Shown here piece after piece: positions 1-64,000 of a stretch of DNA of 64,000 nucleotides; position 1 is the first letter of the stretch, and each line of letters starts with the position of its first letter. The notes beneath the pieces are model-generated. The model was not told the origin of the DNA, did not search any database, and saw only the letters and a program-made list of their open reading frames with translations. Origin of the DNA: Motilimonas eburnea (GTDB lineage Bacteria > Pseudomonadota > Gammaproteobacteria > Enterobacterales > CBDFNC01). The position numbers and the translations under genes were made by a program. The DNA is taken from the NCBI RefSeq assembly GCF_021295345.1, contig NZ_JAIMJB010000005.1:62001-126000 (forward strand), read 5' to 3'.

Positions 1-844
1 CTAACCACTCCATTGCGGGGTGGTTTTGTGAATAATCCGGAGTGAGCAAACAGAATTCTTCCTGCACTAAACCATAGGAGTGGCGGATCACCGCCAGTTT
101 TTCTTCGCGCAAAAAGGCTTTGATCAGGGGCTCAGGCAATACCCCCCAAGCCGATTCACGCAAGATAGCATCCAGCATGTGCTCAAAACTGTTAAAGCCG
201 ATAAAGCGGCTGGCCATTGGCGCTAATTCAGGGTTTTCTTTTAGATTCAGGTACGCCAAACACACCTGCAGTTCACGGCGTAAGTCGAAATCTTCTACGC
301 GACGCATTTTGGCTAGCTTATGCTCAGAGCGACATACCGACATCATACGAATTTTACCCAGACGCTGATACTTTAGGCTGGGCATGTCGTCCAGCACATA
401 ATCAATGCCAAAGGCATAATCGACTTGCTTGAGCTCTATCATCGACGCCAAGTCGCCACTGGATGCCTGCACTAAGCTAAAAGAAGTGGCCGGGTACTTT
501 TTACTCAACTCGAGAGAAGTATCACGCCAGAAATCACCGGGTAATGAATCGTCACGGGCAATCCAAATTTCTGCGGCAAAGGTTTCTTCCCTCGCCTGAC
601 ACATATTACGGATCCGATCAGCGGTAGAAACCAAGTTTTCACAATCGCGTAAGATGGTTTTACCGGCTTCACTTAACGCCAAGCGATTGCCGGTTCGAAC
701 AAATAAATCTACTCCCAGATCTTTCTCTAAACTTTTGATCGCCATGCTAAGGCGGGTACGGTTGCTGTTAAGCAATCGCGCCGCCTCGGCAATCGAGCCG
801 GATTCAGCCACCCGACAAAAGATATCAACCTGATCCAGATTCAT
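1..844 (-). CDS. LysR-family transcriptional regulator, C-terminus cut by window edge
   Basis: Reading leftward from the ATG at 844, an open frame of 281 codons runs off the window, so the C-terminal end is missing. The first ~60 residues form a LysR-type winged helix-turn-helix (start MNLDQVDIFCRVAESGSIAE, then a recognition-helix region with SNRTRLSMAIKSLEKDLG). The rest matches a periplasmic-binding-like effector domain. LysR proteins normally have ~300 residues, so only about 20 are lost. It lies 12 bp upstream of the hemB stop codon side, on the same strand and downstream of hemB, so it could be co-transcribed with hemB. Ligand and targets cannot be read from sequence. There is no strong Shine-Dalgarno sequence before the start. 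Confidence 0.85.
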   Translation of the reverse strand, partial: MNLDQVDIFCRVAESGSIAEAARLLNSNRTRLSMAIKSLEKDLGVDLFVRTGNRLALSEAGKTILRDCENLVSTADRIRNMCQAREETFAAEIWIARDDSLPGDFWRDTSLELSKKYPATSFSLVQASSGDLASMIELKQVDYAFGIDYVLDDMPSLKYQRLGKIRMMSVCRSEHKLAKMRRVEDFDLRRELQVCLAYLNLKENPELAPMASRFIGFNSFEHMLDAILRESAWGVLPEPLIKAFLREEKLAVIRHSYGLVQEEFCLLTPDYSQNHPAMEWL

Positions 845-856
845 GTTGGGCGCTTA

Positions 857-1930
<1,074 letters not shown>

Positions 1931-1970
1931 TTATCACACTTAAGGCCAATAATCTGCACTCCCGACGGTA

Positions 1971-3224
1971 TCAGGTTTGCTCCGTCATCGCTTTGTTTTG
2001 CTTCATGCTGTCAATAGCAAAAGCGACGACAAACACCCCCACCCCGTAAAGCACATCCTCAGCCATAAACATGGCAATTAAGCTGCAAAACAGCGCCGTG
2101 AACCAAGCTAAATAACGCTGCCTGCCCGGTAATAATTTAATCGCGGATAAACCTGCTGCAAGATAAATCAACACAAACACCGCATTGGCATAAGCGAGTA
2201 AATGAGCAAATGACCAAGCAAACTGGTGCTTGAGTACCAATATCAACGCGATGGCAAGGGTAACAATCAACACCGCAAACACCGGGCTTTGATTTCGATT
2301 CTGCTTGCCTAAGCTCGTCATTACCTGCCCTTTTTCTGCCATGCTAGCCAGCATTCGCGCAAAACTTAAAACATATAAATTCACCGCGCAAAAACAAGCC
2401 ACAAAGCCGACCAGCGCAATCAGTTTGCCCCCTAACGGACCTAGTGCTGCTTGCGCAATCTGGATCACCGAAAGTAAGTTCGTGGCATCATCACCATAAG
2501 CGCCGTATTGCAACACGGCAATGCTTAATAGCACATAGATGGCCGCCGCCATGGCGACCCCCAGCACAACCGCGCGCGGAAAGTCCTGTTTAGGGCGGTT
2601 AAATTCATTGGCAACATGGCAAATCGCTTCGATGCCTACAAAGCACCAAAAAATCGCCGCCATTGACTGCCCGACATCGCTCCATTGCAATTCCCCCGAC
2701 GGCAGTGATGCCTCACTTCGACTCAATGCCACCACACACACGACAATGATGATGCTAGTGACACTGTAACTAAGCCAAGTTTGCAGCCTGACCGAGGTGG
2801 TGAGCTTGACTATATTGAGGACAAAAATAACCCCTAACATCAATAGCTCAAGCCACAATGCTAACGACATGGATAGATTAAACAATTGAGCAAAATAAGC
2901 AGCCCCCGTTATGATCACCACAGGCGGCCCAATAGGGGCAATAGAAACATACAACCAAGCAAGACTAGCCGCGGCCCGTCGACCAAAGGCTAATTGCACA
3001 AAGTGCGCTGTGCCCCCTTGATTGGCATAGGCCCGACCTAATGCAGCAAAAGTAAAGACTATCGGCAAAACCGCCAGCGCCATTAGCGACCAAGCCAGTA
3101 GCGAGTAAACACCCGCATAAGAGGCAACCAAGGCCGGCACCAACAACACCCCGGAGCCCAATAAGGTCGCCAGCAACATGCCCGCCCCTTGGTACACAGT
3201 AATGCCCTGCTGTGATCGTTTCAT
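1971..3224 (-). CDS. APC-superfamily amino-acid exporter, YjeH-like
   Basis: A 417-residue integral membrane protein of the amino acid-polyamine-organocation superfamily with about 12 hydrophobic segments. It resembles E. coli YjeH, an exporter of methionine and branched-chain amino acids: the N-terminal GAGMLLATLLGSGVLLVPAL glycine-rich first helix, the GRAYANQGGTAHFVQLAFG loop, and AIFWCFVGIEAICHVANEF in the middle all align in order. Length also matches YjeH (418). The substrate is inferred only. It is transcribed divergently from the outer-membrane barrel gene at 3421, with a ~200 bp shared control region. No convincing Shine-Dalgarno sequence precedes the ATG. Confidence 0.8.
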   Translation of the reverse strand: MKRSQQGITVYQGAGMLLATLLGSGVLLVPALVASYAGVYSLLAWSLMALAVLPIVFTFAALGRAYANQGGTAHFVQLAFGRRAAASLAWLYVSIAPIGPPVVIITGAAYFAQLFNLSMSLALWLELLMLGVIFVLNIVKLTTSVRLQTWLSYSVTSIIIVVCVVALSRSEASLPSGELQWSDVGQSMAAIFWCFVGIEAICHVANEFNRPKQDFPRAVVLGVAMAAAIYVLLSIAVLQYGAYGDDATNLLSVIQIAQAALGPLGGKLIALVGFVACFCAVNLYVLSFARMLASMAEKGQVMTSLGKQNRNQSPVFAVLIVTLAIALILVLKHQFAWSFAHLLAYANAVFVLIYLAAGLSAIKLLPGRQRYLAWFTALFCSLIAMFMAEDVLYGVGVFVVAFAIDSMKQNKAMTEQT

Positions 3225-3420
3225 AACGCAGAAATTTCATCAAATAGAAAACAATATGCAAACTTATTAGTATTAAGTCAATTTGTGCCTATTGCATTCA
3301 CTGTGTCGGTTCAATTTTCAATTGAAAACAAATACAAAGCCGCTAAGATTGAGTGGCATGACCGCAATCAAAGTCAAGGCTGCATTGCGTGCCAGTTCAA
3401 CATCATCATTAGGGAAGCCG

Positions 3421-4266
3421 ATGAAAACTAAATCACTTATTTTGGCAGGTGCGCTTTGCTTGTCCCACACCCCACAGGCCATGGCTGGCGAATGGAATAT
3501 CTCCTTAGGCGGCTTTTATACTACCTCCAACACAACGATGGACGTAACATCACCACTTGGAGACAGGGATTTTGGCTTAAACTTTGAAAAGGATCTTAAG
3601 CTGAGTGAAGACAAATGGTTACCCTATGCCAACCTCAACTACCAATTCAATAACAAGCACAGTATCTATTTTGACTGGAAGCGCCTGCACCGAAACGCAA
3701 CCCAAGAGCGTATTACCAAACCGTTTGAAACCGACTTAGGCGGCGATACCACTTACATTATTCAAGCGGGAGCGCGGATCAAAACCACATTGAATATCGA
3801 CATTGCTACCCTCGGCTATGGTTACTCGTTTTATCAAGATGAAAAATGGGACCTTGCTGCCACCTTAGGCATGCATATTATGTGGATTGAGATTGGTCTT
3901 AATGGCGAAATGGGAGCTTGCGTTAATAATACTTGCACCGGAGCAGTGCCCATTTTACCCAATACTGAAGCCTTTAAAGACACCACCGCGCCGCTCCCTG
4001 ATGTGGGGCTTAAAGGCCGTTACCTGATCACCCCCAATTGGGCCCTTACAGGCCAGGCGCAATATTTCTACCTTTCTTTAGACGACCTTGATGGAAGCTT
4101 GATAGACCTTAACGGCGGTGTTGAGTACCTGTTTAATGAAGATTTTAGCGCTAGCGCTAAATACGCCTACTATGATGTTGATGCCAAGTTCAAAGGTAAT
4201 ATCTCCGATCTTAAACTGAAATTTAACTATCACGGCCCGATGTTCCAGTTGCACTATCGCTTCTAG
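3421..4266 (+). CDS. Outer-membrane beta-barrel protein of unknown family
   Basis: A predicted outer-membrane protein of 281 residues. The ATG at 3421 is chosen over an in-frame upstream start because it has AGGGA at the right distance and opens a typical Sec signal peptide (MKTKSLILAG, cleavage after QAMA near residue 22). The mature chain is rich in alternating hydrophobic and aromatic strands and ends in LHYRF, the terminal phenylalanine expected for BAM-assembled barrels. One Cys pair lies in a loop (ACVNNTCTG). OmpW-like or similar small barrels are possible, but I do not recognise the family. It is divergent from the exporter gene. Cargo unknown. Confidence 0.7.
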   Translation: MKTKSLILAGALCLSHTPQAMAGEWNISLGGFYTTSNTTMDVTSPLGDRDFGLNFEKDLKLSEDKWLPYANLNYQFNNKHSIYFDWKRLHRNATQERITKPFETDLGGDTTYIIQAGARIKTTLNIDIATLGYGYSFYQDEKWDLAATLGMHIMWIEIGLNGEMGACVNNTCTGAVPILPNTEAFKDTTAPLPDVGLKGRYLITPNWALTGQAQYFYLSLDDLDGSLIDLNGGVEYLFNEDFSASAKYAYYDVDAKFKGNISDLKLKFNYHGPMFQLHYRF

Positions 4267-4288
4267 AACTCAGGTTTGAATATGTCTT

Positions 4289-4328
4289 GATCCTCCTTTT
4301 CGATCTATACTAACGAAAGGGAGGGATC
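4289..4328 (+). promoter_or_regulatory. Leader hairpin burying the ribosome binding site of the next gene
   Basis: The arm at 4289-4302 (GATCCTCCTTTTCG) pairs with 4314-4328 (CGAAAGGGAGGGATC). There are 14 pairs, one G.T wobble, one bulged G and an 11-nt loop. The 3' arm contains the Shine-Dalgarno sequence GGGAGGG, five bases before the ATG at 4333. This is expected to repress translation when folded. It has no U-run and so is not a simple terminator for the barrel gene. Confidence 0.55.
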
Positions 4329-4332
4329 TACC

Positions 4333-4605
4333 ATGCAGATTGGATCAACTCAAAACCTAAACAGCTCTCCTGCACAGAGCCAACCACCTGCTGCCATTAA
4401 AAAGGCTGCAACCCCGCTCGTGCCCCCGCAACAAGAATTTATTAAGTTATCGCAACAGGCCGAACAACTGGCCGAGCAAAATCAACGCCAAAGCCAAACC
4501 GATTCGGTTAAGGTCAGTGCTTCCACCGGGCAAAGCCAAGCTCAAGGATCATTAACAGAACAACAAGCAATCGCCTTGTATCGAAAAATAGCCAGTTTAC
4601 TCTAA
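4333..4605 (+). CDS. Small Q/S/A-rich protein of unknown function
   Basis: A 90-residue soluble protein I do not recognise. Residues 1-70 are low complexity, rich in Gln, Ala, Ser and Pro and likely disordered. The last ~20 residues (LTEQQAIALYRKIASLL) should form an amphipathic helix. There is no signal peptide or membrane segment. It has an unusually strong Shine-Dalgarno sequence (GGGAGGG), but that lies inside the hairpin at 4289-4328, so translation may be conditional. It sits between the barrel gene and the L,D-transpeptidase gene on the same strand. The coding call rests on the ribosome binding site and an open frame of good length. Confidence 0.6.
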   Translation: MQIGSTQNLNSSPAQSQPPAAIKKAATPLVPPQQEFIKLSQQAEQLAEQNQRQSQTDSVKVSASTGQSQAQGSLTEQQAIALYRKIASLL

Positions 4606-4668
4606 GTTCACATGCTAATTGGGCCGAATGAGTTAGCTTAAGTTCAACATAAGATAGGTCGGGGATAT

Positions 4669-6336
4669 ATGAAGCGCACTCTCTTAGCTTGTTCTCTACT
4701 GATACTCTGGCTAAGCGCTTGCCTCGCCTACGCAGCGTTAACGCCATCCGAACAGCCCCGCCGTCAACTCGAACAACAATTACAGAGCCTAAGTGACGCC
4801 CCCTATTTAATGGGTAATAAAATTGACTATGTGCCTTGGCTAGTTGCCTTATACCGACAGCATGATTATCAACCTATTTGGACGCAATGGCAGGACCCCA
4901 CTCAGCTCATCACAGCGCTTAAAAACGCCGAGCAAGCTGGCTTAAATTCAGCGGATTATTACCTCGCGACATTACAGCAACAGCTCAGCAGCCCTAGTGC
5001 CTTTGCACACCTTGGGGTAGCAAACCAAATAAACCTCGACCTGTTAATGTCGGCCGCGGTGATCAAGTTAGCGTTACATCTGCGCCTAGGCAAACTCAAG
5101 CCACAACAATTTGAACCCCGTTGGCCGCCAACCTTGCAGCCAGATATGACCGCATTCAGTGATCAACTCGTTCGCCATCTATCGCAACAGTCCTTGGTTG
5201 ATTTTTTTGCTCAGCAAGAACCCAAACATCCTTTTTATCCACCTCTCAAGGAAGCCCTTGCGCACTATCAAGCTTTAGCGGATCAAAACGCCTTTGAGCC
5301 CATTGCATTAAACGTAAGATCACTCAAGCCCAACATGCCCAGCCCAGCTATTCCACTGATTAAGCAAAGGCTCATTGAATTACATCATTTGCCGGCCAAC
5401 CCAGCGCAACTGGTCAACGTATCCGCTAACGTCGAAACCTTCTTTTTCAACGAGCCACTGATTGAACCCATCAAAGCCTTTCAACGCCAACATGGTCTTG
5501 ACCCCGATGGGATTATTGGCCCTGCGACACTCGCCGCGCTAAACCTTAGCTACGAGACGCGCGTCAAGCGCATTAAAATGAACCTAGAGCGAATGCGCTG
5601 GCTATCATCCCATTTACAAAACCACGAATATATTCTGGTCAACTTGGCCAGCTATCAATTGGATCTGTTCCGCGAACATAGAACCATTTGGCAAACTCAC
5701 GTCATTGTCGGCAAAAAACGCCATGCCACCCCTGCTTTTAGCGCAACGTTAGCCTACTTAGAATTCAACCCAACCTGGTCGGTACCGCGTAGCATAGTGC
5801 GTGAAATGTGGCCCAAGATAGAGCAAGATCCCAACTACCTGTCACAGCAAAACTTCCTTGTTTTAGATCAACAAGGGCAACGCATCGCGCTCAGTGAAAA
5901 TGATTGGGCCAACTACTCTGGTCGTAATTTTCCCTTCTTTTTACAGCAACAGCCCGGGCCACAAAATGCCCTCGGCCAAGTGAAGTTTATTTTTCCTAAT
6001 TCATACAGTATTTTTTTGCATGACACACCAGATAAACATTTATTCAACCGTACCCAACGTAACTTCAGCCATGGCTGTGTTCGTGTCGAAAAACCGTTGG
6101 TACTTGCTGAGCATCTACTCGCCCCTTTGCCTCAATGGACACCAGCGCGGATCCATCAGGTAGTGAACAGTCAAAAACGCACGCGAATTCAGATAGCACG
6201 TCCAATAGATGTTTTTTTATTCTACTGGACGGTCACAGCAAAAGCCTCAGATAACGCCAATAGCCACGACCTCACTCGCGTTCAGTTTCACTTAGACGCT
6301 TATAGCAAAGATGCCAAGCTGCTGCACTACTTCTAA
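4669..6336 (+). CDS. L,D-transpeptidase of the YcbB/LdtD type
   Basis: A periplasmic peptidoglycan enzyme that forms 3-3 meso-diaminopimelate cross-links by L,D-transpeptidation. The 555 residues start with a signal peptide (MKRTLLACSLLILWLSACLA). An N-terminal scaffold follows, then a peptidoglycan-binding segment (~235-300, with FQRQHGLDPDGIIGPATLAAL). The YkuD catalytic domain covers ~325-510 with SHGCVRVEKP holding His468 and nucleophile Cys470. The order and length match E. coli LdtD (615) and its shorter relatives. The signal region LSAC could be read as a lipobox, but no evidence favours a lipoprotein. The C-terminal ~50 residues after the catalytic domain have no assigned role. Confidence 0.9.
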   Translation: MKRTLLACSLLILWLSACLAYAALTPSEQPRRQLEQQLQSLSDAPYLMGNKIDYVPWLVALYRQHDYQPIWTQWQDPTQLITALKNAEQAGLNSADYYLATLQQQLSSPSAFAHLGVANQINLDLLMSAAVIKLALHLRLGKLKPQQFEPRWPPTLQPDMTAFSDQLVRHLSQQSLVDFFAQQEPKHPFYPPLKEALAHYQALADQNAFEPIALNVRSLKPNMPSPAIPLIKQRLIELHHLPANPAQLVNVSANVETFFFNEPLIEPIKAFQRQHGLDPDGIIGPATLAALNLSYETRVKRIKMNLERMRWLSSHLQNHEYILVNLASYQLDLFREHRTIWQTHVIVGKKRHATPAFSATLAYLEFNPTWSVPRSIVREMWPKIEQDPNYLSQQNFLVLDQQGQRIALSENDWANYSGRNFPFFLQQQPGPQNALGQVKFIFPNSYSIFLHDTPDKHLFNRTQRNFSHGCVRVEKPLVLAEHLLAPLPQWTPARIHQVVNSQKRTRIQIARPIDVFLFYWTVTAKASDNANSHDLTRVQFHLDAYSKDAKLLHYF

Positions 6337-6483
6337 CTGATGGCCCTTCAAACCCAATACCCCTAGCTAAAGCAAATAAGCCCATCACTCCCACTAATTA
6401 CCCATGCCGATTAAGTGGGTACTTGGACAAAATGCAACCTCAGGGCTACGCTTAAACAACTTGCCGAAAATTGAGACACCAGC

Positions 6484-6642
6484 ATGCAAGAGAATACCCC
6501 CACCAGTCGCGCGCAGGAGTGGAAAGCCTTTCTATTTATTGCCGTCGTCCTGTTTCCCTTACTCAGCATTATTTTAGTTGGCGGATATGGCTTCGCTATT
6601 TGGTTTTTGCAGATGTTAATGGGCCCGCCGGGTCACGGCTAA
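6484..6642 (+). CDS. torE: TorE, small membrane protein of the NapE/TorE family
   Basis: A 52-codon gene starting MQENTPTSRAQEWKAFLFIA and ending GPPGHG. One transmembrane helix covers about residues 15-45 (LFIAVVLFPLLSIILVGGYG). Size, the RAQEWKAF entry to the helix and the position directly before torC match the TorE/NapE family seen in Shewanella torECAD operons. The family role is not settled; an accessory role in quinol-to-TorC electron flow is assumed. It is 46 bp upstream of torC on the same strand. The sequence before it (6337-6483) should hold the tor promoter. I could not find a convincing TorR box. Confidence 0.85.
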   Translation: MQENTPTSRAQEWKAFLFIAVVLFPLLSIILVGGYGFAIWFLQMLMGPPGHG

Positions 6643-6688
6643 ACCGTTCGCGAGACCTTGAACACACATTAATCAATGGACTTTTGCC

Positions 6689-7870
6689 ATGAAAAACACC
6701 GTACGCCGCTTTTGGCAAATCGTTAGTAAACCCAGTGTTCATCTTAGCTTTGGCTTTCTCACCATGGGCGGGTTTATTGCTGGGATCATCTTCTGGGGCG
6801 GGTTCAACACCGCACTCGAAGCCACCAACACCGAAGAGTTTTGTATTGGCTGTCACGAAATGCACGATAATGTCTATGTCGAGCTGCAAGAAACCATTCA
6901 CTGGCAAAACCGCTCTGGCGTGCGGGCCACCTGTCCTGACTGCCACGTTCCTCATAACTGGACCGATAAAATAGCACGCAAAATGCAGGCATCTAAAGAG
7001 GTCTGGGGGGCGATTTTTGGCACCATAGACACCCGCGAAAAGTTCCTCGCTAAACGTGGCGAGCTTGCCCAACACGAATGGGACAGATTGACCGCCAATA
7101 ACTCCCTTGAATGTAAAAATTGCCACAATTACGACAGCATGGACTTCAACATGATGTCCGAACGCGCACGCGTGCAAATGAAAATGGCCGCTGAGCGCGA
7201 CCAAAGCTGTATCGATTGCCATAAGGGCATCGCCCACCACCTGCCCGAAAACATGAATTCAGGAGACGGCATGCTCGCCAAACTCGAAGCCATGGCTACC
7301 TCTGGCTACCAAGTGGGCCAAGCCTACTACAGTGTGCGCCAACTGCCGATGTTTACCGACAGCACCTTGACCACAGAAGCCGGCCAACTTAACGCTGCAA
7401 CTAAGGTCACCATTCTCGACGTAAAAGGGGATGCCATCCAAATTGAAATCGATGCTTGGCGTAAAACCAAGGGGTTTGGTCGCGTGTTATTTGAAGACTT
7501 CGCGATGAACATTAACGACGGTTACCTAACCAAAGAAGTGGCGCAAAGTGATCAATATATGCAACAAGGGGAGTCCAAAGAGGATGACCTAACCGGCCTG
7601 CCTTGGCAAAAGGTCGCGGTCACCTTATGGCTGCGTAATGGTTCACTGACCGATTCACGCGATCGGCTCTGGCAGTTTGCTAAAACCACTTACGACACCA
7701 GTTGTAGCGTTTGTCACACCCAACCAGCGGAAGCGCACTTTGATACAAACACTTGGCCCGGCATGTTCAATGGCATGTTGTCGTTCGTCAATTTAGACGG
7801 CGACACGCAGGCTTTGGTACTGAAATACTTACAAAAACACTCATCGGACTTTGCTGATGGTGCGCATTAA
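6689..7870 (+). CDS. torC: TorC, membrane-anchored pentaheme c-type cytochrome
   Basis: Carries electrons from the quinol pool to periplasmic TorA. The 393 residues hold an N-terminal membrane anchor (~19-40) and a NapC/NirT-like domain with four CXXCH motifs at residues 52-56, 82-86, 142-146 and 174-178. After a ~160-residue linker a fifth CXXCH at 339-343 marks the TorC-specific C-terminal heme domain. Five hemes plus this C-terminal extension separate TorC from tetraheme NapC. It is followed by torA and preceded by torE. Maturation needs heme (hemB at 857-1888) and periplasmic thiol reduction, for which the window also has scsBCD. Confidence 0.95.
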
Positions 7871-7928
7871 ATCGCTTACCCAATATTGAGCAGCGAACGA
7901 GCAACGACGGATAAGCAAGGATATCAAC

Positions 7929-10394
7929 ATGACTATTTCACGTCGCAGTTTTCTAAAAGGCATCGCCGCCACCAGTGCAGCGGGTTTAATTGGCCCAAGT
8001 TTACTACAACAAGCAGTGGCAGCCGCATCAGAATCACCCGGTCAATGGCAAGTTTCAGGCTCACATTGGGGCGCATTTAGAGCACGCGTTTATGCGGGTA
8101 AGGTACAAGAAATTAAACCGTTTGAAGCCGATAGCTACCCCACCGAGATGCTCAAAGGGATCAAAGGGATCATCTACAGCCCCTCACGGATCCGCTATCC
8201 CATGGTGCGCTATGATTGGTTTCTCAAACGCCACCAAAGTGACACCAAGCAACGGGGCGACAACCGCTTTATCCGCGTCACTTGGGATCAAGCCATCGAC
8301 ATGTTCTATCAAGAGTTGGAACGAGTACAAACCCAATACGGCCCTTGGGCGCTGCACACAGGGCAAACAGGCTGGCGCCAAACGGGACAAGTGCATTCAT
8401 GTGGCAACCATATGGAGCGTGCCATCGCGATGCATGGCTACTCGGTGAAAAAAGTCGGTGATTACTCGACGGGAGCAGGTCAAACCATCATGCCTTATGT
8501 ATTGGGCTCAACCGAGGTCTATGCCCAAGGCACCTCTTGGCCCCTCATTTTAAAACACAGTAAAACCATCGTGTTATGGGGCAGTGACTTAGTGAAAAAC
8601 TTACAAGTCGGCTGGAACTGTGAAACCCACGAAGCCTATGAATATCTGGAACAATTAAAAGAGAAAGTCGCCAAAAAACAAATTCGTGTTATCAGCGTGG
8701 ATCCGGTTCGCACCAAAACCCAAAAATACCTTAACTGTGAACAACAATACGTCAATCCACAAACCGATGTGCCCTTTATGCTGGGTATTGCCCACACTCT
8801 TTACAGTGAAAAACTGCACGATGAAAACTTCCTGAAAACCTATGCCCTTGGGTTTGAAGACTTTATTCCCTATGTCATGGGTAAAAGCAAAGACAAGGTA
8901 GAAAAAACCCCTGAATGGGCCGAATCGATTTGCGGCATTGCCGCCGATGACATTCGTGAATTTGCCCGCCTGCTCGCCAAGCAGCGAACGCAAATTATTT
9001 TTGGCTGGTGCGTGCAGCGCCAACAACATGGCGAGCAGCCCTATTGGATGGGGGCAGTCATTGCGGCCATGCTCGGACAAATCGGCTTGCCGGGCGGTGG
9101 CATCAGCTACGCTCACCATTACAGCTCCATTGGCGTACCTTCCACCGGCGCGGCAGGGCCTGGCGGCTTCCCGCGTAACCCAGACAACCCTGACGACAGG
9201 ATCCATAAAAACAATGACTTTAAAGGCTACAGCAGTACCATCCCCGTTGCCCGCTGGGTTGATGCGATTATAGAGCCGGGTAAAAAAATCAATGCCAATG
9301 GTGCAACCATCACCCTGCCCGACTTAAAAATGATGGTCTTTTCCGGCTGTAACCCATGGCATCATCATCAAGATCGCAACCGCATGAAGCAAGCATTCCA
9401 AAAATTAGAAACCGTGGTGTCGGTTGATTTTACTTGGACCGCCACCTGTCGTTTTGCCGACATCGTGCTGCCTGCCTGCACCCAATGGGAACGTAACGAT
9501 ATTGACTTATATGGCTCTTACAGTAGCCGTGGCATCATTGCCATGCACAAGTTGGTGGACCCCTTATTCCAATCTAAAACCGACTTTGACATCTTTACCC
9601 TATTGGCAAAACGTTTTGGCAAAGACAAAGCCTACACCCAAGGAAAAGGCGAAATGGAGTGGGTGAAACAGCTTTATGATGAATGCGCCCAAGCCAACAA
9701 GGGTAAATTTGAAATGCCCGACTTTGCCACCTTTTGGCAGCAAGGTTGGGTTGATTTTGGCAAAGGCGAAAACTGGACCCGCCAAGCCGACTTTAGAGAA
9801 GATCCCGAAATCAATGCACTCGGCACGCCATCGGGATTTATCGAAATATTCAGCCGTAAAATCGATCGCTATGGTTACGATGACTGCCAAGGACATCCGA
9901 TGTGGTTTGAAAAAGCCGAACGCTCCCATGGCGGCCCGGGCTCAGATAAACACCCCATTTGGCTACAATCTTGCCACCCAGATAAACGCTTGCACTCACA
10001 AATGTGTGACTCCGAAGCCTTTCGCGCCACTTACACGGTACAAGGCCGCGAGCCTTTATATATGAACCCCAAAGACGCAGCCCAGCGTGGCATTAAAGAT
10101 GGCGACTTGGTCAGAGTGTTTAATCAACGCGGGCAATTGCTTGCTGGCGCCGTGGTCTCAGACGATTACGCTCCCGGGGTTGCGAGATTACAAGAAGGCG
10201 CTTGGTATGGCCCAGAAAGCGAAGCCATCGGCGCCCTTGATACTTATGGCGACCCTAACACCCTCACTATGGATATCGGCACGTCACAATTGGCACAAGC
10301 TACCAGCGCCAACACTTGCTTGGTAGAGATTGAAAAATATCAAGGTGATGCCCCCGCCGTCACCGCCTTTGGTGGCCCAGTGGAGATATCGTAA
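7929..10394 (+). CDS. torA: TorA, trimethylamine N-oxide reductase (molybdenum catalytic subunit)
   Basis: Terminal reductase that converts TMAO to trimethylamine in the periplasm using a bis-molybdopterin guanine dinucleotide cofactor. It has 821 residues, the family's size. Residues 4-10 (SRRSFLK) are a twin-arginine signal, so export uses TatABC, encoded at 17455-18870. Ser180 in [12 protein letters not shown] is the expected molybdenum ligand, as in E. coli TorA. The cofactor-binding C-terminal domain includes the region [12 protein letters not shown]. Shine-Dalgarno AAGGA lies before the ATG. Its stop codon overlaps the torD start (TAATG), so the two are translationally coupled. Confidence 0.96.
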
Positions 10395-11041
10395 TGACAA
10401 CAAAGATAACCGAACAAGATGAAACCCGAGCTAGCTTATATTGGTGGTTTGCAAGCTTGTTTAGCCAAGAGTTAACGGCGGAGCAACTCAAGCAGTATCG
10501 AGCAAGCCCCCTTGGCCAAGGGCGCGCGCTGCTCAATGCATTAGCCGAGCAAAAAGAATTTAACGATGCCGCCAACGCGGTCATCACAGCCTTAGATAAT
10601 TTGGTCAAATTACCCCACCCCGAGCTAGAGCTCGCCGCCGACTTTAGTCAACTGCTATTAACGGATCTGAAAACCGGTGCCCCCCCTTATGCCTCCCTCT
10701 ATCTAGATCAAAAAGGATTATTATTTCAGCAACCCCACGACGACATGCAGGCCTTATTGCAAGATCAAGGCTTAAGGATCACCCCTGATTTTAACGAGCC
10801 CGCCGATCACCTTGCCATTCAACTTGACTACCTTGGCAACTTGATTTTGCAAACCAGCACTCAAGACCCCCAAGCGCAGCACCAATTTATACAGCGTCAC
10901 TTGTTAAATTGGCTGCCGCAGTGGGTCACACGAAGTCGCCAAGTGCGACGCAATGGTTTTTACCCAGCACTGGCCCAGCTGCTATTACAATTCATTGAGC
11001 AAGACAGCCAGCAGCCACAACCTGTGGCGGCACACATCTAA
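10394..11041 (+). CDS. torD: TorD, cytoplasmic chaperone for TorA
   Basis: A 215-residue all-helical chaperone that binds the TorA signal peptide and apo-enzyme and readies it for molybdenum cofactor insertion before Tat export. The family's N-terminal YWWFASLFSQELT and the PYASLYL segment with FQQPHDDMQALL are visible. Its ATG shares the last base of the torA stop codon, and GGAG lies 8 bp upstream inside torA. It is the last gene of torECAD. An inverted repeat (AGCTAACA ... TGTTAGCT) follows at about 11040-11075 but lacks a T-run, so I do not call it a terminator. Confidence 0.93.
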   Translation: MTTKITEQDETRASLYWWFASLFSQELTAEQLKQYRASPLGQGRALLNALAEQKEFNDAANAVITALDNLVKLPHPELELAADFSQLLLTDLKTGAPPYASLYLDQKGLLFQQPHDDMQALLQDQGLRITPDFNEPADHLAIQLDYLGNLILQTSTQDPQAQHQFIQRHLLNWLPQWVTRSRQVRRNGFYPALAQLLLQFIEQDSQQPQPVAAHI

Positions 11042-11198
11042 GCTAACAACGCCAACGAAAGACCAAGATGTTAGCTATCCAGCCACCCGTCACCGCCCCT
11101 TTACTAGTAAAAACAATTACTTGAGTTAGATCTCATTCTCAACAGAATCAAATTGACCACCTTAGGCTTGCAAAGATACATTCGTGACCGAATTTTTA

Positions 11199-11220
11199 AT
11201 GTCATAAAAGTGTAACATTT
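11199..11220 (+). promoter_or_regulatory. Possible Pho box upstream of the 11264 gene
   Basis: Two direct heptamers, TGTCATA at 11200 and TGTAACA at 11211, are spaced exactly 11 bp apart with a 4-bp AT-rich spacer. This is the layout of PhoB-binding sites. It lies 44 bp before the start codon. The call is by eye, and the second half deviates from CTGTCAT. Confidence 0.4.
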
Positions 11221-11263
11221 CGCTGAATACCAAGATGCTTTATTTTAAAAACAAGGAGTTATA

Positions 11264-12262
11264 ATGCTAAATAAGATTGTCGTTGCGATGCTCGCGGCGG
11301 GCGCCATGGTTCAAGCCAACGCCAAAAACATGGATCAAGTTTCACTTGATTTAGAGCTCGGCCCATCGGTATTGAATACTGAATTGTCTTCCGCTTCTGG
11401 TTTGGTTGCTGATGGTAAGGCGTTATACGCCGTGGGTGATGATTCACCTTGGTTATTCAAGCTAAATAAAAAGTTTGATATCAAGAAAAAACACCTAATC
11501 AAAGACTACCCAATGACAGATGATGGCCGTATTGTAAAAGCGGTTAAACCCGATTACGAAGCCATGGCCATGGTTGAACACGATCTGAAAGATTGGTTCC
11601 TCGTATTAGGCTCGGGTAGTAAGGCCGAGGTACGCGAATGGGGTTATTTGATATCAAAGAATACCAAGCAACAAATCGAACGTTCATTGGCTCCGCTTTA
11701 TGCACAACTATACCAGGCAGGTGGCTTCACGGGCGATCAAGAGCTCAATATTGAAGGCCTAGCCATTGCCAAAGATAAAGCCTTTATCTTTAACCGCGGT
11801 AACTCGGGTGGAAACCTGATCTTTATGCTAGATAAAGCCGAGCTGGTTAACTACATGGTAGGCGAGATCAACCAAGTGACTGAACTAAAAACCTTCACCG
11901 TTACCCTACCAACAGTAGCAGGCTTCGAAGCTGGTTTATCAGGTGGTGAGTTTTGGGTAGAGGGCAAATCCTTGGTCTATACCGCCTCGGTCGAAGCCAC
12001 GGGTGACGCCTATAACGACGGTGAGATCTTAGGCAGCTTTATTGGTTTGATCCCACTCAAATCCTTTAAAGGCGCGAACCAACATATCGACCTGACCAGT
12101 GCAGCAGTGCCGCTGCTGGACAAACAAGGCCAGCCATTAATCACTAAGGTAGAGTCCATCGCTATCGTTGAAAGTGATAAGGAAGAAATCTCAGGCGCCT
12201 TAGTCAGTGACAACGATGACGGTACCAGTGAGTTCTTTTCTTTTGAATTAGAGCTCGACTAA
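11264..12262 (+). CDS. Secreted protein of unknown function, possibly beta-propeller or phytase-like
   Basis: A 332-residue protein with a Sec signal peptide (MLNKIVVAMLAAGAMVQANA, cleavage near residue 20), so periplasmic or secreted. AAGGAG precedes the ATG at good spacing. The mature part has repeated beta-rich blades of the kind SGLVADGKALYAVGDDSPWL, ELNIEGLAIAKDKAFIFNRG and VESIAIVESDKEE. That suggests a beta-propeller related to phytase-like or SdiA-regulated families. I am not certain of either. A candidate Pho box upstream (11199-11220) would fit a phosphate-scavenging role. No operon partner is obvious, since torD ends 222 bp upstream and ppiC has its own leader. Confidence 0.6.
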   Translation: MLNKIVVAMLAAGAMVQANAKNMDQVSLDLELGPSVLNTELSSASGLVADGKALYAVGDDSPWLFKLNKKFDIKKKHLIKDYPMTDDGRIVKAVKPDYEAMAMVEHDLKDWFLVLGSGSKAEVREWGYLISKNTKQQIERSLAPLYAQLYQAGGFTGDQELNIEGLAIAKDKAFIFNRGNSGGNLIFMLDKAELVNYMVGEINQVTELKTFTVTLPTVAGFEAGLSGGEFWVEGKSLVYTASVEATGDAYNDGEILGSFIGLIPLKSFKGANQHIDLTSAAVPLLDKQGQPLITKVESIAIVESDKEEISGALVSDNDDGTSEFFSFELELD

Positions 12263-12333
12263 CTCCTCCCTCTGAAGACTAGCGCAGTACCTACCCTTAT
12301 CCCAAGCTGTTCCTAGTCAACAGAGTAAGATAC

Positions 12334-12363
12334 CATAGCCCTTTATTTGCTTAAGGGGCTATG
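12334..12363 (+). promoter_or_regulatory. Leader hairpin burying the ribosome binding site of ppiC
   Basis: CATAGCCCTTT (12334-12344) pairs with AAGGGGCTATG (12353-12363). There are 11 pairs including one T.G, with an 8-nt loop. The 3' arm is the AAGGGG Shine-Dalgarno sequence of ppiC, whose ATG starts at 12365. It could be a translational switch such as a thermosensor, or a target for an RNA or protein. No T-run follows. Confidence 0.55.
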
Positions 12364-12364
12364 T

Positions 12365-12640
12365 ATGAAAGCCAGTGCCGTCCATATCCTGGTCAAACAA
12401 CGTGACAAGTGTGAACAAATTAAGAAACAACTCGAAAAAGGCGCTGATTTTGCCAAGCTCGCCAAACAGCACTCTATTTGCCCATCAGGCAAAAAAGGGG
12501 GCTATCTGGGTGAGTTTCGCAAAGGCAGCATGGTCAAACAATTTGACGATGTGGTGTTTAAAAAAGAGCTCTATACGGTACATGGCCCAGTCAAAACCAA
12601 ATTTGGTTTTCACCTTATAAAAATCTTATACCGTGGCTAA
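12365..12640 (+). CDS. ppiC: Parvulin-type peptidyl-prolyl cis-trans isomerase PpiC
   Basis: A 91-residue single-domain rotamase that speeds up proline isomerisation in the cytoplasm. Order and spacing match E. coli PpiC (93 residues): AVHILVK, GADFAKLAKQHSICPSGKKG, GGYLGEFRKGSMVKQFDDVV and FGFHLIKILYRG. The ATG at 12365 is preferred over the upstream in-frame TTG because AAGGGG lies six bases before it and the conserved domain starts right there. There is no signal peptide. A strong hairpin covers the ribosome binding site, suggesting translational control. Confidence 0.93.
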   Translation: MKASAVHILVKQRDKCEQIKKQLEKGADFAKLAKQHSICPSGKKGGYLGEFRKGSMVKQFDDVVFKKELYTVHGPVKTKFGFHLIKILYRG

Positions 12641-12750
12641 AACCACTTTAAAGATTAACTAGTTAAGTCAAAAAATCAGACTTTTAACGGTGACGTTGAT
12701 GGCGCAATTCTCTATGCTTAGATGAGGAATCTAATCAGAGCTAAGCATTG

Positions 12751-15700
12751 ATGCCAGACCAAGCCACTGCGAACCCACAGGCCAAGCGCCATCATAAAAT
12801 CTGGCGTTGGTTGGGGCTGATATTCGCTTCCTTGACCCTGCTGATCACCCTGTTAGGGGTCTTTCTCTGGTTGGTACAGCCAACCATCAACCTAACTCGA
12901 TATAATGCTGACTTTGCGGCATTGGCAAACCAGCAGCTTGAACATCCGATCAGCATCCAAGGCGATACCTTACTGCAACTTTCCCTCACACCGCATTTAA
13001 CCGTCAACCAAATCAGCATCGCCAATCCCGCTCCTTACCCTGACCAGCTTGCCAAACTTGAGCAAGCCGAAATCGCATTAGCCTTGATCCCTTTGCTTTC
13101 AAAGCAAATTCAATTCAACACCATTAAGGTCACAGGGTTAACCACCAACCTGTTTGGCGATCAGCAACAAAACAATTGGCAATGGTTGCTCGCTAGCCAA
13201 CAAACCAGTGATGCGCCAACCGCACCTTCTGATTGGCGCTTAACCCAGTTAGGACACATCGCCATTCACGATGTCACCATCAATCATCAACGAGACGCAG
13301 ATACCTTTATTGATTATCGCCTTGACCAACTCACCTTTGGTGGTGATCAACAGCAAGATATTCGCCTTGATGCCAAAGGCAGTTTTGCTGGTTTGCCTTA
13401 TCACGTTTCACTCTTGGCCAGTCCCCAAGCGCAACAAAGCCCCTACCAACTCAAGATTGACGTTGCCGGCATCAAGAGTGAATTTAACGGCACATTTGAT
13501 CGCCATACTCACCAGGGGCAGGGTCAATTCAGCCTCACCTTAAAAGATGATACTTATCTAGCACCTTTATTTGGCGCCAATATTAAACCCTTGCTACCAC
13601 TTAATTTTGCTGCCGAAATCAGTAACGCAAGCAAGCAGGTCGAAATGATGATCACCCAGATGCAGCTAGGCGGTACCCAATTGGATGGTCAAGCCAAAAT
13701 CAACTGGCAGCCACCTCTGCCTGTTATCACCGGCCAACTTCATGGCGACAGCATTAATTTAAATCACTGGCTTGAGCCCCCAACTGACACGTCACCCTCA
13801 GGTCCAGCAGCAGAGAGGCAAACCCAACCTACCCCGCAAAAAAGCAAGGTAGATAGACAGATTCAGCAGGAGCAACAAGCCTTACTCCAACGCTTACGTT
13901 ATTATTTTTCGTTACTGGAAGGAAACATCAGCTTTTCTCTGGACGAGCTAACCGGCCTTGGAACCAGCATAAAAGATGCTCGGCTCAAGGTTCGCTTAAA
14001 GCAAGGCAAGTTCACTGTCCCCGCTAAAGTCACCATCGCCAAGGTGCCTTTCAGTGGGCGCATTACCCTGCAGGCAACAGACACCATCAAGGCAAAGGTC
14101 AACCTTAAAGCCAAAAATGCAGAAATAGGCGATTTAGCCAAGCTGTTTCTAGGAGCATCTTCCGTCAAGGGTCAGGTCGAATCCTCGGTCTTAAAAATCA
14201 ACAGCAAGGGCCACAATCTGCTTGCTCTGGTGCAAAACGCCAAGCTTAACTACCAATTAAAACAGGCTCATTTGCAATATGGCACCCCCAACCCCGTTCA
14301 CTTTTCTGTGCACAATGCTGAATTTGTTTCGGGCAGCTTACTTACCTCAACCTTGAACGTCGATGGCCAATTATTAGGCGTCCCTGTGACCATCAAAGGT
14401 GAAGGAGAGCCAACCCAACAACTCGCCAAAGGAGAGCCTTGGCAAGTATCACTCAAGGTGAGCGCGCCACATAGCCATTTATCCCTTGCAGGTGGTATTC
14501 AACAACTCGGGCAACTTGATGGTAGCAAACTGACCCTAAACGCCGAGATCCAGCAACTCGGCGCACTCGCCAGCTGGTTTGCCATCGATCCAAGTAGCCG
14601 AGACAGCATTTCATTAGCAGGCCAACTCAAAGGCGTAGCCGATCACTTCGAGCTCGATTTAGACACCCTTAAGCTGGGTCAGACTCAAGGCCGGGCGCAC
14701 CTTTATTGGCAACCCGATCAAGATAACGCCTACGTTAAACTAAGCAGCCACTTTGCGCGGATCAACTTGGCACAAATGAGTCGCATGACTCACCAACCGA
14801 ACAAGCCCGTGACGCCGCAAACCGGGCTTACCCTGTCAGCGCCCATTCTGCCAAGTGAGATCAAGATCATGGATGCCGACTTGGAACTGAAAATAGATCG
14901 CCTTAACAGCCAAACCTTAAACTTTAACAACATCATACTTAACGGCAAGATTCGCGATGGCTGGCTTAAACAAGCTCCTTTTGGTGTTACCCTAGGCAGT
15001 AATCGTTTTAATGGCGATATCAGTGTCGACTTACGCCACTTCCCGCCCCAAGCGAGCTTTGCACTGACCAGCAAACAAACCGACATAGGTGAAATAGCAC
15101 GCTTACTCAAGCTCAGTGATGAGCTCGATCTTCACGCCGACCAACTCTCTTTACGCAGCCAGGTAAAGGGAGATAACATTCAAGCCATGTTATTGTCGGC
15201 CAAGCTGAACGCATCTGTTCAAGGTGGGCTCTGGCGACTGCCCAGTAAACGCCCAGGGCAAATCACAGAAATTGAGTTAAGCCAAGGCAGTCTTAGTATG
15301 GAGCGGGACAAAGATAGTCTGTTGACACTAGAAGGGAAGCTGCTTAAGCAACCGGTGCAGCTTTCGCTGCGTGCGCCTTCATTGAGGGCCAGCCATAACT
15401 CGAAGCAGCCCCTTCCCATTCAGTTAAATGCGCAGTTAAATCAGATAAAACTGGCCGCCAGTAGCCGGGTCTCTTTACCAATTTCAACCCATAATCTTCA
15501 ACTTGCATTGCAACTCGATAGCCCCACACTCGCTGAGATCCAACCGCTAATCCCCATTGACTTACCACACTTTGGCCCTGTCCACCTTCAGGCCAATTTG
15601 CATACCGATGCGGTCGGCTACTATCTCGACCAAGTGAGGTTACAACTTTCTAACAGCCATTTAGCAGGCAAGATGGCTCTGTTGGCTAACACCACCACGG

Positions 15701-16671
15701 GTAAGCCACAATTTGATTTGTCCCTTCACTCACCACAAATTCAACTTAATGATTTTCGCGACCAAAACTGGCGCCTATTTGCGGCGTCAAACCCGCCATC
15801 CAGCGACGCTAAAGTGGGCCAATCCGCCCCTATTTCACCAGCCACGTTTCAGCGTCTCGATGCCAACATCAAGTTAAAGGTAGACAAGGTAGTGTCTGGC
15901 CAAGACCATTTAGGCCAAGGCCAACTGGATTTCAACTTAACTGACGGTAACGCCGAGTTACAACGGTTACAACTGGAAATACCCGGTGGCAATGTCGTGA
16001 TAAAATCCGGCCTCAACTTCAACAATGGCTTATACAACAGTTGGGTAGATGCTCAAATTGATAAGTTAGATTACGGTGTGCTGGCCAATCGTATCGAGCC
16101 CAACAGCAAGATAAAGGGCGAACTCAGTTTGGATCTGGCGGTTAAGGGCTCAGCGCCTAAACTCACTAAACTGCTCAATCAAGCCGATGGCCATGTGCGT
16201 TTTGCCATTCACCCTCAGTCATTTAAGGCCGATATTTTTGATTTGTGGGCGGTAAGCCTAGTCAGCGCCTTGCTGCCCAAAGTCACCGACGAAGACCATG
16301 CCGAAGTGAATTGCTTAGTGGGTCGCTTTAATCTTAACCAAGGGGTACTGACACAAGAGCGGGTATTACTCGACAGCACCCGGATGCAAGCCTTTGGCGA
16401 AGTGCAAATCGATTTAAACCGCCGAGATGTTAACATCAAGCTCACACCAAGGGCTAAGCGTGCGCAAATTTTCGCCCTGCAAACTCCCATCCAAGTCAAG
16501 GGCAAGATAGAAGATTTCAAGGTGGGCATTGCGCCGGGCGGTCTAATAGGCACCACCCTTAGATTTATCACCAGCCCCGTCGTCGCGCCACTAAAATGGA
16601 TGCTTGAGACTCCCGTCAACAACAATGGTCAACCGCAATGCCAACAAGCTTGGCAGGGGGACGTCAACTAA
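12751..16671 (+). CDS. Very large AsmA-family envelope protein
   Basis: A 1306-residue protein with one N-terminal membrane helix (~20-43, WLGLIFASLTLLITLLGVFLW). Behind it lies a long periplasmic beta-rich body. The first ~150 residues match the AsmA N-terminus (QLEHPISIQGDTLLQLSLTP style blades), and residues ~1150-1290 match the AsmA-like C-terminal domain (AEVNCLVGRFNLNQGVL...). AsmA proteins are thought to bridge the periplasm and move lipids or help outer-membrane assembly. E. coli AsmA has ~617 residues; this one is twice that and near TamB/YhdP in size. The ATG at 12751 is chosen over a TTG one codon upstream. It ends 3 bp before the convergent tatD. Confidence 0.85.
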   Translation: MPDQATANPQAKRHHKIWRWLGLIFASLTLLITLLGVFLWLVQPTINLTRYNADFAALANQQLEHPISIQGDTLLQLSLTPHLTVNQISIANPAPYPDQLAKLEQAEIALALIPLLSKQIQFNTIKVTGLTTNLFGDQQQNNWQWLLASQQTSDAPTAPSDWRLTQLGHIAIHDVTINHQRDADTFIDYRLDQLTFGGDQQQDIRLDAKGSFAGLPYHVSLLASPQAQQSPYQLKIDVAGIKSEFNGTFDRHTHQGQGQFSLTLKDDTYLAPLFGANIKPLLPLNFAAEISNASKQVEMMITQMQLGGTQLDGQAKINWQPPLPVITGQLHGDSINLNHWLEPPTDTSPSGPAAERQTQPTPQKSKVDRQIQQEQQALLQRLRYYFSLLEGNISFSLDELTGLGTSIKDARLKVRLKQGKFTVPAKVTIAKVPFSGRITLQATDTIKAKVNLKAKNAEIGDLAKLFLGASSVKGQVESSVLKINSKGHNLLALVQNAKLNYQLKQAHLQYGTPNPVHFSVHNAEFVSGSLLTSTLNVDGQLLGVPVTIKGEGEPTQQLAKGEPWQVSLKVSAPHSHLSLAGGIQQLGQLDGSKLTLNAEIQQLGALASWFAIDPSSRDSISLAGQLKGVADHFELDLDTLKLGQTQGRAHLYWQPDQDNAYVKLSSHFARINLAQMSRMTHQPNKPVTPQTGLTLSAPILPSEIKIMDADLELKIDRLNSQTLNFNNIILNGKIRDGWLKQAPFGVTLGSNRFNGDISVDLRHFPPQASFALTSKQTDIGEIARLLKLSDELDLHADQLSLRSQVKGDNIQAMLLSAKLNASVQGGLWRLPSKRPGQITEIELSQGSLSMERDKDSLLTLEGKLLKQPVQLSLRAPSLRASHNSKQPLPIQLNAQLNQIKLAASSRVSLPISTHNLQLALQLDSPTLAEIQPLIPIDLPHFGPVHLQANLHTDAVGYYLDQVRLQLSNSHLAGKMALLANTTTGKPQFDLSLHSPQIQLNDFRDQNWRLFAASNPPSSDAKVGQSAPISPATFQRLDANIKLKVDKVVSGQDHLGQGQLDFNLTDGNAELQRLQLEIPGGNVVIKSGLNFNNGLYNSWVDAQIDKLDYGVLANRIEPNSKIKGELSLDLAVKGSAPKLTKLLNQADGHVRFAIHPQSFKADIFDLWAVSLVSALLPKVTDEDHAEVNCLVGRFNLNQGVLTQERVLLDSTRMQAFGEVQIDLNRRDVNIKLTPRAKRAQIFALQTPIQVKGKIEDFKVGIAPGGLIGTTLRFITSPVVAPLKWMLETPVNNNGQPQCQQAWQGDVN

Positions 16672-16674
16672 ACC

Positions 16675-17454
16675 TTAAAACGCAAAAAACTCACGGCTGG
16701 TGCGAGTGGTATTGGCAATCAAATCCGCTAAGGGTTGGCCTTTAATGTCGGCGATGGTTTGGGCGATATGGGGTAAATATTGCGGTAGGTTACGACTGGA
16801 TTTGGGTTTTGGTCGCAAGGTGCGAGGCACCAGATAAGGGCTATCGGTTTCTATCATTAAGCGATTATCGGGGATCACTTTGACCGCCTCATGCAAATGC
16901 AGGCCACGGCGCTCATCGCAGATCCAACCTGTAATCCCTATGTGCAAGTCTAAATCTAAATAGGCGTGAAGCTCTGCCTGTGTGCCGGTAAAGCAATGCA
17001 AGACGGCCGCGGGCAAATCATCACGATAGGGCTTTAGGATGTCAATAAAGCGCGCGCTGGCGTCACGCTCGTGTAAAAAAACCGGTAATTGTAATTCCAC
17101 CGCCAACTCGAGTTGCTCGGCAAAGACCTTATCTTGAATTGGGCGCGGTGAAAAATCACGGTTGTAGTCCAGGCCACATTCACCCACGGCTTTCACCTGA
17201 GGCAAGGCCCAAAGCTCACGCAGCGCCTGCCAAGTCGTTTGATCCACGGTTTTAGCATCGTGAGGATGCACCCCTGCGGTCGCGTATAAATAATCGGGAT
17301 AAAGCGCGGCCAATTGCGCCGCCTGCTGGCTTTCGACTAAGCAAGTACCGGTGACCACCATGGCACTCACGCCCGCTTGTTGCGCAGCGGCTATCACCTC
17401 GGCGCGATCTTTATCAAAGCGCGCGTTGGTTAAGTTAATGCCAATATCGATCAT
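16675..17454 (-). CDS. tatD: TatD-family metal-dependent DNase
   Basis: A 259-residue TIM-barrel amidohydrolase-type nuclease. Metal-binding features are visible: the GVHPHDAK loop, GECGLDYNRDFSPRP, FLHERDA, LHCFTG and ETDSPYLVPR, in family order. TatD has 3'-5' exonuclease activity on single-stranded DNA and RNA and a role in DNA repair. Despite the name it is not needed for Tat export. Its ATG directly follows the tatC stop codon, so it is the last gene of the ubi-tat transcription unit. It converges with the AsmA gene with 3 bp between them, leaving no room for a separate terminator. Confidence 0.93.
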   Translation of the reverse strand: MIDIGINLTNARFDKDRAEVIAAAQQAGVSAMVVTGTCLVESQQAAQLAALYPDYLYATAGVHPHDAKTVDQTTWQALRELWALPQVKAVGECGLDYNRDFSPRPIQDKVFAEQLELAVELQLPVFLHERDASARFIDILKPYRDDLPAAVLHCFTGTQAELHAYLDLDLHIGITGWICDERRGLHLHEAVKVIPDNRLMIETDSPYLVPRTLRPKPKSSRNLPQYLPHIAQTIADIKGQPLADLIANTTRTSREFFAF

Positions 17455-18213
17455 CTAGTCTGTCGCCTCTTGCTCGTCTTCGTTCTTTTTGACATAAAAA
17501 CGCGAGAACAATAAACCTAACTCAAACAGCAGCAACATGGGAATCGCCAGCATGGTTTGGGAGATAATATCGGGCGGTGTGAGTAACATGCCAATGACAA
17601 ATGCAGCGACCACAATATAAGGGCGCTTGGCCTTTAACTGTGCAGGCGTGGTGGCCCCCGTCCAACAGAGTAATAAGGTGGCAATGGGAATTTCAAAGGC
17701 TAAACCAAAGGCGAAAAACAGCTTTAACACAAAGTCTAAATAACTGCTGATGTCCGTGGCGATGGTCACGCCCTCGGGCGCCACCGAAGTGAAAAATTGA
17801 AACACCAAAGGAAACACCACGTAATAAGCAAACGCAATGCCGCCATAAAACAGCAGAGCACTAAAGAACACCAAAGGAGCAATGAGTCTTTTCTCGTGTT
17901 GGTACAAACCCGGTGCGATAAAGCCCCAAGCTTGATACAACAAATAAGGCATGGCCAAAAATACGCTTAATACTATGGTTAGCTTAATCGGCGTAAAAAA
18001 TGGTGTTGCCACATCGGTCGCTATCATGCTTGCCCCTTCAGGCAAATGGCTGGTGAGAGGCTCTGCCACAAAATAATAAATCTCATTGGCAAAATAGACT
18101 AAGCCCGCAAAAATCAGGGCAACCGCGATCACCGCGCGCAGCAAACGATTTCTTAGCTCCATTAAATGGCTGATAAGGGGGGCAGCAGAGTGCTCAGGTA
18201 ACGGCTCTGACAT
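17455..18213 (-). CDS. tatC: TatC, Sec-independent protein translocase core subunit
   Basis: A 252-residue six-helix membrane protein that binds twin-arginine signal peptides and, with TatB, forms the receptor of the Tat pathway. Family landmarks include [13 protein letters not shown] at the N-terminus, FFTPIKLT, and PGLYQHEKR in the first cytoplasmic loop. TorA in this window is a clear client. It is placed directly between tatB (stop and start adjoin) and tatD. Confidence 0.97.
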
Positions 18214-18618
18214 TTATTTTTTTTCCTGACTCGCAACTGAAGCAGTCGGCGCTTTTGGTGAAGGTGATGGCACAGAATCGGTTGATGCCGAGGGCGACGG
18301 AGACTCAGTGGTCGGCTTAGATTCATCGCTGTAAGGACGCGTCACCGCTTGTGCGGCTTGTTTCAAGCTCTCCACCGATTCATTCAGTTCGGGTGATAAA
18401 CCTTCCAACCCTTGCTGCTCAGCTTTGCGTAAGTTTTCGTGCATCTCGTGGATCTTAAGCTCTTGCGATAGTTCATTTTTCATTGAGTTCGCCGTGCCTT
18501 TAATGGCCCGCACCCAACTCATGACGGTGCGAATGGCCACGGGCAAGCGCTCAGGCCCTAATACAATTAGGCCGATCACCGAGATAAGCACGATCTCCCA
18601 AAAACCGATATCGAACAT
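18214..18618 (-). CDS. tatB: TatB, Tat translocase receptor subunit
   Basis: A 134-residue protein with one N-terminal helix ([20 protein letters not shown]), the conserved GPERLP hinge, an amphipathic helix, and a charged C-terminal tail. The tail ends in a Pro/Ser/Thr-rich segment with no predicted fold. TatB pairs with TatC to receive folded substrates such as TorA. It lies six bases downstream of tatA and is contiguous with tatC. Confidence 0.96.
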
Positions 18619-18624
18619 GGCGGT

Positions 18625-18870
18625 TTAACCCTGCTCTTTTTGCTTGTTCTTCTCGTCGTCAGCAGCCAGATCCGCTTGTTTTTTTTGCGCCGGATCGGCC
18701 AAGTTTTTGGTCTCTGTCGTGCTGGCATCGTCATTATCGTTCATGGCTTTTTTAAAGCCCTTGATGGCGTCGCCTAAGTCACCGCCCATGCCGCGTAATT
18801 TTTTCGTACCAAAAAGTAAAATCACAATGGCTGCAATAATCAGTAATTGCCAAATGCTAATACCACCCAT
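18625..18870 (-). CDS. tatA: TatA, Tat translocase pore-forming subunit
   Basis: An 81-residue protein with an N-terminal helix ([17 protein letters not shown]), the TatA hinge [14 protein letters not shown] and an amphipathic helix ending near KKAM. The charged tail is Asp/Lys-rich. TatA oligomers form the transient passage for folded Tat clients. A Shine-Dalgarno sequence AGGATGAC precedes the ATG. The 108 bp between it and ubiB (18871-18978) may hold a separate tat promoter, so tat genes might be read from there as well as from ubiE. Confidence 0.96.
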
Positions 18871-18978
18871 AATGTCATCCTGTATTTATTAAATGTTAAG
18901 TTATTTTGTCACTTTATTGTTTCAAGTATAAGGTCATTGTTCACTAAAAGCTTATTACGGCGCAACGATTTACCGACT

Positions 18979-20616
18979 CTACCCTTTAGCGGTATGCCAA
19001 TAGGCCTTAACACAGGCAAGCACACCCAGCACTGCCGCCACTTTGGCTGCTCCTTCTTGCTCACCATATAGCACCGCGCCCCCCACCAGCATGGCCCCGC
19101 CGACGATGACCCAAAAGCGGCTCTTGGCCATATTGCGACTGTGTTGCTGAAAGGCTTGCTGCATTTGGTTAAGCTGTTGTTGCTGGGTTCTAAATTGCTT
19201 CAAACCATCATAAATCAACTCGGGAAACTCGGGTAATTTTTCTGCCCAAAACGGCGCTTTATCCTTCACCGCATTGACCACGGCTTTTGGCCCGACTTGC
19301 TGCATCATCCAGTTTTCGAGAAACGGCTTAGCGGTCTTCCATAAATCTAACTCTGGATAAAGCTGGCGACCTAAGCCTTCAATATATAACAAAGTTTTTT
19401 GCAGTAATACCAGTTGAGGCTGCACCTTCATATTAAAACGGCGGGCGGTGTTAAACAGGTTGAGTAGTACATGGCCAAAAGAGATTTGCGCCAGTGGTTT
19501 TTCAAAGATCGGCTCGCAGACCGCGCGAATGGCAAACTCAAACTCTTCCACCTTGGTATCCATAGGTACCCAGCCAGAATCCAGATGCAGTTGCGCCACC
19601 TTGCGATAATCTCGGTTAAAAAAGGCGAGGAAGTTTTCCGCTAGGTAACGCTGATCTTCTTTATTTAAGGTACCCACTATGCCGCAGTCGATGCCGATCC
19701 ACATCGGGTCTTCGGGGTGTTCACGCGACACAAAGACATTGCCGGGATGCATATCGGCATGGAAGAAACTATCGCGAAATACTTGCGCAAAAAAGGTTTC
19801 AACACCGCGCTCTGCCAGTAACTTCATATTGGTGCCTTGGGCTTCAAGGGCCGCAATATCCGATACGGGAATGCCGTAAATACGCTCCATCACCAACACC
19901 TTGTGGGTGCAGTAATCACTGTAGATTTCTGGCACATAAAGCTCTTTAGAGCCTTCAAAATTACGCCTTAGTTGGATCGCATTAGCGCCTTCACGCATCA
20001 AGTCCAGCTCATCGATGATGGTTTTTTCGTATTCTTCCACCACCTCAACAGGACGCAGACGGTCAGCTTCTGGGGCGTATTTTGCCAGCACTTGCGCCAA
20101 TAGCTTCATCAGTTGAATATCGGCCTTTATCACCTTATCGATGCCCGGGCGGATCACCTTGATCACCACCTCGCGGCCATCTTGCTTTAAGGTAGCAGTA
20201 TGAACTTGGGCTATGGAGGCCGACGCCAAGGGCTTAGCATCAAAGTTATCAAACAGTTGGCCAACCTTGGCGCCCAGATGGCGTTCAATCTCGGCAACAG
20301 CGATATCACCACAGAAGGGCTCAACCTGGTCTTGCAGCAAGGCTAATTGTTCGGCATATTCGGGCGGCAATAAATCACGGCGTGTTGACAGCATTTGGCC
20401 TAGCTTAATATAAACCGGCCCTAGGGCTTGCAGCGCTAACCGACAGCGCTCGGGTAAGGATTTGTCTTTGTGCTCATTACCCAACCAAAACAGCGCCTTA
20501 CGCGCCAGGCGGCTGCCCATGGGCAAATGCTCGTAGGGGACGAGCTCATCTAAGCCATAGTTTAAAAAGGTTTTACTAATCGCATATAGCCGGCCTAACT
20601 CGGCAAATTTCATCAT
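18979..20616 (-). CDS. ubiB: UbiB, ubiquinone biosynthesis atypical kinase/ATPase
   Basis: A 545-residue ADCK/ABC1-family protein required for coenzyme Q synthesis. It has the family's KxGQ motif ([11 protein letters not shown]), alanine-rich loop ([11 protein letters not shown]) and kinase-like segment [11 protein letters not shown]. Two C-terminal membrane helices anchor it ([18 protein letters not shown] and the following segment). Its ATG overlaps the end of ubiJ by 4 bp, showing translational coupling. The product feeds the quinone pool used in respiration. Confidence 0.96.
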
Positions 20617-21227
20617 TTCACCACTCGCCCTAGTAGCTTATCCAACCGAGCGAACACTTGTTCACTGTGCTGTTCTAATTGAGTCACTTGATCGCAAAAA
20701 AATGCCACTTCTAATGGGCTCGGTGCTAAACGGTATTCTTCGGTGATCACCTCGGCCACATTGCGCTGAATACGGCACAGTTGCCGACCGGCCACGCGCC
20801 TCGCTTGGCCAAGGCCGTAACATAGCTTATGGGCCAGCACATCACCTAGATAGCGGGATAATTCATCTTCCCAATCAATGTCCATTTCGGTGAGCAGCTG
20901 GGCAAACTGTTGTAACAGCTGAATATCCCCTTCCACCTCTAGTTTATCTTGCTTGATCAAACTGGTCGTTTTAGCGCTATCTTTTAGTTCATCTAGAGCG
21001 GTTACCGACAGCTTGACCCGCACATCCGGCGTGCCTTCATATTCCCCCAGTACATCCACCTGCTGGGTACTGATCACAAAATAAAACGGCTTTGGCAGCT
21101 CTTTTAACTCGATGGAAAATACCTTACCGGCTAATTTCTTGCGTCGTGCTTGCCCTTGTCGATCCCATTGTTGCAGCGAATTGATGCCAGTTTCTACACC
21201 AGCGCTAATCAGATTCAATAAAGGCAT
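20613..21227 (-). CDS. ubiJ: UbiJ, SCP2-domain ubiquinone biosynthesis accessory factor
   Basis: A 204-residue protein with a sterol-carrier-type (SCP2) lipid-binding domain in the first ~110 residues and helical C-terminal half. In the known Ubi complex, UbiJ with UbiK gathers the hydrophobic quinone intermediates for the cytosolic enzymes. Position between ubiE and ubiB is the family's diagnostic context. A good Shine-Dalgarno sequence (TAGGAG) precedes the ATG. It overlaps ubiB by 4 bp. Confidence 0.92.
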
Positions 21228-21236
21228 AGCTGACTC

Positions 21237-22007
21237 CTAGAATTTGTAACCACGATGCAATGCGACAATGCCACCTGTCATATTGTAGTACTCAACCCCT
21301 TCAAAACCGGCCTGCTCCATCATACCTTTTAAGGTTTCTTGATCTGGGTGCATGCGGATACTTTCTGCTAAATAACGATAACTTTCTGAATCGTTAGCCA
21401 CGACCTTGCCCATGGCAGGTAAAATATTGAAGGAATAAAAGTCGTATAGCTTGCTCAGCATCGGCTGCTCGGTTTTGGAAAACTCTAAGACCAACAAGCG
21501 GCCACCCGGCTTGAGCACTCGAAACATAGATCGAATCGCCTTGTCTTTATCGGTAACATTGCGCAAACCAAACGCAATGGTGACAAGATCAAAATGATTA
21601 TCAGGAAATGGCAAGGCTTCCGCATTGGCTTGTACATATTCAACATTGCCTTCAATGCCCAAATCACGCAGTTTAGCCCGGCCGACTTTAAGCATGGAGT
21701 CGTTAATATCGGCTAGCACCACATGGCCTTGCTCACCAACCACACGAGAAAACTTAGCGGTTAAATCTCCCGTACCGCCGGCCAGATCCAACACTTTTTG
21801 ACCGGGACGAATACCTGAGCAATCAATGGCAAAACGCTTCCAAACGCGATGAATGCCTAATGACATAAAATCATTCATCACATCATATTTTGTCGCAACT
21901 GAGTGAAATACCTCAGCCACTTTTTCAACTTTGTCAGCCTTAGCAACAGTTTGATAACCAAAGTGAGTGGTTTCTTGATTGATAGCGTTGTCAACCTGCT
22001 CCGTCAT
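21237..22007 (-). CDS. ubiE: UbiE, ubiquinone/menaquinone C-methyltransferase
   Basis: A 256-residue SAM-dependent methyltransferase acting on both demethylmenaquinone and the ubiquinone benzoquinone ring. Motif [17 protein letters not shown], the family signature [18 protein letters not shown], and the [16 protein letters not shown] segment are clear. AAGGACGCACC precedes the ATG. It is the first gene of ubiE-ubiJ-ubiB-tatABC-tatD. Menaquinone made with UbiE is probably the donor for TorC during TMAO respiration. Confidence 0.97.
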
Positions 22008-22565
22008 GGTGCGTCCTTAAAATCCTAACTGGACCGCTAGTTTACTTGATGGGGCGCTGTCACTCCAGCACTTAGCAAACACCAAGACCGCACGCAATCA
22101 ATCCGATTAAAACGACTCCTGCTTTAATCAAGCCTTTTGATCTTTCTAAAGCATGAAGACTGTATGAAAGATAGTTAATGTTAATCCTAAAAGTAAATTA
22201 AATACAATAAGTTAAAATATAGGCACTAGAAAAGACTGAGAAAAATACAGCTTATATTCAGCTTATTTCGGCTAAACTAAATTTTGTACACATTAGAGAG
22301 TTTTTACGGTCTCTCTAAGCGTCTAACGTATTGCAACAACCAATAGCTTGCTTGTTCATGATTTACAAGGAATTCGTACTTATGGGGATAAGGGGCGGAT
22401 TCCAGTTTCTAGGCGAGAGTGATCATGACAAGTGAGCTGCTTCAAAGATATCTCTTTATTGCACTCAGCCCCTTTCACAGCCATTAAAATCTCAACTACA
22501 CTGGTTCTAACTATTTATTAAATCAGATTTTTTATTCCTGATTACTCAGCTAGTTTCGAGTGTGT
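22008..22565. other. 558-bp divergent control region between ubiE and the hybrid kinase
   Basis: AT-rich non-coding sequence that should hold the ubiE promoter (leftward) and the kinase promoter (rightward). I found no convincing gene, operator, repeat or terminator. A 20-codon reading frame at 22425-22487 lacks a clear ribosome binding site, and I do not call it a gene. Confidence 0.5.
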
Positions 22566-25500
22566 ATGTCCTTAGTATCCAAATTACTGCTGCTAATTAG
22601 CACTATCGTTCTGGGCGTCATGCTCACACTCGGCTTGTACATTCTTCAAAATGTAAAAAAGGTCGACGATGAGCAATTGCAACAATTGCTTTACAGTTAT
22701 CTCAACATGACCGAAAGCCGGTTTAACGATCGCGCACAATTTTTGATTCATAACGCCACCGTCACGGCGCAAAATCCAGATATTCACGCGGTGCTCCAGC
22801 GCTATCAACCGCAAGATATCGCCAGCCAATTGAACAACATCGTCGCCCTCTACCCCTACCTCACTTATATTTTAGTACTTGATTTAGATGCCGATATTCT
22901 TGCCGCCAGTAACCGAAATAGCCAAGGCTCTCCCCTTAACACCTTTACCTGGCTAAGTCGAACCACTAAAAATCACCCGTTGTTTCCGGGGCTTTCGACT
23001 AATCAAGCCTTAATCAGCAAGCCGGATATGGATCCGTTACTGCAACAGCAAACACTGCACCAGTGGATCATTGCCCCGGTAAAACAAGAAGGTGACCTAC
23101 TCGGTTGGGTCGTACTGTCGTTTGATTGGCAAAGTGCCAGCGAAAACACCCTACTTGAGCTCACCCAAGAACAACAAGATCACGGCTCCGCTATCCTTGA
23201 TGCGTTAATCACAGACAGCAACAACATCATTATTGTCAGTTCCGATCCCCGTCAAGAAGGCAGCCCTTTTACCCCCAGTGACAAGGTCCGCGTGATCGGT
23301 AAAAACATCATGGTCGCCAACCAAGAAATGACCATGTATATCATTCACGATAAAGCCCGACTCAATGCCACCATAGAAAAATCACAAACATTATTATTCA
23401 GCGTCGTGCTGCTGATGACACTATTGCTGCTAGTGGGGCTATATTGGGGGCTAAAACGCCAGCTATTTCGCCGCATCGAAGTGCTACAACAAGGCACGGA
23501 GCAACTTGATCAAGGCAATTTCAATTACCAACTGCCCGATCTAGGCAAAGACGAGCTGGGCCACCTTGGCAAAACCCTTAATCATTTAGCCCACAACCTT
23601 GAGCATTCACGTCATTTACTTGAACAAGAAAAACAAAGCTTGGACGAAAAGATCCTCGCGCGCACCCAAGAGCTCGAAATTGCGAATGAAAAAGCCGAGG
23701 CAAGCACTAAGGCCAAGAGCGAATTTTTAGCCGCCATGAGCCACGAAATTCGCACCCCACTCAATGGGGTCCTCGGCATGGCTCAGTTACTGCAAAACTC
23801 CGGCCTAACACAGCAACAAAAAGAATACGCCGATATCCTGTATCAATCCGGCTCTTCTTTATTAATTATTATCAATGACATATTGGATTTTTCTAAGATC
23901 GAGGCGGGCCACTTAAGCTTAGATAACATGCCTTTTGACTTAGAGAAGGAGTGTTACGAAACCTGCCAATCCCTATCATTACAGTCTGATGAAAAGGGAC
24001 TCGAACTTATTCTTGATTATGAAGTGGAATGCCCGAGCATGGTGATCGGCGATGCTTACCGCATCCGTCAATTACTGATCAACTTAATTGGTAACGCCAT
24101 CAAGTTTACCGAACAAGGGCACATCACCGTCAAGGTAAACGCAGAGCAAGATCAGTATGGACAATACCTGTTCGCTATTTCAGTCGAAGATACCGGCATC
24201 GGCATTCCTCACCATATTCAACCTCATTTGTTCTCCTCATTTACGCAAGCCGACTCTTCAACTACCCGTAAATATGGAGGTACGGGGTTGGGCCTCGCCA
24301 TATGCAAGCAGCTGTGCGATCTCATGGGTGGCAATATTTCACTGAGTAGTGAGCCCGGACAAGGAACCTGTTTTACCCTTCACTTACCTTTGGGGCTACA
24401 TCAAACGAGCCAATTCAAACCCAGCACCGCCACCAAAGGGGCCAAGGTATTAGTCGTCGATGACAACCCGCTTAACCTACGTATTCTTGAACGCTTACTC
24501 GCCCCATTAGCGCTTGAACTGACCTTAGAAGCAGACCCCTTGGTTGCATTGGCCCAGTTACAGCAACCAGATAACCATTACCAATTGTTGATCACCGACT
24601 ACCAAATGCCGGCCCTTGACGGTGCAAGCTTGATCCAGCAAACCAGAAACCTGACCCAATACCACGCTTTACCTATTCTGGTGCTCTCTTCCTCCTGCCA
24701 GCTGCAAGACAATGAAAAACTTAAGCAAGCGGGTGCGTCTAAGATTTTAAGCAAACCCATTATTCGCACCATATTATATCCCGTCATCGACAACTTACTC
24801 AGGCATAGCCAGGCATCAACCACCTTTTCTCAGCATGAAAATGAGCCCCTTGCCCAACAGCTAGAAGGGCGGATCCTATTGGCCGAGGACGTCACCACCA
24901 ATCAACTGGTTGCCACCGCCATGCTTGAAAAGTTCGGCCTAAACGTAGACATCGCTCAAAACGGCCAGCAAGCCATAGAGAAATGGCGCCAGCAAGACTA
25001 CGACTTGATCTTGATGGACTGCCAAATGCCGGTGCTTGACGGCTATCAAGCAACGATAAGAATCAGGGCCGAAGAGTTAGGCGATCCTATTCCTATTATT
25101 GCCTTAACAGCCAATGCCTTAGATACCGATAGAACACGTTGCTTTGATGTCGGCATGAATGATTTTCTTGCTAAACCCTTTGAACAGCAAGCGTTAATAC
25201 GCATGTTGCAACATTGGCTTACCCCAAAAACCAAGCCAGATGCTGATGCCGCGGCTGCAACCGATACTCAGGTAACTGAAGTTGCTACGCAGCCATTACA
25301 AAATAAGGAGTCAATGATGGAATCAAATACCTCAATGCAAAATGACAGTCACTTTATTGACCAAAATGCGTTTGACAGCTTGAAGAAAGCCATGGGACAA
25401 AACTTCAACATACTCATCGACGCATTTGTGACTAGCCTAGATGAACAGCAAGCAAATCTGCCAAAACAAATCCAAGAAAATGATTTGGAAGCCTATATTC

Positions 25501-25679
25501 GCGAAGTGCACAGCATGAAGTCGGCCAGTGCCAATTTTGGCTTTACCGATTTTTCTAACTTAAACAAACAATTAGAATTAGCTGGCTCGAAAGAAGCCCA
25601 TTTTGCTAGCGAAGCCGAACTCGCCGAACTGACTCAGCAGGCAGAGCAAATTAAACGATGGTTAACCGAGCAAAGCTAA
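22566..25679 (+). CDS. Hybrid sensor histidine kinase with two receiver domains and an HPt domain
   Basis: A 1037-residue membrane sensor. TM1 is near residues 5-27, a ~250-residue periplasmic sensing region follows, TM2 is near 278-300 ([20 protein letters not shown]), then HAMP. The HisKA/HATPase core has phospho-His393 ([11 protein letters not shown]) and a [10 protein letters not shown]-box. Receiver 1 has Asp678 (LLITDYQMP), receiver 2 Asp818 (LILMDCQMP), and the HPt domain His982 ([14 protein letters not shown]). This is the layout of a phosphorelay ending in an unlinked response regulator, since none is encoded nearby. The ATG at 22566 is preferred over a GTG two codons earlier. Signal unknown. 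A terminator follows at 25764. Confidence 0.92.
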
Positions 25680-25763
25680 ACCAAACCCGCTCAATCAAAA
25701 GATAAATCAAAAGAGATATGTAAAGCTAAGTAAGTTTCCCGCGATTAACTTGTAATTCCCCTA

Positions 25764-25800
25764 GCGCAGTAATACAAAGCTACTGCGCGATCATTTTTTT
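25764..25800 (+). terminator. Rho-independent terminator after the hybrid kinase gene
   Basis: GCGCAGTA (25764-25771) pairs with TACTGCGC (25781-25788), with a 9-nt loop, followed by GATCA and a run of seven T. It separates the kinase from scsB. Confidence 0.75.
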
Positions 25801-25870
25801 AACATCATGAAAGAAATAAGCATCCGCACGGTCTATTTCAATAACACTGTCATTTTCGGAGCTTAATAAG

Positions 25871-28033
25871 TTGGTTCGACTCTTTTGGCTGCTAAGTCTA
25901 ATGCTTAGCCTACTCTCCTTTAACCTTGCCCATGCCACCAGCACAGGCTGGTTAACCAATCCGCAGCACCCGCCGCTGCAAGTGCAACTAGCACTCACGG
26001 GGCAAAGCGATGCCGCCAGCCAAACCGTAACGGGTGTATTGCAAGTCAAACTCAGAGATGATTGGAAAACCTACTGGCAAACACCCGGCGAAGGCGGCAT
26101 CGCGCCAAGCGCCAATTGGCAAGCTTCCAGCAATATAGATGAAGTTAAATGGCTGTGGCCAGCGCCGCAGCGCTTTAAAACCTTAGGGCTTGAAACCTTA
26201 GGTTATCTAGAAGCGGTCAGCTTTCCACTGCAGATTAAGGTAAGCCAATTTAATGCACCCAGCCAGTTAACAGGCACCTTAACCTTACCCAGCTGTACCA
26301 CAGTTTGCGTGCTCACCGACTATCAATTACAGCTAGATTTCAATCCCAGCGAATTGAGCATCGACAGCGATGCCATGTATGCCTACAACAAGGCCATGGC
26401 GCTAGTGCCAGTGCAAGACCCCAAGCTGGCCAAACTAGATCAGCTGATTTGGCAACAAGAGCGTCAACAACTCGCTTTTGATATCCAGCTACCAAGTCAA
26501 GCCATCAGCTTGTCTAGCAGCACCCAAGTTTTTGTGGTGGGCGATGGCGATACCTATTTTAAGGTTGAGCCATTACAACTAAACCAAAACCAATTAGGCC
26601 AAAACCAATTAGGCCAAAATCAATTACGCGGCCTGATTAATGTGTCCGGCTGGCTTGGTGAAGTCAATTTAGACCAGCAAGCCATTAGTCTCGTGATCTT
26701 AGATGAAGCCAGCATGCCAGCGGTTGCCTTAGAAGTGGCAGGGGTCGCCCAAGCAGGGCAGTTTAGCGCCGCGGATTACCAAGGCGGTGCCTTCAATACC
26801 CCGTTTAGTTGGCTGAGCATGTTGTTACTGGCCTTAGCCGGTGGCTTGATCTTAAACGTGATGCCCTGCGTGCTGCCCGTGCTAGGCATCAAACTCAGCT
26901 CGATTGTCACCGCCAAAGCGCAAACCAAACAGCAAACTCGACTGCAGTTTATTGCTTCGGCAGCGGGCATTATTAGCTCATTTTGGCTATTAGCCGGGGC
27001 GGTTTGGCTACTCAAACTAAGCGGACAAAGTATCGGCTGGGGCATTCAATTTCAGCAGCCTTGGTTTATCGGCTTTATGGTTGTCGTCACCGGCTTATTT
27101 GCCCTTAACATGCTGGGCTTGTTCTCTATTCACTTACCCAGCTCGCTGCAAACCAAGCTAGCAACGACTGGGGGCCAGCCGACTGGGGGCCAGCATTATG
27201 GCGGGCATTATTTACAAGGCATGTTTGCCACCTTATTGGCCACCCCTTGTAGTGCGCCGTTTTTAGGCACAGCTGTCGCCTTTGCGCTAGCAGCCGACAC
27301 GCCTAGCTTATTTATTATCTTCACCGCATTAGGTATCGGCATGGCTTTGCCTTGGCTGCTGATTGCTGCCCTTCCACAACTGGCCAGATACCTGCCCCGC
27401 CCGGGTCGCTGGATGAACCACATTAAGCTGCTGTTTGCCTTTATGCTACTGGCCACAACGGTATGGCTGTTAAGCTTACTGGCTAGCTTTATTGGGCCTT
27501 GGTTATGGGTGATCTACGGCGCGCTGGCCATTGCCATTTGCGTGTTAGTCAAACGTAAGTTTGGCGCCAAAATCGCCCTGATTGGCATTAGCCTGAGCTT
27601 TCTCGGTTTAGGCCTAGTGGGCATCCTTGCCGCCGTGACCAGTGAACATTGGGCGACACCACTCAATCCCGATCTGGCTTGGCACATGCTGGAGCAACAA
27701 GACATAGCGCAGCAAGTTGCCAAGGGCAATACAGTTTTTGTCGATGTCACCGCCGACTGGTGTATTACCTGTAAAGCCAACAAGGTAGGCGTACTGCTGC
27801 AACAACCCGTTTACGGCGCTTTGCAACAGCCAAATATGTACTTAATGAAGGGAGACTGGACCAAGCCTGCGCCGCATATCAGCGACTTTTTAGCGCAATA
27901 CGGCCGCTACGGTATCCCCTTTAACATTGTCTTTGGCCCTAACGCGCCACAAGGCATCCCTTTACCTGTGATCCTCAGCAGCGATGATGTGCTCGATGCC
28001 ATCAACCGCGCTGGCGCCCCATTAACTCAATAG
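25871..28033 (+). CDS. scsB: ScsB, DsbD-like membrane thiol-disulfide reductase
   Basis: Passes reducing power from cytoplasmic thioredoxin across the inner membrane to periplasmic partners. The 720 residues comprise a signal peptide (ending AHA), an N-terminal beta domain with LPSCTTVC, a membrane core carrying the two redox cysteines in MPCVLPVLGIK and ATPCSAPFLG, and a C-terminal thioredoxin domain with DWCITCKANK. The longer N-domain and following scsC/scsD genes favour ScsB over DsbD. The start is TTG, backed by GGAG 9 bp upstream, with no in-frame ATG before the signal peptide. The gene holds two in-frame 15-bp tandem duplications (26584-26628 and 27166-27195). Confidence 0.88.
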   Translation: MVRLFWLLSLMLSLLSFNLAHATSTGWLTNPQHPPLQVQLALTGQSDAASQTVTGVLQVKLRDDWKTYWQTPGEGGIAPSANWQASSNIDEVKWLWPAPQRFKTLGLETLGYLEAVSFPLQIKVSQFNAPSQLTGTLTLPSCTTVCVLTDYQLQLDFNPSELSIDSDAMYAYNKAMALVPVQDPKLAKLDQLIWQQERQQLAFDIQLPSQAISLSSSTQVFVVGDGDTYFKVEPLQLNQNQLGQNQLGQNQLRGLINVSGWLGEVNLDQQAISLVILDEASMPAVALEVAGVAQAGQFSAADYQGGAFNTPFSWLSMLLLALAGGLILNVMPCVLPVLGIKLSSIVTAKAQTKQQTRLQFIASAAGIISSFWLLAGAVWLLKLSGQSIGWGIQFQQPWFIGFMVVVTGLFALNMLGLFSIHLPSSLQTKLATTGGQPTGGQHYGGHYLQGMFATLLATPCSAPFLGTAVAFALAADTPSLFIIFTALGIGMALPWLLIAALPQLARYLPRPGRWMNHIKLLFAFMLLATTVWLLSLLASFIGPWLWVIYGALAIAICVLVKRKFGAKIALIGISLSFLGLGLVGILAAVTSEHWATPLNPDLAWHMLEQQDIAQQVAKGNTVFVDVTADWCITCKANKVGVLLQQPVYGALQQPNMYLMKGDWTKPAPHISDFLAQYGRYGIPFNIVFGPNAPQGIPLPVILSSDDVLDAINRAGAPLTQ
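26584..26628 (+). repeat. 15-bp tandem repeat, three copies, inside scsB
   Basis: Unit CAAAACCAATTAGGC occurs at 26584 and 26599, with a diverged third copy at 26614. It is in frame and yields repeated QNQLG units in the periplasmic domain, probably a surface loop. Slippage would add or remove five residues without breaking the frame. Confidence 0.8.
27166..27195 (+). repeat. 15-bp direct duplication inside scsB
   Basis: GACTGGGGGCCAGCC at 27166 is followed at once by the same unit with the last base changed. It encodes TGGQPTGGQ followed by HYGGHY, a Gly/His-rich loop between membrane helices. Confidence 0.75.
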
Positions 28034-28042
28034 GAACTAGCC

Positions 28043-28795
28043 ATGAACTCATTAACTCGTCTTTCAATTAGCGCCTTATTATTGGCTACTCCTTTAGCCA
28101 GCCCCTTGGTTTATGCCGAATCATCTAGCTTTAGCGACGCTCAACGCGAGGAGCTAAAAACCTTGATTAAACAAGCTTTGGTTGAAGATCCTAGCATCCT
28201 CAAAGAAGCCATTGTGGCATTGCAAAACCATGAAGAAGCGCAAGCGCAAAATGCCCAGCAAGATTTTCTTAAAGGGCAAGCCGATGCGATTTTCGCCAGC
28301 CCTACCGACCCTTGGTTTGGCGCCGAAAATCCCAAATTAGTGATGACCTACTTCACCGACTTTAACTGCCCTTACTGTAAACGCATCGAGCCTCATTTGG
28401 ATAAACTTGTTAAAGCCTTTCCTGAGCTGCAGATCCGCGTAAAAATGGTGCCGTTACTGGGCGAAAGCTCCACCGAAGCGGTCAGATTTGCCCAAACCGT
28501 GTGGCAGCATGAGCCAGAAAAATACTTAGCGCTGAAAAAGCTATTAATGGCCAAGCCGACCCGCCTCGATAGTGCCAGCATTGCCCAAGCAGCCAAAGCC
28601 ACAGGTACCGAGCAATGGCTAGATAAAGCCGATGCCGGCATTCAAAATGTCATCAATAACAACATGAACTTAATGCAAGCTCTTGGCCTGCGCGGCACAC
28701 CCAGTCTGGTCTTTGCCGACCAAATCGTACCCGGCTTAGTGGATTACGATCAGCTGCACGCTGGCGTAGAAAAAGCACTGGCGATGCAGGAATAA
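28043..28795 (+). CDS. scsC: ScsC-like periplasmic DsbA-family thiol oxidoreductase
   Basis: A 250-residue exported protein (signal peptide ending near VYAES) with an N-terminal helical stalk (~25-75) that in known ScsC proteins drives oligomerisation. A thioredoxin-fold domain follows with catalytic CPYC (TDFNCPYCKRIEP) and the cis-proline loop GTPSLVF. Its reductant is expected to be ScsB, encoded directly upstream. Such pairs protect periplasmic proteins from copper-induced mispaired disulfides. A Shine-Dalgarno sequence AGGAACTAGCC precedes the ATG. It is 9 bp after scsB and 3 bp before scsD. Confidence 0.88.
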   Translation: MNSLTRLSISALLLATPLASPLVYAESSSFSDAQREELKTLIKQALVEDPSILKEAIVALQNHEEAQAQNAQQDFLKGQADAIFASPTDPWFGAENPKLVMTYFTDFNCPYCKRIEPHLDKLVKAFPELQIRVKMVPLLGESSTEAVRFAQTVWQHEPEKYLALKKLLMAKPTRLDSASIAQAAKATGTEQWLDKADAGIQNVINNNMNLMQALGLRGTPSLVFADQIVPGLVDYDQLHAGVEKALAMQE

Positions 28796-28798
28796 GCC

Positions 28799-29299
28799 AT
28801 GGTTAAGGGAAAACTCATAAAATGGGCCAAGCAGGCCCTGTATTTAGCCATCATTCTTACCCTAGTGACCGTCGCCATGGATTGGTGGCGCGGCCGCCAT
28901 TTGGATAAACAATATTTGCCGCCATTAACGGCCACCAGCATCAGTGGCCAAACCATCGACTTGGCCGAGCTAAGTAAAGATCAAGCCGTGCTGGTGTATT
29001 TTTGGGGCACTTGGTGTCAGGTGTGTAATTATGTTAGCCCCGCCGTGAGCAGTATGGCAGAAAACCACCCCACGGTGAGTGTCGCCATTCGCTCAGGGGA
29101 AGATGAGAGGCTTAACCAATACATCCAGCACCATGAATATCAGTTTAACGTCATTAACGATACCACAGGCCAGCTAGGCCAAACTTGGAACATCAGCGTT
29201 ACGCCCACCATCATGGTGGTCAAGGATAACAAAATCGTTCACTACACCACAGGATTCACCAGCTTGCCCGGGCTGTGGTGGCGAATGGTGTTTGCCTAA
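28799..29299 (+). CDS. scsD: ScsD-like membrane-anchored thioredoxin-family protein
   Basis: A 166-residue TlpA-like protein anchored by an N-terminal helix (~10-25). Its periplasmic thioredoxin domain has the redox motif CQVC (FWGTWCQVCNYVSP) and the cis-proline VTPTIMV. Last gene of scsBCD. It probably receives electrons from ScsB and serves copper-stressed or cytochrome-maturation clients; the exact partner is unknown. The start lies 4 bp after the scsC stop codon, which indicates co-translation. Confidence 0.87.
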   Translation: MVKGKLIKWAKQALYLAIILTLVTVAMDWWRGRHLDKQYLPPLTATSISGQTIDLAELSKDQAVLVYFWGTWCQVCNYVSPAVSSMAENHPTVSVAIRSGEDERLNQYIQHHEYQFNVINDTTGQLGQTWNISVTPTIMVVKDNKIVHYTTGFTSLPGLWWRMVFA

Positions 29300-29316
29300 C
29301 TCAATCAAGCCAACGG

Positions 29317-29607
29317 CTATACCAACGGCTGGTGCAATAAAGGTTGCCATTGTGGATGGCGTTTAAACATCGCCTCCACATAGCTGCAACGCGGCACCAC
29401 CTGCAAACCTTCCAGCGCAGCGAAGGCGACCATGGCTTCCATCAATTGCATTGCAATGCCCTGACCACGAAACTGCTCTGGCACTAAGGTGCTGTTGATA
29501 TAAATAACTTCTCCCTCACGAGTGTAAGTCATCTCGGCGCTATCAGGGCCATCAGGCTCGGTATAAAAGCGGCCAGACTGCGCTTGTTGTTGATGCCCTA
29601 TCGACAT
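29317..29607 (-). CDS. Small GNAT-like N-acetyltransferase (YjdJ/Gat-type)
   Basis: A 96-residue minimal GCN5-related acetyltransferase. The acetyl-CoA loop VPEQFRGQGIAMQLMEAMVAFA and the C-terminal YVEAMFKRHPQW are the features of the YjdJ-like short family, where the fold is reduced to a single CoA-binding core. Substrate unknown. A very strong Shine-Dalgarno sequence GGAGGAATT precedes the ATG. It converges with scsD with an 18-bp gap. Confidence 0.82.
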   Translation of the reverse strand: MSIGHQQQAQSGRFYTEPDGPDSAEMTYTREGEVIYINSTLVPEQFRGQGIAMQLMEAMVAFAALEGLQVVPRCSYVEAMFKRHPQWQPLLHQPLV

Positions 29608-29660
29608 AATTCCTCCTCAGTGAATAACGGCTAGGGTAGGCTGTGGTAGATGCAGCCATG

Positions 29661-29825
29661 CTGTGGGAGCTGCAGTCATGCAGCGATAAATGAACAAACC
29701 AAATCGCCCCATTACTGGAGCTCCCACAGGAATCACAGGCCAAATCGCTCCATCACTGGGGCTCCCACCGGAATCACAGACCAAATCGCCCCATCACTGG
29801 GGCTCCCACCGGAATCACAGACCCA
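29661..29825. repeat. REP-like elements: one forward copy plus a 41-bp tandem array in inverse orientation
   Basis: Forward copy near 29661-29688: head CTGTGGGAGC, stem TGCAGTCATGCAG, tail CGATAAA. Inverse copies start at 29701, 29742 and 29783, an exact 41-bp period, each holding AAATCGCcCCAT-cACTGG-GGCTCCCAC. The read-back is GTGGGAGC-CCCAGTGATGGGG-CGATTT. The array runs into the last codons of dedA. It sits between the GNAT gene and dedA. Confidence 0.85.
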
Positions 29826-30381
29826 ATCGCGATTGCCGCCACCATAACCGCAACATACCTAATAAAAATAGCACTAATAACAGCACTGTGAAGGCCGTAA
29901 AATGAGTGACTCCTAAGGCATCAAAGGTCGCACCAAAGCTGTATCCCCCACCCACTAACAGAGTTACCCAGAGCAGAGCAGACGCCCCGTTGAGCCAAGT
30001 AAATCGTGCCCAAGGCATATCGGTTAGGCCAATGGGCAATGAACCGACCGTGCGCAGCCCCTTAGGGTAACGGTAAATAAAAATATAATAGCTACCATAG
30101 CGCTGGGCCAATTCACGGCCATGGCGAAATAAACGACCGAACCAGTTGGGCTTATTTAACCACGAATCACCGTATCGACGGGCTAAGACAAACCGTAATT
30201 CATCACCTAAGTAACCACCAAGAAACGTCACTAACGCCACCCCTGCCAAACTTAAGGCGCCATGATGGGCGGCATAGCCAGCAAACAGTGGCAAGCTGCC
30301 GCTTTTGAGTGCGCAGTAAACGAATAATAGGCCATACACCCAAACGCCATACTGATTGAGCAATGCCCATACTTGTTCCAT
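29815..30381 (-). CDS. DedA-family membrane protein
   Basis: A 188-residue inner-membrane protein of the DedA/SNARE-associated family, a group that includes lipid flippases. Features are the GDELRFVLARRYG segment and RYPKGLRTVGSLPIGLTDM, equivalent to the family's E-x9-R-x2-P and R-x3-G motifs. The ATG at 30381 is chosen because AAGGGAT lies just upstream and the first helix begins there; the longer frame adds 39 unlike residues. The last codons and stop lie inside the REP array (29815-29835), so the natural C-terminus has been set by repeat insertion or expansion. Substrate unknown. Confidence 0.85.
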   Translation of the reverse strand: MEQVWALLNQYGVWVYGLLFVYCALKSGSLPLFAGYAAHHGALSLAGVALVTFLGGYLGDELRFVLARRYGDSWLNKPNWFGRLFRHGRELAQRYGSYYIFIYRYPKGLRTVGSLPIGLTDMPWARFTWLNGASALLWVTLLVGGGYSFGATFDALGVTHFTAFTVLLLVLFLLGMLRLWWRQSRLGL

Positions 30382-30627
30382 ATCCCTTGCCTTGTTAGTG
30401 GTTACAACTGTGCTCCTCCTATGTATATGGGTGACACCGCGATATCGATCAGCTTTTTCAGGCCATCCCCTTTTTAACAGTGGCCAAGAATAGGCCAACT
30501 GAGGGCATATTCCACGTTATTCGCAACCGACACAGGCAAATGTAAAGTGAATACCGCCACCAATGAGCCGAATTAAAGTCATACTAAAGCTAAAGTGACT
30601 TGATGTAGCCATAGCGCGGAGGCCAAG

Positions 30628-31149
30628 ATGCAATTTTCGCTACCTAGCTGGTTTAGAAAGGCGGGGTTTTGGTTAACACTTGGCCTAGCCATGAATCTAG
30701 GGGCGGCATTAATGAGCCATGTCGTTGTTGAAAGCTACCAAGATCAGATCAACTTGCTGCAGCATAAGCAGCAACAAAACAACCGCCTTAGCCAACTACG
30801 CTGGCAACACGTATCCGACCTCGAAAGAAAACGAGAGCTGTTATTAAGCTTGTTAAATCAAGGTGATCTCGATGCCAAAATCGCCAACGCACTGAATCAG
30901 CAAATCTACTACTACCTGCGCCAACCCTTACCTGAAATATCCCTTAGTCAGTTAACTGAGATCAACGCAGCACTAGATCAACAACAGCAACAAGACAGAG
31001 ACAAGGTAAACAACTTATATCTCGCTAACCTCGAGCTCAACGAGCAAGAGCAACACTTGCGACAGCAAGCCGCCACCATGAAAAACATCGCCCTGTTGCT
31101 GCAAATGGTCGGACTTGCTTTCATCATGGTGCGAGAGCTTGGCCTTTAA
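30628..31149 (+). CDS. Membrane protein with coiled-coil stalk, unknown function
   Basis: A 173-residue protein I do not recognise. Residues ~11-33 (AGFWLTLGLAMNLGAALMSHVVV) form one membrane helix. The middle ~100 residues are helical and glutamine-rich (HKQQQNNRLSQ, LDQQQQQDRDK), giving a likely coiled coil. The last ~20 residues (NIALLLQMVGLAFIMVRELG) form a second membrane helix. It could be a periplasmic or cytoplasmic hairpin rod. GGAGG precedes the ATG. It overlaps the end of the convergent nuclease gene by 4 bp. Confidence 0.65.
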   Translation: MQFSLPSWFRKAGFWLTLGLAMNLGAALMSHVVVESYQDQINLLQHKQQQNNRLSQLRWQHVSDLERKRELLLSLLNQGDLDAKIANALNQQIYYYLRQPLPEISLSQLTEINAALDQQQQQDRDKVNNLYLANLELNEQEQHLRQQAATMKNIALLLQMVGLAFIMVRELGL

Positions 31150-33308
31150 TCTGCGCTATCAGCATGGCGTAGATTGTTAATTTCAATAAACAGCTCCGCC
31201 GTGGCAAGGGCATCATTTAAAGCACGGTGATGGCCTTGCAGATTTATGCCTCGGGCCGAGCAAATATTGGCTAACGAATAAGAGTCATAGCCGGGTAACC
31301 ATTTACGCGCTAATACCACGGTACAAAGCTTGGCGCGGCGATAATCTAGCCCGCAGCGGGCAAATTCTGACTTCACCATGCCCATATCAAAATTCACGTT
31401 GTGGGCAACAAAAATGGCGCCTTGGCTAAACTCATCGACCCCTTGCGCCAATTGAGTAAACTCGGGTGCATCGGCCACCATTTGATTGCTGATACCGGTT
31501 AGTGCGGTAATGCGCTGGGGAATATGGCGCAATGGGTTGACCAAACTGGTAAAGGTATCCACTACCTTACCGGCCACCACTTTCACCATGGCGATTTCGG
31601 TAATGCGGTCATAATCTTTATGGCCTCCCGTGGTTTCCACGTCAACAATCACATAAGGCTGCTGCGGATCCAGCTGCCACACCACCGGCTGAATGGATAT
31701 CGCAAAACCTGCTTGGCTTAATTGCTGGATCCTGATCCACTGATTGCGTCGTAAACTGTCACCGGGGGCTTTGATTTCTTGCGCAAACAGCTGACCGTCC
31801 TTCACACCGATTAAGTCGGGGTAGCCATCTTTGACACTTAAATATTGCTGACTCATTAAGCGTAAATGGTTCGTCAACGCTTGGCTTGGGGCGTGATCCA
31901 CCAGCAGCGCCAGATCTTGCAACAAATCGTCGTGCCAAAACATAAAACCATTGGGCTTGCCATAATGCTGCGCGACTTGCTGTACTAACCAAGCCTTGAA
32001 CGCCGCAGGGGTTTGCAGCTGAGCGAGCCGCGCCTCTATCTCAGCGCTAAAGGTGGCATAAAAGGTATTGTCTTTAATGGTTTTCGGCAGCAGAGAAAAC
32101 TCATTACTCAGCTGACTTTTATCATCAAGGTAAAGCTGCGGCCAAAAGGTTAAGCAAAACAGGGCTCGCCAAATTTGGTTTTCGCCGTGAATGGCGGTAA
32201 CGCCTTGGCGCTGATAATGGTCAATCACGCCTTGCTCAGGCGAACCAACAAAGGCTTCGTCCAGTGCAATGGCCGGCGCGGCGTTGCGCAGCATGTCGGT
32301 TAACATTGAGGTGCGCTGAGCCGAGAATTTCAAGCGCAAAAAGTCTTGGGCAAAAAACACCAAGTGCTCATCGCTGCCATCGTCCAATATGGCGTTTAAC
32401 AGCTGCTGACAAGTCGATAATTCGCCTTGCTGATATAACAGGCGAATGCGTTTTTCTTGCGCCGAGGCATGGCCACTTAATGCCAGCAGCGCCAAGCCTT
32501 GCGCCTGATCTTGTTCGAATAATTGCACGCCCAATTTATAGCTGAGTAAGTCAAACTTATCGCTGGCATAGCTGCCTACAGGTATGACGCTTGCCTCACT
32601 CAATAGCTCTTCAGCCGCTTGCTGTTTTGCCGCTTCACCCCATTGTTTTAAAAGCCTAAGTTGTTGGATGTAGTAGTAGCCAGATTGGGCTTCATCCAGC
32701 TGATCAAAGTGGGCATTTAAGCTGGGCGCTGACGAGCCAGCCATAGTTTTGAGCATCCCCAGATCACGCATCGCAAATTGCGCTAGGGTGCCACCTAGGT
32801 GACCAAAATAAAGAAACAAGCCGTACTCAAACAGAGCCCGAAAATCAGAGTGCAAATAAGCCTGACAGAGTTCATGTTGATCGGTATCGATAGCATCACT
32901 ATGGTCTAAAGCGCATTGATACCAAAGCTGTTTTTTGGCGGAGGCAGCAGGCATGGCTGCCACATTCGCGCTAACGCAAATGGCTTGTAGCTGCGCCTTA
33001 TTCAGCTCAGGCAATAAGTCGGTTAAGGGAGATGAAGCAGCCGATGATACTAATTGCTGCGCTTTTAACTCGGCTAGCGCGGCATCGCGGTCGGGAATTT
33101 CGTCATAATTGAGCTGCGACCACTGCACAAAGCGGCTTTTGCGATTAACAATGCGCACCAGCAAACACAAAGCAGGCTCGGTTAACCCCTGCACCTGCGC
33201 CAATTGCTGTTGCTGCGCTGGTGTGAGCAAGTGCCAGCTGGTTGTTTTAATAAAACGCAGCAGCTCAAAAAAGTGGCTCAGATAATACTTTTCGGGCAGG
33301 GTTTTCAT
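31146..33308 (-). CDS. FAN1-like VRR-NUC nuclease fused to a DnaQ-type exonuclease
   Basis: A 720-residue protein. The first ~490 residues align in style with bacterial FAN1: YYLSHFFELLRFI, LCLLVRIVNRKSRFVQWSQLNYDEI, then a TPR-like helical body. A VRR-NUC domain follows with the PD-(D/E)XK core DGYPDLIGV and AQEIKAPGDSLRRNQ (Asp498, Glu511, Lys513). From ~552 a second nuclease begins, a DEDDh exonuclease with ExoI VDVETTG, ExoII VAHNVNFDMGM and ExoIII HHRALNDALAT. FAN1 trims branched or cross-linked DNA; the fused proofreading-type exonuclease would digest 3' ends. Both active sites look intact. Probably DNA repair, though no repair partner is adjacent. Confidence 0.85.
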   Translation of the reverse strand: MKTLPEKYYLSHFFELLRFIKTTSWHLLTPAQQQQLAQVQGLTEPALCLLVRIVNRKSRFVQWSQLNYDEIPDRDAALAELKAQQLVSSAASSPLTDLLPELNKAQLQAICVSANVAAMPAASAKKQLWYQCALDHSDAIDTDQHELCQAYLHSDFRALFEYGLFLYFGHLGGTLAQFAMRDLGMLKTMAGSSAPSLNAHFDQLDEAQSGYYYIQQLRLLKQWGEAAKQQAAEELLSEASVIPVGSYASDKFDLLSYKLGVQLFEQDQAQGLALLALSGHASAQEKRIRLLYQQGELSTCQQLLNAILDDGSDEHLVFFAQDFLRLKFSAQRTSMLTDMLRNAAPAIALDEAFVGSPEQGVIDHYQRQGVTAIHGENQIWRALFCLTFWPQLYLDDKSQLSNEFSLLPKTIKDNTFYATFSAEIEARLAQLQTPAAFKAWLVQQVAQHYGKPNGFMFWHDDLLQDLALLVDHAPSQALTNHLRLMSQQYLSVKDGYPDLIGVKDGQLFAQEIKAPGDSLRRNQWIRIQQLSQAGFAISIQPVVWQLDPQQPYVIVDVETTGGHKDYDRITEIAMVKVVAGKVVDTFTSLVNPLRHIPQRITALTGISNQMVADAPEFTQLAQGVDEFSQGAIFVAHNVNFDMGMVKSEFARCGLDYRRAKLCTVVLARKWLPGYDSYSLANICSARGINLQGHHRALNDALATAELFIEINNLRHADSAD

Positions 33309-33599
33309 GGCTCAAATACTGTATATAAATACACAAAAGCATAACCTAGTTTATTCTTTTATACCAAAACCTTTCCGCCTTACTCATAAAATCAATTTTA
33401 ATTCATTAACTTAACTTCATCATACCGACAATAAAAAGATGATATTCATCACAATTTTAGCAACTGAAATCCTCTATTCTTGCGCCACCTTGATAACGCG
33501 CCGCGGGGATGACGGGTTCAACCAACTCTGCGGACACACCTCTCCCTGGCACGATATAACGCCATCGCGCCGCTAAACAAATTTGTTAATTGGAATAAC

Positions 33600-34454
33600 A
33601 TGATGACCAAAACACTTATCGCACTATGTACTAGCCTTGCTCTGTTACCTTTAGCTAGCCAAGCGGCCAGCGACAACAGCGTAGATGACAGCGTGATTGC
33701 ACAGCAACGCGCCGCACTTGCCGAAAACACCCAAGGAAAGGGATTCGGTCCGCAATCACCGCGCGATATTGATACCTTAGCGGGTAACAACAAACGCATT
33801 TTTTCTGCGGCCCCAGCTTACACAGCCATGAACTTGTGTAACATCCACTTTCACAAAAACGCCGAGCACAAGGGCGGTGAATTTACTAAGTACGCAGGTA
33901 ACGGCGACGGCAAAGGCTTTGACAGCGGCTACGTTTACAACGGCAAGCTGACCGAAGCCGAACTAGCTCCGTTTGCCCAAGAAGTGGGTAAAGGCGAGCA
34001 CAACAAGCTTAAATCGGGTGACACCATTGAATTGCACTATGTACATACCACGGCACAAGTTAAGCCGGGCCCAACACTAGGCTCATGTTTAAGTGAGGCT
34101 ATCGTTAACCCACAACTGCGCGTTGAAACCCAAGTGTTTGTACTAGTTAACGACAGCAAGGCGCTAGACTTTGTTAAGCTAACCGAATACGCCGAGCAAA
34201 ACGGCTTGTATCAAGCGACTAACATGCTAAACAACACAGGTACGCCAATTCAATACGCAGGTTCAACCACTGGCCCTAGCTACAATGAAAAGGGCTCACC
34301 GCTACAAGTAACGTGGAGTGTGCGTCCACAAGTAGCTAAAGTGAACATAGCTACCGTTGCTAAATGGTTAGAAAGCAACGACTTCAATGAAGATCACGCC
34401 CACGGTGTACGTAACCTAGTGATCAACCCAGATCTCCTGTCTGCTGGCCACTAA
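33600..34454 (+). CDS. Putative periplasmic delta-class carbonic anhydrase
   Basis: A 284-residue secreted protein with a signal peptide (ending QAASD near residue 23). Its core has a histidine-rich segment NLCNIHFHKNAEHKGGEF and ELHYVHTT, which are likely metal ligands, and a C-terminal EDHAHGVRNLV. I recall this pattern from bacterial proteins annotated as delta-class carbonic anhydrases (zinc enzymes hydrating CO2), but I could not check it. Two adjacent ATG codons, 33600 and 33603, both fit. The 291-bp upstream region is AT-rich. No operon partner. Only two cysteines are visible in the mature part, enough for one disulfide. Confidence 0.62.
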   Translation: MMTKTLIALCTSLALLPLASQAASDNSVDDSVIAQQRAALAENTQGKGFGPQSPRDIDTLAGNNKRIFSAAPAYTAMNLCNIHFHKNAEHKGGEFTKYAGNGDGKGFDSGYVYNGKLTEAELAPFAQEVGKGEHNKLKSGDTIELHYVHTTAQVKPGPTLGSCLSEAIVNPQLRVETQVFVLVNDSKALDFVKLTEYAEQNGLYQATNMLNNTGTPIQYAGSTTGPSYNEKGSPLQVTWSVRPQVAKVNIATVAKWLESNDFNEDHAHGVRNLVINPDLLSAGH

Positions 34455-34483
34455 GTAATATATCCAGCTCACCTCCCTCGATA

Positions 34484-34644
34484 CCTGTGGGAGGCGAGCT
34501 CGCTCGGCGAACAACAAACACGCCTCACTGTCACTGAGCATGCAAACCCGATTCCCTGAGCAAGCTCAGGTCCCACAATTTCCCCACCTATACAACCCCA
34601 CAACCCCACCAAGCCTGTGGGAGGCGAGCTCGCTCGGCGAATAA
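34484..34644. repeat. REP-like triplet, copy A
   Basis: Three hairpin units: forward at 34484-34511 (CCTGTGGGAG-GCGAGCTCGCTC-GGCGAA), inverse at 34549-34577 (read back GTGGGACCTGAGCTTGCTCAGG), forward at 34614-34644. It is nearly identical in order and spacers to 35970-36123 and in the same orientation. It lies between the carbonic anhydrase gene and the DUF1330 gene. Confidence 0.85.
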
Positions 34645-34654
34645 CGCCACCAAA

Positions 34655-34933
34655 TCAAACCAAATGAAACTGGCTGTGCATTGCCTTATTACGCAGCTCA
34701 GTTAATGCCTGATAAGCCTCACTGTAGTACCACGCTTTTGCCAGCTCTGGTGAGTCAAAGCGCAACACAGCTTTATGGCTAAAATCTGTTTCACCATGTA
34801 ACACTTGCAACTCACCTTTACTGATAAATTCACCGCCAAAAGGCACTAAGCTTGCCGCAGCTTGTTCGCGGTATTGCGCCATCAGCTGCGCATCGAGCGG
34901 GGTTGAATCCACAATTACTAACGCTGTCATCAT
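34655..34933 (-). CDS. DUF1330-family small protein
   Basis: A 92-residue soluble protein of the DUF1330 ferredoxin-like dimeric alpha-beta type: VDSTPLDAQLMAQYREQAAAS, GGEFISKGELQVLHG, VLRFDSPELAKAWYYSEAYQAL. The family function is unknown. Start options are two adjacent ATG codons after GGGAAGAGAG. It is divergent from the lysR gene at 35048, with 114 bp between them, so the regulator may control it. It sits inside the cassette flanked by the two REP triplets. Confidence 0.8.
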   Translation of the reverse strand: MMTALVIVDSTPLDAQLMAQYREQAAASLVPFGGEFISKGELQVLHGETDFSHKAVLRFDSPELAKAWYYSEAYQALTELRNKAMHSQFHLV

Positions 34934-35047
34934 CTCTCTTCCCTTAGTTGTTAAACATCTCGACTAGCTCATCTAATCGATTGACTTAGCATAGGAAACC
35001 AGAACAAAATCAACAATAGCCAATAATTAAACTGATTGTTTATATTT

Positions 35048-35950
35048 ATGAACACTATCAAGCTTGCGCCCCTGCTGCTTATTTTTGTGGAAGTTGCTAA
35101 CAAGCGATCTTTTTCGGCAGCTGCGAAAAAACTGGGTATGAGTAAATCGGCCGTCAGCCAACAAATCAAACGCCTAGAGCAAGAAATAGGTCAGCAATTA
35201 TTGGCCCGCAATACCCGTGGTGTTGCCCTAACCGCAGTGGGACAAACTCTATTAAACCGCAGCGAATTGCTTAGCGAACATCTAAGCCAAACCCTAAACG
35301 AACTAGACCAAGTGAAGGCCGAGCCCAGCGGCAGTTTTAAAGTGGCGGTGCCGCCTTTTTTTGAACAGCACATCGTCATTCCTGCACTCAAGCAGTTATG
35401 CCTAGCCTACCCAAAACTTAAGCCTGAATTAGTGATTAGTGGTCAATGGCAAGATTTAAGAGAACACAATCTGGATGCGGCGATTTTTGGTGGCGATCTA
35501 CGCGACAGTCAATATCGCGCCTTGGCCATCGGCAAGGTAGCGGAAGTATTTTGTGCCTCCCCGCGCTATTTACAGCGCCATCAGGCCATCACCGAGCTCA
35601 GTCAGCTTAGCCAACATCAATACATAGCCACGCCTTGGCAACAGCAACATATTCAATTGCTTGAAGTCAGCACTAAGCAAGCGCAAACCCTAAACTTAGA
35701 GCATGGGATCAAAACCAACACCTTGAGCACAGTATTAGAAATGCTACTCCACGACATGGGCATCGCCCTGTTTCCCGCTTTTTTAGCGCAGCAACAATTG
35801 GCCAATCAGCAGCTGATCCAAGTGCTTCCCAACTACCAAGGCCGTGCGTGGCAGTTTTATTTTCTACATGCTTATCAAGGCGACAAGCCCGCCCATGTTG
35901 AGCGCTTCTATCAACTTATTTGCCATTACTTTAAACAGCGTAATAGCTAA
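35048..35950 (+). CDS. LysR-family transcriptional regulator
   Basis: A 300-residue LysR-type regulator. The N-terminal helix-turn-helix is clear (SFSAAAKKLGMSKSAVSQQI, then KRLEQEIGQQLLARNTRGV). The C-terminal effector domain has normal length. The ATG at 35048 is preferred over the in-frame TTG at 35036, because MNTIKLAPLLLIFVEVA is the family start. It is divergent from the DUF1330 gene, its likely target. The REP triplet copy B begins 19 bp after its stop codon. Confidence 0.9.
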   Translation: MNTIKLAPLLLIFVEVANKRSFSAAAKKLGMSKSAVSQQIKRLEQEIGQQLLARNTRGVALTAVGQTLLNRSELLSEHLSQTLNELDQVKAEPSGSFKVAVPPFFEQHIVIPALKQLCLAYPKLKPELVISGQWQDLREHNLDAAIFGGDLRDSQYRALAIGKVAEVFCASPRYLQRHQAITELSQLSQHQYIATPWQQQHIQLLEVSTKQAQTLNLEHGIKTNTLSTVLEMLLHDMGIALFPAFLAQQQLANQQLIQVLPNYQGRAWQFYFLHAYQGDKPAHVERFYQLICHYFKQRNS

Positions 35951-35969
35951 GTCCCACAGTCTCCCATAA

Positions 35970-36123
35970 CCTGTGGGAGACGAGCTTGCTCGGCGAATAA
36001 CAAACACATCTTCATTGTCACCAATCATGCAAACCCGATTCCCTGAGCAAGCTCAGGTCCCACAATTTACCCACCTCTACAACCCCACCAAACCTGTGGG
36101 AGGCGAGCTCGCTCGGCGAATAA
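35970..36123. repeat. REP-like triplet, copy B
   Basis: Forward unit at 35970-36000 (CCTGTGGGAG-ACGAGCTTGCTC-GGCGAATAA), inverse at 36036-36064 (read back GTGGGACCTGAGCTTGCTCAGG), forward at 36093-36123. The spacers (CATGCAAACC before the inverse unit, CCACCTcTACAACCCCACCA after it) match copy A. Confidence 0.85.
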
Positions 36124-36151
36124 AACTAATCATAAACACAAAAGCCAGAGC

Positions 36152-36178
36152 AAAAAAAAGGCCGCTCACTGCGGCCTT
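36152..36178 (-). terminator. Rho-independent terminator of the VC0807-family gene
   Basis: On the minus strand AAGGCCGC-AGTGA-GCGGCCTT is followed by a T-run, eight T in all. It lies just after the stop codon of the gene at 36188. Perfect 8-bp stem. Confidence 0.9.
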
Positions 36179-36187
36179 AAATTCATT

Positions 36188-36898
36188 TTACTGCTTGGGT
36201 GACATCACTTCTTCTAGCGTCAACCCAGTTAAATCTCGAATGGTGCGCCATAAATAATAAAAGATCCCCAACATCATCAGCATTGATGGCAAAGCAATCA
36301 TGGGGTAGCTATACAGGGTCAACTGGCCCAACTCTTCATTAAATGCAGGCGTTCCCGCGGGGCTGGTCACCAACCATTTTGCCAAGATATAGTTCATCAC
36401 CGCCGAGAAGGCGAAAGAGCCAGCCACCAAGTACGTGGCCTTAAGCAGGCGCTTTTCAAATGCCGCCGTGCTGTTATGCTCTTCCAGCTTTTGCTTGATC
36501 TTCTCAACATCCATCACATCCGGATTAAACAGCAAAGCGCGCACCAGCGGATAAGGCGTAAACGCAGAAATCAACACCGCGATGCCTATCACCGCAGGGA
36601 TCGCCGCCTCTTTAATCGCCAACCACTTAGTGTCTAGCTCAAACAAGCCAATACCACCGGTTAACGCCACACTGGCCAAACCCAGCAAGGCAATAAAGTT
36701 GAATTTTTTATACTTGATCAGCTCAAACAAGCCCCAGCCTAGGGGAAAAGCCAACGCCACAATCAAGCCACCACTGGCGCCCAACTGTTCGTCACCACTG
36801 AGTTTCATCAAGATAAAAGAAGGAATAATGATACTGACCAAGAGGTCAATCATAGGACGTGGTTTATGGGACGAGGAAGTTTTCATTGTGTCTGTCAT
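36188..36898 (-). CDS. VC0807-family multi-pass inner-membrane protein
   Basis: A membrane protein of ~236 residues from the ATG at 36898 (a TTG at 36919 would add seven). Six hydrophobic segments are visible, starting with PMIDLLVSIIIPSFILMKLS and GGLIVALAFPLGWGLFELI. The overall look is that of the VC0807/septation-protein-A-like family of unknown role. The loop YPLVRALLFNPDVMDVEKIKQKLEEH is charged and likely cytoplasmic. It has a strong own terminator. No neighbour suggests a job. Confidence 0.65.
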   Translation of the reverse strand: MTDTMKTSSSHKPRPMIDLLVSIIIPSFILMKLSGDEQLGASGGLIVALAFPLGWGLFELIKYKKFNFIALLGLASVALTGGIGLFELDTKWLAIKEAAIPAVIGIAVLISAFTPYPLVRALLFNPDVMDVEKIKQKLEEHNSTAAFEKRLLKATYLVAGSFAFSAVMNYILAKWLVTSPAGTPAFNEELGQLTLYSYPMIALPSMLMMLGIFYYLWRTIRDLTGLTLEEVMSPKQ

Positions 36899-37193
36899 TG
36901 TTTGCCAATCGAGAGCCAAGGTTATAGCGAATTATCCACCAGAACACAAATGCCACGGTTTAAGTTTGTTTGAGTGACCTTCCTCCATCTAGGCAAATCA
37001 AGCCAGTAAGCCCCCCTACCTATAAATACGCTCGCTCTCAGAGCATTTTGAATCGGTAGATAAAATCAAAAGTCTCATTTAGTTCACACCAACTTGCTTA
37101 GCCATTGACAACCAATCACAAAAACATCAAATTCTTTATTTTTCTAGCCTAACTTAGGCCCCTAGTGGCCGTACAATATTACGAGAGCTCATC

Positions 37194-37670
37194 ATGGATA
37201 AAATTGATATTGATAGAAAGAATCAACTGGTAAGGGAGATTCTTGCTGACTGGGGAGAAACACCGTTAGAGGCTGGAGAGCACACTTCGCAACAAGATGT
37301 GTTAAAGCAAGAAGCAAGGGTGACCACTCCAACCCTTAGAACATTCATCACCGTTAAGATTTTTGAAAAAAAAGTTGAGTATTACCGTTCTCATAGCAAT
37401 TATCAGGAATTGCAAGATAAACTAGCAGAGGCAAAAAACAGCTTAAAGAAACAAATAGAGCTGGGCGCTATTTTTATGAAAAATGGCTTTCACTATGAAA
37501 TTGGTGGCCAAACCATCGAAATCAGCGCAGACAAGCTAAAAAACGAAAGCTTAGCCGGTGCACTCAATAATGTGGAAGCAGAAATGGATAACCAAACAGA
37601 GGAGGAGCTAAATTCAGAGTTCAATAACTTCCTTAAGGGCATCGAAATGTTTGCTGAAGTTTATAGTTGA
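37194..37670 (+). CDS. Hypothetical charged helical protein
   Basis: A 158-residue protein that I do not recognise. It has no signal peptide, membrane segment or cysteine. The central region (~60-95, VEYYRSHSNYQELQDKLAEA) is highly charged and predicted coiled coil. The C-terminal third is acidic (NNVEAEMDNQTEEELNSEF). The open frame and Lys/Glu-rich composition look coding. It is followed by a stem-loop at 37702 and a small zinc-ribbon membrane gene on the same strand. Confidence 0.5.
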   Translation: MDKIDIDRKNQLVREILADWGETPLEAGEHTSQQDVLKQEARVTTPTLRTFITVKIFEKKVEYYRSHSNYQELQDKLAEAKNSLKKQIELGAIFMKNGFHYEIGGQTIEISADKLKNESLAGALNNVEAEMDNQTEEELNSEFNNFLKGIEMFAEVYS

Positions 37671-37701
37671 ACCTTGTAAGAACAAAACCTGCACGATGGG
37701 C

Positions 37702-37723
37702 AATGGGTGGGGCGTCCACCATT
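37702..37723 (+). promoter_or_regulatory. Stem-loop just upstream of the 37737 gene
   Basis: AATGGGTGG (37702-37710) pairs with CCACCATT (37716-37723) with one bulged G and a 5-nt loop. It ends before the AGGGGAT Shine-Dalgarno sequence, so it does not bury it. It may act as a weak terminator or leader element. Confidence 0.35.
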
Positions 37724-37736
37724 TAGGGGATAACTT

Positions 37737-38015
37737 ATGCCAAAGATTGTAATAGGGTTTTACCTTCGCTTAGTCATGATGGTTATGCTTTGGCTATTGC
37801 ATGTTATTTTTGGCTCGGATGCCTCATTTGCCAATGGTATGGAAAAAGTATCCATCACCTATTGGCTCAGCATTAGTTATTTTGCCTATTTTTGTTTTTA
37901 TCTGATCCGATTGAAATGCAATTCATGTGGTGAGCCTGTCATCTACAAAACGGTGCATTATTCGGGTTGGCGCCTTCCCAAATCACATTGCAGTCGATGC
38001 AAAAAAGAACTGTAA
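37737..38015 (+). CDS. Small membrane protein with C-terminal zinc ribbon
   Basis: A 92-residue protein with two membrane segments (~4-24 VIGFYLRLVMMVMLWLLHVI and ~42-60) and a C-terminal four-cysteine ribbon: CNSC at ~64-67 and CSRC at ~86-89. That spacing fits one structural zinc. Function unknown. AGGGGAT precedes the ATG. The cysteine pairs are on the last third, probably in the cytoplasm if the N-terminus is inside. Confidence 0.6.
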   Translation: MPKIVIGFYLRLVMMVMLWLLHVIFGSDASFANGMEKVSITYWLSISYFAYFCFYLIRLKCNSCGEPVIYKTVHYSGWRLPKSHCSRCKKEL

Positions 38016-38096
38016 CTGTGGCACTATCAGAGTTACCAAATCATTTGTAAAACCAATACTAACTGATCCGCACTTCCGCATTAAATAAGGAAAACG

Positions 38097-38651
38097 ATGA
38101 AAGCTCGTTTAGCCACAGTGGCAGATATTCCCGAAGTGCTTGAATTGCACGCTCGTTATCAGGTTGATTCCATCGCCGAGCAAGATAAAGCGGATGGCTT
38201 TATCACTACTGCGTTTACTGGGGCGCAATTGGTTGAGCTTATTGAGTCTGAGCAAGGTTTATCTGTCGTGACTAAATCAGGGAGCATAGTCGCTTATGCG
38301 ATGGCGGCTTCGTGGCAATTTTGGGCTCGCTGGCCCATGTTTGCACACATGATCAAAGACTTACCTAGTCTCAGTTATGAAGGCTATCAGCTCAGCACCG
38401 ACAACTCTTATCAGTACGGGCCTGTCTGTGTCGATAAATCCGTACGAGGTCAAGGCGCATTAGAGTTGGTGTTTGAGTTTTCATTGCAGCACATGTCATC
38501 CAGATACCCAGTATTAGTCACTTTCATTAATAAAATTAATCCGCGATCTTATGCGGCGCACACCAACAAAGTGGGCTTGCAAGTGATTCAGGAATTTTCA
38601 TTTAATAACAATCATTATTATGAATTGGCTTGTCTGACGCAGCGAGCCTGA
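38097..38651 (+). CDS. GNAT-family N-acetyltransferase
   Basis: A 184-residue GCN5-related acetyltransferase (MKARLATVADIPEVLELHAR start, the common GNAT opening). The acetyl-CoA motif reads PVCVDKSVRGQGALELVFEF, a variant of the R/Q-x-x-G-x-G/A loop. Substrate unknown. The Shine-Dalgarno sequence AAGGA is well placed. No operon partner. A REP cluster follows 30 bp downstream. Confidence 0.8.
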   Translation: MKARLATVADIPEVLELHARYQVDSIAEQDKADGFITTAFTGAQLVELIESEQGLSVVTKSGSIVAYAMAASWQFWARWPMFAHMIKDLPSLSYEGYQLSTDNSYQYGPVCVDKSVRGQGALELVFEFSLQHMSSRYPVLVTFINKINPRSYAAHTNKVGLQVIQEFSFNNNHYYELACLTQRA

Positions 38652-38680
38652 TGAATTGAAGTTTGAGTAACTATTTCTCA

Positions 38681-38807
38681 GTGGGAGCCCCAGTCATGGG
38701 GCGATTTAGTCTCCCCATTTATCGCTGCATTACTGCAGCTCCCACAGGTTACGAAATAACGCGTCGAAAACCCGTTGATTCGCGGTTTAAAAACCGCTCC
38801 CACAAGG
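38681..38807. repeat. REP-like cluster: three units with three different stems
   Basis: Forward at 38681-38710 (GTGGGAGC-CCCAGTCATGGGG-CGATTT). Inverse at 38718-38748 (read back GTGGGAGC-TGCAGTAATGCAG-CGATAAA). Inverse at 38774-38807 (read back GTGGGAGC-GGTTTTTAAACC-GCGAATC). All are between the GNAT and DoxX-like genes. Confidence 0.85.
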
Positions 38808-38885
38808 CTTGCTTTAGCCCGAGCTTGGGTGGTTTCATCTTAAATGATGCGCAATGGCTCGCACACAAAATAGCGCGTTCAAAAC

Positions 38886-39359
38886 TCATTGGCCCTTGTT
38901 ACCACCCAGTTCACCTCGCACGCAGAAGTAATACGTCCACACGATGAGTATCAACTGCAGTGGCGTGCGGATCAGCAGGTAAATCGGGCCCCATTGATGG
39001 CCACCTAAGCCAACACTGTTAAGGGCGGAATAAACATTGGCCGCAAAAAAGCAGATAAAAGTAGCGATAGCCACTTGGCCAAACAGCTTGCGCCAGCGAG
39101 CAAATAGTAAGCCCACGGCGATCACCAATTCGAATACCCCCGTAAGGTAAATAATGGAGACGCGCATCGGTAGCCAAGGCGGCAACATCTCAGCCATGCC
39201 CGCGGTTTGAACAAAGTGGCCAAAGGCAAAAAAACCAAAACAGACGGCCATGCCATAGCTGGCATAACGGTATCTATCCTGCTTTGTACGCTTACCTAAC
39301 AAGTAAGAAAGCAGCAATGGGGCACAAAGCAAGGTCAAAATAATAAGTGGCGTGATCAT
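38886..39359 (-). CDS. DoxX-like membrane protein
   Basis: A 157-residue protein with four membrane helices (MITPLIILTLLCAPLLLSYL first, last LILIVWTYYFCVRG). The middle has the DoxX-type GVFELVIAVGLLFARWRKLFG. The family is often found with redox or regulator genes; function unclear. Its ATG overlaps the TGA of a 49-codon gene (ATGA), so it is probably translated by coupling. An AraC regulator on the same strand lies just upstream. Confidence 0.75.
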   Translation of the reverse strand: MITPLIILTLLCAPLLLSYLLGKRTKQDRYRYASYGMAVCFGFFAFGHFVQTAGMAEMLPPWLPMRVSIIYLTGVFELVIAVGLLFARWRKLFGQVAIATFICFFAANVYSALNSVGLGGHQWGPIYLLIRTPLQLILIVWTYYFCVRGELGGNKGQ

Positions 39360-39505
39360 TTTGCACTCCCTTGCTGCTGTTGCATCGCCTCTGAGTGATC
39401 AACCAACACCACAGTGAACGAACTTGGTGGCTTAGCCGTCTTACCAAAGTTGCCAACATGCCCCATCAAGCCGGTTATAACTAACACCTTATTAATAAAT
39501 ATCAT
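39356..39505 (-). CDS. 49-residue protein coupled to the DoxX-like gene, possible remnant of an NAD(P)-binding protein
   Basis: A 49-codon frame starting MIFINKVLVITGLMGHVGNF, with AAGGAG at good spacing before the ATG and an ATGA overlap with the next gene. The start resembles a dinucleotide-binding VLVITGAxGxVG loop of NmrA/SDR proteins. After ~25 residues the sequence turns to an unrelated Ser/Gln-rich end (EAMQQQQGSAK). It may be the scar of an internal deletion, or a real short leader peptide. Confidence 0.5.
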   Translation of the reverse strand: MIFINKVLVITGLMGHVGNFGKTAKPPSSFTVVLVDHSEAMQQQQGSAK

Positions 39506-39625
39506 CTTTATCTCCTTGTTTTATTCACCTTAAAACACGGAAATGCAGATGAAAACAGCGGCTAGCCCACTACGGACTCAGCATCGATACTGCTGGACGA
39601 TTCATCGATTTTTTGATCAGAACGG

Positions 39626-40573
39626 CTATGAGCGCCGTGGCGATCTTAATTGCTGATGCTGGATCCGGTACTGTTTAGGGGTGACTTGATGAAACTGTTT
39701 AAAATTTCGGATCAGCACATCACTGGACTGAAAACCACATTCAAATGCTATCTGCTGAATAGAAAGGTCGGTTTCGGCCAGCTTTTGCGCGGCAATAAAA
39801 CAGCGCCACTGACGTAGGTATTGCTGTGCTGTGGTGCCTGTCATCCGTTTAAATCTGTCGGCAAAGGCAGAGCGGGATAACGCAGAAACCGCGGCCAGCT
39901 CTTCAAGTCGCCAATCTCGACGATAATCTTGCTGCACCGCTAACACGGCGGGCGTTAAGTATCTGTCGTTAATCGCACACAACCAACTTGGGTTGATATC
40001 CAGCGCCGGTAATCCTCGGATCATATCCAACATCATCAAATCGAGTAGATGATTAAGGGCGAGCTGATAGCCTTGGGGTCGCTGGGAATTCTCTTGATAA
40101 ATCCATTCAACATAGCGGCTGAGTCGCTCACTGTGCTGAATGTCGATCACCATGATTTTGGGCAACTTTGCCATCTTGGTATCGACGCCCCAATGTTGGA
40201 TCATGGCAAAGGTAATGGCGCCACAAACCAAATCACACGGCTCACCCTCACCGCCCACCACCCTTTGGCTGACTTGTTCAGCCGTCTTATCATCAAACAG
40301 CTCGCTGACAAACTGACAGCCAACCCCCAGCTCACTGCTAACGCGGTATGCGTCGCCATAAGGCAGCAGCACCATTTGGCCTTGTTGCAACTCAATACTA
40401 GGCTCACCTACCACCTCCACCACGCAACGTCCACGACGCAAGTAACAAAATCTGCCCCGCTCACCTTGTCGCTGAGTCAGCCCCCATGGCTCACGCAGTT
40501 GTATCTGAGTAAACACGTCTATCTCAGGAGCAAGACGTTGAATAAACTGACTAAGGGGATCGGAATAAGACAT
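39626..40573 (-). CDS. AraC-family transcriptional regulator with cupin-type sensor domain
   Basis: A 315-residue regulator. The N-terminal ~170 residues are a cupin-like ligand pocket (CYLRRGRCVVEV, GQMVLLPYGD). The C-terminal AraC double helix-turn-helix has EELAAVSALSRSAFADRFKR and LSIQQIAFECGFQSSDVLIR. It is followed on the same strand by the 49-codon gene and the DoxX-like gene, which may be its targets. The start is an ATG with no strong Shine-Dalgarno sequence; a frame read antisense to it is a shadow. Confidence 0.88.
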   Translation of the reverse strand: MSYSDPLSQFIQRLAPEIDVFTQIQLREPWGLTQRQGERGRFCYLRRGRCVVEVVGEPSIELQQGQMVLLPYGDAYRVSSELGVGCQFVSELFDDKTAEQVSQRVVGGEGEPCDLVCGAITFAMIQHWGVDTKMAKLPKIMVIDIQHSERLSRYVEWIYQENSQRPQGYQLALNHLLDLMMLDMIRGLPALDINPSWLCAINDRYLTPAVLAVQQDYRRDWRLEELAAVSALSRSAFADRFKRMTGTTAQQYLRQWRCFIAAQKLAETDLSIQQIAFECGFQSSDVLIRNFKQFHQVTPKQYRIQHQQLRSPRRS

Positions 40574-40923
40574 AACAAGCTAACTATTTGATGGTAATGT
40601 AGATATTTGATAACAAAGGCTAGCATAACGGCAACAGAAAGCTTATGGTTTTGTCGGACCAAGCAGGTTGTTTATCTGTGCCTGAACATTATGCCGATGT
40701 AGAGCACTTTAGCTCGGTTGTGGTCTCAGCTTTAGATCGCCAGAGACAGCAAATGACCATTGAAAGTGATAGATAACGGCGCAGGGCTTTTCGTTAAGCA
40801 GTTTTGCAATCAAGAGTGCGAATACCAAGCTGAAACCGCCGCAAGCTAATCATCACAATGCCAGTGACATATATTTTATTTAATGGCAATCTCGCCTATA
40901 TCAAAACATGCGAGAAAACTGAA
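40574..40923. other. 350-bp region with no confident gene
   Basis: It lies between the divergent AraC gene and the small gene at 40924. A 43-codon frame at 40645-40776 starts MVLSDQAGCLSVPEHYADVE but has no good ribosome binding site and is unlike anything I know. It may be a decayed gene piece. No repeat or terminator found. Confidence 0.4.
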
Positions 40924-41178
40924 ATGAAAACATTTGAATTTTATGTAAAACAAGATGCTGTACTGCCTCTAGACATTAATAGCCCAAGTTTTGCCGAGGA
41001 AAAAGATCAGTTGATTGCGCAAGGGTTTGAGATTGCCGGAGACTTGGTGAAGGCAGAAACCTCGACACAAGCATTTGAAAAATTTAAAATTGCTAACCTA
41101 GATGAACTGGCAGGATTGGCCAGCTGGCATCTTATTGTGGGCGGTATTGCCGCGGTTTTAGGCTTTAGCGCAAATTAA
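40924..41178 (+). CDS. Small protein with C-terminal membrane helix, unknown
   Basis: An 84-residue protein (MKTFEFYVKQDAVLPLDINS start). The first ~60 residues look like a compact alpha-beta domain with an EKDQLIAQGFEIAGDLVKAE segment. The last ~20 (WHLIVGGIAAVLGFSAN) are a membrane tail. The ATG at 40924 is chosen over the longer frame from 40858, whose extra residues look unrelated. I have a faint memory of similar Vibrio/Shewanella hypotheticals but no function. Expression signal weak. Confidence 0.45.
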   Translation: MKTFEFYVKQDAVLPLDINSPSFAEEKDQLIAQGFEIAGDLVKAETSTQAFEKFKIANLDELAGLASWHLIVGGIAAVLGFSAN

Positions 41179-41416
41179 TCTCAATACAAGACCTAGGCTG
41201 TCATTTCTGGCGTTCTCCAATATTTGCCAGCCTAGCTCATCACCTGCAAACATATTCACCTTTGTACTTGATTAATCCCTGCTCCGCCATCATATCTATT
41301 TTATCGAATTACTTTTGTCGCAATGGAGAGCCCACGGGCGAGACCAACTAGCATTAAATTTAATTACATTTCAAATGATTAGCCATGTTTGCGACTTTAC
41401 TTTACAAGACTGATAA

Positions 41417-41896
41417 ATGCATAAAATAGAAATAAGACAAGCTAAAATCGAAGATGCAGCAACCATCTTAAGGTTCATCACCGAGTTAGCCACCTATGAA
41501 AAATTGGCCCATGAAGTAAAAACAAACATTGCAGCTATCGAACAGAGCATATTTTCTGCTGATTCAACCGCTCATGGAATCATATGTGAAGTAAATGGAG
41601 AGCCAGTCGGTTTTGCGGTGTATTTCTACAACTATTCCACTTGGTTGGGTAAAAATGGGCTGTACTTGGAAGACCTTTACGTTTCACCTGAATATCGCAG
41701 TATTGGTGCAGGTAAGGCCATTTTGAAATATTTAGCTAAGCTAGCCGTCGCCAAGAATTGCGGGCGTTTTGAGTGGTGTGTATTAGACTGGAATGAGCCT
41801 GCAATTGATTTTTACAAATCTATCGGCGCTAAGCCCCAAGATGAGTGGGTTATCTATCGCCTCACCGGTGATGCTCTTTTGGACTTTGCCAGCTAG
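41417..41896 (+). CDS. SSAT-like GNAT acetyltransferase (diamine/thialysine type)
   Basis: A 159-residue acetyltransferase close to the spermidine/spermine and thialysine N-acetyltransferase group: YLEDLYVSPEYRSIGAGKAI is the acetyl-CoA loop, and RFEWCVLDWNEPAIDFYKSI is the family's C-terminal signature. It would add acetyl groups to small diamines or amino-acid analogues. That is a family-level inference. Monocistronic; the AraC gene at 41969 follows on the same strand. Confidence 0.87.
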   Translation: MHKIEIRQAKIEDAATILRFITELATYEKLAHEVKTNIAAIEQSIFSADSTAHGIICEVNGEPVGFAVYFYNYSTWLGKNGLYLEDLYVSPEYRSIGAGKAILKYLAKLAVAKNCGRFEWCVLDWNEPAIDFYKSIGAKPQDEWVIYRLTGDALLDFAS

Positions 41897-41968
41897 TTGC
41901 TCACATCATTTGGCATCGATTTGCCAAAATGAGAGTATGAGGGTCTGGCTCAGTAAGGCGATACTCGT

Positions 41969-42778
41969 ATGTTGTTAGACTTAGATTATCAACCAGTACA
42001 AGGGCAAGTCGCTTTGGCTGGTGCCTATCAAACGCAACCCCCCTTACCCCCGCTCAATCGTTGGGTTCAGTCCTATTGGCAACTCAATGTTGCTAAGGGC
42101 CAATTTTGGTACCACAGCGTGCCGGATAACTGTGTTGATTGGATCATCAACCTAGATTATTTTGAAGATAATTTTCTGATCCCGCCTTTTCTTTCAGCTG
42201 CCTTATTTCGTCTTGAAGGTCCTGCTTGTTTTTTTGGTATTCGTTTTCGCATTTTAGGACATCACGGTTTGATGACGACGCCATTGGGCGAATGGGGCCA
42301 AGCAAGCGATGTAAGAGCGCAAGATTTGTTAGCCAAAGTGCTGGTTTGCTCGGTGTTTGAGTCGATTGAACAGGCGAGCTTTGATACTCGCTGTGCTCAG
42401 TTATCCGCTGTTCTACTGTCAGCTATCAAACTGACCAAGGTTGATCCGCGATTGGCTAACTACATTCGATATTGTCACGCCAATGTGGGCGCCAATCTCG
42501 ACCTTTCGGATAAGCAATGTGCCGAATTTGGCGTCTCGGCACGTCAACTAAGAAGATTAACCCAACAGCATCTAGGGTTGCTTCCCAAGGACTTTGCTCG
42601 GGTGTTGCGCTTTCAACGAACCTTGAACGCGATGAACATGCAAAAGCACAACACCGCATACCTAGATTATTATTTCGACCAGTCTCACTTTATTCGCGAA
42701 TTTAAACGCTTGGCCGGACTCACGCCCACCCAATTTCAAAAGATGTCCGTTTTGTACAATGCTCCCATGGCTAATTAA
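41969..42778 (+). CDS. AraC-family regulator
   Basis: A 269-residue regulator with a DUF6597-like N-terminal sensor (PPLNRWVQSYWQLNVAKGQF) and an AraC DNA-binding C-terminus (FGVSARQLRRLTQQHLGLLPKDFARVLRFQ, DYYFDQSHFIREFKRLAGLT). The glyoxalase-type gene follows 44 bp downstream on the same strand, a common AraC-VOC pair. The regulator probably controls it. The ligand is unknown. Confidence 0.87.
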   Translation: MLLDLDYQPVQGQVALAGAYQTQPPLPPLNRWVQSYWQLNVAKGQFWYHSVPDNCVDWIINLDYFEDNFLIPPFLSAALFRLEGPACFFGIRFRILGHHGLMTTPLGEWGQASDVRAQDLLAKVLVCSVFESIEQASFDTRCAQLSAVLLSAIKLTKVDPRLANYIRYCHANVGANLDLSDKQCAEFGVSARQLRRLTQQHLGLLPKDFARVLRFQRTLNAMNMQKHNTAYLDYYFDQSHFIREFKRLAGLTPTQFQKMSVLYNAPMAN

Positions 42779-42822
42779 ACAATAATCTCCCCTGTCCAAA
42801 CCTACGTTTAAGGAGAGAAGAG

Positions 42823-43221
42823 ATGATCGAAATTAATGCGATGTTCCCAGTCATGGTGACTAATGATTTAACCGCCGTTAAGGCGTTTTATGAATCCGTA
42901 TTTGGCTTTAACGCCGTGTTTTTTGATGCTGATTTTTATCTGCATTTGGTGTCACCAAACTCTGGGGTTCAGCTCGGATTTTTGCTACCCAATCATGCCA
43001 GCCAACCTGAGTTTCTGCAGCCACTTATGTCGCCCGATGGCTATGTGATCTCACTAGAAGTAGACAATGCCGCAAAAGCCTATGCCAAGGCACAGGCAAT
43101 GAATTTAACCATAGCAATGGAGCTAAAACAGGAAGCATGGGGGCAAGTCCACTTTATGTTGCAAGATCCCGCCGGCTTTCGTATCGATGTGGTTCAACAC
43201 CTTGAAGTGTCAGGTAATTAG
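42823..43221 (+). CDS. Glyoxalase/VOC-superfamily protein
   Basis: A 132-residue single VOC-fold protein of the bleomycin-resistance/dioxygenase type: FPVMVTNDLTAVKAFYESVF opening, YVISLEVDNAAKAYAKAQ and VHFMLQDPAGFRIDVVQH near the end. The metal-ligand histidine/glutamate set is only partly evident, so activity is uncertain. AAGGAGAG precedes the ATG. It follows the AraC gene. Confidence 0.85.
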   Translation: MIEINAMFPVMVTNDLTAVKAFYESVFGFNAVFFDADFYLHLVSPNSGVQLGFLLPNHASQPEFLQPLMSPDGYVISLEVDNAAKAYAKAQAMNLTIAMELKQEAWGQVHFMLQDPAGFRIDVVQHLEVSGN

Positions 43222-43349
43222 ACAAAAATCATCCCAGCGCACAATACCCTTGATAAAATAAGGCGTAAAATGGCTCTGAGTTAGTTAACTTATGCCTGCC
43301 GTGTAGGTAGGCTCATCACTTAATCATATGATTCTATTAGGATGGACGC

Positions 43350-43973
43350 ATGAACGAAGACAGATGGATCGCACTGATGCAGGCGATGGGATTCGAGCCT
43401 GCCATTGACTGTTATCACGCGCTTTACCAAGCCTATTCGGAGCCCCAACGCTTCTACCACACGGTTAAGCATATCAATGCCATGCTGGCGCACTTTGATT
43501 CGGTTAAACATCTTGCCGAGCAACCCGCCGAGCTTGAACTTGCTATCTGGTTTCATGACGCCATTTACAACATACCGTCAAGCAGTAACGAGCTCGATAG
43601 CGCCCGTTGGGCCAAACAATTTGTGCAGAGTAAGGGATATGCTGAAGCCGGCACTCAGCGTATCTTTGACCTGATCATGGCAACCCAACACCATGAAAAA
43701 TCAACCCTCATAGATGCTAACCTGATTATTGATATCGATTTGGCGATCCTCGGCTCAGCGCCCGCCACCTATGATGAATTTGAACAAAATATTCGCCGGG
43801 AATACCACATGGTGCCCGAAGCGATATACCGAGAAAAACGAGCAGAAATCCTCGCACATTTCTTAGCCACTGGGCAGATTTACAAGTTAGACCGCTTTAT
43901 TAGCCAATATGAAAACGCGGCTCGTGAGAATATTAGATGCGCCATTGAAAGGTTAAAAACGAATCACCACTAA
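43350..43973 (+). CDS. HD-superfamily predicted metal-dependent phosphohydrolase
   Basis: A 207-residue protein with the HD motif in HLAEQPAELELAIWFHDAIY (His-Asp at FHD) and flanking ligands in the YHTVKHIN and ATQHHEKST segments. It belongs to a family of small HD enzymes (COG4339 type), probably acting on a nucleotide or phosphate ester; the substrate is unknown. It is followed by a hairpin terminator and the convergent trpB gene. Confidence 0.85.
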   Translation: MNEDRWIALMQAMGFEPAIDCYHALYQAYSEPQRFYHTVKHINAMLAHFDSVKHLAEQPAELELAIWFHDAIYNIPSSSNELDSARWAKQFVQSKGYAEAGTQRIFDLIMATQHHEKSTLIDANLIIDIDLAILGSAPATYDEFEQNIRREYHMVPEAIYREKRAEILAHFLATGQIYKLDRFISQYENAARENIRCAIERLKTNHH

Positions 43974-43980
43974 AACCATC

Positions 43981-44005
43981 ATGGCAGCCCAGATCTGGCT
44001 GCCAT
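43981..44005. terminator. Hairpin between convergent HD and trpB genes
   Basis: ATGGCAGCC (43981-43989) pairs with GGCTGCCAT (43997-44005), a perfect 9-bp stem with a 7-nt loop. Neither side has a strong T-run, so it would be a weak two-way terminator. Confidence 0.5.
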
Positions 44006-44049
44006 TGTTATCTCCCCTTAGCAAACAAAGCCTGCTAACTTCGTAAGTG

Positions 44050-45273
44050 CTAACTCAGCAAGGATTCAATGCCGTATTCTGGGCCGTATTTTTCAACCAC
44101 AAAGTCGATGTCTTTATCACCTCGACCCGAAAGGTTAACTAAGATAGTGCCCTTCTCTCCTTGTTGGGCCAGCTTAATCGCTTGAGCAATGGCATGAGAC
44201 GATTCGATAGCGGGGATAATCCCTTCCATACGAGACAGCTCAAAAAAAGCATCAATGGCTTCTTTATCACTGATATGTACGTAATTAGCACGACCAGACT
44301 CTTTTAAGAAGGCGTGTTGTGGTCCAACCGATGGATAATCTAAACCACTGGCCACGGAATAAACCTGCTGCGGCTCACCTTCACTGTCTTTGAGCATATA
44401 AGACTTAAAGCCATGCATAATACCCGGCTCACCTAAGGTTAAAGTAGCAGCATGCTCACCCGGCTCTAAGCTGCGTCCCGAAGGTTCAACGCCATATAAG
44501 GTGACGTCTTTATCGGCTAAAAACGCACTGAACAAGCCCATGGCGTTCGAGCCACCACCGACACAGGCCACTAAGTTATCAGGTAATTTACCCGTCATTT
44601 GCTGAAATTGCTCACGGGCTTCGTTGCCGATAATGGATTGAAAATCACGCACCATGGCCGGAAATGGATGTGGGCCAACCACAGAGCCAATGGCATAAAT
44701 TTGGCTGATGGGATCTGTCATATAAGCTTCAAACGCAGCATCTACCGCTTCTTTTAAGGTTTTGCGGCCATGGGTGGCAGGAATCACTCGCGCGCCAAGT
44801 ATGCGCATTCGCACTACGTTCGGGTGTTCTTTTTTGATATCCACTTCGCCCATGTAAATATCACATTCTAGGCCCACTAATGCCGCGGCGGTTGCCAATG
44901 CCACACCATGTTGGCCCGCTCCCGTTTCGGCAATCAGCTTCTTCTTGCCCATTTTTTTCGCCAGCAAGGCTTCACCTAGACAATGATTAATTTTATGAGC
45001 GCCGGTGTGGTTGAGATCTTCACGTTTTAGGTAGATATCGGCACCGTATTTTTGCGACAAATTTTGCGCGTGAAAAATCGGACTTGGTCGACCAACAAAG
45101 TGCTTGTATAAACGCGCAAGCTCGGCTCGATATTCAGGATCATTTTTACATTCATCATAAGCCGCGCTGATCTGATCCATGATTTTTTGCAACTCTTCAG
45201 GAATAAAGCTGCCACCAAATTCACCAAAATAGCCCTGTGCGTTAGGCTGCGGATGTTGAAAGGTATTTTCCAT
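44050..45273 (-). CDS. trpB: Tryptophan synthase beta subunit, stand-alone (no trpA nearby)
   Basis: A 407-residue PLP enzyme that joins indole to serine to make tryptophan. PLP lysine in [10 protein letters not shown], catalytic glutamate in AETGAGQHG, phosphate loop GGGSNAMG, and [12 protein letters not shown] are all in place. The ATG at 45273 is preferred over the one three codons upstream (45282), because AAGGA is only one base from the latter. The segment [20 protein letters not shown] replaces the usual YMGAEDxxRQxxNVxRM region near the TrpA interface, and no trpA, trpC or trpR-like operator is present. It may scavenge free indole instead of working in an alpha2beta2 complex. Confidence 0.93.
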
Positions 45274-45440
45274 TTTCGTCATGTCCTTATATTGAAAAGC
45301 GATGTCTTGTTATAACGACAAAACCACAATAAAAGTATGACTACTTTAGAGATTTGTTAGCTTGGGCATATTTTTGTGCTACCCCAAGTTAAGGAAGCCA
45401 AACAAATGGCTAAGATGCCAGACTGACTTAAGTGATTCAG

Positions 45441-45746
45441 CTAAGCGACTTGTGATAGATAAAACAGCATGGGATTAATGACAAGGCAAATCAGGGCGAG
45501 TAAAGATAACAGCAGCCATATTTTCACTGGATGTTGAGTGCGCACTTCAACCTTGTGATATTTAAAAATTGCAGGCACAGAAAGTAAGCCAATAAAGATG
45601 CCCCAAATCACCCCGGCTTCAATCACATCGGTGCGAGCGTTTAAAAAAGAAACTTCGTTTAAGTCATTAAAAGAAAACAGAAATCCAGCGACAGAAGCGG
45701 CTACCGAAACCAGTATGGGTAAAATGATAAAGATGATTTTCGACAT
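45441..45746 (-). CDS. Small membrane protein of unknown function
   Basis: A 101-residue protein with three membrane helices: ~3-26 (IIFIILPILVSVAASVAGFL), ~45-62 and ~76-96. The linkers are short and charged. It has no recognisable family. It lies upstream of trpB on the same strand, 167 bp apart, so co-transcription is doubtful. No motif suggests a substrate. Confidence 0.5.
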   Translation of the reverse strand: MSKIIFIILPILVSVAASVAGFLFSFNDLNEVSFLNARTDVIEAGVIWGIFIGLLSVPAIFKYHKVEVRTQHPVKIWLLLSLLALICLVINPMLFYLSQVA

Positions 45747-45815
45747 AACTAATTAGACTCATCAAAGTTTTTTAAAACATCACCTTACATTAACTTATTA
45801 GCGAAATTATCGGTA

Positions 45816-46226
45816 TCACTTAATCACTAAATTTTGCAGCCTTAAAAACTCAGCCAAAGCCAGCTTATCGGCTGGTGTATCGATCTCTTGCTCAGCCTCA
45901 GCAAAGGTACGCCAATACACGGCATCGGCTTCCAATGCGCTTATCTCACCCGACCAAGCTAGCACGGCGTAATAATGAATTAACTGCAACTCGGTACTGG
46001 GGTGATAGAGCGAACAGATATGCTGATATTGCAGCGCGCTGATACCCAATTCTTCTTTAATTTCGCGTATCAAGGCTTGCTCTGGCGATTCACCTTGCTC
46101 GATATGGCCACCGGGGATGGCGACCAAATTAGGGTCGCACGCCTTATGTTCGGCGCGTTTTTCCAGCAAAATCTGGCCATCTTTAATCAACAAAAAAGAC
46201 GAACAGGGATAAATATCGTGTTGCAT
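45816..46226 (-). CDS. NUDIX hydrolase
   Basis: A 136-residue pyrophosphohydrolase. The NUDIX box is complete: G-x5-E-x7-REUxEExGU in GGHIEQGESPEQALIREIKE followed by ELG. It cleaves nucleoside-diphosphate-X compounds; the substrate is unknown. The ATG at 46226 has GGAG at 8 bp spacing. A longer upstream frame (from 46295) would run through the REP element at 46279-46307 and is rejected. It precedes the convergent region of the MAPEG gene. Confidence 0.9.
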   Translation of the reverse strand: MQHDIYPCSSFLLIKDGQILLEKRAEHKACDPNLVAIPGGHIEQGESPEQALIREIKEELGISALQYQHICSLYHPSTELQLIHYYAVLAWSGEISALEADAVYWRTFAEAEQEIDTPADKLALAEFLRLQNLVIK

Positions 46227-46278
46227 AAACTTAACTCCAAAATGAACATTTAATGATAAGCCAAACCACTGGGAGCAG

Positions 46279-46361
46279 GTAGGAGCACCAGTCATGGTGC
46301 GATTTGGTCCCCATTTATCGCTGCATTACTGCAGCTCCCACAAGACTGCAACTCCCACAAA
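46279..46361. repeat. REP-like pair between NUDIX and MAPEG genes
   Basis: Forward at 46279-46307 (GTAGGAGC-ACCAGTCATGGTG-CGATTTGG). Inverse at 46314-46343 (read back GTGGGAGC-TGCAGTAATGCAG-CGATAAA). A truncated third piece ends at 46361 (read back TTTGTGGGAGTTGCAGTC). Confidence 0.85.
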
Positions 46362-46445
46362 GGAAGATATCAAGCCACAATGAACCAAGGATATGACAAC
46401 ATCGTAACTTAGCTATTATTTAATTATTCATAACAAGGATTTTTT

Positions 46446-46880
46446 ATGACCGCACTTGAGCCCATGCTAGCCACCTATCACCTTAGTCTTTGGGGAATGT
46501 GGCTGATTTTATTTACCGTGTTGGTGCAATCCGCCATAGCGACTGCCGCCCATCGTAAACAAGCTAAATATATCCCGGGAATGCTAGATGAGCGTCTTGG
46601 TCATGAATCTTTTGTGTTTCGCAGCCATCGCACCTTTCACAACTCCCTTGAAAACACCCTATTGATGTTTGCCCCTGCGCTGCTCGCCATTCTTGTTGGG
46701 GTTAATCCAACTTGGCTGGCGATTTGGGTGTGGCTGTATGCCATCGCGCGTATCATCCACATGGTGCTGTATTACGTGATTGCCACCGAGCGCAACCCTA
46801 GCCCGCGTAGCTATTTCTTTATGTTAGGTTTTGTTTGTAATATCGCGGTATTTATCTTGGTTGCGATGCGGTTGCTTTAA
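46446..46880 (+). CDS. MAPEG-family membrane protein
   Basis: A 144-residue four-helix protein of the MAPEG (eicosanoid/glutathione-metabolism) superfamily: RAxRxxxNxxE motif appears as RSHRTFHNSLENTLLMFAPA, and the following helix reads WVWLYAIARIIHMVLYYV. Bacterial members may act on glutathione or hydrophobic electrophiles; the exact substrate is unknown. AAGGATTTTTT precedes the ATG. It ends 2 bp before the convergent modC. Confidence 0.85.
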   Translation: MTALEPMLATYHLSLWGMWLILFTVLVQSAIATAAHRKQAKYIPGMLDERLGHESFVFRSHRTFHNSLENTLLMFAPALLAILVGVNPTWLAIWVWLYAIARIIHMVLYYVIATERNPSPRSYFFMLGFVCNIAVFILVAMRLL

Positions 46881-46881
46881 G

Positions 46882-47988
46882 CTACTTCGCTACCCCAATC
46901 AGGTTGATGGCCTTGATCAAGGCGAACACTTGCTCACCGGGTCGCAGCTGCATTTCTTGCTGCGCCCAAGAGGTGATGCGCGCCTTTATTTGTTGTTGGC
47001 CCACGGCCAAGCGCCATTCTACTTGTTGGTCTTGTTCCTCGAATTCAATCAGGGTCACGGGCAATACATTTCGCATACTGGTTGCTGTTGGCCGCACTCG
47101 GCTCAGCGCCACATCGCCAGCGCGGATCTTAACCAGTACTTCTTGTTCGGCGGGTAACTGATGACCACTGCTCCATAAACACAATGCCGGCTCGCTTGCC
47201 TCATTATCTAATGCCAAGGGCAGCATACCGTGGTTATCCGCCACCTTCGCCACCTTGGCTTTGAGCAACACACTTTGCTCACGCTCACCTAGCCAAGGGC
47301 GCATTGGTTCGCTGTTCCACACTTGCTCCAAGGGGCCGTGTTGTAGCACCTTGCCGTCTGCCATTAACACCAAATAATCAACTAATTGCAGCACTTCATT
47401 AAGGTTATGGCTCACTAAAATAATCGGCAGCTTAAATTGTTGCGATAGCGCTTTGAGGTAAGGCATCAGCTCTTGCTTGCGCGGCTCATCCAACGAGGCC
47501 AGCGGCTCATCCATTAACAAGAGTTCAGGCTCAGATAACAAGGAGCGGCCAATGGCCACACGCTGTTTCTCCCCGCCCGACAACTCATTGGGATAGCGTT
47601 GTAATAAGGCCTCTATGCCCAATAACTGCACCACTTTGGCAATTTTTTGCTCACTGTCGGCGGTGGTTTTGTGGCCGTAAACCAGATTCTTTTGCACCGT
47701 GTAATGGGGAAATAAACGCGCATCTTGAAACACATAGCCAATACGCCTTTGCTCCGGCGGCAACCACCGCCTTTGTTGGCGGTCAACAAACACCTTTTGA
47801 TTAAATTCAATCCGACCCGAATCAGGCTTCACTAAACCCGCGATTAAGTTGATCACACTGGTTTTGCCTGCTCCCGATAATCCAAATAACCCCACCACCC
47901 CGTGCATGGGCAAATCTAAATCGAGTGCTAATTGGCAGCTGCCTAGCTGCTTTTCACAAGCCAGCACTAGCTGAGAAACTTGGCTCAT
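46882..47988 (-). CDS. modC: ModC, molybdate ABC transporter ATPase
   Basis: A 368-residue ATPase that energises molybdate import. Walker A GLSGAGKTS, the ABC signature LSGGEKQRVAIGRSLL, Walker B LLLMDEPLASLD, and a C-terminal molybdate-binding Mop/TOBE domain (~290-360) are all visible. It overlaps modB by 4 bp (ATGA). Imported molybdate feeds the molybdopterin cofactor of TorA. Confidence 0.96.
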   Translation of the reverse strand: MSQVSQLVLACEKQLGSCQLALDLDLPMHGVVGLFGLSGAGKTSVINLIAGLVKPDSGRIEFNQKVFVDRQQRRWLPPEQRRIGYVFQDARLFPHYTVQKNLVYGHKTTADSEQKIAKVVQLLGIEALLQRYPNELSGGEKQRVAIGRSLLSEPELLLMDEPLASLDEPRKQELMPYLKALSQQFKLPIILVSHNLNEVLQLVDYLVLMADGKVLQHGPLEQVWNSEPMRPWLGEREQSVLLKAKVAKVADNHGMLPLALDNEASEPALCLWSSGHQLPAEQEVLVKIRAGDVALSRVRPTATSMRNVLPVTLIEFEEQDQQVEWRLAVGQQQIKARITSWAQQEMQLRPGEQVFALIKAINLIGVAK

Positions 47989-48680
47989 GCTGCCACCTCA
48001 CGCTTAGTTTGTTCTCTGCGTAGCAGCCATTCCGAGAAAAACAGGGCCGACAAGGCCAGCACCACAGCCAAAATACACAGCCGAGCAGCGGCAAATTCTT
48101 GGCCGGGGGTTTCAATAAAGCTATACATGGCTAGTGGCAGGGTCTGTGTTTCTTGAGGAATATTCGCTACAAAGGTAATAGTGGCGCCAAACTCTCCTAA
48201 GCTGCGCGCAAATGCCAACACCACACCCGCCAGTAAACCGGGGTAAATCAGTGGCAAGGTAATAGTAAAGAACACTTTAACCGGCCCCGCCCCTAAGGTG
48301 CGCGCCGCCTGCTCTAACTTAGGATCAACATGATCAAATGCCAATCGCAGCGAGCGCACCATTAACGGAAACGCCACCACCGCGGCGGCCAACGCGGCGC
48401 CGCGCCAACTAAAAGCAAAGCTCAGCCCCAAGTGGGTTTGCAACCAACTTCCTAGGGGAGATTGCGGACTTAAACTTACCAATAATAAATAGCCCGTGAC
48501 GACAGGCGGCAACACCAAGGGCAGATGCACTAAGCTGTCTAACAAGCGCTTACCCCAAAATTGATAGCGAGATAGCAGCCAAGCCACCAATAAGCCAAAA
48601 GGCAAGCTGGCAATCACGGCTACCCCTGCCACTTTTAGGCTAAGTAATAAGGCTTGGCTTTCTAATTCGGTTAATAGCAC
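47985..48680 (-). CDS. modB: ModB, molybdate ABC transporter permease
   Basis: A 231-residue permease with six helices. The EAA-type loop reads EQAARTLGAGPVKVFFTI, and the following GEFGATITFVANIPQ matches the family. The start is GTG at 48680, with GGAGG ten bases upstream; no in-frame ATG fits. It lies between modA and modC and overlaps modC by 4 bp. Confidence 0.95.
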   Translation of the reverse strand: MLLTELESQALLLSLKVAGVAVIASLPFGLLVAWLLSRYQFWGKRLLDSLVHLPLVLPPVVTGYLLLVSLSPQSPLGSWLQTHLGLSFAFSWRGAALAAAVVAFPLMVRSLRLAFDHVDPKLEQAARTLGAGPVKVFFTITLPLIYPGLLAGVVLAFARSLGEFGATITFVANIPQETQTLPLAMYSFIETPGQEFAAARLCILAVVLALSALFFSEWLLRREQTKREVAA

Positions 48681-48698
48681 GAGTACATGGCCTCCTAT

Positions 48699-49451
48699 TT
48701 AATTCTGCGGCTCAGTTTTAAGCTCGGTAAACCCAAATTCGCGCAAAGTGGCCCGCGCAGGCTCAGACCATAAATATTGATAAAATGCATTAGCTTCAAC
48801 CGAATTGGATAACCGCGCAGCAGGGTAAATAATAGCGTCATGGCTGTCATCACTAAAACTGGCAATCACCTGCACCTGAGTGGAAGAATGGGCATCACTG
48901 GCATAAACAATTCCCAGTGGCGCAGCACCTCGCTCCACTAAGGCCAAGCAGGCCCTGACATGTTTAGCATAAGCTACCTGCTGAGCTAAGTCCTGCCATA
49001 ACCCCAAGGCTCCCAACGCCTGCTTAGCATAAATACCTGCTGGGACATGTTGAGGATCAGCCATCACCAAACGCTGGCCTGCGAGCGTATGATGCCAATC
49101 TGCAAGCTGCTTAATATTAAAGTTCGGGTGTGCTTTTTTGCTCACCAGCACTAGTTTATTCCCTACTAGGCTTGCGTACTGCTGCACGCGGCCTGTGTTT
49201 TGCTTTAAATAATCCAGCCAGCGCTGATTAGCTGAGACATAAATATCTGCCGGCGCGCCTTGCTCTATTTGTCTGGCTAATGCCGAAGAAGCCCCCACAA
49301 TTAACACCACTTTTTGCTCGGGATTATGTTGCTGATAAAGGCTTACTAATTGCGTCATAGCTGGCTGCAGTGATGCAGCAACCAATACCTTAATCGGCTC
49401 AGCCTGTGCCGAAAAAGCCCCTGCAATGAGCAAAATGAATATCTTAGCCAT
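48699..49451 (-). CDS. modA: ModA, periplasmic molybdate-binding protein
   Basis: A 250-residue solute-binding protein. The ATG at 49451 opens a Sec signal peptide (MAKIFILLIAGAFSAQAEPI, cleavage after AQA). The oxyanion pocket motifs SSALARQIEQGAPADIYVSA and AASLQPAMTQLV are typical. A GTG twelve bases upstream is an alternative start. First gene of modABC; no ModE box was recognised in the ~160 bp before it. Confidence 0.94.
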   Translation of the reverse strand: MAKIFILLIAGAFSAQAEPIKVLVAASLQPAMTQLVSLYQQHNPEQKVVLIVGASSALARQIEQGAPADIYVSANQRWLDYLKQNTGRVQQYASLVGNKLVLVSKKAHPNFNIKQLADWHHTLAGQRLVMADPQHVPAGIYAKQALGALGLWQDLAQQVAYAKHVRACLALVERGAAPLGIVYASDAHSSTQVQVIASFSDDSHDAIIYPAARLSNSVEANAFYQYLWSEPARATLREFGFTELKTEPQN

Positions 49452-49610
49452 TTGTTTTATCACGGTTTAATTAACCTTATTGCGAAGCAAGCCCAGCCAT
49501 TTATGAAAACCCTAACTATACCTCACTTTTAAACTTGGTCGATTGCCTAAATTTAGCTCACTTTGTAAGCTAGTTGCCTCTCTCACAAATCAAACAAAGA
49601 AAATAAGCAC

Positions 49611-50021
49611 ATGTTTAAAAAGACGAAAGAAGAAGGCTTAACCTATATTTCAGAAAACTGCTCCATCACTGGCGACTTAAACCTGCAAGGAGAGGTGATG
49701 ATCAATGGTACGGTTGAAGGTACTCTCACCTGTGAAGGCAATGTCACCTTAGGCCGCAACGGTATCCTTAAGGGTGTGCTTAAAGCCAATGAAGTGTTTG
49801 TTTCCGGCAATATCGAGGGCGAAGTTCATTGCGATATTTTAAACATTGAAAACAAAGGTGTGGTTAGCGGGGAACTGTTCAGTGCCGACATTCGCATCGA
49901 CAAGGGCGGCCAGTTCTTTGGCGTGCGCAAGCAAAAAGATGCCGATAAGAAAGTAGTCGACTTCGAATCAAGCAATAAAGATAAAAGCAGCAAAGAAGAT
50001 AAAAAAGTCGCCAAAGCTTAA
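49611..50021 (+). CDS. Bactofilin
   Basis: A 136-residue polymer-forming cytoskeletal protein. The right-handed beta-helix core of short repeated turns (SITGDLNLQGEVMINGTVEG, then GNVTLGRNGILKGVLKANEV) is followed by a disordered Lys/Asp/Ser-rich tail. Bactofilins form filaments without nucleotides and often organise cell-shape or wall enzymes. No wall-enzyme partner is adjacent; the L,D-transpeptidase is 45 kb away. Divergent from modA. Confidence 0.9.
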   Translation: MFKKTKEEGLTYISENCSITGDLNLQGEVMINGTVEGTLTCEGNVTLGRNGILKGVLKANEVFVSGNIEGEVHCDILNIENKGVVSGELFSADIRIDKGGQFFGVRKQKDADKKVVDFESSNKDKSSKEDKKVAKA

Positions 50022-50069
50022 TTTAGCCTGATATCCTGCCCAACACAGTGCTATCGTTGGGCTTATATT

Positions 50070-50978
50070 TTGTCACCATCTCCCCTAGTCAAAAATCAAA
50101 AAACGGCCGTGCTTTTTGCGTTGGCAGCCGTCGCCATGTGGTCAACCGTGGCAACAGCCTTTAAAGTGACCTTGGCCTATTTCAGCCCGGTCCAGATGAT
50201 TTTGGTCGCCAGCCTAACCAGCATAGTGCTACTTGCGGGCATCTGTTGGTGGCAAAACAAACTGCCCAATGTAGTGTTATTAATCAAGCAACAAGGTAAG
50301 CTGATGTTGCTGCTTGGTTTAATTAATCCTTTGTTCTATTACTTGCTACTGTTTCAAGCTTACGATTTATTACCCGCCCAACAGGCGCAAGCCTTGAATT
50401 ACACTTGGGCTATTAGCCTTACCTTGCTCGCCGTCCCCTTATTAGGGCAAAAGTTGTCTAAAGCCGACGGCTTGGCCATTTTATTAGGCTATGGCGGGGT
50501 ATTAGTGATCGCCACCCAAGGCGATTTATTAGCGCTGGATTTTAACAATCCTTTAGGTGTTGCCTTAGCGCTGGCCAGCACCTTACTTTGGGCCCTGTAT
50601 TGGATCTTAAACACGCGCCAACATGGCGATCCAATAGCTGCCTTACTCGCTTGTTTTATCTTGAGTTTGCCTTTTATCATCGCCGCAAATTGCTATCTGG
50701 GTGAGTTTGATTTCAGTGCTTGGCAAGGCTGGGCAGGCGCTATCTATATTGGCATATTTGAAATGGGACTGGCTTTTGTATGTTGGCTGAATGCCATGAA
50801 GTACGCCGAGCACACCGCCGGTATCAGCAATTTGATTTTCGTGTCGCCGTTTGCTTCGTTGTTCTTACTCAACTGGATCATAGGTGAGCCTATCTACACC
50901 TCAACCTTAGTTGGCTTAGGCTTAATTATTACCGCTTTGCTGACTCAGCAATGGCTCAATCGCAAACGACAAGGCTAA
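50070..50978 (+). CDS. EamA/DMT-family transporter
   Basis: A 302-residue protein with ten helices in two EamA repeats (FALAAVAMWSTVATAFKVTL and VALALASTLLWALYWILNT). Likely a metabolite exporter of the drug/metabolite transporter superfamily; the substrate is unknown. The start is a TTG, the only start that keeps the first helix intact, although its ribosome binding site is weak. Bactofilin lies 48 bp upstream on the same strand, and a small DUF3565 gene follows 10 bp downstream with its own good Shine-Dalgarno sequence. Confidence 0.85.
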   Translation: MSPSPLVKNQKTAVLFALAAVAMWSTVATAFKVTLAYFSPVQMILVASLTSIVLLAGICWWQNKLPNVVLLIKQQGKLMLLLGLINPLFYYLLLFQAYDLLPAQQAQALNYTWAISLTLLAVPLLGQKLSKADGLAILLGYGGVLVIATQGDLLALDFNNPLGVALALASTLLWALYWILNTRQHGDPIAALLACFILSLPFIIAANCYLGEFDFSAWQGWAGAIYIGIFEMGLAFVCWLNAMKYAEHTAGISNLIFVSPFASLFLLNWIIGEPIYTSTLVGLGLIITALLTQQWLNRKRQG

Positions 50979-50988
50979 GGAAAACACC

Positions 50989-51195
50989 ATGCAACAAGCT
51001 ATTTGTGGCTATCATTTAGATGAAGAAGCACACTGGGTTGCCGAGCTAAGCTGCGGCCATTTTCAGCATGTTAGACACGACCCACCTTGGCAAATGCGAC
51101 CTTGGGTACTGACTACAGCAGGTCGCAACACCATGCTGGGACATAAGTTAAATTGCATCAAGTGCGATGAAGGTGCGCCGAAAGATCAGCTCTAA
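50989..51195 (+). CDS. DUF3565-family small protein
   Basis: A 68-residue protein matching the DUF3565 pattern: HWVAELSCGHFQHVRHDPPW, TTAGRNTMLGHKLNCIKCDE. Conserved His, Cys and Asp residues look like metal ligands, but the function is unknown. AAGGAAAACACC precedes the ATG. It is 10 bp after the transporter gene and probably in its operon. Confidence 0.85.
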   Translation: MQQAICGYHLDEEAHWVAELSCGHFQHVRHDPPWQMRPWVLTTAGRNTMLGHKLNCIKCDEGAPKDQL

Positions 51196-51217
51196 ACTGA
51201 TCGACTTAGGTTCGCCA

Positions 51218-51292
51218 GTAGGAGCGATTTTTAAATCGTGAATAACCATCAGTTAACGCGCTGTTTCGCTGTATTAATACAGCTCCCACAAA
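51218..51292. repeat. REP-like pair after the DUF3565 gene
   Basis: Forward at 51218-51245 (GTAGGAGC-GATTTTTAAATC-GTGAATAA). Inverse up to 51292 (read back GTGGGAGC-TGTATTAATACAG-CGAAACAGCG). The arms differ between the two. Confidence 0.8.
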
Positions 51293-51307
51293 GCACCTCG
51301 GCAAACA

Positions 51308-51835
51308 TTATTGCTGTTCAATATAGCGCTGCGCTTGTCGCGGGCTAGTTAAGTGCACAAATTTAATATGTGCAAATTGCGGGTCGGTTTTTACCTTTAG
51401 ATAACGCCGCCGGTTGTGATGGTAATTTTGCAAGCTCCATAAAATCACCGAGTCTTTACTAAAAAAGGATTTTTTAAACGTTTCCACATTGCCTGTATTC
51501 GGCCATAGTTCCTTGCCTGAAATACTGCGTTTAAGTGCACGGGTAATAGATTGATAAGCAGTGCGAGCCAAACTGTAATCCAGCCAAATAACCGTATCAA
51601 CCTGCTCCCACTTGATTGGGACGGAGCGATTATAGTTGCCATCAAGCACCCAAGCGGTTGGTGCTAGCGCCTGTTTTAACTCAGTAAAGAACACTTCATC
51701 ACTGGGCTGCTGCCAATTAGGTAACCAAAAAATGGCATCCATCTCTATGTAGGGTATCGCCATCTTTTTTGCTAACTGCCGGCTAAAAGTCGACTTCCCA
51801 GAAGCACTGCTGCCGATGACATTAATACGATTCAT
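51308..51835 (-). CDS. P-loop kinase-like protein (adenylate-kinase-type fold)
   Basis: A 175-residue nucleotide-binding protein with Walker A GSSASGKST, MDAIFWLPNWQQ (the DxIxW element of topology-modulation/FlaR-like kinases) and DGNYNRSV. The substrate is unknown. The ATG at 51835 follows AAGGGAAAC and replaces a longer frame whose extra 21 codons run through a REP-like piece. No operon partner. Confidence 0.8.
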   Translation of the reverse strand: MNRINVIGSSASGKSTFSRQLAKKMAIPYIEMDAIFWLPNWQQPSDEVFFTELKQALAPTAWVLDGNYNRSVPIKWEQVDTVIWLDYSLARTAYQSITRALKRSISGKELWPNTGNVETFKKSFFSKDSVILWSLQNYHHNRRRYLKVKTDPQFAHIKFVHLTSPRQAQRYIEQQ

Positions 51836-51874
51836 GTTTCCCTTGTTAACTAATAAGTCTTCAAACACCCATCT

Positions 51875-51937
51875 TCGCCGAGCAAGCTCGCCACCCACAG
51901 GTGTTTCATTCCCTGTAGGGGCGATTTTAAATCATTG
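51875..51937. repeat. Two REP-like units at the 3' end of the RND permease gene
   Basis: Inverse unit at 51875-51901 (read back CCTGTGGGTGGCGAGCTTGC, then TCGGCGA) and forward unit at 51912-51937 (CCTGTAGGGGC-GATTTTAAATC-ATTGAC). The second contains the stop codon of the permease gene at 51932-51934. Confidence 0.75.
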
Positions 51938-54900
51938 ACGCTCTAACAACCCATCTTCTTGATTTTGCTCTGGCTTAATGCCACGAATACGCCTCGCAAC
52001 TCGTTTGATATCGTCAATAAACAAGTACAAACAAGGGATCAGGAACAAGGTCACCACGGTTGAGAAGAGCACGCCGTAGGCTAGACTGACCGCCATTGGG
52101 ATCACCATTTGCGCCTGCATGCTGGTTTCCATCATGATCGGCGTTAAGCCGATAAAGGTGGTCAGCGAGGTGAGCAAAATAGCGCGAAAACGTCGGCAGC
52201 CCGAGGCCACGACAATCGCAGCCAATGGCTCTGCCAATGGCCCTGAAGACTTATCACCATGGCGATTCTTGTTAATATCATCCACCATCACCAGCGAGTC
52301 GTTCACCACCACCCCTGCCGCGGCAATAATGCCAAACAAGGATAACGAGCTTAAATCTATACCCATAAGTTGATGGCCCGCCACCGAGCCAATAATGCCA
52401 AACGGGATCACCGCCATTATCATCAAGGGCTGAGCGTAAGACTTTAATGGGATGGCGAGTAAAGCGTAAACCAACAGCATAGACAAGGCGAAGTTACGCA
52501 GCTGTTCATTGGTGTTCTCAATTTGCTGAGCTATGCTGCCCGCCACTTCGGTGCTGACCCTAGGGTATTGCAACAATAATTGTGGCAGGAAGTTATCGCG
52601 TACATCTTGCGCCAGTTTAAAGGGTTCGGCTTGGCTGGCATCCACCGACGCCCACACGCTGACGGTTTGACGGCCGTTTTCACGGCGAATTTGGCTTAAG
52701 CCATCAACAAAGCTCACCTGCGCCACCTCAGACAAGGGCACTTGCACTCCTTGAGCCGTTTGGATCAAGACCTTGTTAACATGGCTGATGCTATTTCGCT
52801 GATCTTCGGGATAACGCAGCATAACACGCACCTCATCACCACCGCGGATCACCCTTTGTAGCTCTAAGCCATAAAAGCTTTGATTCACCTGAATGGCAAT
52901 ATCCGCCAAGCTTAAGCCTAGGCTATGAGCTTGCGGTTTAAGGGTAAACAGCACTTCCTGACTGTGGCTTTGGCTACTGTCGTTAACATTGTTAACCCCG
53001 GCTAGGCTATTTAAATGCTGTTTTAGCTTGGCCACCACCGCATCCATTTGTTGCTGATCTGAGCCTTGTAAACGAAAGCTGATATCACCATCATCGCGCT
53101 CATTACCAAATAAGTTGTCTTCTATGGTCAAGGATTTCATCCCCGGCAAGGGCGGGATGGCTTGATGCCAGCGCTCAGCCAAGGCAAAGGTGTTCATGGG
53201 TCTTAGCTCTGGCTCAACCAAGCGCACCAAGATTTCGGCTTGCGTGCGACCACGTAAGTCCACCTGCATGTCTGAAATCATCACTTGGCCAAACTCGGCT
53301 TCAAGGTCTTGGTCCACCTGCTTCAAGGCTTGCTCGATTTTTAGCGCCATGTCTAAGGTGGCTTGCTCCGAAGCATCGGCGTTCATGGTCAAACTGATAG
53401 TTGGAAAATCATGAGGGATTTTCGGCTGACCGACAAAGCGCACCACGCCGCCTTGATACAAACCCGCACACACTAAAATCAGGCTGATAAACAACATGAT
53501 CAAGGTATAGCGGTAACCGACCGCACGAGTTAAACAAGGGCGATAAACATCGGTTATCAGCCAATTTAGACCCAGATTGACCTTAGCTTGCAGCCAGTTT
53601 ACCAGCAGCCTTAGCCAGTCCAGCGGATTACGTGAGCCGGGACGCACTTGCTTCGGCGGTTTCATTGCGGCCAAATGGGCAGGCAAAATTAACTTAGATT
53701 CCACCAAGGAAAACAGCAAACACAAGATCACCACATAGCCGATGGCTTGACCAAAGGCGGCAGTCGGGCCGTCATCGAGCACCAAAGGCAAGAAGGCTGC
53801 AATCGTGGTTAACACGCCAAAGGTCGCGGGCATGGCCACGCGTTTTACCCCGCTGATCACGGCGTCAATATGATGGCCATGACGCTGGGTTTCACTGTGG
53901 GCACTTTCGCCCATCACGATGGCATCATCTACCACCACACCCAATACCAAGATAAAGGCAAACAAGCTCACCACGTTAATGGTGACGTCTATCATGCTCA
54001 AGGGCATTAAGAATAAGGTGCCCAAGAAACAAACCGGTAACCCCATCATCACCCAAAATGCTAAGCGCACCCGCAGGAATAACGCCAACATCAAGAACAC
54101 CAGAACGGCACCACTTTTCATGCTGTCGAGCATGAGCTCTAACCGGCCCTCAAGATAGTATGTCATGTCTACCCAAGGCGCTAGCTCAAGGCCCTTAGGT
54201 AACTGAGTTTGCTTGGTTTCGATATAACGTTTAACCGTATCGGCCACCACGTTCAGGCTTTGATCTTCGGCGGCGCCGACGTAAAAGGTGACCGAGTTAT
54301 GGCCGTTAAAACGCGAATAATGTAGGCCTTGGGCTAGGCCATCGGTGATGTCGGCGACATCACCTAAGGTGAGTACCGAGCCATCACGGTGAGTCAGCAA
54401 GGGAATATTGCCAAAATCGGCCGCGCTATAGGCTTGATTGGCAACACGTAAATTAATGTAACCATTTTGCGCACGAATGCCACCCGCCGACATATTGCCG
54501 GAATGACTACGCACCGCATTGGCTACTTGATTGAAACTTAAACCGTACTCTCTGAGTTTGTCCTTACTCAAGGCAATGGAGATTTCATCCTCCAAGCCAC
54601 CGTAAAACTCGGTAATGCTCACGCCCGGCAGTTGGCGGATTTCATCAAAAATCAGCTTACCTGTGTGCTTCAACTCACGCGGGGAAAGATCGCCAAACAA
54701 ACTGATATACATGACATCTTGGCGCATCTTAATGCGCTCAATTTGCTGGCCTTCCATCTCCGTTGGAAAGTTAGACACGCTATCAAACGCCGCCTTCACT
54801 TCGTCCAACACTAAGCTGGCATCATAGTCGTCATTGACCTTGATATAAGTGGTGGCATAACCCAAGTTGGCATAGGCGATAACGCGCTCTAAACCCTGCA

Positions 54901-55135
54901 CTTGCTCGATGGCATCTTCAAATTTGGTGATGATGCCTTCTTCCACTTCTTGTGGCGCGGCACCGGGTAAGGCAGCGGTGAACTTGATCCAATTCACTTC
55001 GATTTGCGGAAAGAACTGCTTACGTATCGTGCCCGCTGTGAGCAAACCACCGACGACAATCATGATCATTAACAGATTGGCTGCGACACTGTTACGGGTA
55101 AACCAAGCAATGATCCCTTTGTTGGTATCTAGCAT
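51932..55135 (-). CDS. RND-family efflux permease (AcrB/MexB-like)
   Basis: A 1067-residue inner-membrane proton-driven pump. N-terminal helix and periplasmic porter region (ITKFEDAIEQVQGLERVIAY), first membrane bundle (LVFLMLALFLRVRLAFWVMM, VVVDDAIVMGESAHSE), second bundle (SLFGIIAAAGVVVNDSLVMV), and a charged cytosolic tail. The proton-relay Asp pair is in VDDAIVMGE. The adaptor gene is just upstream (2 bp gap). The cargo is unknown. The stop codon lies in a REP unit, so the last few residues may not match relatives. Confidence 0.95.
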   Translation of the reverse strand: MLDTNKGIIAWFTRNSVAANLLMIMIVVGGLLTAGTIRKQFFPQIEVNWIKFTAALPGAAPQEVEEGIITKFEDAIEQVQGLERVIAYANLGYATTYIKVNDDYDASLVLDEVKAAFDSVSNFPTEMEGQQIERIKMRQDVMYISLFGDLSPRELKHTGKLIFDEIRQLPGVSITEFYGGLEDEISIALSKDKLREYGLSFNQVANAVRSHSGNMSAGGIRAQNGYINLRVANQAYSAADFGNIPLLTHRDGSVLTLGDVADITDGLAQGLHYSRFNGHNSVTFYVGAAEDQSLNVVADTVKRYIETKQTQLPKGLELAPWVDMTYYLEGRLELMLDSMKSGAVLVFLMLALFLRVRLAFWVMMGLPVCFLGTLFLMPLSMIDVTINVVSLFAFILVLGVVVDDAIVMGESAHSETQRHGHHIDAVISGVKRVAMPATFGVLTTIAAFLPLVLDDGPTAAFGQAIGYVVILCLLFSLVESKLILPAHLAAMKPPKQVRPGSRNPLDWLRLLVNWLQAKVNLGLNWLITDVYRPCLTRAVGYRYTLIMLFISLILVCAGLYQGGVVRFVGQPKIPHDFPTISLTMNADASEQATLDMALKIEQALKQVDQDLEAEFGQVMISDMQVDLRGRTQAEILVRLVEPELRPMNTFALAERWHQAIPPLPGMKSLTIEDNLFGNERDDGDISFRLQGSDQQQMDAVVAKLKQHLNSLAGVNNVNDSSQSHSQEVLFTLKPQAHSLGLSLADIAIQVNQSFYGLELQRVIRGGDEVRVMLRYPEDQRNSISHVNKVLIQTAQGVQVPLSEVAQVSFVDGLSQIRRENGRQTVSVWASVDASQAEPFKLAQDVRDNFLPQLLLQYPRVSTEVAGSIAQQIENTNEQLRNFALSMLLVYALLAIPLKSYAQPLMIMAVIPFGIIGSVAGHQLMGIDLSSLSLFGIIAAAGVVVNDSLVMVDDINKNRHGDKSSGPLAEPLAAIVVASGCRRFRAILLTSLTTFIGLTPIMMETSMQAQMVIPMAVSLAYGVLFSTVVTLFLIPCLYLFIDDIKRVARRIRGIKPEQNQEDGLLERQ

Positions 55136-55137
55136 GA

Positions 55138-56340
55138 TCAGCCCTCTACCGTCGTCGCACTGGCGGCATCGCCCGCGAGCTTAGTGTCAGGCTCAGGGTT
55201 TGGCTCTACCTGCTCTGCACCGCGCTCAGGATCATCGACCCAATCGAGCGGCATGCCCGGTAAGGCATAATCGAGTGCCGAGTTAATCACTTTATCGCCC
55301 TGCTCTAAACCTGCGGTGATCACGGCTTCACCGGCATTAAAGCGCAGCACTTCAACATCACGGTAAGCCAAAGTACGCTCCGGCGTTAATACCGCCACCT
55401 TGCCGTCGGTCACCAAATGACGCGGCAACACGCTCACCATACCCGCGTTGATACCTTCAATTTCGGCTGTCACATAGCTACCAAAGGGCAAGCTAGCCCC
55501 CCCCTTGCTGCGACCATAAGGGTCGGGGATTTCGGCCACCAAATAGGCCATGCGACTGGAATCATCGATGACGCCTTCGTTGCGCACCACCTTGGCATGG
55601 AAAATATCCTGACCTAAGGTCAACAGCACTTGGGCGCCCATCCCTTGATTGTCTAAGAAATTAAATTCTTGTTGTGCTAGCGGTAAGCGCACCTCAGCAA
55701 ACTCGGTGCTTAAGATACGGCCCAATAACGCACCAGGCGCAGCATAACCACCAGGGCCAATATGACGACTAGCAATTAATGCGTCATAAGGCGCACGGAT
55801 CACGGTGCGGTCAAGGTTACGCTGAGCTTGTTTGAGACTGGCCTCGGCTGACTTTAGACGGGCTTTTTCTTGCTCTAATTGCGGTTTACGCAGGCTCAAC
55901 TCGGTTGGTAATTTGCTTTTAATATCTGACCATTGCTCCTTAGCCACCTTACCATAAGCCACTTCTTGTACTAACGCAGCTTTAGCGGCAGCCACATTGG
56001 CTTTGGCTTGAATTAACGCCACCTCATAATCACTGGGATCAATCTTGGCAAGCACTTGGCCCTGCTGCACCAAACCACCACGAATAAACTCAGGGGCAAG
56101 ATAAGTTAGCTCACCGCCCACCTGCGCCACCAAATCGGTTTCATACTTGGCTTTAACCACACCGTAAGAGGCAACCGTTAGGGTCATCGGCTGAAATTGG
56201 TTTTCAACCACACTGACTTGCACCAATTTGGTTTCCGGCGGCTTTTGCTGCGGCGGTTGCTGCAAAGAAGCGAGGCCCATATAACCTGCAATGCCTAACC
56301 CTAACACCACGATAGGTAAAATTATCTTAAGCTTATTCAA
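55138..56340 (-). CDS. RND periplasmic adaptor (membrane-fusion protein, HlyD/AcrA type)
   Basis: A 400-residue adaptor linking the pump to an outer-membrane channel. N-terminal signal-anchor (IILPIVVLGLGIAGYMGLAS), lipoyl-type barrel halves around ~70 and ~205 separated by a helical hairpin (~95-185), then a beta-barrel. The start is a TTG with AAGGA seven bases upstream, the only candidate. First gene of the pump operon. No linked TolC-type channel, so it probably uses a channel encoded elsewhere. Confidence 0.92.
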   Translation of the reverse strand: MNKLKIILPIVVLGLGIAGYMGLASLQQPPQQKPPETKLVQVSVVENQFQPMTLTVASYGVVKAKYETDLVAQVGGELTYLAPEFIRGGLVQQGQVLAKIDPSDYEVALIQAKANVAAAKAALVQEVAYGKVAKEQWSDIKSKLPTELSLRKPQLEQEKARLKSAEASLKQAQRNLDRTVIRAPYDALIASRHIGPGGYAAPGALLGRILSTEFAEVRLPLAQQEFNFLDNQGMGAQVLLTLGQDIFHAKVVRNEGVIDDSSRMAYLVAEIPDPYGRSKGGASLPFGSYVTAEIEGINAGMVSVLPRHLVTDGKVAVLTPERTLAYRDVEVLRFNAGEAVITAGLEQGDKVINSALDYALPGMPLDWVDDPERGAEQVEPNPEPDTKLAGDAASATTVEG

Positions 56341-56672
56341 AACCTTGTCCTTAAAGAGTTATCCATCCGCCATGCTGAATACGGTACACAGCCATTAAGT
56401 CATTCTACGGCTCAAGAGCGGGTTCTCAAGTAGCGAAAACAGCGTTTTAATAAGCTTCACAATTAACCTTAGCGAGCTCATTTGATGAGCTCGCCACGCT
56501 ACAACCGTTATAACTCTATTGCTATTGGTAGGTGTAAACCCAAGTAACGCTGTATTTTATCAATATCACTAAAGCAATGTTTTTAAGTCACTTTCTGACC
56601 AATATCAAAGTAAATCTCACAAATAGCGAGATATTGTTCAGGCATTAAAAACAAAAATATCAAGGCGCTAAC
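56341..56672. other. 332-bp divergent region with a perfect palindrome
   Basis: It separates the RND operon (leftward) from the HEXXH gene (rightward) and should carry both promoters. The only structure I see is a 10-bp inverted repeat with a 3-nt spacer at 56472-56494 (GCGAGCTCAT-TTG-ATGAGCTCGC). It could be an operator or a decayed REP-like stem. Confidence 0.5.
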
Positions 56673-57479
56673 ATGGTTAAGCCGCAATCGACGCCAGCCA
56701 TATCAAATCAAGCATTAACAGCCTGGACCCAAGCAAACCAACAATTACATCAAGATTTAATGGCTAACTATGGCGACTTAATCAAAACGACCCCTTGGCC
56801 CGCCACCGCCATAGGTGAAGGTAAACCATGCCAATACTATGACAAGCAAGTCACCATAGGCGCGGCTCACTTGGACGGTTGCCCAATTGCATTATTCGAC
56901 AAGCTAAAACATGAACACATCCATTGGTTAGTTAACACGATTTTAAATTTTCATCCCATTGCGGCTTTCAATGAGGGCATTGCCGTCGCTCTTGCCGATT
57001 GGCCAAACCGAGCGCGCAAACTAGGCTTTAATCAGCATCATCTTTGTCGCCAATTGCTATTGCAAAACGCCCTTATCCCGATGGATAAGCTAATTGAGGG
57101 CGTTGCCTATTTCGGTTTTCGCCACGATTTTAGGGTCGATGTACAATTTGGCTCTTTTTGCGGCTATTACCTAGATAAGCTCGGCCTCTATGATTGGTGT
57201 AAAACCTGTGCCACATTGAGCCAAACGATTACCCAGCAAGAAACCCTGAACTTACTCCAAACCCTGTTCGATGAATGGCAAACTATGCTCGCCACACACA
57301 TTACCGACAACCTGAAATGCCAAACCTTTGTTGAACAACTAACGCTGGCCAATGAAATCGCATTTGGCCAATTACATTGCCCTCGCTGCTTATACCCTTT
57401 ACAACAAGAAGCGGCTCAATGTCATCAGTGCCATAATGAGATAGATCAAGGCAGCTTGCCTTCATCTATCTGTATTTAA
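56673..57479 (+). CDS. Predicted cytosolic HEXXH metalloprotein with C-terminal zinc ribbon
   Basis: A 268-residue protein with no signal peptide. HEHIH in DKLKHEHIHWLVNTILNF is an HEXXH zinc motif, and FNEGIAVAL about 20 residues later supplies a third-ligand glutamate as in gluzincins of the peptidase-MA type. Near the C-terminus CPRC (~240) and CHQC (~255) make a four-cysteine zinc ribbon, CPRCLYPLQQEAAQCHQC. A ribbon fused to a soluble metallopeptidase is not a layout I know. Substrate unknown. Divergent from the RND adaptor gene. Confidence 0.6.
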   Translation: MVKPQSTPAISNQALTAWTQANQQLHQDLMANYGDLIKTTPWPATAIGEGKPCQYYDKQVTIGAAHLDGCPIALFDKLKHEHIHWLVNTILNFHPIAAFNEGIAVALADWPNRARKLGFNQHHLCRQLLLQNALIPMDKLIEGVAYFGFRHDFRVDVQFGSFCGYYLDKLGLYDWCKTCATLSQTITQQETLNLLQTLFDEWQTMLATHITDNLKCQTFVEQLTLANEIAFGQLHCPRCLYPLQQEAAQCHQCHNEIDQGSLPSSICI

Positions 57480-57490
57480 AATATCATGGC

Positions 57491-57595
57491 TTAACCAAAC
57501 ACCTGCATCGCCGATAGAAATTGGTACAGGATAAACACGGCCACCAGCAGCCATAAAGCCATCAGGCCCTTCCATAGTCGAATATTAAACCCCAT
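57491..57595 (-). CDS. 34-residue single-helix membrane protein
   Basis: A 34-codon gene starting MGFNIRLWKGLMALWLLVAV and ending MQVFG. One membrane helix (~8-28) with an Arg/Lys-flanked N-terminus. A strong Shine-Dalgarno sequence GGAGGCGAT precedes the ATG. It lies 27 bp after the lipoprotein gene on the same strand, so the two may be an operon. No family recognised. Confidence 0.55.
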   Translation of the reverse strand: MGFNIRLWKGLMALWLLVAVFILYQFLSAMQVFG

Positions 57596-57622
57596 ATCGC
57601 CTCCTTAGTGACTCGGGAACAC

Positions 57623-58339
57623 TTAAGCTTCGGGCTGCAAGCTGAGCAAGCCAGTATTATTCACCACCATCAAATAAGATTTGCCTAAGCTGGCTTGGCA
57701 AAGATCTAGGCTGTGCTCGCCTACCTTTAGACCGGTGGCGCAGTTGTTTACACTGACCATGGCGCTGACTTTGCCTTGTTCTAGGTTAAAGCTCACCGTA
57801 TCTGCACCGTTTAAATAGACAGGCAGGTTATGGTGGCTGAAGATGCGAACCCGATAAACCGCATCTTGGTTATCCACCCGCTTCGCAAACGCCGTTATCT
57901 TATAAGCCTCCCCTTGCAACCAAGCGACCGCCCACACTGGCTTGCTTTGCTTTACTTTATAATCCAGATCGACATGGCCTACACCTTGTCGGGTTTGGCT
58001 GTTGCTATCTTGCACACCTAAGTGCAACTGTTTTTTTTGCGGTTGAAAGGTGTATTCATAGGTCGCCATGTCGCCGATATCGACCTGACTAAATCGGCGA
58101 TTCTGGCTATTAAATACATATTCTTGATCTTTCGAATCCAGAGGATCATCATGCTTAGCATAAAACGCCACCACCTCATAGGTGGTGTTCACAAAGCTAA
58201 TATCAGCCTTGCTACGGGTGATTTTTTTCACGTCTTCTTTTAACCCACTCGAGCCACATGCACTGAGCACTAAAGCACTTAGGGTTAACAACACTAATAA
58301 CAAACTCTTTGTTATGACTTCAAACCGACTGAGTTGCAT
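57623..58339 (-). CDS. Putative lipoprotein of unknown function
   Basis: A 238-residue protein with a lipoprotein signal: hydrophobic LLLVLLTLSALVLSAC, with Cys at ~28 as the lipidation site. The mature part has beta-rich segments (FQPQKKQLHLGVQDSNSQTR). Two cysteines are near the end (NNCATGL, DLCQASLG). The residue after the lipid cysteine is Gly, so outer-membrane sorting is likely. No family recognised. The 34-codon membrane gene follows. Confidence 0.6.
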   Translation of the reverse strand: MQLSRFEVITKSLLLVLLTLSALVLSACGSSGLKEDVKKITRSKADISFVNTTYEVVAFYAKHDDPLDSKDQEYVFNSQNRRFSQVDIGDMATYEYTFQPQKKQLHLGVQDSNSQTRQGVGHVDLDYKVKQSKPVWAVAWLQGEAYKITAFAKRVDNQDAVYRVRIFSHHNLPVYLNGADTVSFNLEQGKVSAMVSVNNCATGLKVGEHSLDLCQASLGKSYLMVVNNTGLLSLQPEA

Positions 58340-58541
58340 CTGACTATCCTTCCTTTGCGTTATCCATTTGGTTAATGTTCAGTAAGGAAAAGATATCGTT
58401 TTTTAATCAAGTTGAGTGTTAGCAATTGTAAGAATGGAAGGGGCTTTTGTAAGGAAGTACGAGGATTACTCTAGGACAGCTAGTTCACGCCAGTTGCTGT
58501 GCTAAACTGCCCTATCCAGCATCAACCATGAAGTTAAAAAT

Positions 58542-59057
58542 ATGATTAAAATAAGAAAAATGCAAAAAGACGATATCGAGGCTATCGCAACTATTCACCT
58601 CGATTCTTGGCAAGCCACTTACGCCAATCAGCTGCCGGTTGAATATATTGAGCAATACACCTTGGAGCGCAGAGCCCGAATGTGGAGCAATATTTACGCA
58701 ACCTCCGTTGAGACCGTGTATGTCGCTGAAAAAGATAACGAGGTGGTCGGTTTCATCAATTATGGTCCGAGTTTCACTAACCAAGATAACCATGACCTAA
58801 AAGAGCTGAGATCGATTTATGTGGCCCCTAGTATGGTGAACCAAGGCATCGGCAGGCAGCTCATTGCAACCATTTCCGATGAACTAAAATCCACAGGTTG
58901 CAAAGAGTTAGTGCTTTACGTGCTCAGCACTCACCATCAGGGGCAAAAATTTTATGCCAAACTGGGTTTTAAGCCTACCGGCCACGAAGCCACTGAGATA
59001 TTTCATGACCACACCATCACAGACCTTGAAATGAAGCTGACCTTTGACCGCCACTAG
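58542..59057 (+). CDS. GNAT-family N-acetyltransferase
   Basis: A 171-residue acetyltransferase: MIKIRKMQKDDIEAIATIHL opening, acetyl-CoA loop APSMVNQGIGRQLIATISDE, and a C-terminal YVLSTHHQGQKFYAKLGFKP that closes the fold. The opening WQATYANQLP resembles a subgroup that acts on free amino acids or small molecules. The substrate is unknown. It converges with the lysR gene at 59083. Confidence 0.88.
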   Translation: MIKIRKMQKDDIEAIATIHLDSWQATYANQLPVEYIEQYTLERRARMWSNIYATSVETVYVAEKDNEVVGFINYGPSFTNQDNHDLKELRSIYVAPSMVNQGIGRQLIATISDELKSTGCKELVLYVLSTHHQGQKFYAKLGFKPTGHEATEIFHDHTITDLEMKLTFDRH

Positions 59058-59082
59058 CTTAGCGCCTCGCCATTCACTCACC

Positions 59083-59979
59083 TTAGCTATAATACTTCGC
59101 CGCTAACTCAGGCAAGATGTTGAGCACATGCGCCATCACTGGGCCTCGGGTGATCGCGGGGGCATAGTAAGCAGCGATGGACATCTTGTATTCGTTTAAT
59201 AATAAATTGGTGGTGAACGGCTTAATCAGGCCCATGTCAACATAGGGTTTAGCATAACAATGGGGCACTAAACCCCAGCCGACCTTGGCTAAGGTGCGAC
59301 ATAGCTCGTCATTATTCATTACCGCAATATAATTGGCGGAAATTCGCATGTATTCCACATTTTCATCATTGCGCACAATATTTTGATGCAGCACCTGGGG
59401 CTCTTGTCGCAAGATAAGCTTGTCTATCATCGCGTTTTCACTTAGTAAGCCTGTGGCTGAGGTATAAAACCCATAGGATTGAAAGCCCAGAAATTTCACA
59501 TCAATCTTAATCGCACTAAAACTGCTTTTTTTGTTCGGCATAAAGGCGAAATCAACCTCGCCAGAAGCCACTTTTTTCATCGCACTGTTCCAATCATCCA
59601 CCTGCCAATCCAGCTTTAAGCGAGGAAAGGTTTGGCTCAGTTCAGCCGTTAATTCAACGATCAACGCTGGGTTTAGCATGGGGTCGTACAAGATGGTAAA
59701 ACTGGCTTCTTCTTGAGCGTGAATAGAGTCGACCAGTTCATTAAATGAAGCTAAATGGGATTGCAGTAATTTTGCTTGAAAGTGCAGCTTTTGCGCGTCG
59801 ACGGTGGGGATAACTTTACGACCATCCACTTCAAACAGCACCAACGCAAGCTGATCTTCTAAGGTCATCACCAACTCTCTTACCGTGGTTCTGCTCTTGT
59901 TTAATTGCTTGGCTGCGGGACTGTAACCTTTTGTTTCATATACCGCGATAAACGCATTGATTTGATCTATTGAAGCCAT
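59083..59979 (-). CDS. LysR-family transcriptional regulator
   Basis: A 298-residue LysR-type regulator: helix-turn-helix GYSPAAKQLNKSRTTVRELV, followed by the linker helix and effector domain. It is divergent from the KdgM-like porin gene at 60217, with 237 bp between them, so it may control that porin. The target and ligand are unproven. Confidence 0.88.
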   Translation of the reverse strand: MASIDQINAFIAVYETKGYSPAAKQLNKSRTTVRELVMTLEDQLALVLFEVDGRKVIPTVDAQKLHFQAKLLQSHLASFNELVDSIHAQEEASFTILYDPMLNPALIVELTAELSQTFPRLKLDWQVDDWNSAMKKVASGEVDFAFMPNKKSSFSAIKIDVKFLGFQSYGFYTSATGLLSENAMIDKLILRQEPQVLHQNIVRNDENVEYMRISANYIAVMNNDELCRTLAKVGWGLVPHCYAKPYVDMGLIKPFTTNLLLNEYKMSIAAYYAPAITRGPVMAHVLNILPELAAKYYS

Positions 59980-60216
59980 AACTCTTTATCACGCTAGGAA
60001 AACCCGAACATAATTGTATTGCATGATTGAAAATTTAGCCATAGACTTGTCAGTAATTCAGTAAGGACGACTGCTGATGGACGCTGTTTTCGCTTTTATG
60101 AACCCTGTCAATACAGAGCATAAAACGCCTCAAGGATAGAGCCGCAACAAACACCGCCTCTCTACATGGATTAAGTAGACCGAATAATTAGTTTTAACTT
60201 CAAAAGGTCTCATACA

Positions 60217-60939
60217 ATGAAAAAATTAACTCTAGCACTTGCATGTTCTTCTTTCGCCATCGCTCCTGCAGTATTTGCTGAGGAAGCCGAAGTCGTGACT
60301 TCTGCCGCTGGCTCTTCATACATCACAGGTAATGTGCAAATGCACGACCGTAAAGATTTCCACGGTTCTGCAGTAACATCAACTATCGAAGCGGGCCACA
60401 CGTTCCGCACTGGCACCACAGTATTAGTGGAGTTTGACAATATCCACCTCGGTGACAACCCAAGCAATGGTGTTAATGCCAATTCACCTGTTTACACTAC
60501 CTTAGGTATTGAGCAATCTTACCGCTTTGACAGCAACAGCTTCTTAGGCGATGGTCTATGGATTGCAGGTGGTTACCACCATGTATTGGCTGACGGCGAC
60601 AGCATTCAATACCGTCCTTTGATTAAGGTCGGTTACGATTTCGACAACGGTATCTCTATCTCTAACCGTACGCGTTGGCACTTTGATGCTAAAGATGGCA
60701 GCAAGCTAGATGATGTTCGCATGGATAACGCCATCGCTTACACCTTTAAAGATATGCCGCTAAGCGTTAAATACAACAACGTATACATGCTTGATTCTGA
60801 AGGCTTAGACCACGAATTCCGCGCTACATGGACACGTAACGGTGTACAACCTTACGCTGAGTACCGTTACCAAGGTAGCAACCTAGACGGTGTCACACCT
60901 AACAACGCTTTCGTTATTGGTGCTTCTTACGGCTTCTAA
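60217..60939 (+). CDS. KdgM/NanC-like oligosaccharide-specific outer-membrane porin
   Basis: A 240-residue protein with a Sec signal peptide (MKKLTLALACSSFAIAPAVF, cleaved near AEE). The mature chain is a 12-strand-type barrel with the KdgM-like order: YITGNVQMHDRKDF start, NGISISNRTRWHFDAKDGS, PLSVKYNNVYMLD, YAEYRYQG and a C-terminal GASYGF ending in Phe. The family takes up oligogalacturonate or sialic-acid oligomers; the real substrate is not evident. A pre-terminator hairpin and a strong terminator follow. LysR is upstream and divergent. Confidence 0.8.
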   Translation: MKKLTLALACSSFAIAPAVFAEEAEVVTSAAGSSYITGNVQMHDRKDFHGSAVTSTIEAGHTFRTGTTVLVEFDNIHLGDNPSNGVNANSPVYTTLGIEQSYRFDSNSFLGDGLWIAGGYHHVLADGDSIQYRPLIKVGYDFDNGISISNRTRWHFDAKDGSKLDDVRMDNAIAYTFKDMPLSVKYNNVYMLDSEGLDHEFRATWTRNGVQPYAEYRYQGSNLDGVTPNNAFVIGASYGF

Positions 60940-60966
60940 ACGAAGAAACAACAGAATTAGTCATGA

Positions 60967-60998
60967 TTTACGCTCTGCCTCTAGCCTAGAGTCGTAAA
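60967..60998 (+). other. Inverted repeat in the porin 3' untranslated region
   Basis: TTTACGCTCT (60967-60976) pairs with AGAGTCGTAAA (60988-60998) except one bulged T; the loop is 11 nt. No T-run, so it is likely an mRNA-stabilising or small-RNA-target hairpin just before the terminator. Confidence 0.4.
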
Positions 60999-61011
60999 CC
61001 AAGCTAATAAT

Positions 61012-61042
61012 AAGCCCCTGTGCCATGCATAGGGGCTTTTTT
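61012..61042 (+). terminator. Rho-independent terminator of the porin gene
   Basis: AAGCCCCT (61012-61019) pairs with AGGGGCTT (61031-61038), an 8-bp stem with 11-nt loop, followed by more T (61039-61042). Confidence 0.9.
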
Positions 61043-61049
61043 GTATTTG

Positions 61050-61436
61050 CTACACCTTAATTGAATAGCTTAGGTCGGTGACTTCATCACCCGTCATGCC
61101 GCGAAATCCCCACTGATAAGGTGCTTGCTCTTTGATGATCACTTCAATATCTACAGGCTTAATACCCAGCTGGCGCTCAATATCGGCAAACAAGGTTTTG
61201 ATTAGGCGTTTTTGGGTAGCGATTTCTCGTCCCGCCATCAGGTTTATTTCGATGACAGTGTAGGCATCGGAGCGGCCTCCGGGCGCGTAAAAATCACTCT
61301 TATCCATGGGGATAAAACGATGCGCCCGTTTGTCTTCGGGCAGCCCTAACACGCTTTGCATTACGCCGTGGATCACATTGGAAAGCTCGGCCTTAATCGG
61401 GTTCAATTGGGTATCGATACCGTAGATAACAATCAT
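61050..61436 (-). CDS. Tautomerase-family protein
   Basis: A 128-residue protein of the 4-oxalocrotonate tautomerase superfamily with two fused units: the segment IDTQLNPIKAELSNVIHGVM and NLMAGREIATQKRLIKTLFA. The ATG at 61436 is taken because it starts the domain, although the first residue is not the usual proline. That casts doubt on classical tautomerase chemistry. It follows the TetR gene on the same strand with a 22-bp gap, so it may share its transcript. Confidence 0.75.
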   Translation of the reverse strand: MIVIYGIDTQLNPIKAELSNVIHGVMQSVLGLPEDKRAHRFIPMDKSDFYAPGGRSDAYTVIEINLMAGREIATQKRLIKTLFADIERQLGIKPVDIEVIIKEQAPYQWGFRGMTGDEVTDLSYSIKV

Positions 61437-61458
61437 TGTCCGCTTCCTTGCTAATGGG

Positions 61459-62040
61459 TTAAGCGCAAATATCGTGATATAGCTGATCTGCCAGCGCTTG
61501 CAGCGTATCAGCACCCGGGTGGGTATGAGCAAAAGTGCGTAAACCATAAATGCCCATCGCTAAATACCGCGCTAAATGGGCACTGTCTCGGCCTGAGGTG
61601 AGATCCCCTTGTGTCGCTGCGCGCACTAGGACTTGTTCTAACGCGGCCTGCCAGCGGGCAAGGTTATCGGCAATGATTTGCTGCACTTCAGCGTCTTGTT
61701 CGGCGACTTCATTTAACGCCTTAGTGAGCAGGCACGCCTGGCTGCTATCGCAACTTAAACACTGTTGCACCAAATCATCCAGATAGCTTTTTAACTGAGA
61801 TAATACGGGTCTGCCATCCGCAAAAAACGCCTCGAACTCAACGCTGCGATCCAGACGATACTGCTCCAATGCTGCCAGCAACAAGCCGCGTTTATTGTCA
61901 AACGCACAATAGATAGAGCCAGGGTGTAATCCGGTTGCCGCTTTGAGATCCTGCATGCTGGTTTTAGCGTATCCCTTCTCCATAAAGGCAGTCATGGCGC
62001 TGCGCAGCACTTTTTCACGATCAAATTCAGCATTTCTCAT
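61459..62040 (-). CDS. TetR-family repressor, NemR-like
   Basis: A 193-residue repressor: helix-turn-helix KVLRSAMTAFMEKGYAKTSM, QDLKAATGLHPGSIYCAFDN. The C-terminal ligand domain has SCDSSQACLLTKALNEV, with cysteines in a position comparable to the redox-sensing cysteine of NemR; this is a family-level inference. The ATG at 62040 is preferred over a longer frame that would cross the operators. Divergent from nemA, with three palindromes between them. Confidence 0.88.
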   Translation of the reverse strand: MRNAEFDREKVLRSAMTAFMEKGYAKTSMQDLKAATGLHPGSIYCAFDNKRGLLLAALEQYRLDRSVEFEAFFADGRPVLSQLKSYLDDLVQQCLSCDSSQACLLTKALNEVAEQDAEVQQIIADNLARWQAALEQVLVRAATQGDLTSGRDSAHLARYLAMGIYGLRTFAHTHPGADTLQALADQLYHDICA

Positions 62041-62071
62041 GGGTTCTGCTCTTGTAATCCTTGATGAATGC

Positions 62072-62151
62072 AGTGTACTTAATTTTGAATGAGTGTTCAA
62101 AATAATGCTTGAACGATCATTCAAATAGCACTATCTTGAATGAGCATTCAA
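62072..62151. promoter_or_regulatory. Divergent tetR-nemA control region with three operator palindromes
   Basis: Three 16-bp palindromes of type TTGAAxGAxxxTTCAA: 62085-62100 (TTGAATGAGTGTTCAA), 62109-62124 (TTGAACGATCATTCAA) and 62136-62151 (TTGAATGAGCATTCAA). The nemA promoter fits TTGAAC (62109) - 17 bp - TATCTT (62132). On the minus strand tetR has TTGAAC (62100-62095) - 17 bp - TACACT (62077-62072). Both -35 boxes lie inside an operator, so TetR binding would block both promoters. Confidence 0.8.
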
Positions 62152-62175
62152 AAACTTTTCCTGATTGAGGCCACA

Positions 62176-63231
62176 ATGACAGACAATCTTTTTCAACCTT
62201 TCGCACTCAATGACACCATCACCCTAAACAACCGTATCTTGATGGCACCATTAACTCGTTGTATGGCGGATGATAATCTAGTCCCAACCCAAGCCATGGC
62301 CGACTATTACGCTCGCCGTGCCGATGCCGGACTGATTATTTCAGAGGCCGTGATCATTCGCCCCGACGGCCAAGGCTACCCCAATACTCCGGGTCTATTT
62401 ACTGCAGAGCAAGTAGCGGGCTGGAAGAAGGTGACCCAAGCGGTACACGAAAAAGGCGGGAAGATTTTTGCTCAGCTTTGGCATACCGGCCGTGTTGCGC
62501 ATCCGCACTTTTATCGCGATGTCACCGGCAGTGATGCCGTGATGGCACCGTCGGCCATTGGCGTTGAAGGCACAGTACCGCGCATGCGTGAACTGGAATA
62601 CCAAACCCCGACGCCGGCAAGCCATGAAGATATTGAACAATTAATTGAAGACTACGCCCAAGCTGCGGCTAACGCCATGGTAGCAGGATTTGATGGTGTG
62701 GAAATTCACGGCGCCAATGGCTATCTGCTTGACCAATTTTTACATCACGGCAGCAATCAGCGCAGCGATGAATATGGCCAAACCCCAGCAAACATGGCGC
62801 GTTTCCCCTTAGCCGTGGTCGATGCGATTTGCGCTGAAATCGGTCATCAACGCACCGCACTACGCCTATCGCCGGGTGCCTATTTTAATATGCCAAGCGA
62901 CCCAAGGGATCGCGCCGTGTTTGACTACCTACTCAAGCAATTAGAAAGCCGTGACTTAGCCTTTATTCACGTTGGCATTTTTGATGATGCATTAGAGTTT
63001 GATTATCTCGGCGGCCGTGTATCTAGCTATATTCGCGCCCACTATAGCAAAACCTTAGTCGGCGTGGGCAGCTTGACCGCAGAAATGGGCAGTGCCGCGA
63101 TTGCGGAAAACAAGTTTGATTTACTCGCCATCGGTCGCCCGTTTATCGCTAATCCCGACTACGTGGCCCGCATACGCGAGGGTAAAGAGCTAGTTGAATA
63201 CTCAGAAGAAATGTTGATGAGTTTGGTGTAA
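62176..63231 (+). CDS. nemA: NemA-like Old Yellow Enzyme (N-ethylmaleimide/alkene reductase)
   Basis: A 351-residue FMN enzyme that reduces electrophilic alkenes with NADPH. Family motifs: LNNRILMAPLTRC, LWHTGRVAHP, FDGVEIHGANGYLLDQFLHH, NQRSDEYG, VGSLTAEMG, AIGRPFIANPD. The ATG at 62176 has GAGG five bases before it; an upstream ATG at 62140 lies within an operator and is rejected. Divergent from the TetR gene, as in the E. coli nemRA pair. Confidence 0.92.
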   Translation: MTDNLFQPFALNDTITLNNRILMAPLTRCMADDNLVPTQAMADYYARRADAGLIISEAVIIRPDGQGYPNTPGLFTAEQVAGWKKVTQAVHEKGGKIFAQLWHTGRVAHPHFYRDVTGSDAVMAPSAIGVEGTVPRMRELEYQTPTPASHEDIEQLIEDYAQAAANAMVAGFDGVEIHGANGYLLDQFLHHGSNQRSDEYGQTPANMARFPLAVVDAICAEIGHQRTALRLSPGAYFNMPSDPRDRAVFDYLLKQLESRDLAFIHVGIFDDALEFDYLGGRVSSYIRAHYSKTLVGVGSLTAEMGSAAIAENKFDLLAIGRPFIANPDYVARIREGKELVEYSEEMLMSLV

Positions 63232-63240
63232 CACATACCA

Positions 63241-63350
63241 ATTCGCGATTTAATAATCGCAGCATGATTGCTGCTCCTACAAGCCACTTTTGTGGAAGCC
63301 CCAGTGATGGGGCGATAAAAACTTGGTAGGAGCAGAGCTTTATCGAGGAA
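63241..63350. repeat. REP-like cluster after nemA
   Basis: Inverse unit at 63241-63283 (read back GTAGGAGC-AGCAATCATGCTG-CGATTATTAA). Forward unit at 63291-63320 (TGTGGAAGC-CCCAGTGATGGGG-CGATAAAA). A partial forward piece at 63326-63350 (GTAGGAGCAGAGCTTTATCG). Confidence 0.8.
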
Positions 63351-63352
63351 AA

Positions 63353-63892
63353 TTATTCCAAAACCACATCTATGATATTGGTTTTGCCACGTGTGATGTC
63401 AACTTCACCCGTTGCGTAGGCTTTGGTGTCACTTGCACTCGCTTTCACATAGTACTTCCCTGTGTTCACAATTTTTTTGTCGCCATTTTGGAAAAACACA
63501 TCGTCATCGATTAAAAAACCTTCTGGTGACACTGGGTAGATACGCGCGTGACTTTTCAAGTTACCACCACTGTCGAGATGAACAGAATTGCGATAAGCAA
63601 TCTTAGTTAACCCTTGAGGGTTAGCAACCACTTCCACAACCATCACTTGCCCAACATCACGACTCGTGCGGGATGCTCGGTGAGTCTTAACGTCTACTCT
63701 CCCCTGCTTAGCGCTAGTAGAGATAGTGGTATCGCCAATCGTCGGTACAGATTTCGCAGTACTTGTTGTTGAAGAAGACGTTGTGGCGTCCAAAATACCA
63801 CTTACCGCACCACGCGTTGCACTTTCTATTTGCGTGGAAGCACAGCCCACCAGACCAAACGTCAAACCCAATACCACAACCAACTTCTTCAT
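63353..63892 (-). CDS. Putative lipoprotein of unknown function
   Basis: A 179-residue protein with a lipobox LVGC (LGLTFGLVGCASTQI; lipid Cys at 17). A Ser/Thr-rich linker (~33-60) is followed by a beta-rich domain (~70-179, VSPEGFLIDDDVFFQNGDKK). No family recognised; it could belong to a surface- or periplasm-facing small barrel group. The residue after the lipid Cys is Ala, so the outer membrane is likely. It ends next to the REP cluster at 63241-63350. Confidence 0.6.
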   Translation of the reverse strand: MKKLVVVLGLTFGLVGCASTQIESATRGAVSGILDATTSSSTTSTAKSVPTIGDTTISTSAKQGRVDVKTHRASRTSRDVGQVMVVEVVANPQGLTKIAYRNSVHLDSGGNLKSHARIYPVSPEGFLIDDDVFFQNGDKKIVNTGKYYVKASASDTKAYATGEVDITRGKTNIIDVVLE

Positions 63893-64000
63893 TAAATGTT
63901 CCCTCTTAATTTACAAAGTGTTAAATCAATACCAATGAATCAATCATATCGGCGGGATTGTAACCAAAAAATCAAGGAATGATAAGGGAAAGGTATTAAG

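Follow-up and report, generated by a model that had tools for sequence, protein, structure and literature searches.

A FAN1 nuclease joined to a DEDDh exonuclease in Motilimonas and marine relatives, probably part of the SOS response

RESULTS

Domain architecture of the fusion protein

The window, i.e., the whole stretch of 64,000 nucleotides from Motilimonas eburnea that was analyzed, belongs to a contig of a draft genome. On its minus strand, as confirmed by comparison with domain models, a predicted FAN1 nuclease is joined to a predicted DEDDh 3'-5' exonuclease in one polypeptide (Table 1). An earlier note, made from the DNA alone, had delimited this open reading frame exactly and was silent on its strand; frame 1 of the plus strand contains many stops across the same interval. 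The architecture that the note had proposed was borne out by the presence of FAN1_HTH, VRR_NUC, and RNase_T in one protein, each scoring above its Pfam curated cutoff. The VRR-NUC domain does not occupy the very C-terminal position, as the exonuclease comes after it. FANC_SAP (PF18081) gave no Pfam match at E values up to 1 in the window protein, and the corresponding region lies within the FAN1 fold match described below; of two standalone gammaproteobacterial FAN1s, L166 has this domain and L159 has none at E values up to 1e-5.

Table 1. Features of the fusion gene and its promoter in the window
Feature	Position	Strand	Details
FAN1-DEDDh fusion nuclease gene	31146-33308	-	720 aa; ATG 33306-33308, stop 31146-31148
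FAN1_HTH domain, residues 8-87	33048-33287	-	Pfam PF21315, E 6.7e-17, 61.6 bits, curated cutoff 27
VRR-NUC nuclease domain, residues 436-538 (D498, E511, K513)	31695-32003	-	Pfam PF08774, E 2.5e-10, 40.9 bits, cutoff 23.8
Junction, residues 539-552, end of VRR-NUC directly into exonuclease core	31653-31694	-	Alignment; about equal distance to the exonuclease motif in 80/80 relatives (best 80 of 155 loci)
Predicted DEDDh 3'-5' exonuclease domain, residues 553-707 (D556, E558, D641, H694, D699)	31188-31652	-	Pfam PF00929 (RNase_T), E 6.6e-36, 124.8 bits, cutoff 24
Putative LexA (SOS) box CTGTATATAAATACAC, as read on the + strand	33319-33334	.	One mismatch to CTGTN8ACAG; 10 bases between box and ATG

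The 25 NCBIfam matches listed of 30 were confined to residues ~537 to 715; among those listed, the general dnaq domain model alone scored above its cutoff, and the best partial matches were to the DEDD-exonuclease, DinG-related, and PolC families. When compared with the sequences in the PDB, the exonuclease was nearer to DinG (E value, 5e-28) and PolC (4e-24) than to Pol III epsilon (1.5e-11). The description "proofreading-type" in the earlier note can thus be made more precise, the DinG and PolC types being nearer than Pol III epsilon.

An AlphaFold2 model (mean pLDDT, 91.9) was built from an alignment of 84 rows, which includes some duplicates and one row (L052) with the FAN1 part only; the relative orientation of the domains is as predicted by this single model, with a pTM of 0.83. 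By Foldseek and VIA-align, residues 3 to 542 fell onto FAN1 of Pseudomonas aeruginosa (PaFAN1) and residues 547 to 717 onto the exonuclease of Staphylococcus aureus DinG, with Foldseek E values of 4.3e-24 and 3.3e-13, respectively. In structural alignments of the model, the fold match to PaFAN1 (4r8a) had a Z score of 27.1 over 522 residues at 19% identity, and that to the DinG exonuclease had a Z score of 25.9 over 170 residues at 36% identity. Structure prediction, which had been proposed as a check, is thus in agreement with the two-part reading.

Asp498, Glu511, and Lys513 of VRR-NUC are located where the earlier note had placed them, and its claim that both catalytic sets are intact agrees with their conservation in an alignment of 92 fused proteins, near-identical members included. 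E376, D498, E511, K513, Q523, D556, D641, H694, and D699 are invariant (92/92), and E558 is kept in 91/92, so that all ten key residues examined are retained in 91/92 proteins; the exception, the alphaproteobacterial protein L172, has Gly in place of E558 in a frame that is still open. The catalytic acids and the Lys of the fusion align with those of PaFAN1. The upstream Glu, E376, is presumably a metal ligand.

Distribution of the fusion

Of 394 genomes of the host's order, 64 had a FAN1 match (E value up to 1e-15), and in 22 of these the gene was fused, with the exonuclease motif confirmed in all 22; they comprise 3 Motilimonas genomes and 19 members of a single family (f7). The other 42 FAN1 genomes had open frames no longer than 641 residues, with far weaker scores, and were called standalone by length and score, 15 of the 42 being also read directly; the exonuclease motif was absent in 15/15. 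No second FAN1 gene was found in the 22 fused genomes when as many as three candidates were scored in each genome, and the two FAN1 matches in one genome (G089) are pieces of one gene. One of the four Motilimonas genomes searched (G003) gave no FAN1 match at E values up to 1e-15 and DEDDh matches alone, which suggests that the gene is dispensable.

Beyond the order, a sample of the class (369 genomes) contained 19 genomes with FAN1, of which 5 were fused, one of these being interrupted. A sample of the phylum (398 genomes) contained 55, of which 11 were fused as judged by open-frame length, a 687-residue frame in G960 being left out; four of the 11 lie outside the class, and in the family of one of these four the fusion was found in 4 of 100 genomes. 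We take the four out-of-class genomes as alphaproteobacterial because their fusions are 71 to 75% identical to the Bradyrhizobium japonicum protein (versus 37 to 39% for three gammaproteobacterial fusions), one of the genes has 84% DNA identity to a Bradyrhizobium copy, and their lexA promoters carry the alphaproteobacterial box (see below).

Among named records, we considered the best 80 of 155 confirmed loci. These include 46 from Pseudoalteromonas, the remainder being from Paraglaciecola, Glaciecola, Aliiglaciecola, Alteromonas, Aliidiomarina, Motilimonas, Aestuariibacter, Fluctibacter, Brumicola, Idiomarina, Neptunomonas, Arenicella, and unclassified bins; the fusion was also found in Bradyrhizobium. 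The exonuclease is attached at one and the same junction in 80/80 of these relatives, a figure that describes the fused subfamily and not FAN1s at large, since the relatives were picked by similarity to fused proteins. Judging from these sequences, the fusion is old and common among marine gammaproteobacterial relatives. The earlier note had considered that it might prove widespread and already described. It is indeed widespread within this clade, and a literature search over the listed titles and openings of abstracts found no description of the FAN1-DEDDh architecture. One fused protein is annotated merely as an "exonuclease domain-containing protein." We conclude that the fused FAN1s are a distinct subfamily for which the literature search found no description.

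Origin and mobility

A tree built on the FAN1 portion of 35 fused and 37 standalone proteins, by a quick method with SH-aLRT support only, has one branch that separates fused from standalone proteins (SH-aLRT, 100), and the alphaproteobacterial copies sit on the fused side. In a tree of 50 DEDDh domains (29 fused, 4 DEDDh-GIY-YIG, and 17 others), the DEDDh-GIY-YIG proteins were nearest to the fused group. This second tree takes two changes for the fused group and does not reject a single fused clade (p-AU, 0.50), and the FAN1 tree has its single split; the exonuclease may thus have been captured once or more than once. Most simply, the two domains would have been joined a single time long ago and then been inherited and transferred together.

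A mobile or phage origin of the fusion was also considered. In a scan of viral contigs, all 48 confirmed loci among the matches listed were matched at query residues ≥519, mainly the exonuclease, and matches were obtained in 203 of 50,697 phage records, none covering 80% of the query. Coverage of at least 80% was reached in 3 of 72,556 plasmid records, all of them Pseudoalteromonas replicons of 0.9 to 1.3 Mb (possibly second chromosomes), and two Bradyrhizobium plasmids had 75% coverage. With an alphaproteobacterial query, these two were the sole matches among the plasmid records, both typed as conjugative. Phage carriage is therefore not supported, while plasmid transfer in alphaproteobacteria is likely. 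A conjugative plasmid is an unusual location for a core repair gene.

LexA boxes upstream of the fusion genes

The E. coli-type LexA box is CTGTN8ACAG, and that of alphaproteobacteria is GAACN7GAAC. The promoter of the window gene has the feature of SOS regulon members, a host-type LexA box, with one mismatch. In the 4.59-Mb host genome, CTGTATATANATACAG was matched with at most one mismatch at five places, one of them on both strands (six matches in all), and the reversed control pattern gave 0 matches. These places are upstream of lexA (gene at C3:44781-45392, box at 45402-45417), a umuD-like gene (called from a lexA-model match below cutoff and by eye), a tyrosine recombinase gene, and the fusion gene and at the start of a putative yebG-like gene. 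Since the pattern was picked after the box of the fusion gene was known, the evidence here lies in the company of the other sites and not in the presence of that box itself.

Within 200 nt upstream of the fused genes of the best 80 of 155 loci, the best site was exact for 48 and differed at one position for 17, at two for 8, and at three for 7, leaving 15/80 without a box within one mismatch. An exact CTGTN8ACAG was thus present at 48/80 fused genes versus 0/413 control open reading frames (ORFs), and one with at most one mismatch was present at 65/80 versus 28/413, the control starts being the first possible ones, so that some control regions may fall inside genes. The controls were the remaining ORFs of ≥200 aa from the same 80 loci, omitting those that overlapped the target region, started <200 nt from the locus end, or were divergent near the target. 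Of nine spacings tried, N8 occurred in 48/80 genes and N4 to N7 and N9 to N12 in 0/80 each. Four other palindromes of like form were found at 0 or 1 of the 80 genes, and mononucleotide-shuffled upstream regions yielded an exact box in a mean of 0.15 genes. Because the relatives are not independent, the counts were repeated after clustering, giving 22/50 genes with an exact box and 37/50 with one or no mismatch at 80% identity, 17/42 and 30/42 at 70% identity, and 9/32 and 20/32 at 60% identity.

Likewise, an exact GAACN7GAAC was found within 300 nt upstream of 5/6 alphaproteobacterial fused genes (two of the genes being from one genome); the sixth (L243) had no box in this interval. As a positive control, the same exact site was present at 4/4 lexA genes from four of these alphaproteobacterial genomes. 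The alphaproteobacterial loci, together with one stretch of a Bradyrhizobium plasmid, amount to 50,079 bases and contain 11 exact sites on either strand, nine of which are these promoters. LexA control thus appears to have been kept across bacterial classes despite a switch of box type; neither chance nor shared ancestry of the DNA alone would readily account for this.

Judged by the same boxes, SOS control is not peculiar to the fusion. Of 40 standalone FAN1 genes examined, 37 were usable (L058 repeats L010, and L154 and L157 are cut by contig ends); 6/37 had an exact box, and 12/37 had one within one mismatch. Families f186, f213, and f134 account for nine of these 12, and f21 for none. Induction of the standalone FAN1 gene of P. 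aeruginosa (PA1865) by UV-C and ciprofloxacin, yet outside known regulons, has been reported (PMC12796719). Taken together, the promoters suggest that the fused FAN1s are probably part of the SOS response.

Genomic neighborhood

By Pfam, the 10 neighbors of the fusion gene comprise two thioredoxin-type proteins, an acetyltransferase, a VTT-domain protein, a delta carbonic anhydrase, a DUF1330 protein, a LysR regulator, and three proteins without a match. A library of defense models (PADLOC) run on 10 locus proteins matched the fusion's exonuclease domain and, weakly, the LysR regulator alone; the models PDC-S48 (a candidate defense protein) and CRISPR-associated DEDDh match residues 549 to 712, which form the generic DEDDh domain. 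These Pfam and PADLOC scans lend no support to a defense island at the locus, neither co-located defense genes nor any further model match having been found among the proteins scanned.

In the neighborhoods of the best 80 of 155 loci, no operon partner conserved across families was found, and no defense gene was recognized by eye in the largest neighbor clusters. Neighbors of the Pseudoalteromonas genes recur in up to 21/46 loci, one being a 126-aa membrane-type protein encoded downstream on the same strand, and two other neighbors recur in Glaciecola/Alteromonas and kin (12 and 11 loci). With 39/80 loci, a response-regulator-like cluster is the largest; it was joined loosely, its members lying between -5919 and +6408. 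Two of the twelve largest clusters span both groups, namely this one and one more via a single outside locus. The convergent 173-aa neighbor of the window gene has no relative among the neighbors of the 80 loci.

DISCUSSION

FAN1 matters in human kidney disease and in repeat-expansion disease; to our knowledge, its role in bacteria has been little studied. The natural fusion described here reveals an activity that selection would have put beside FAN1, and its LexA boxes would place FAN1-DEDDh fusions in the SOS response. The purpose of a bacterial FAN1 hence becomes testable by deletion of a single gene in marine bacteria that are tractable and harmless.

The known roles of their relatives suggest that both halves point to crosslink repair. 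FAN1 from human, mouse, and Pseudomonas cleaves 5' flaps in vitro and has some 5'-3' exonuclease activity (PMC4103454), and a role in guiding the unhooking of crosslinks is ascribed to PaFAN1/PA1865 (PMC12796719). On the exonuclease side, the nuclease of S. aureus DinG is required for resistance to mitomycin C and formaldehyde (PMC12345164), and MrfB is a DEDDh 3'-5' exonuclease in the repair of mitomycin damage (PMC11194089). The promoter, in turn, points to induction by damage. The two enzymatic activities, what they act on, the response to damage, and any cooperation between the sites are inferred, and we consider it likely that the fusion protein is a damage-induced enzyme for the repair of crosslinks or branched DNA. 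The earlier note had suggested a dedicated repair or anti-invader function; the repair part is favored by the conserved catalytic residues, the SOS boxes, and the role of S. aureus DinG at crosslinks, and the anti-invader part is not, as defense models match only the generic exonuclease domain and, weakly, the LysR regulator among 10 locus proteins.

A plausible sequence of events would begin with DNA damage that leads to derepression of the fusion gene. At a stalled fork or an interstrand crosslink, the FAN1 part would then bind a branched structure, nick a strand close to the junction, and digest from one side by its 5'-3' activity, while the DEDDh domain may trim the 3' end made on the other side or on the unhooked remnant, leaving a clean gap that is ready for polymerase and ligase. 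We infer that the two active sites act in sequence on one substrate. A more far-reaching version, which we put forward tentatively and think somewhat less likely to be true than not, is that of a self-contained, SOS-inducible, "two-ended" crosslink eraser that makes an incision beside the crosslink and then digests both ways (FAN1 5'-3' and DEDDh 3'-5'). If so, one protein would do what other organisms divide among several nucleases.

With the same SOS regulation, the main substrates could instead be branched intermediates of replication and recombination, such as stalled forks, flaps, and 3' overhangs, with the exonuclease polishing 3' ends. The cleavage of 5' flaps by human, mouse, and Pseudomonas FAN1 fits this reading, as does the fact that LexA boxes signal general DNA damage and not crosslinks; the link of PaFAN1/PA1865 to unhooking and the need for the DEDDh site of S. 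aureus DinG in crosslink resistance argue against it, and we regard it as rather unlikely. Substrates other than crosslinks are possible in addition. It is highly improbable that the DEDDh domain is noncatalytic, serving DNA binding or stability in an otherwise ordinary FAN1: the open frame of L172 with its Gly at E558 would be in line with such a role, but D556, D641, H694, and D699 are invariant in 92/92 proteins and E558 is kept in 91/92.

The slimmest chance of all we give to an anti-invader nuclease that degrades incoming phage or plasmid DNA. The matches of the PDC-S48 and CRISPR-associated DEDDh models to the exonuclease domain and the conjugative typing of the plasmids that carry the two Bradyrhizobium copies might be read that way. 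However, the model matches are limited to residues 549 to 712, the nine other locus proteins give one weak LysR match, the shared neighbors occur mainly within Pseudoalteromonas or Alteromonadaceae and include no defense gene recognized by eye, and control by LexA boxes suits repair better.

Considering repair of crosslinks or branched DNA as the likely function, it is instructive to compare the fusion with the closest known systems. PaFAN1 (PDB 4r89/4r8a and 5y7g; gene PA1865) shares FAN1_HTH and VRR-NUC in the same order, with the same fold and the same catalytic acids and Lys, but it stops after VRR-NUC, whereas the window protein has ~170 extra residues of DEDDh exonuclease. S. aureus DinG (PDB 8zef and 9ii8) has the closest solved DEDDh domain, which is likewise fused to a repair enzyme, although this enzyme is a helicase and the DEDDh domain lies at the N terminus. 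MrfB of Bacillus subtilis is likewise a DEDDh 3'-5' DNA exonuclease directed against mitomycin damage (PMC11194089), yet it is a separate protein with the helicase MrfA as its partner and without a FAN1 part. The DEDDh-GIY-YIG proteins from the host's order (L007, L008, L009, and L011, as checked with Pfam), which have the nearest DEDDh domains in the 50-row tree, are also endonuclease fusions but differ in having a GIY-YIG endonuclease and the reverse domain order; an exact LexA box was found at 0/3 of their genes with a placeable start, and one of these genes has a site with one mismatch.

LexA boxes at FAN1 genes with and without the exonuclease

Exact E. coli-type LexA boxes (CTGTN8ACAG) are found upstream of standalone FAN1 genes, which have no exonuclease domain, in several gammaproteobacterial families (loci L159, L166, L184, L186, L187, and L194). 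Because these standalone genes too have the exact box, LexA control of bacterial FAN1 may predate the fusion with the DEDDh exonuclease. Induction by damage, outside known regulons, has been reported for PA1865, the FAN1 gene of P. aeruginosa (PMC12796719).

The alphaproteobacterial genome G785 has two full-length copies of the fusion (L173 and L244). At each of these lies an exact GAACN7GAAC, the alphaproteobacterial-type LexA box. In another alphaproteobacterial fusion (L172, at about 1501-3642 of the locus), the exonuclease has Gly in place of the Glu that is its second acidic residue; the reading frame is still open.

Integron integrases are known to be under SOS control; another LexA-type site in the window's genome is listed below.

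Features near the nuclease gene and elsewhere in the genome
Feature	Position	Context	Pfam match
Delta-class carbonic anhydrase gene	33600-34454	Divergent from nuclease gene	PF10563, E 1.9e-81
LexA-type site (L147)	C22:246242-246257	Directly upstream of 399-aa putative tyrosine recombinase (identified by eye)	

Relatives, neighbours, and an interrupted copy

In the tree, the DEDDh domains closest to that of the fusion belong to L007, L008, L009, and L011, where the exonuclease is N-terminal to a GIY-YIG nuclease in one polypeptide. Like the FAN1-DEDDh fusion, these proteins join an exonuclease to an endonuclease.

Downstream of the fused gene, on the same strand, 21 of the 46 Pseudoalteromonas loci (e.g., L065) encode a membrane-type protein of 126 amino acids, to which the window's downstream neighbour is unrelated by BLAST. 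In the relative G033 (L005), an apparent IS element with two transposase-like frames splits the fused gene close to its start, about 100 codons into the coding sequence.
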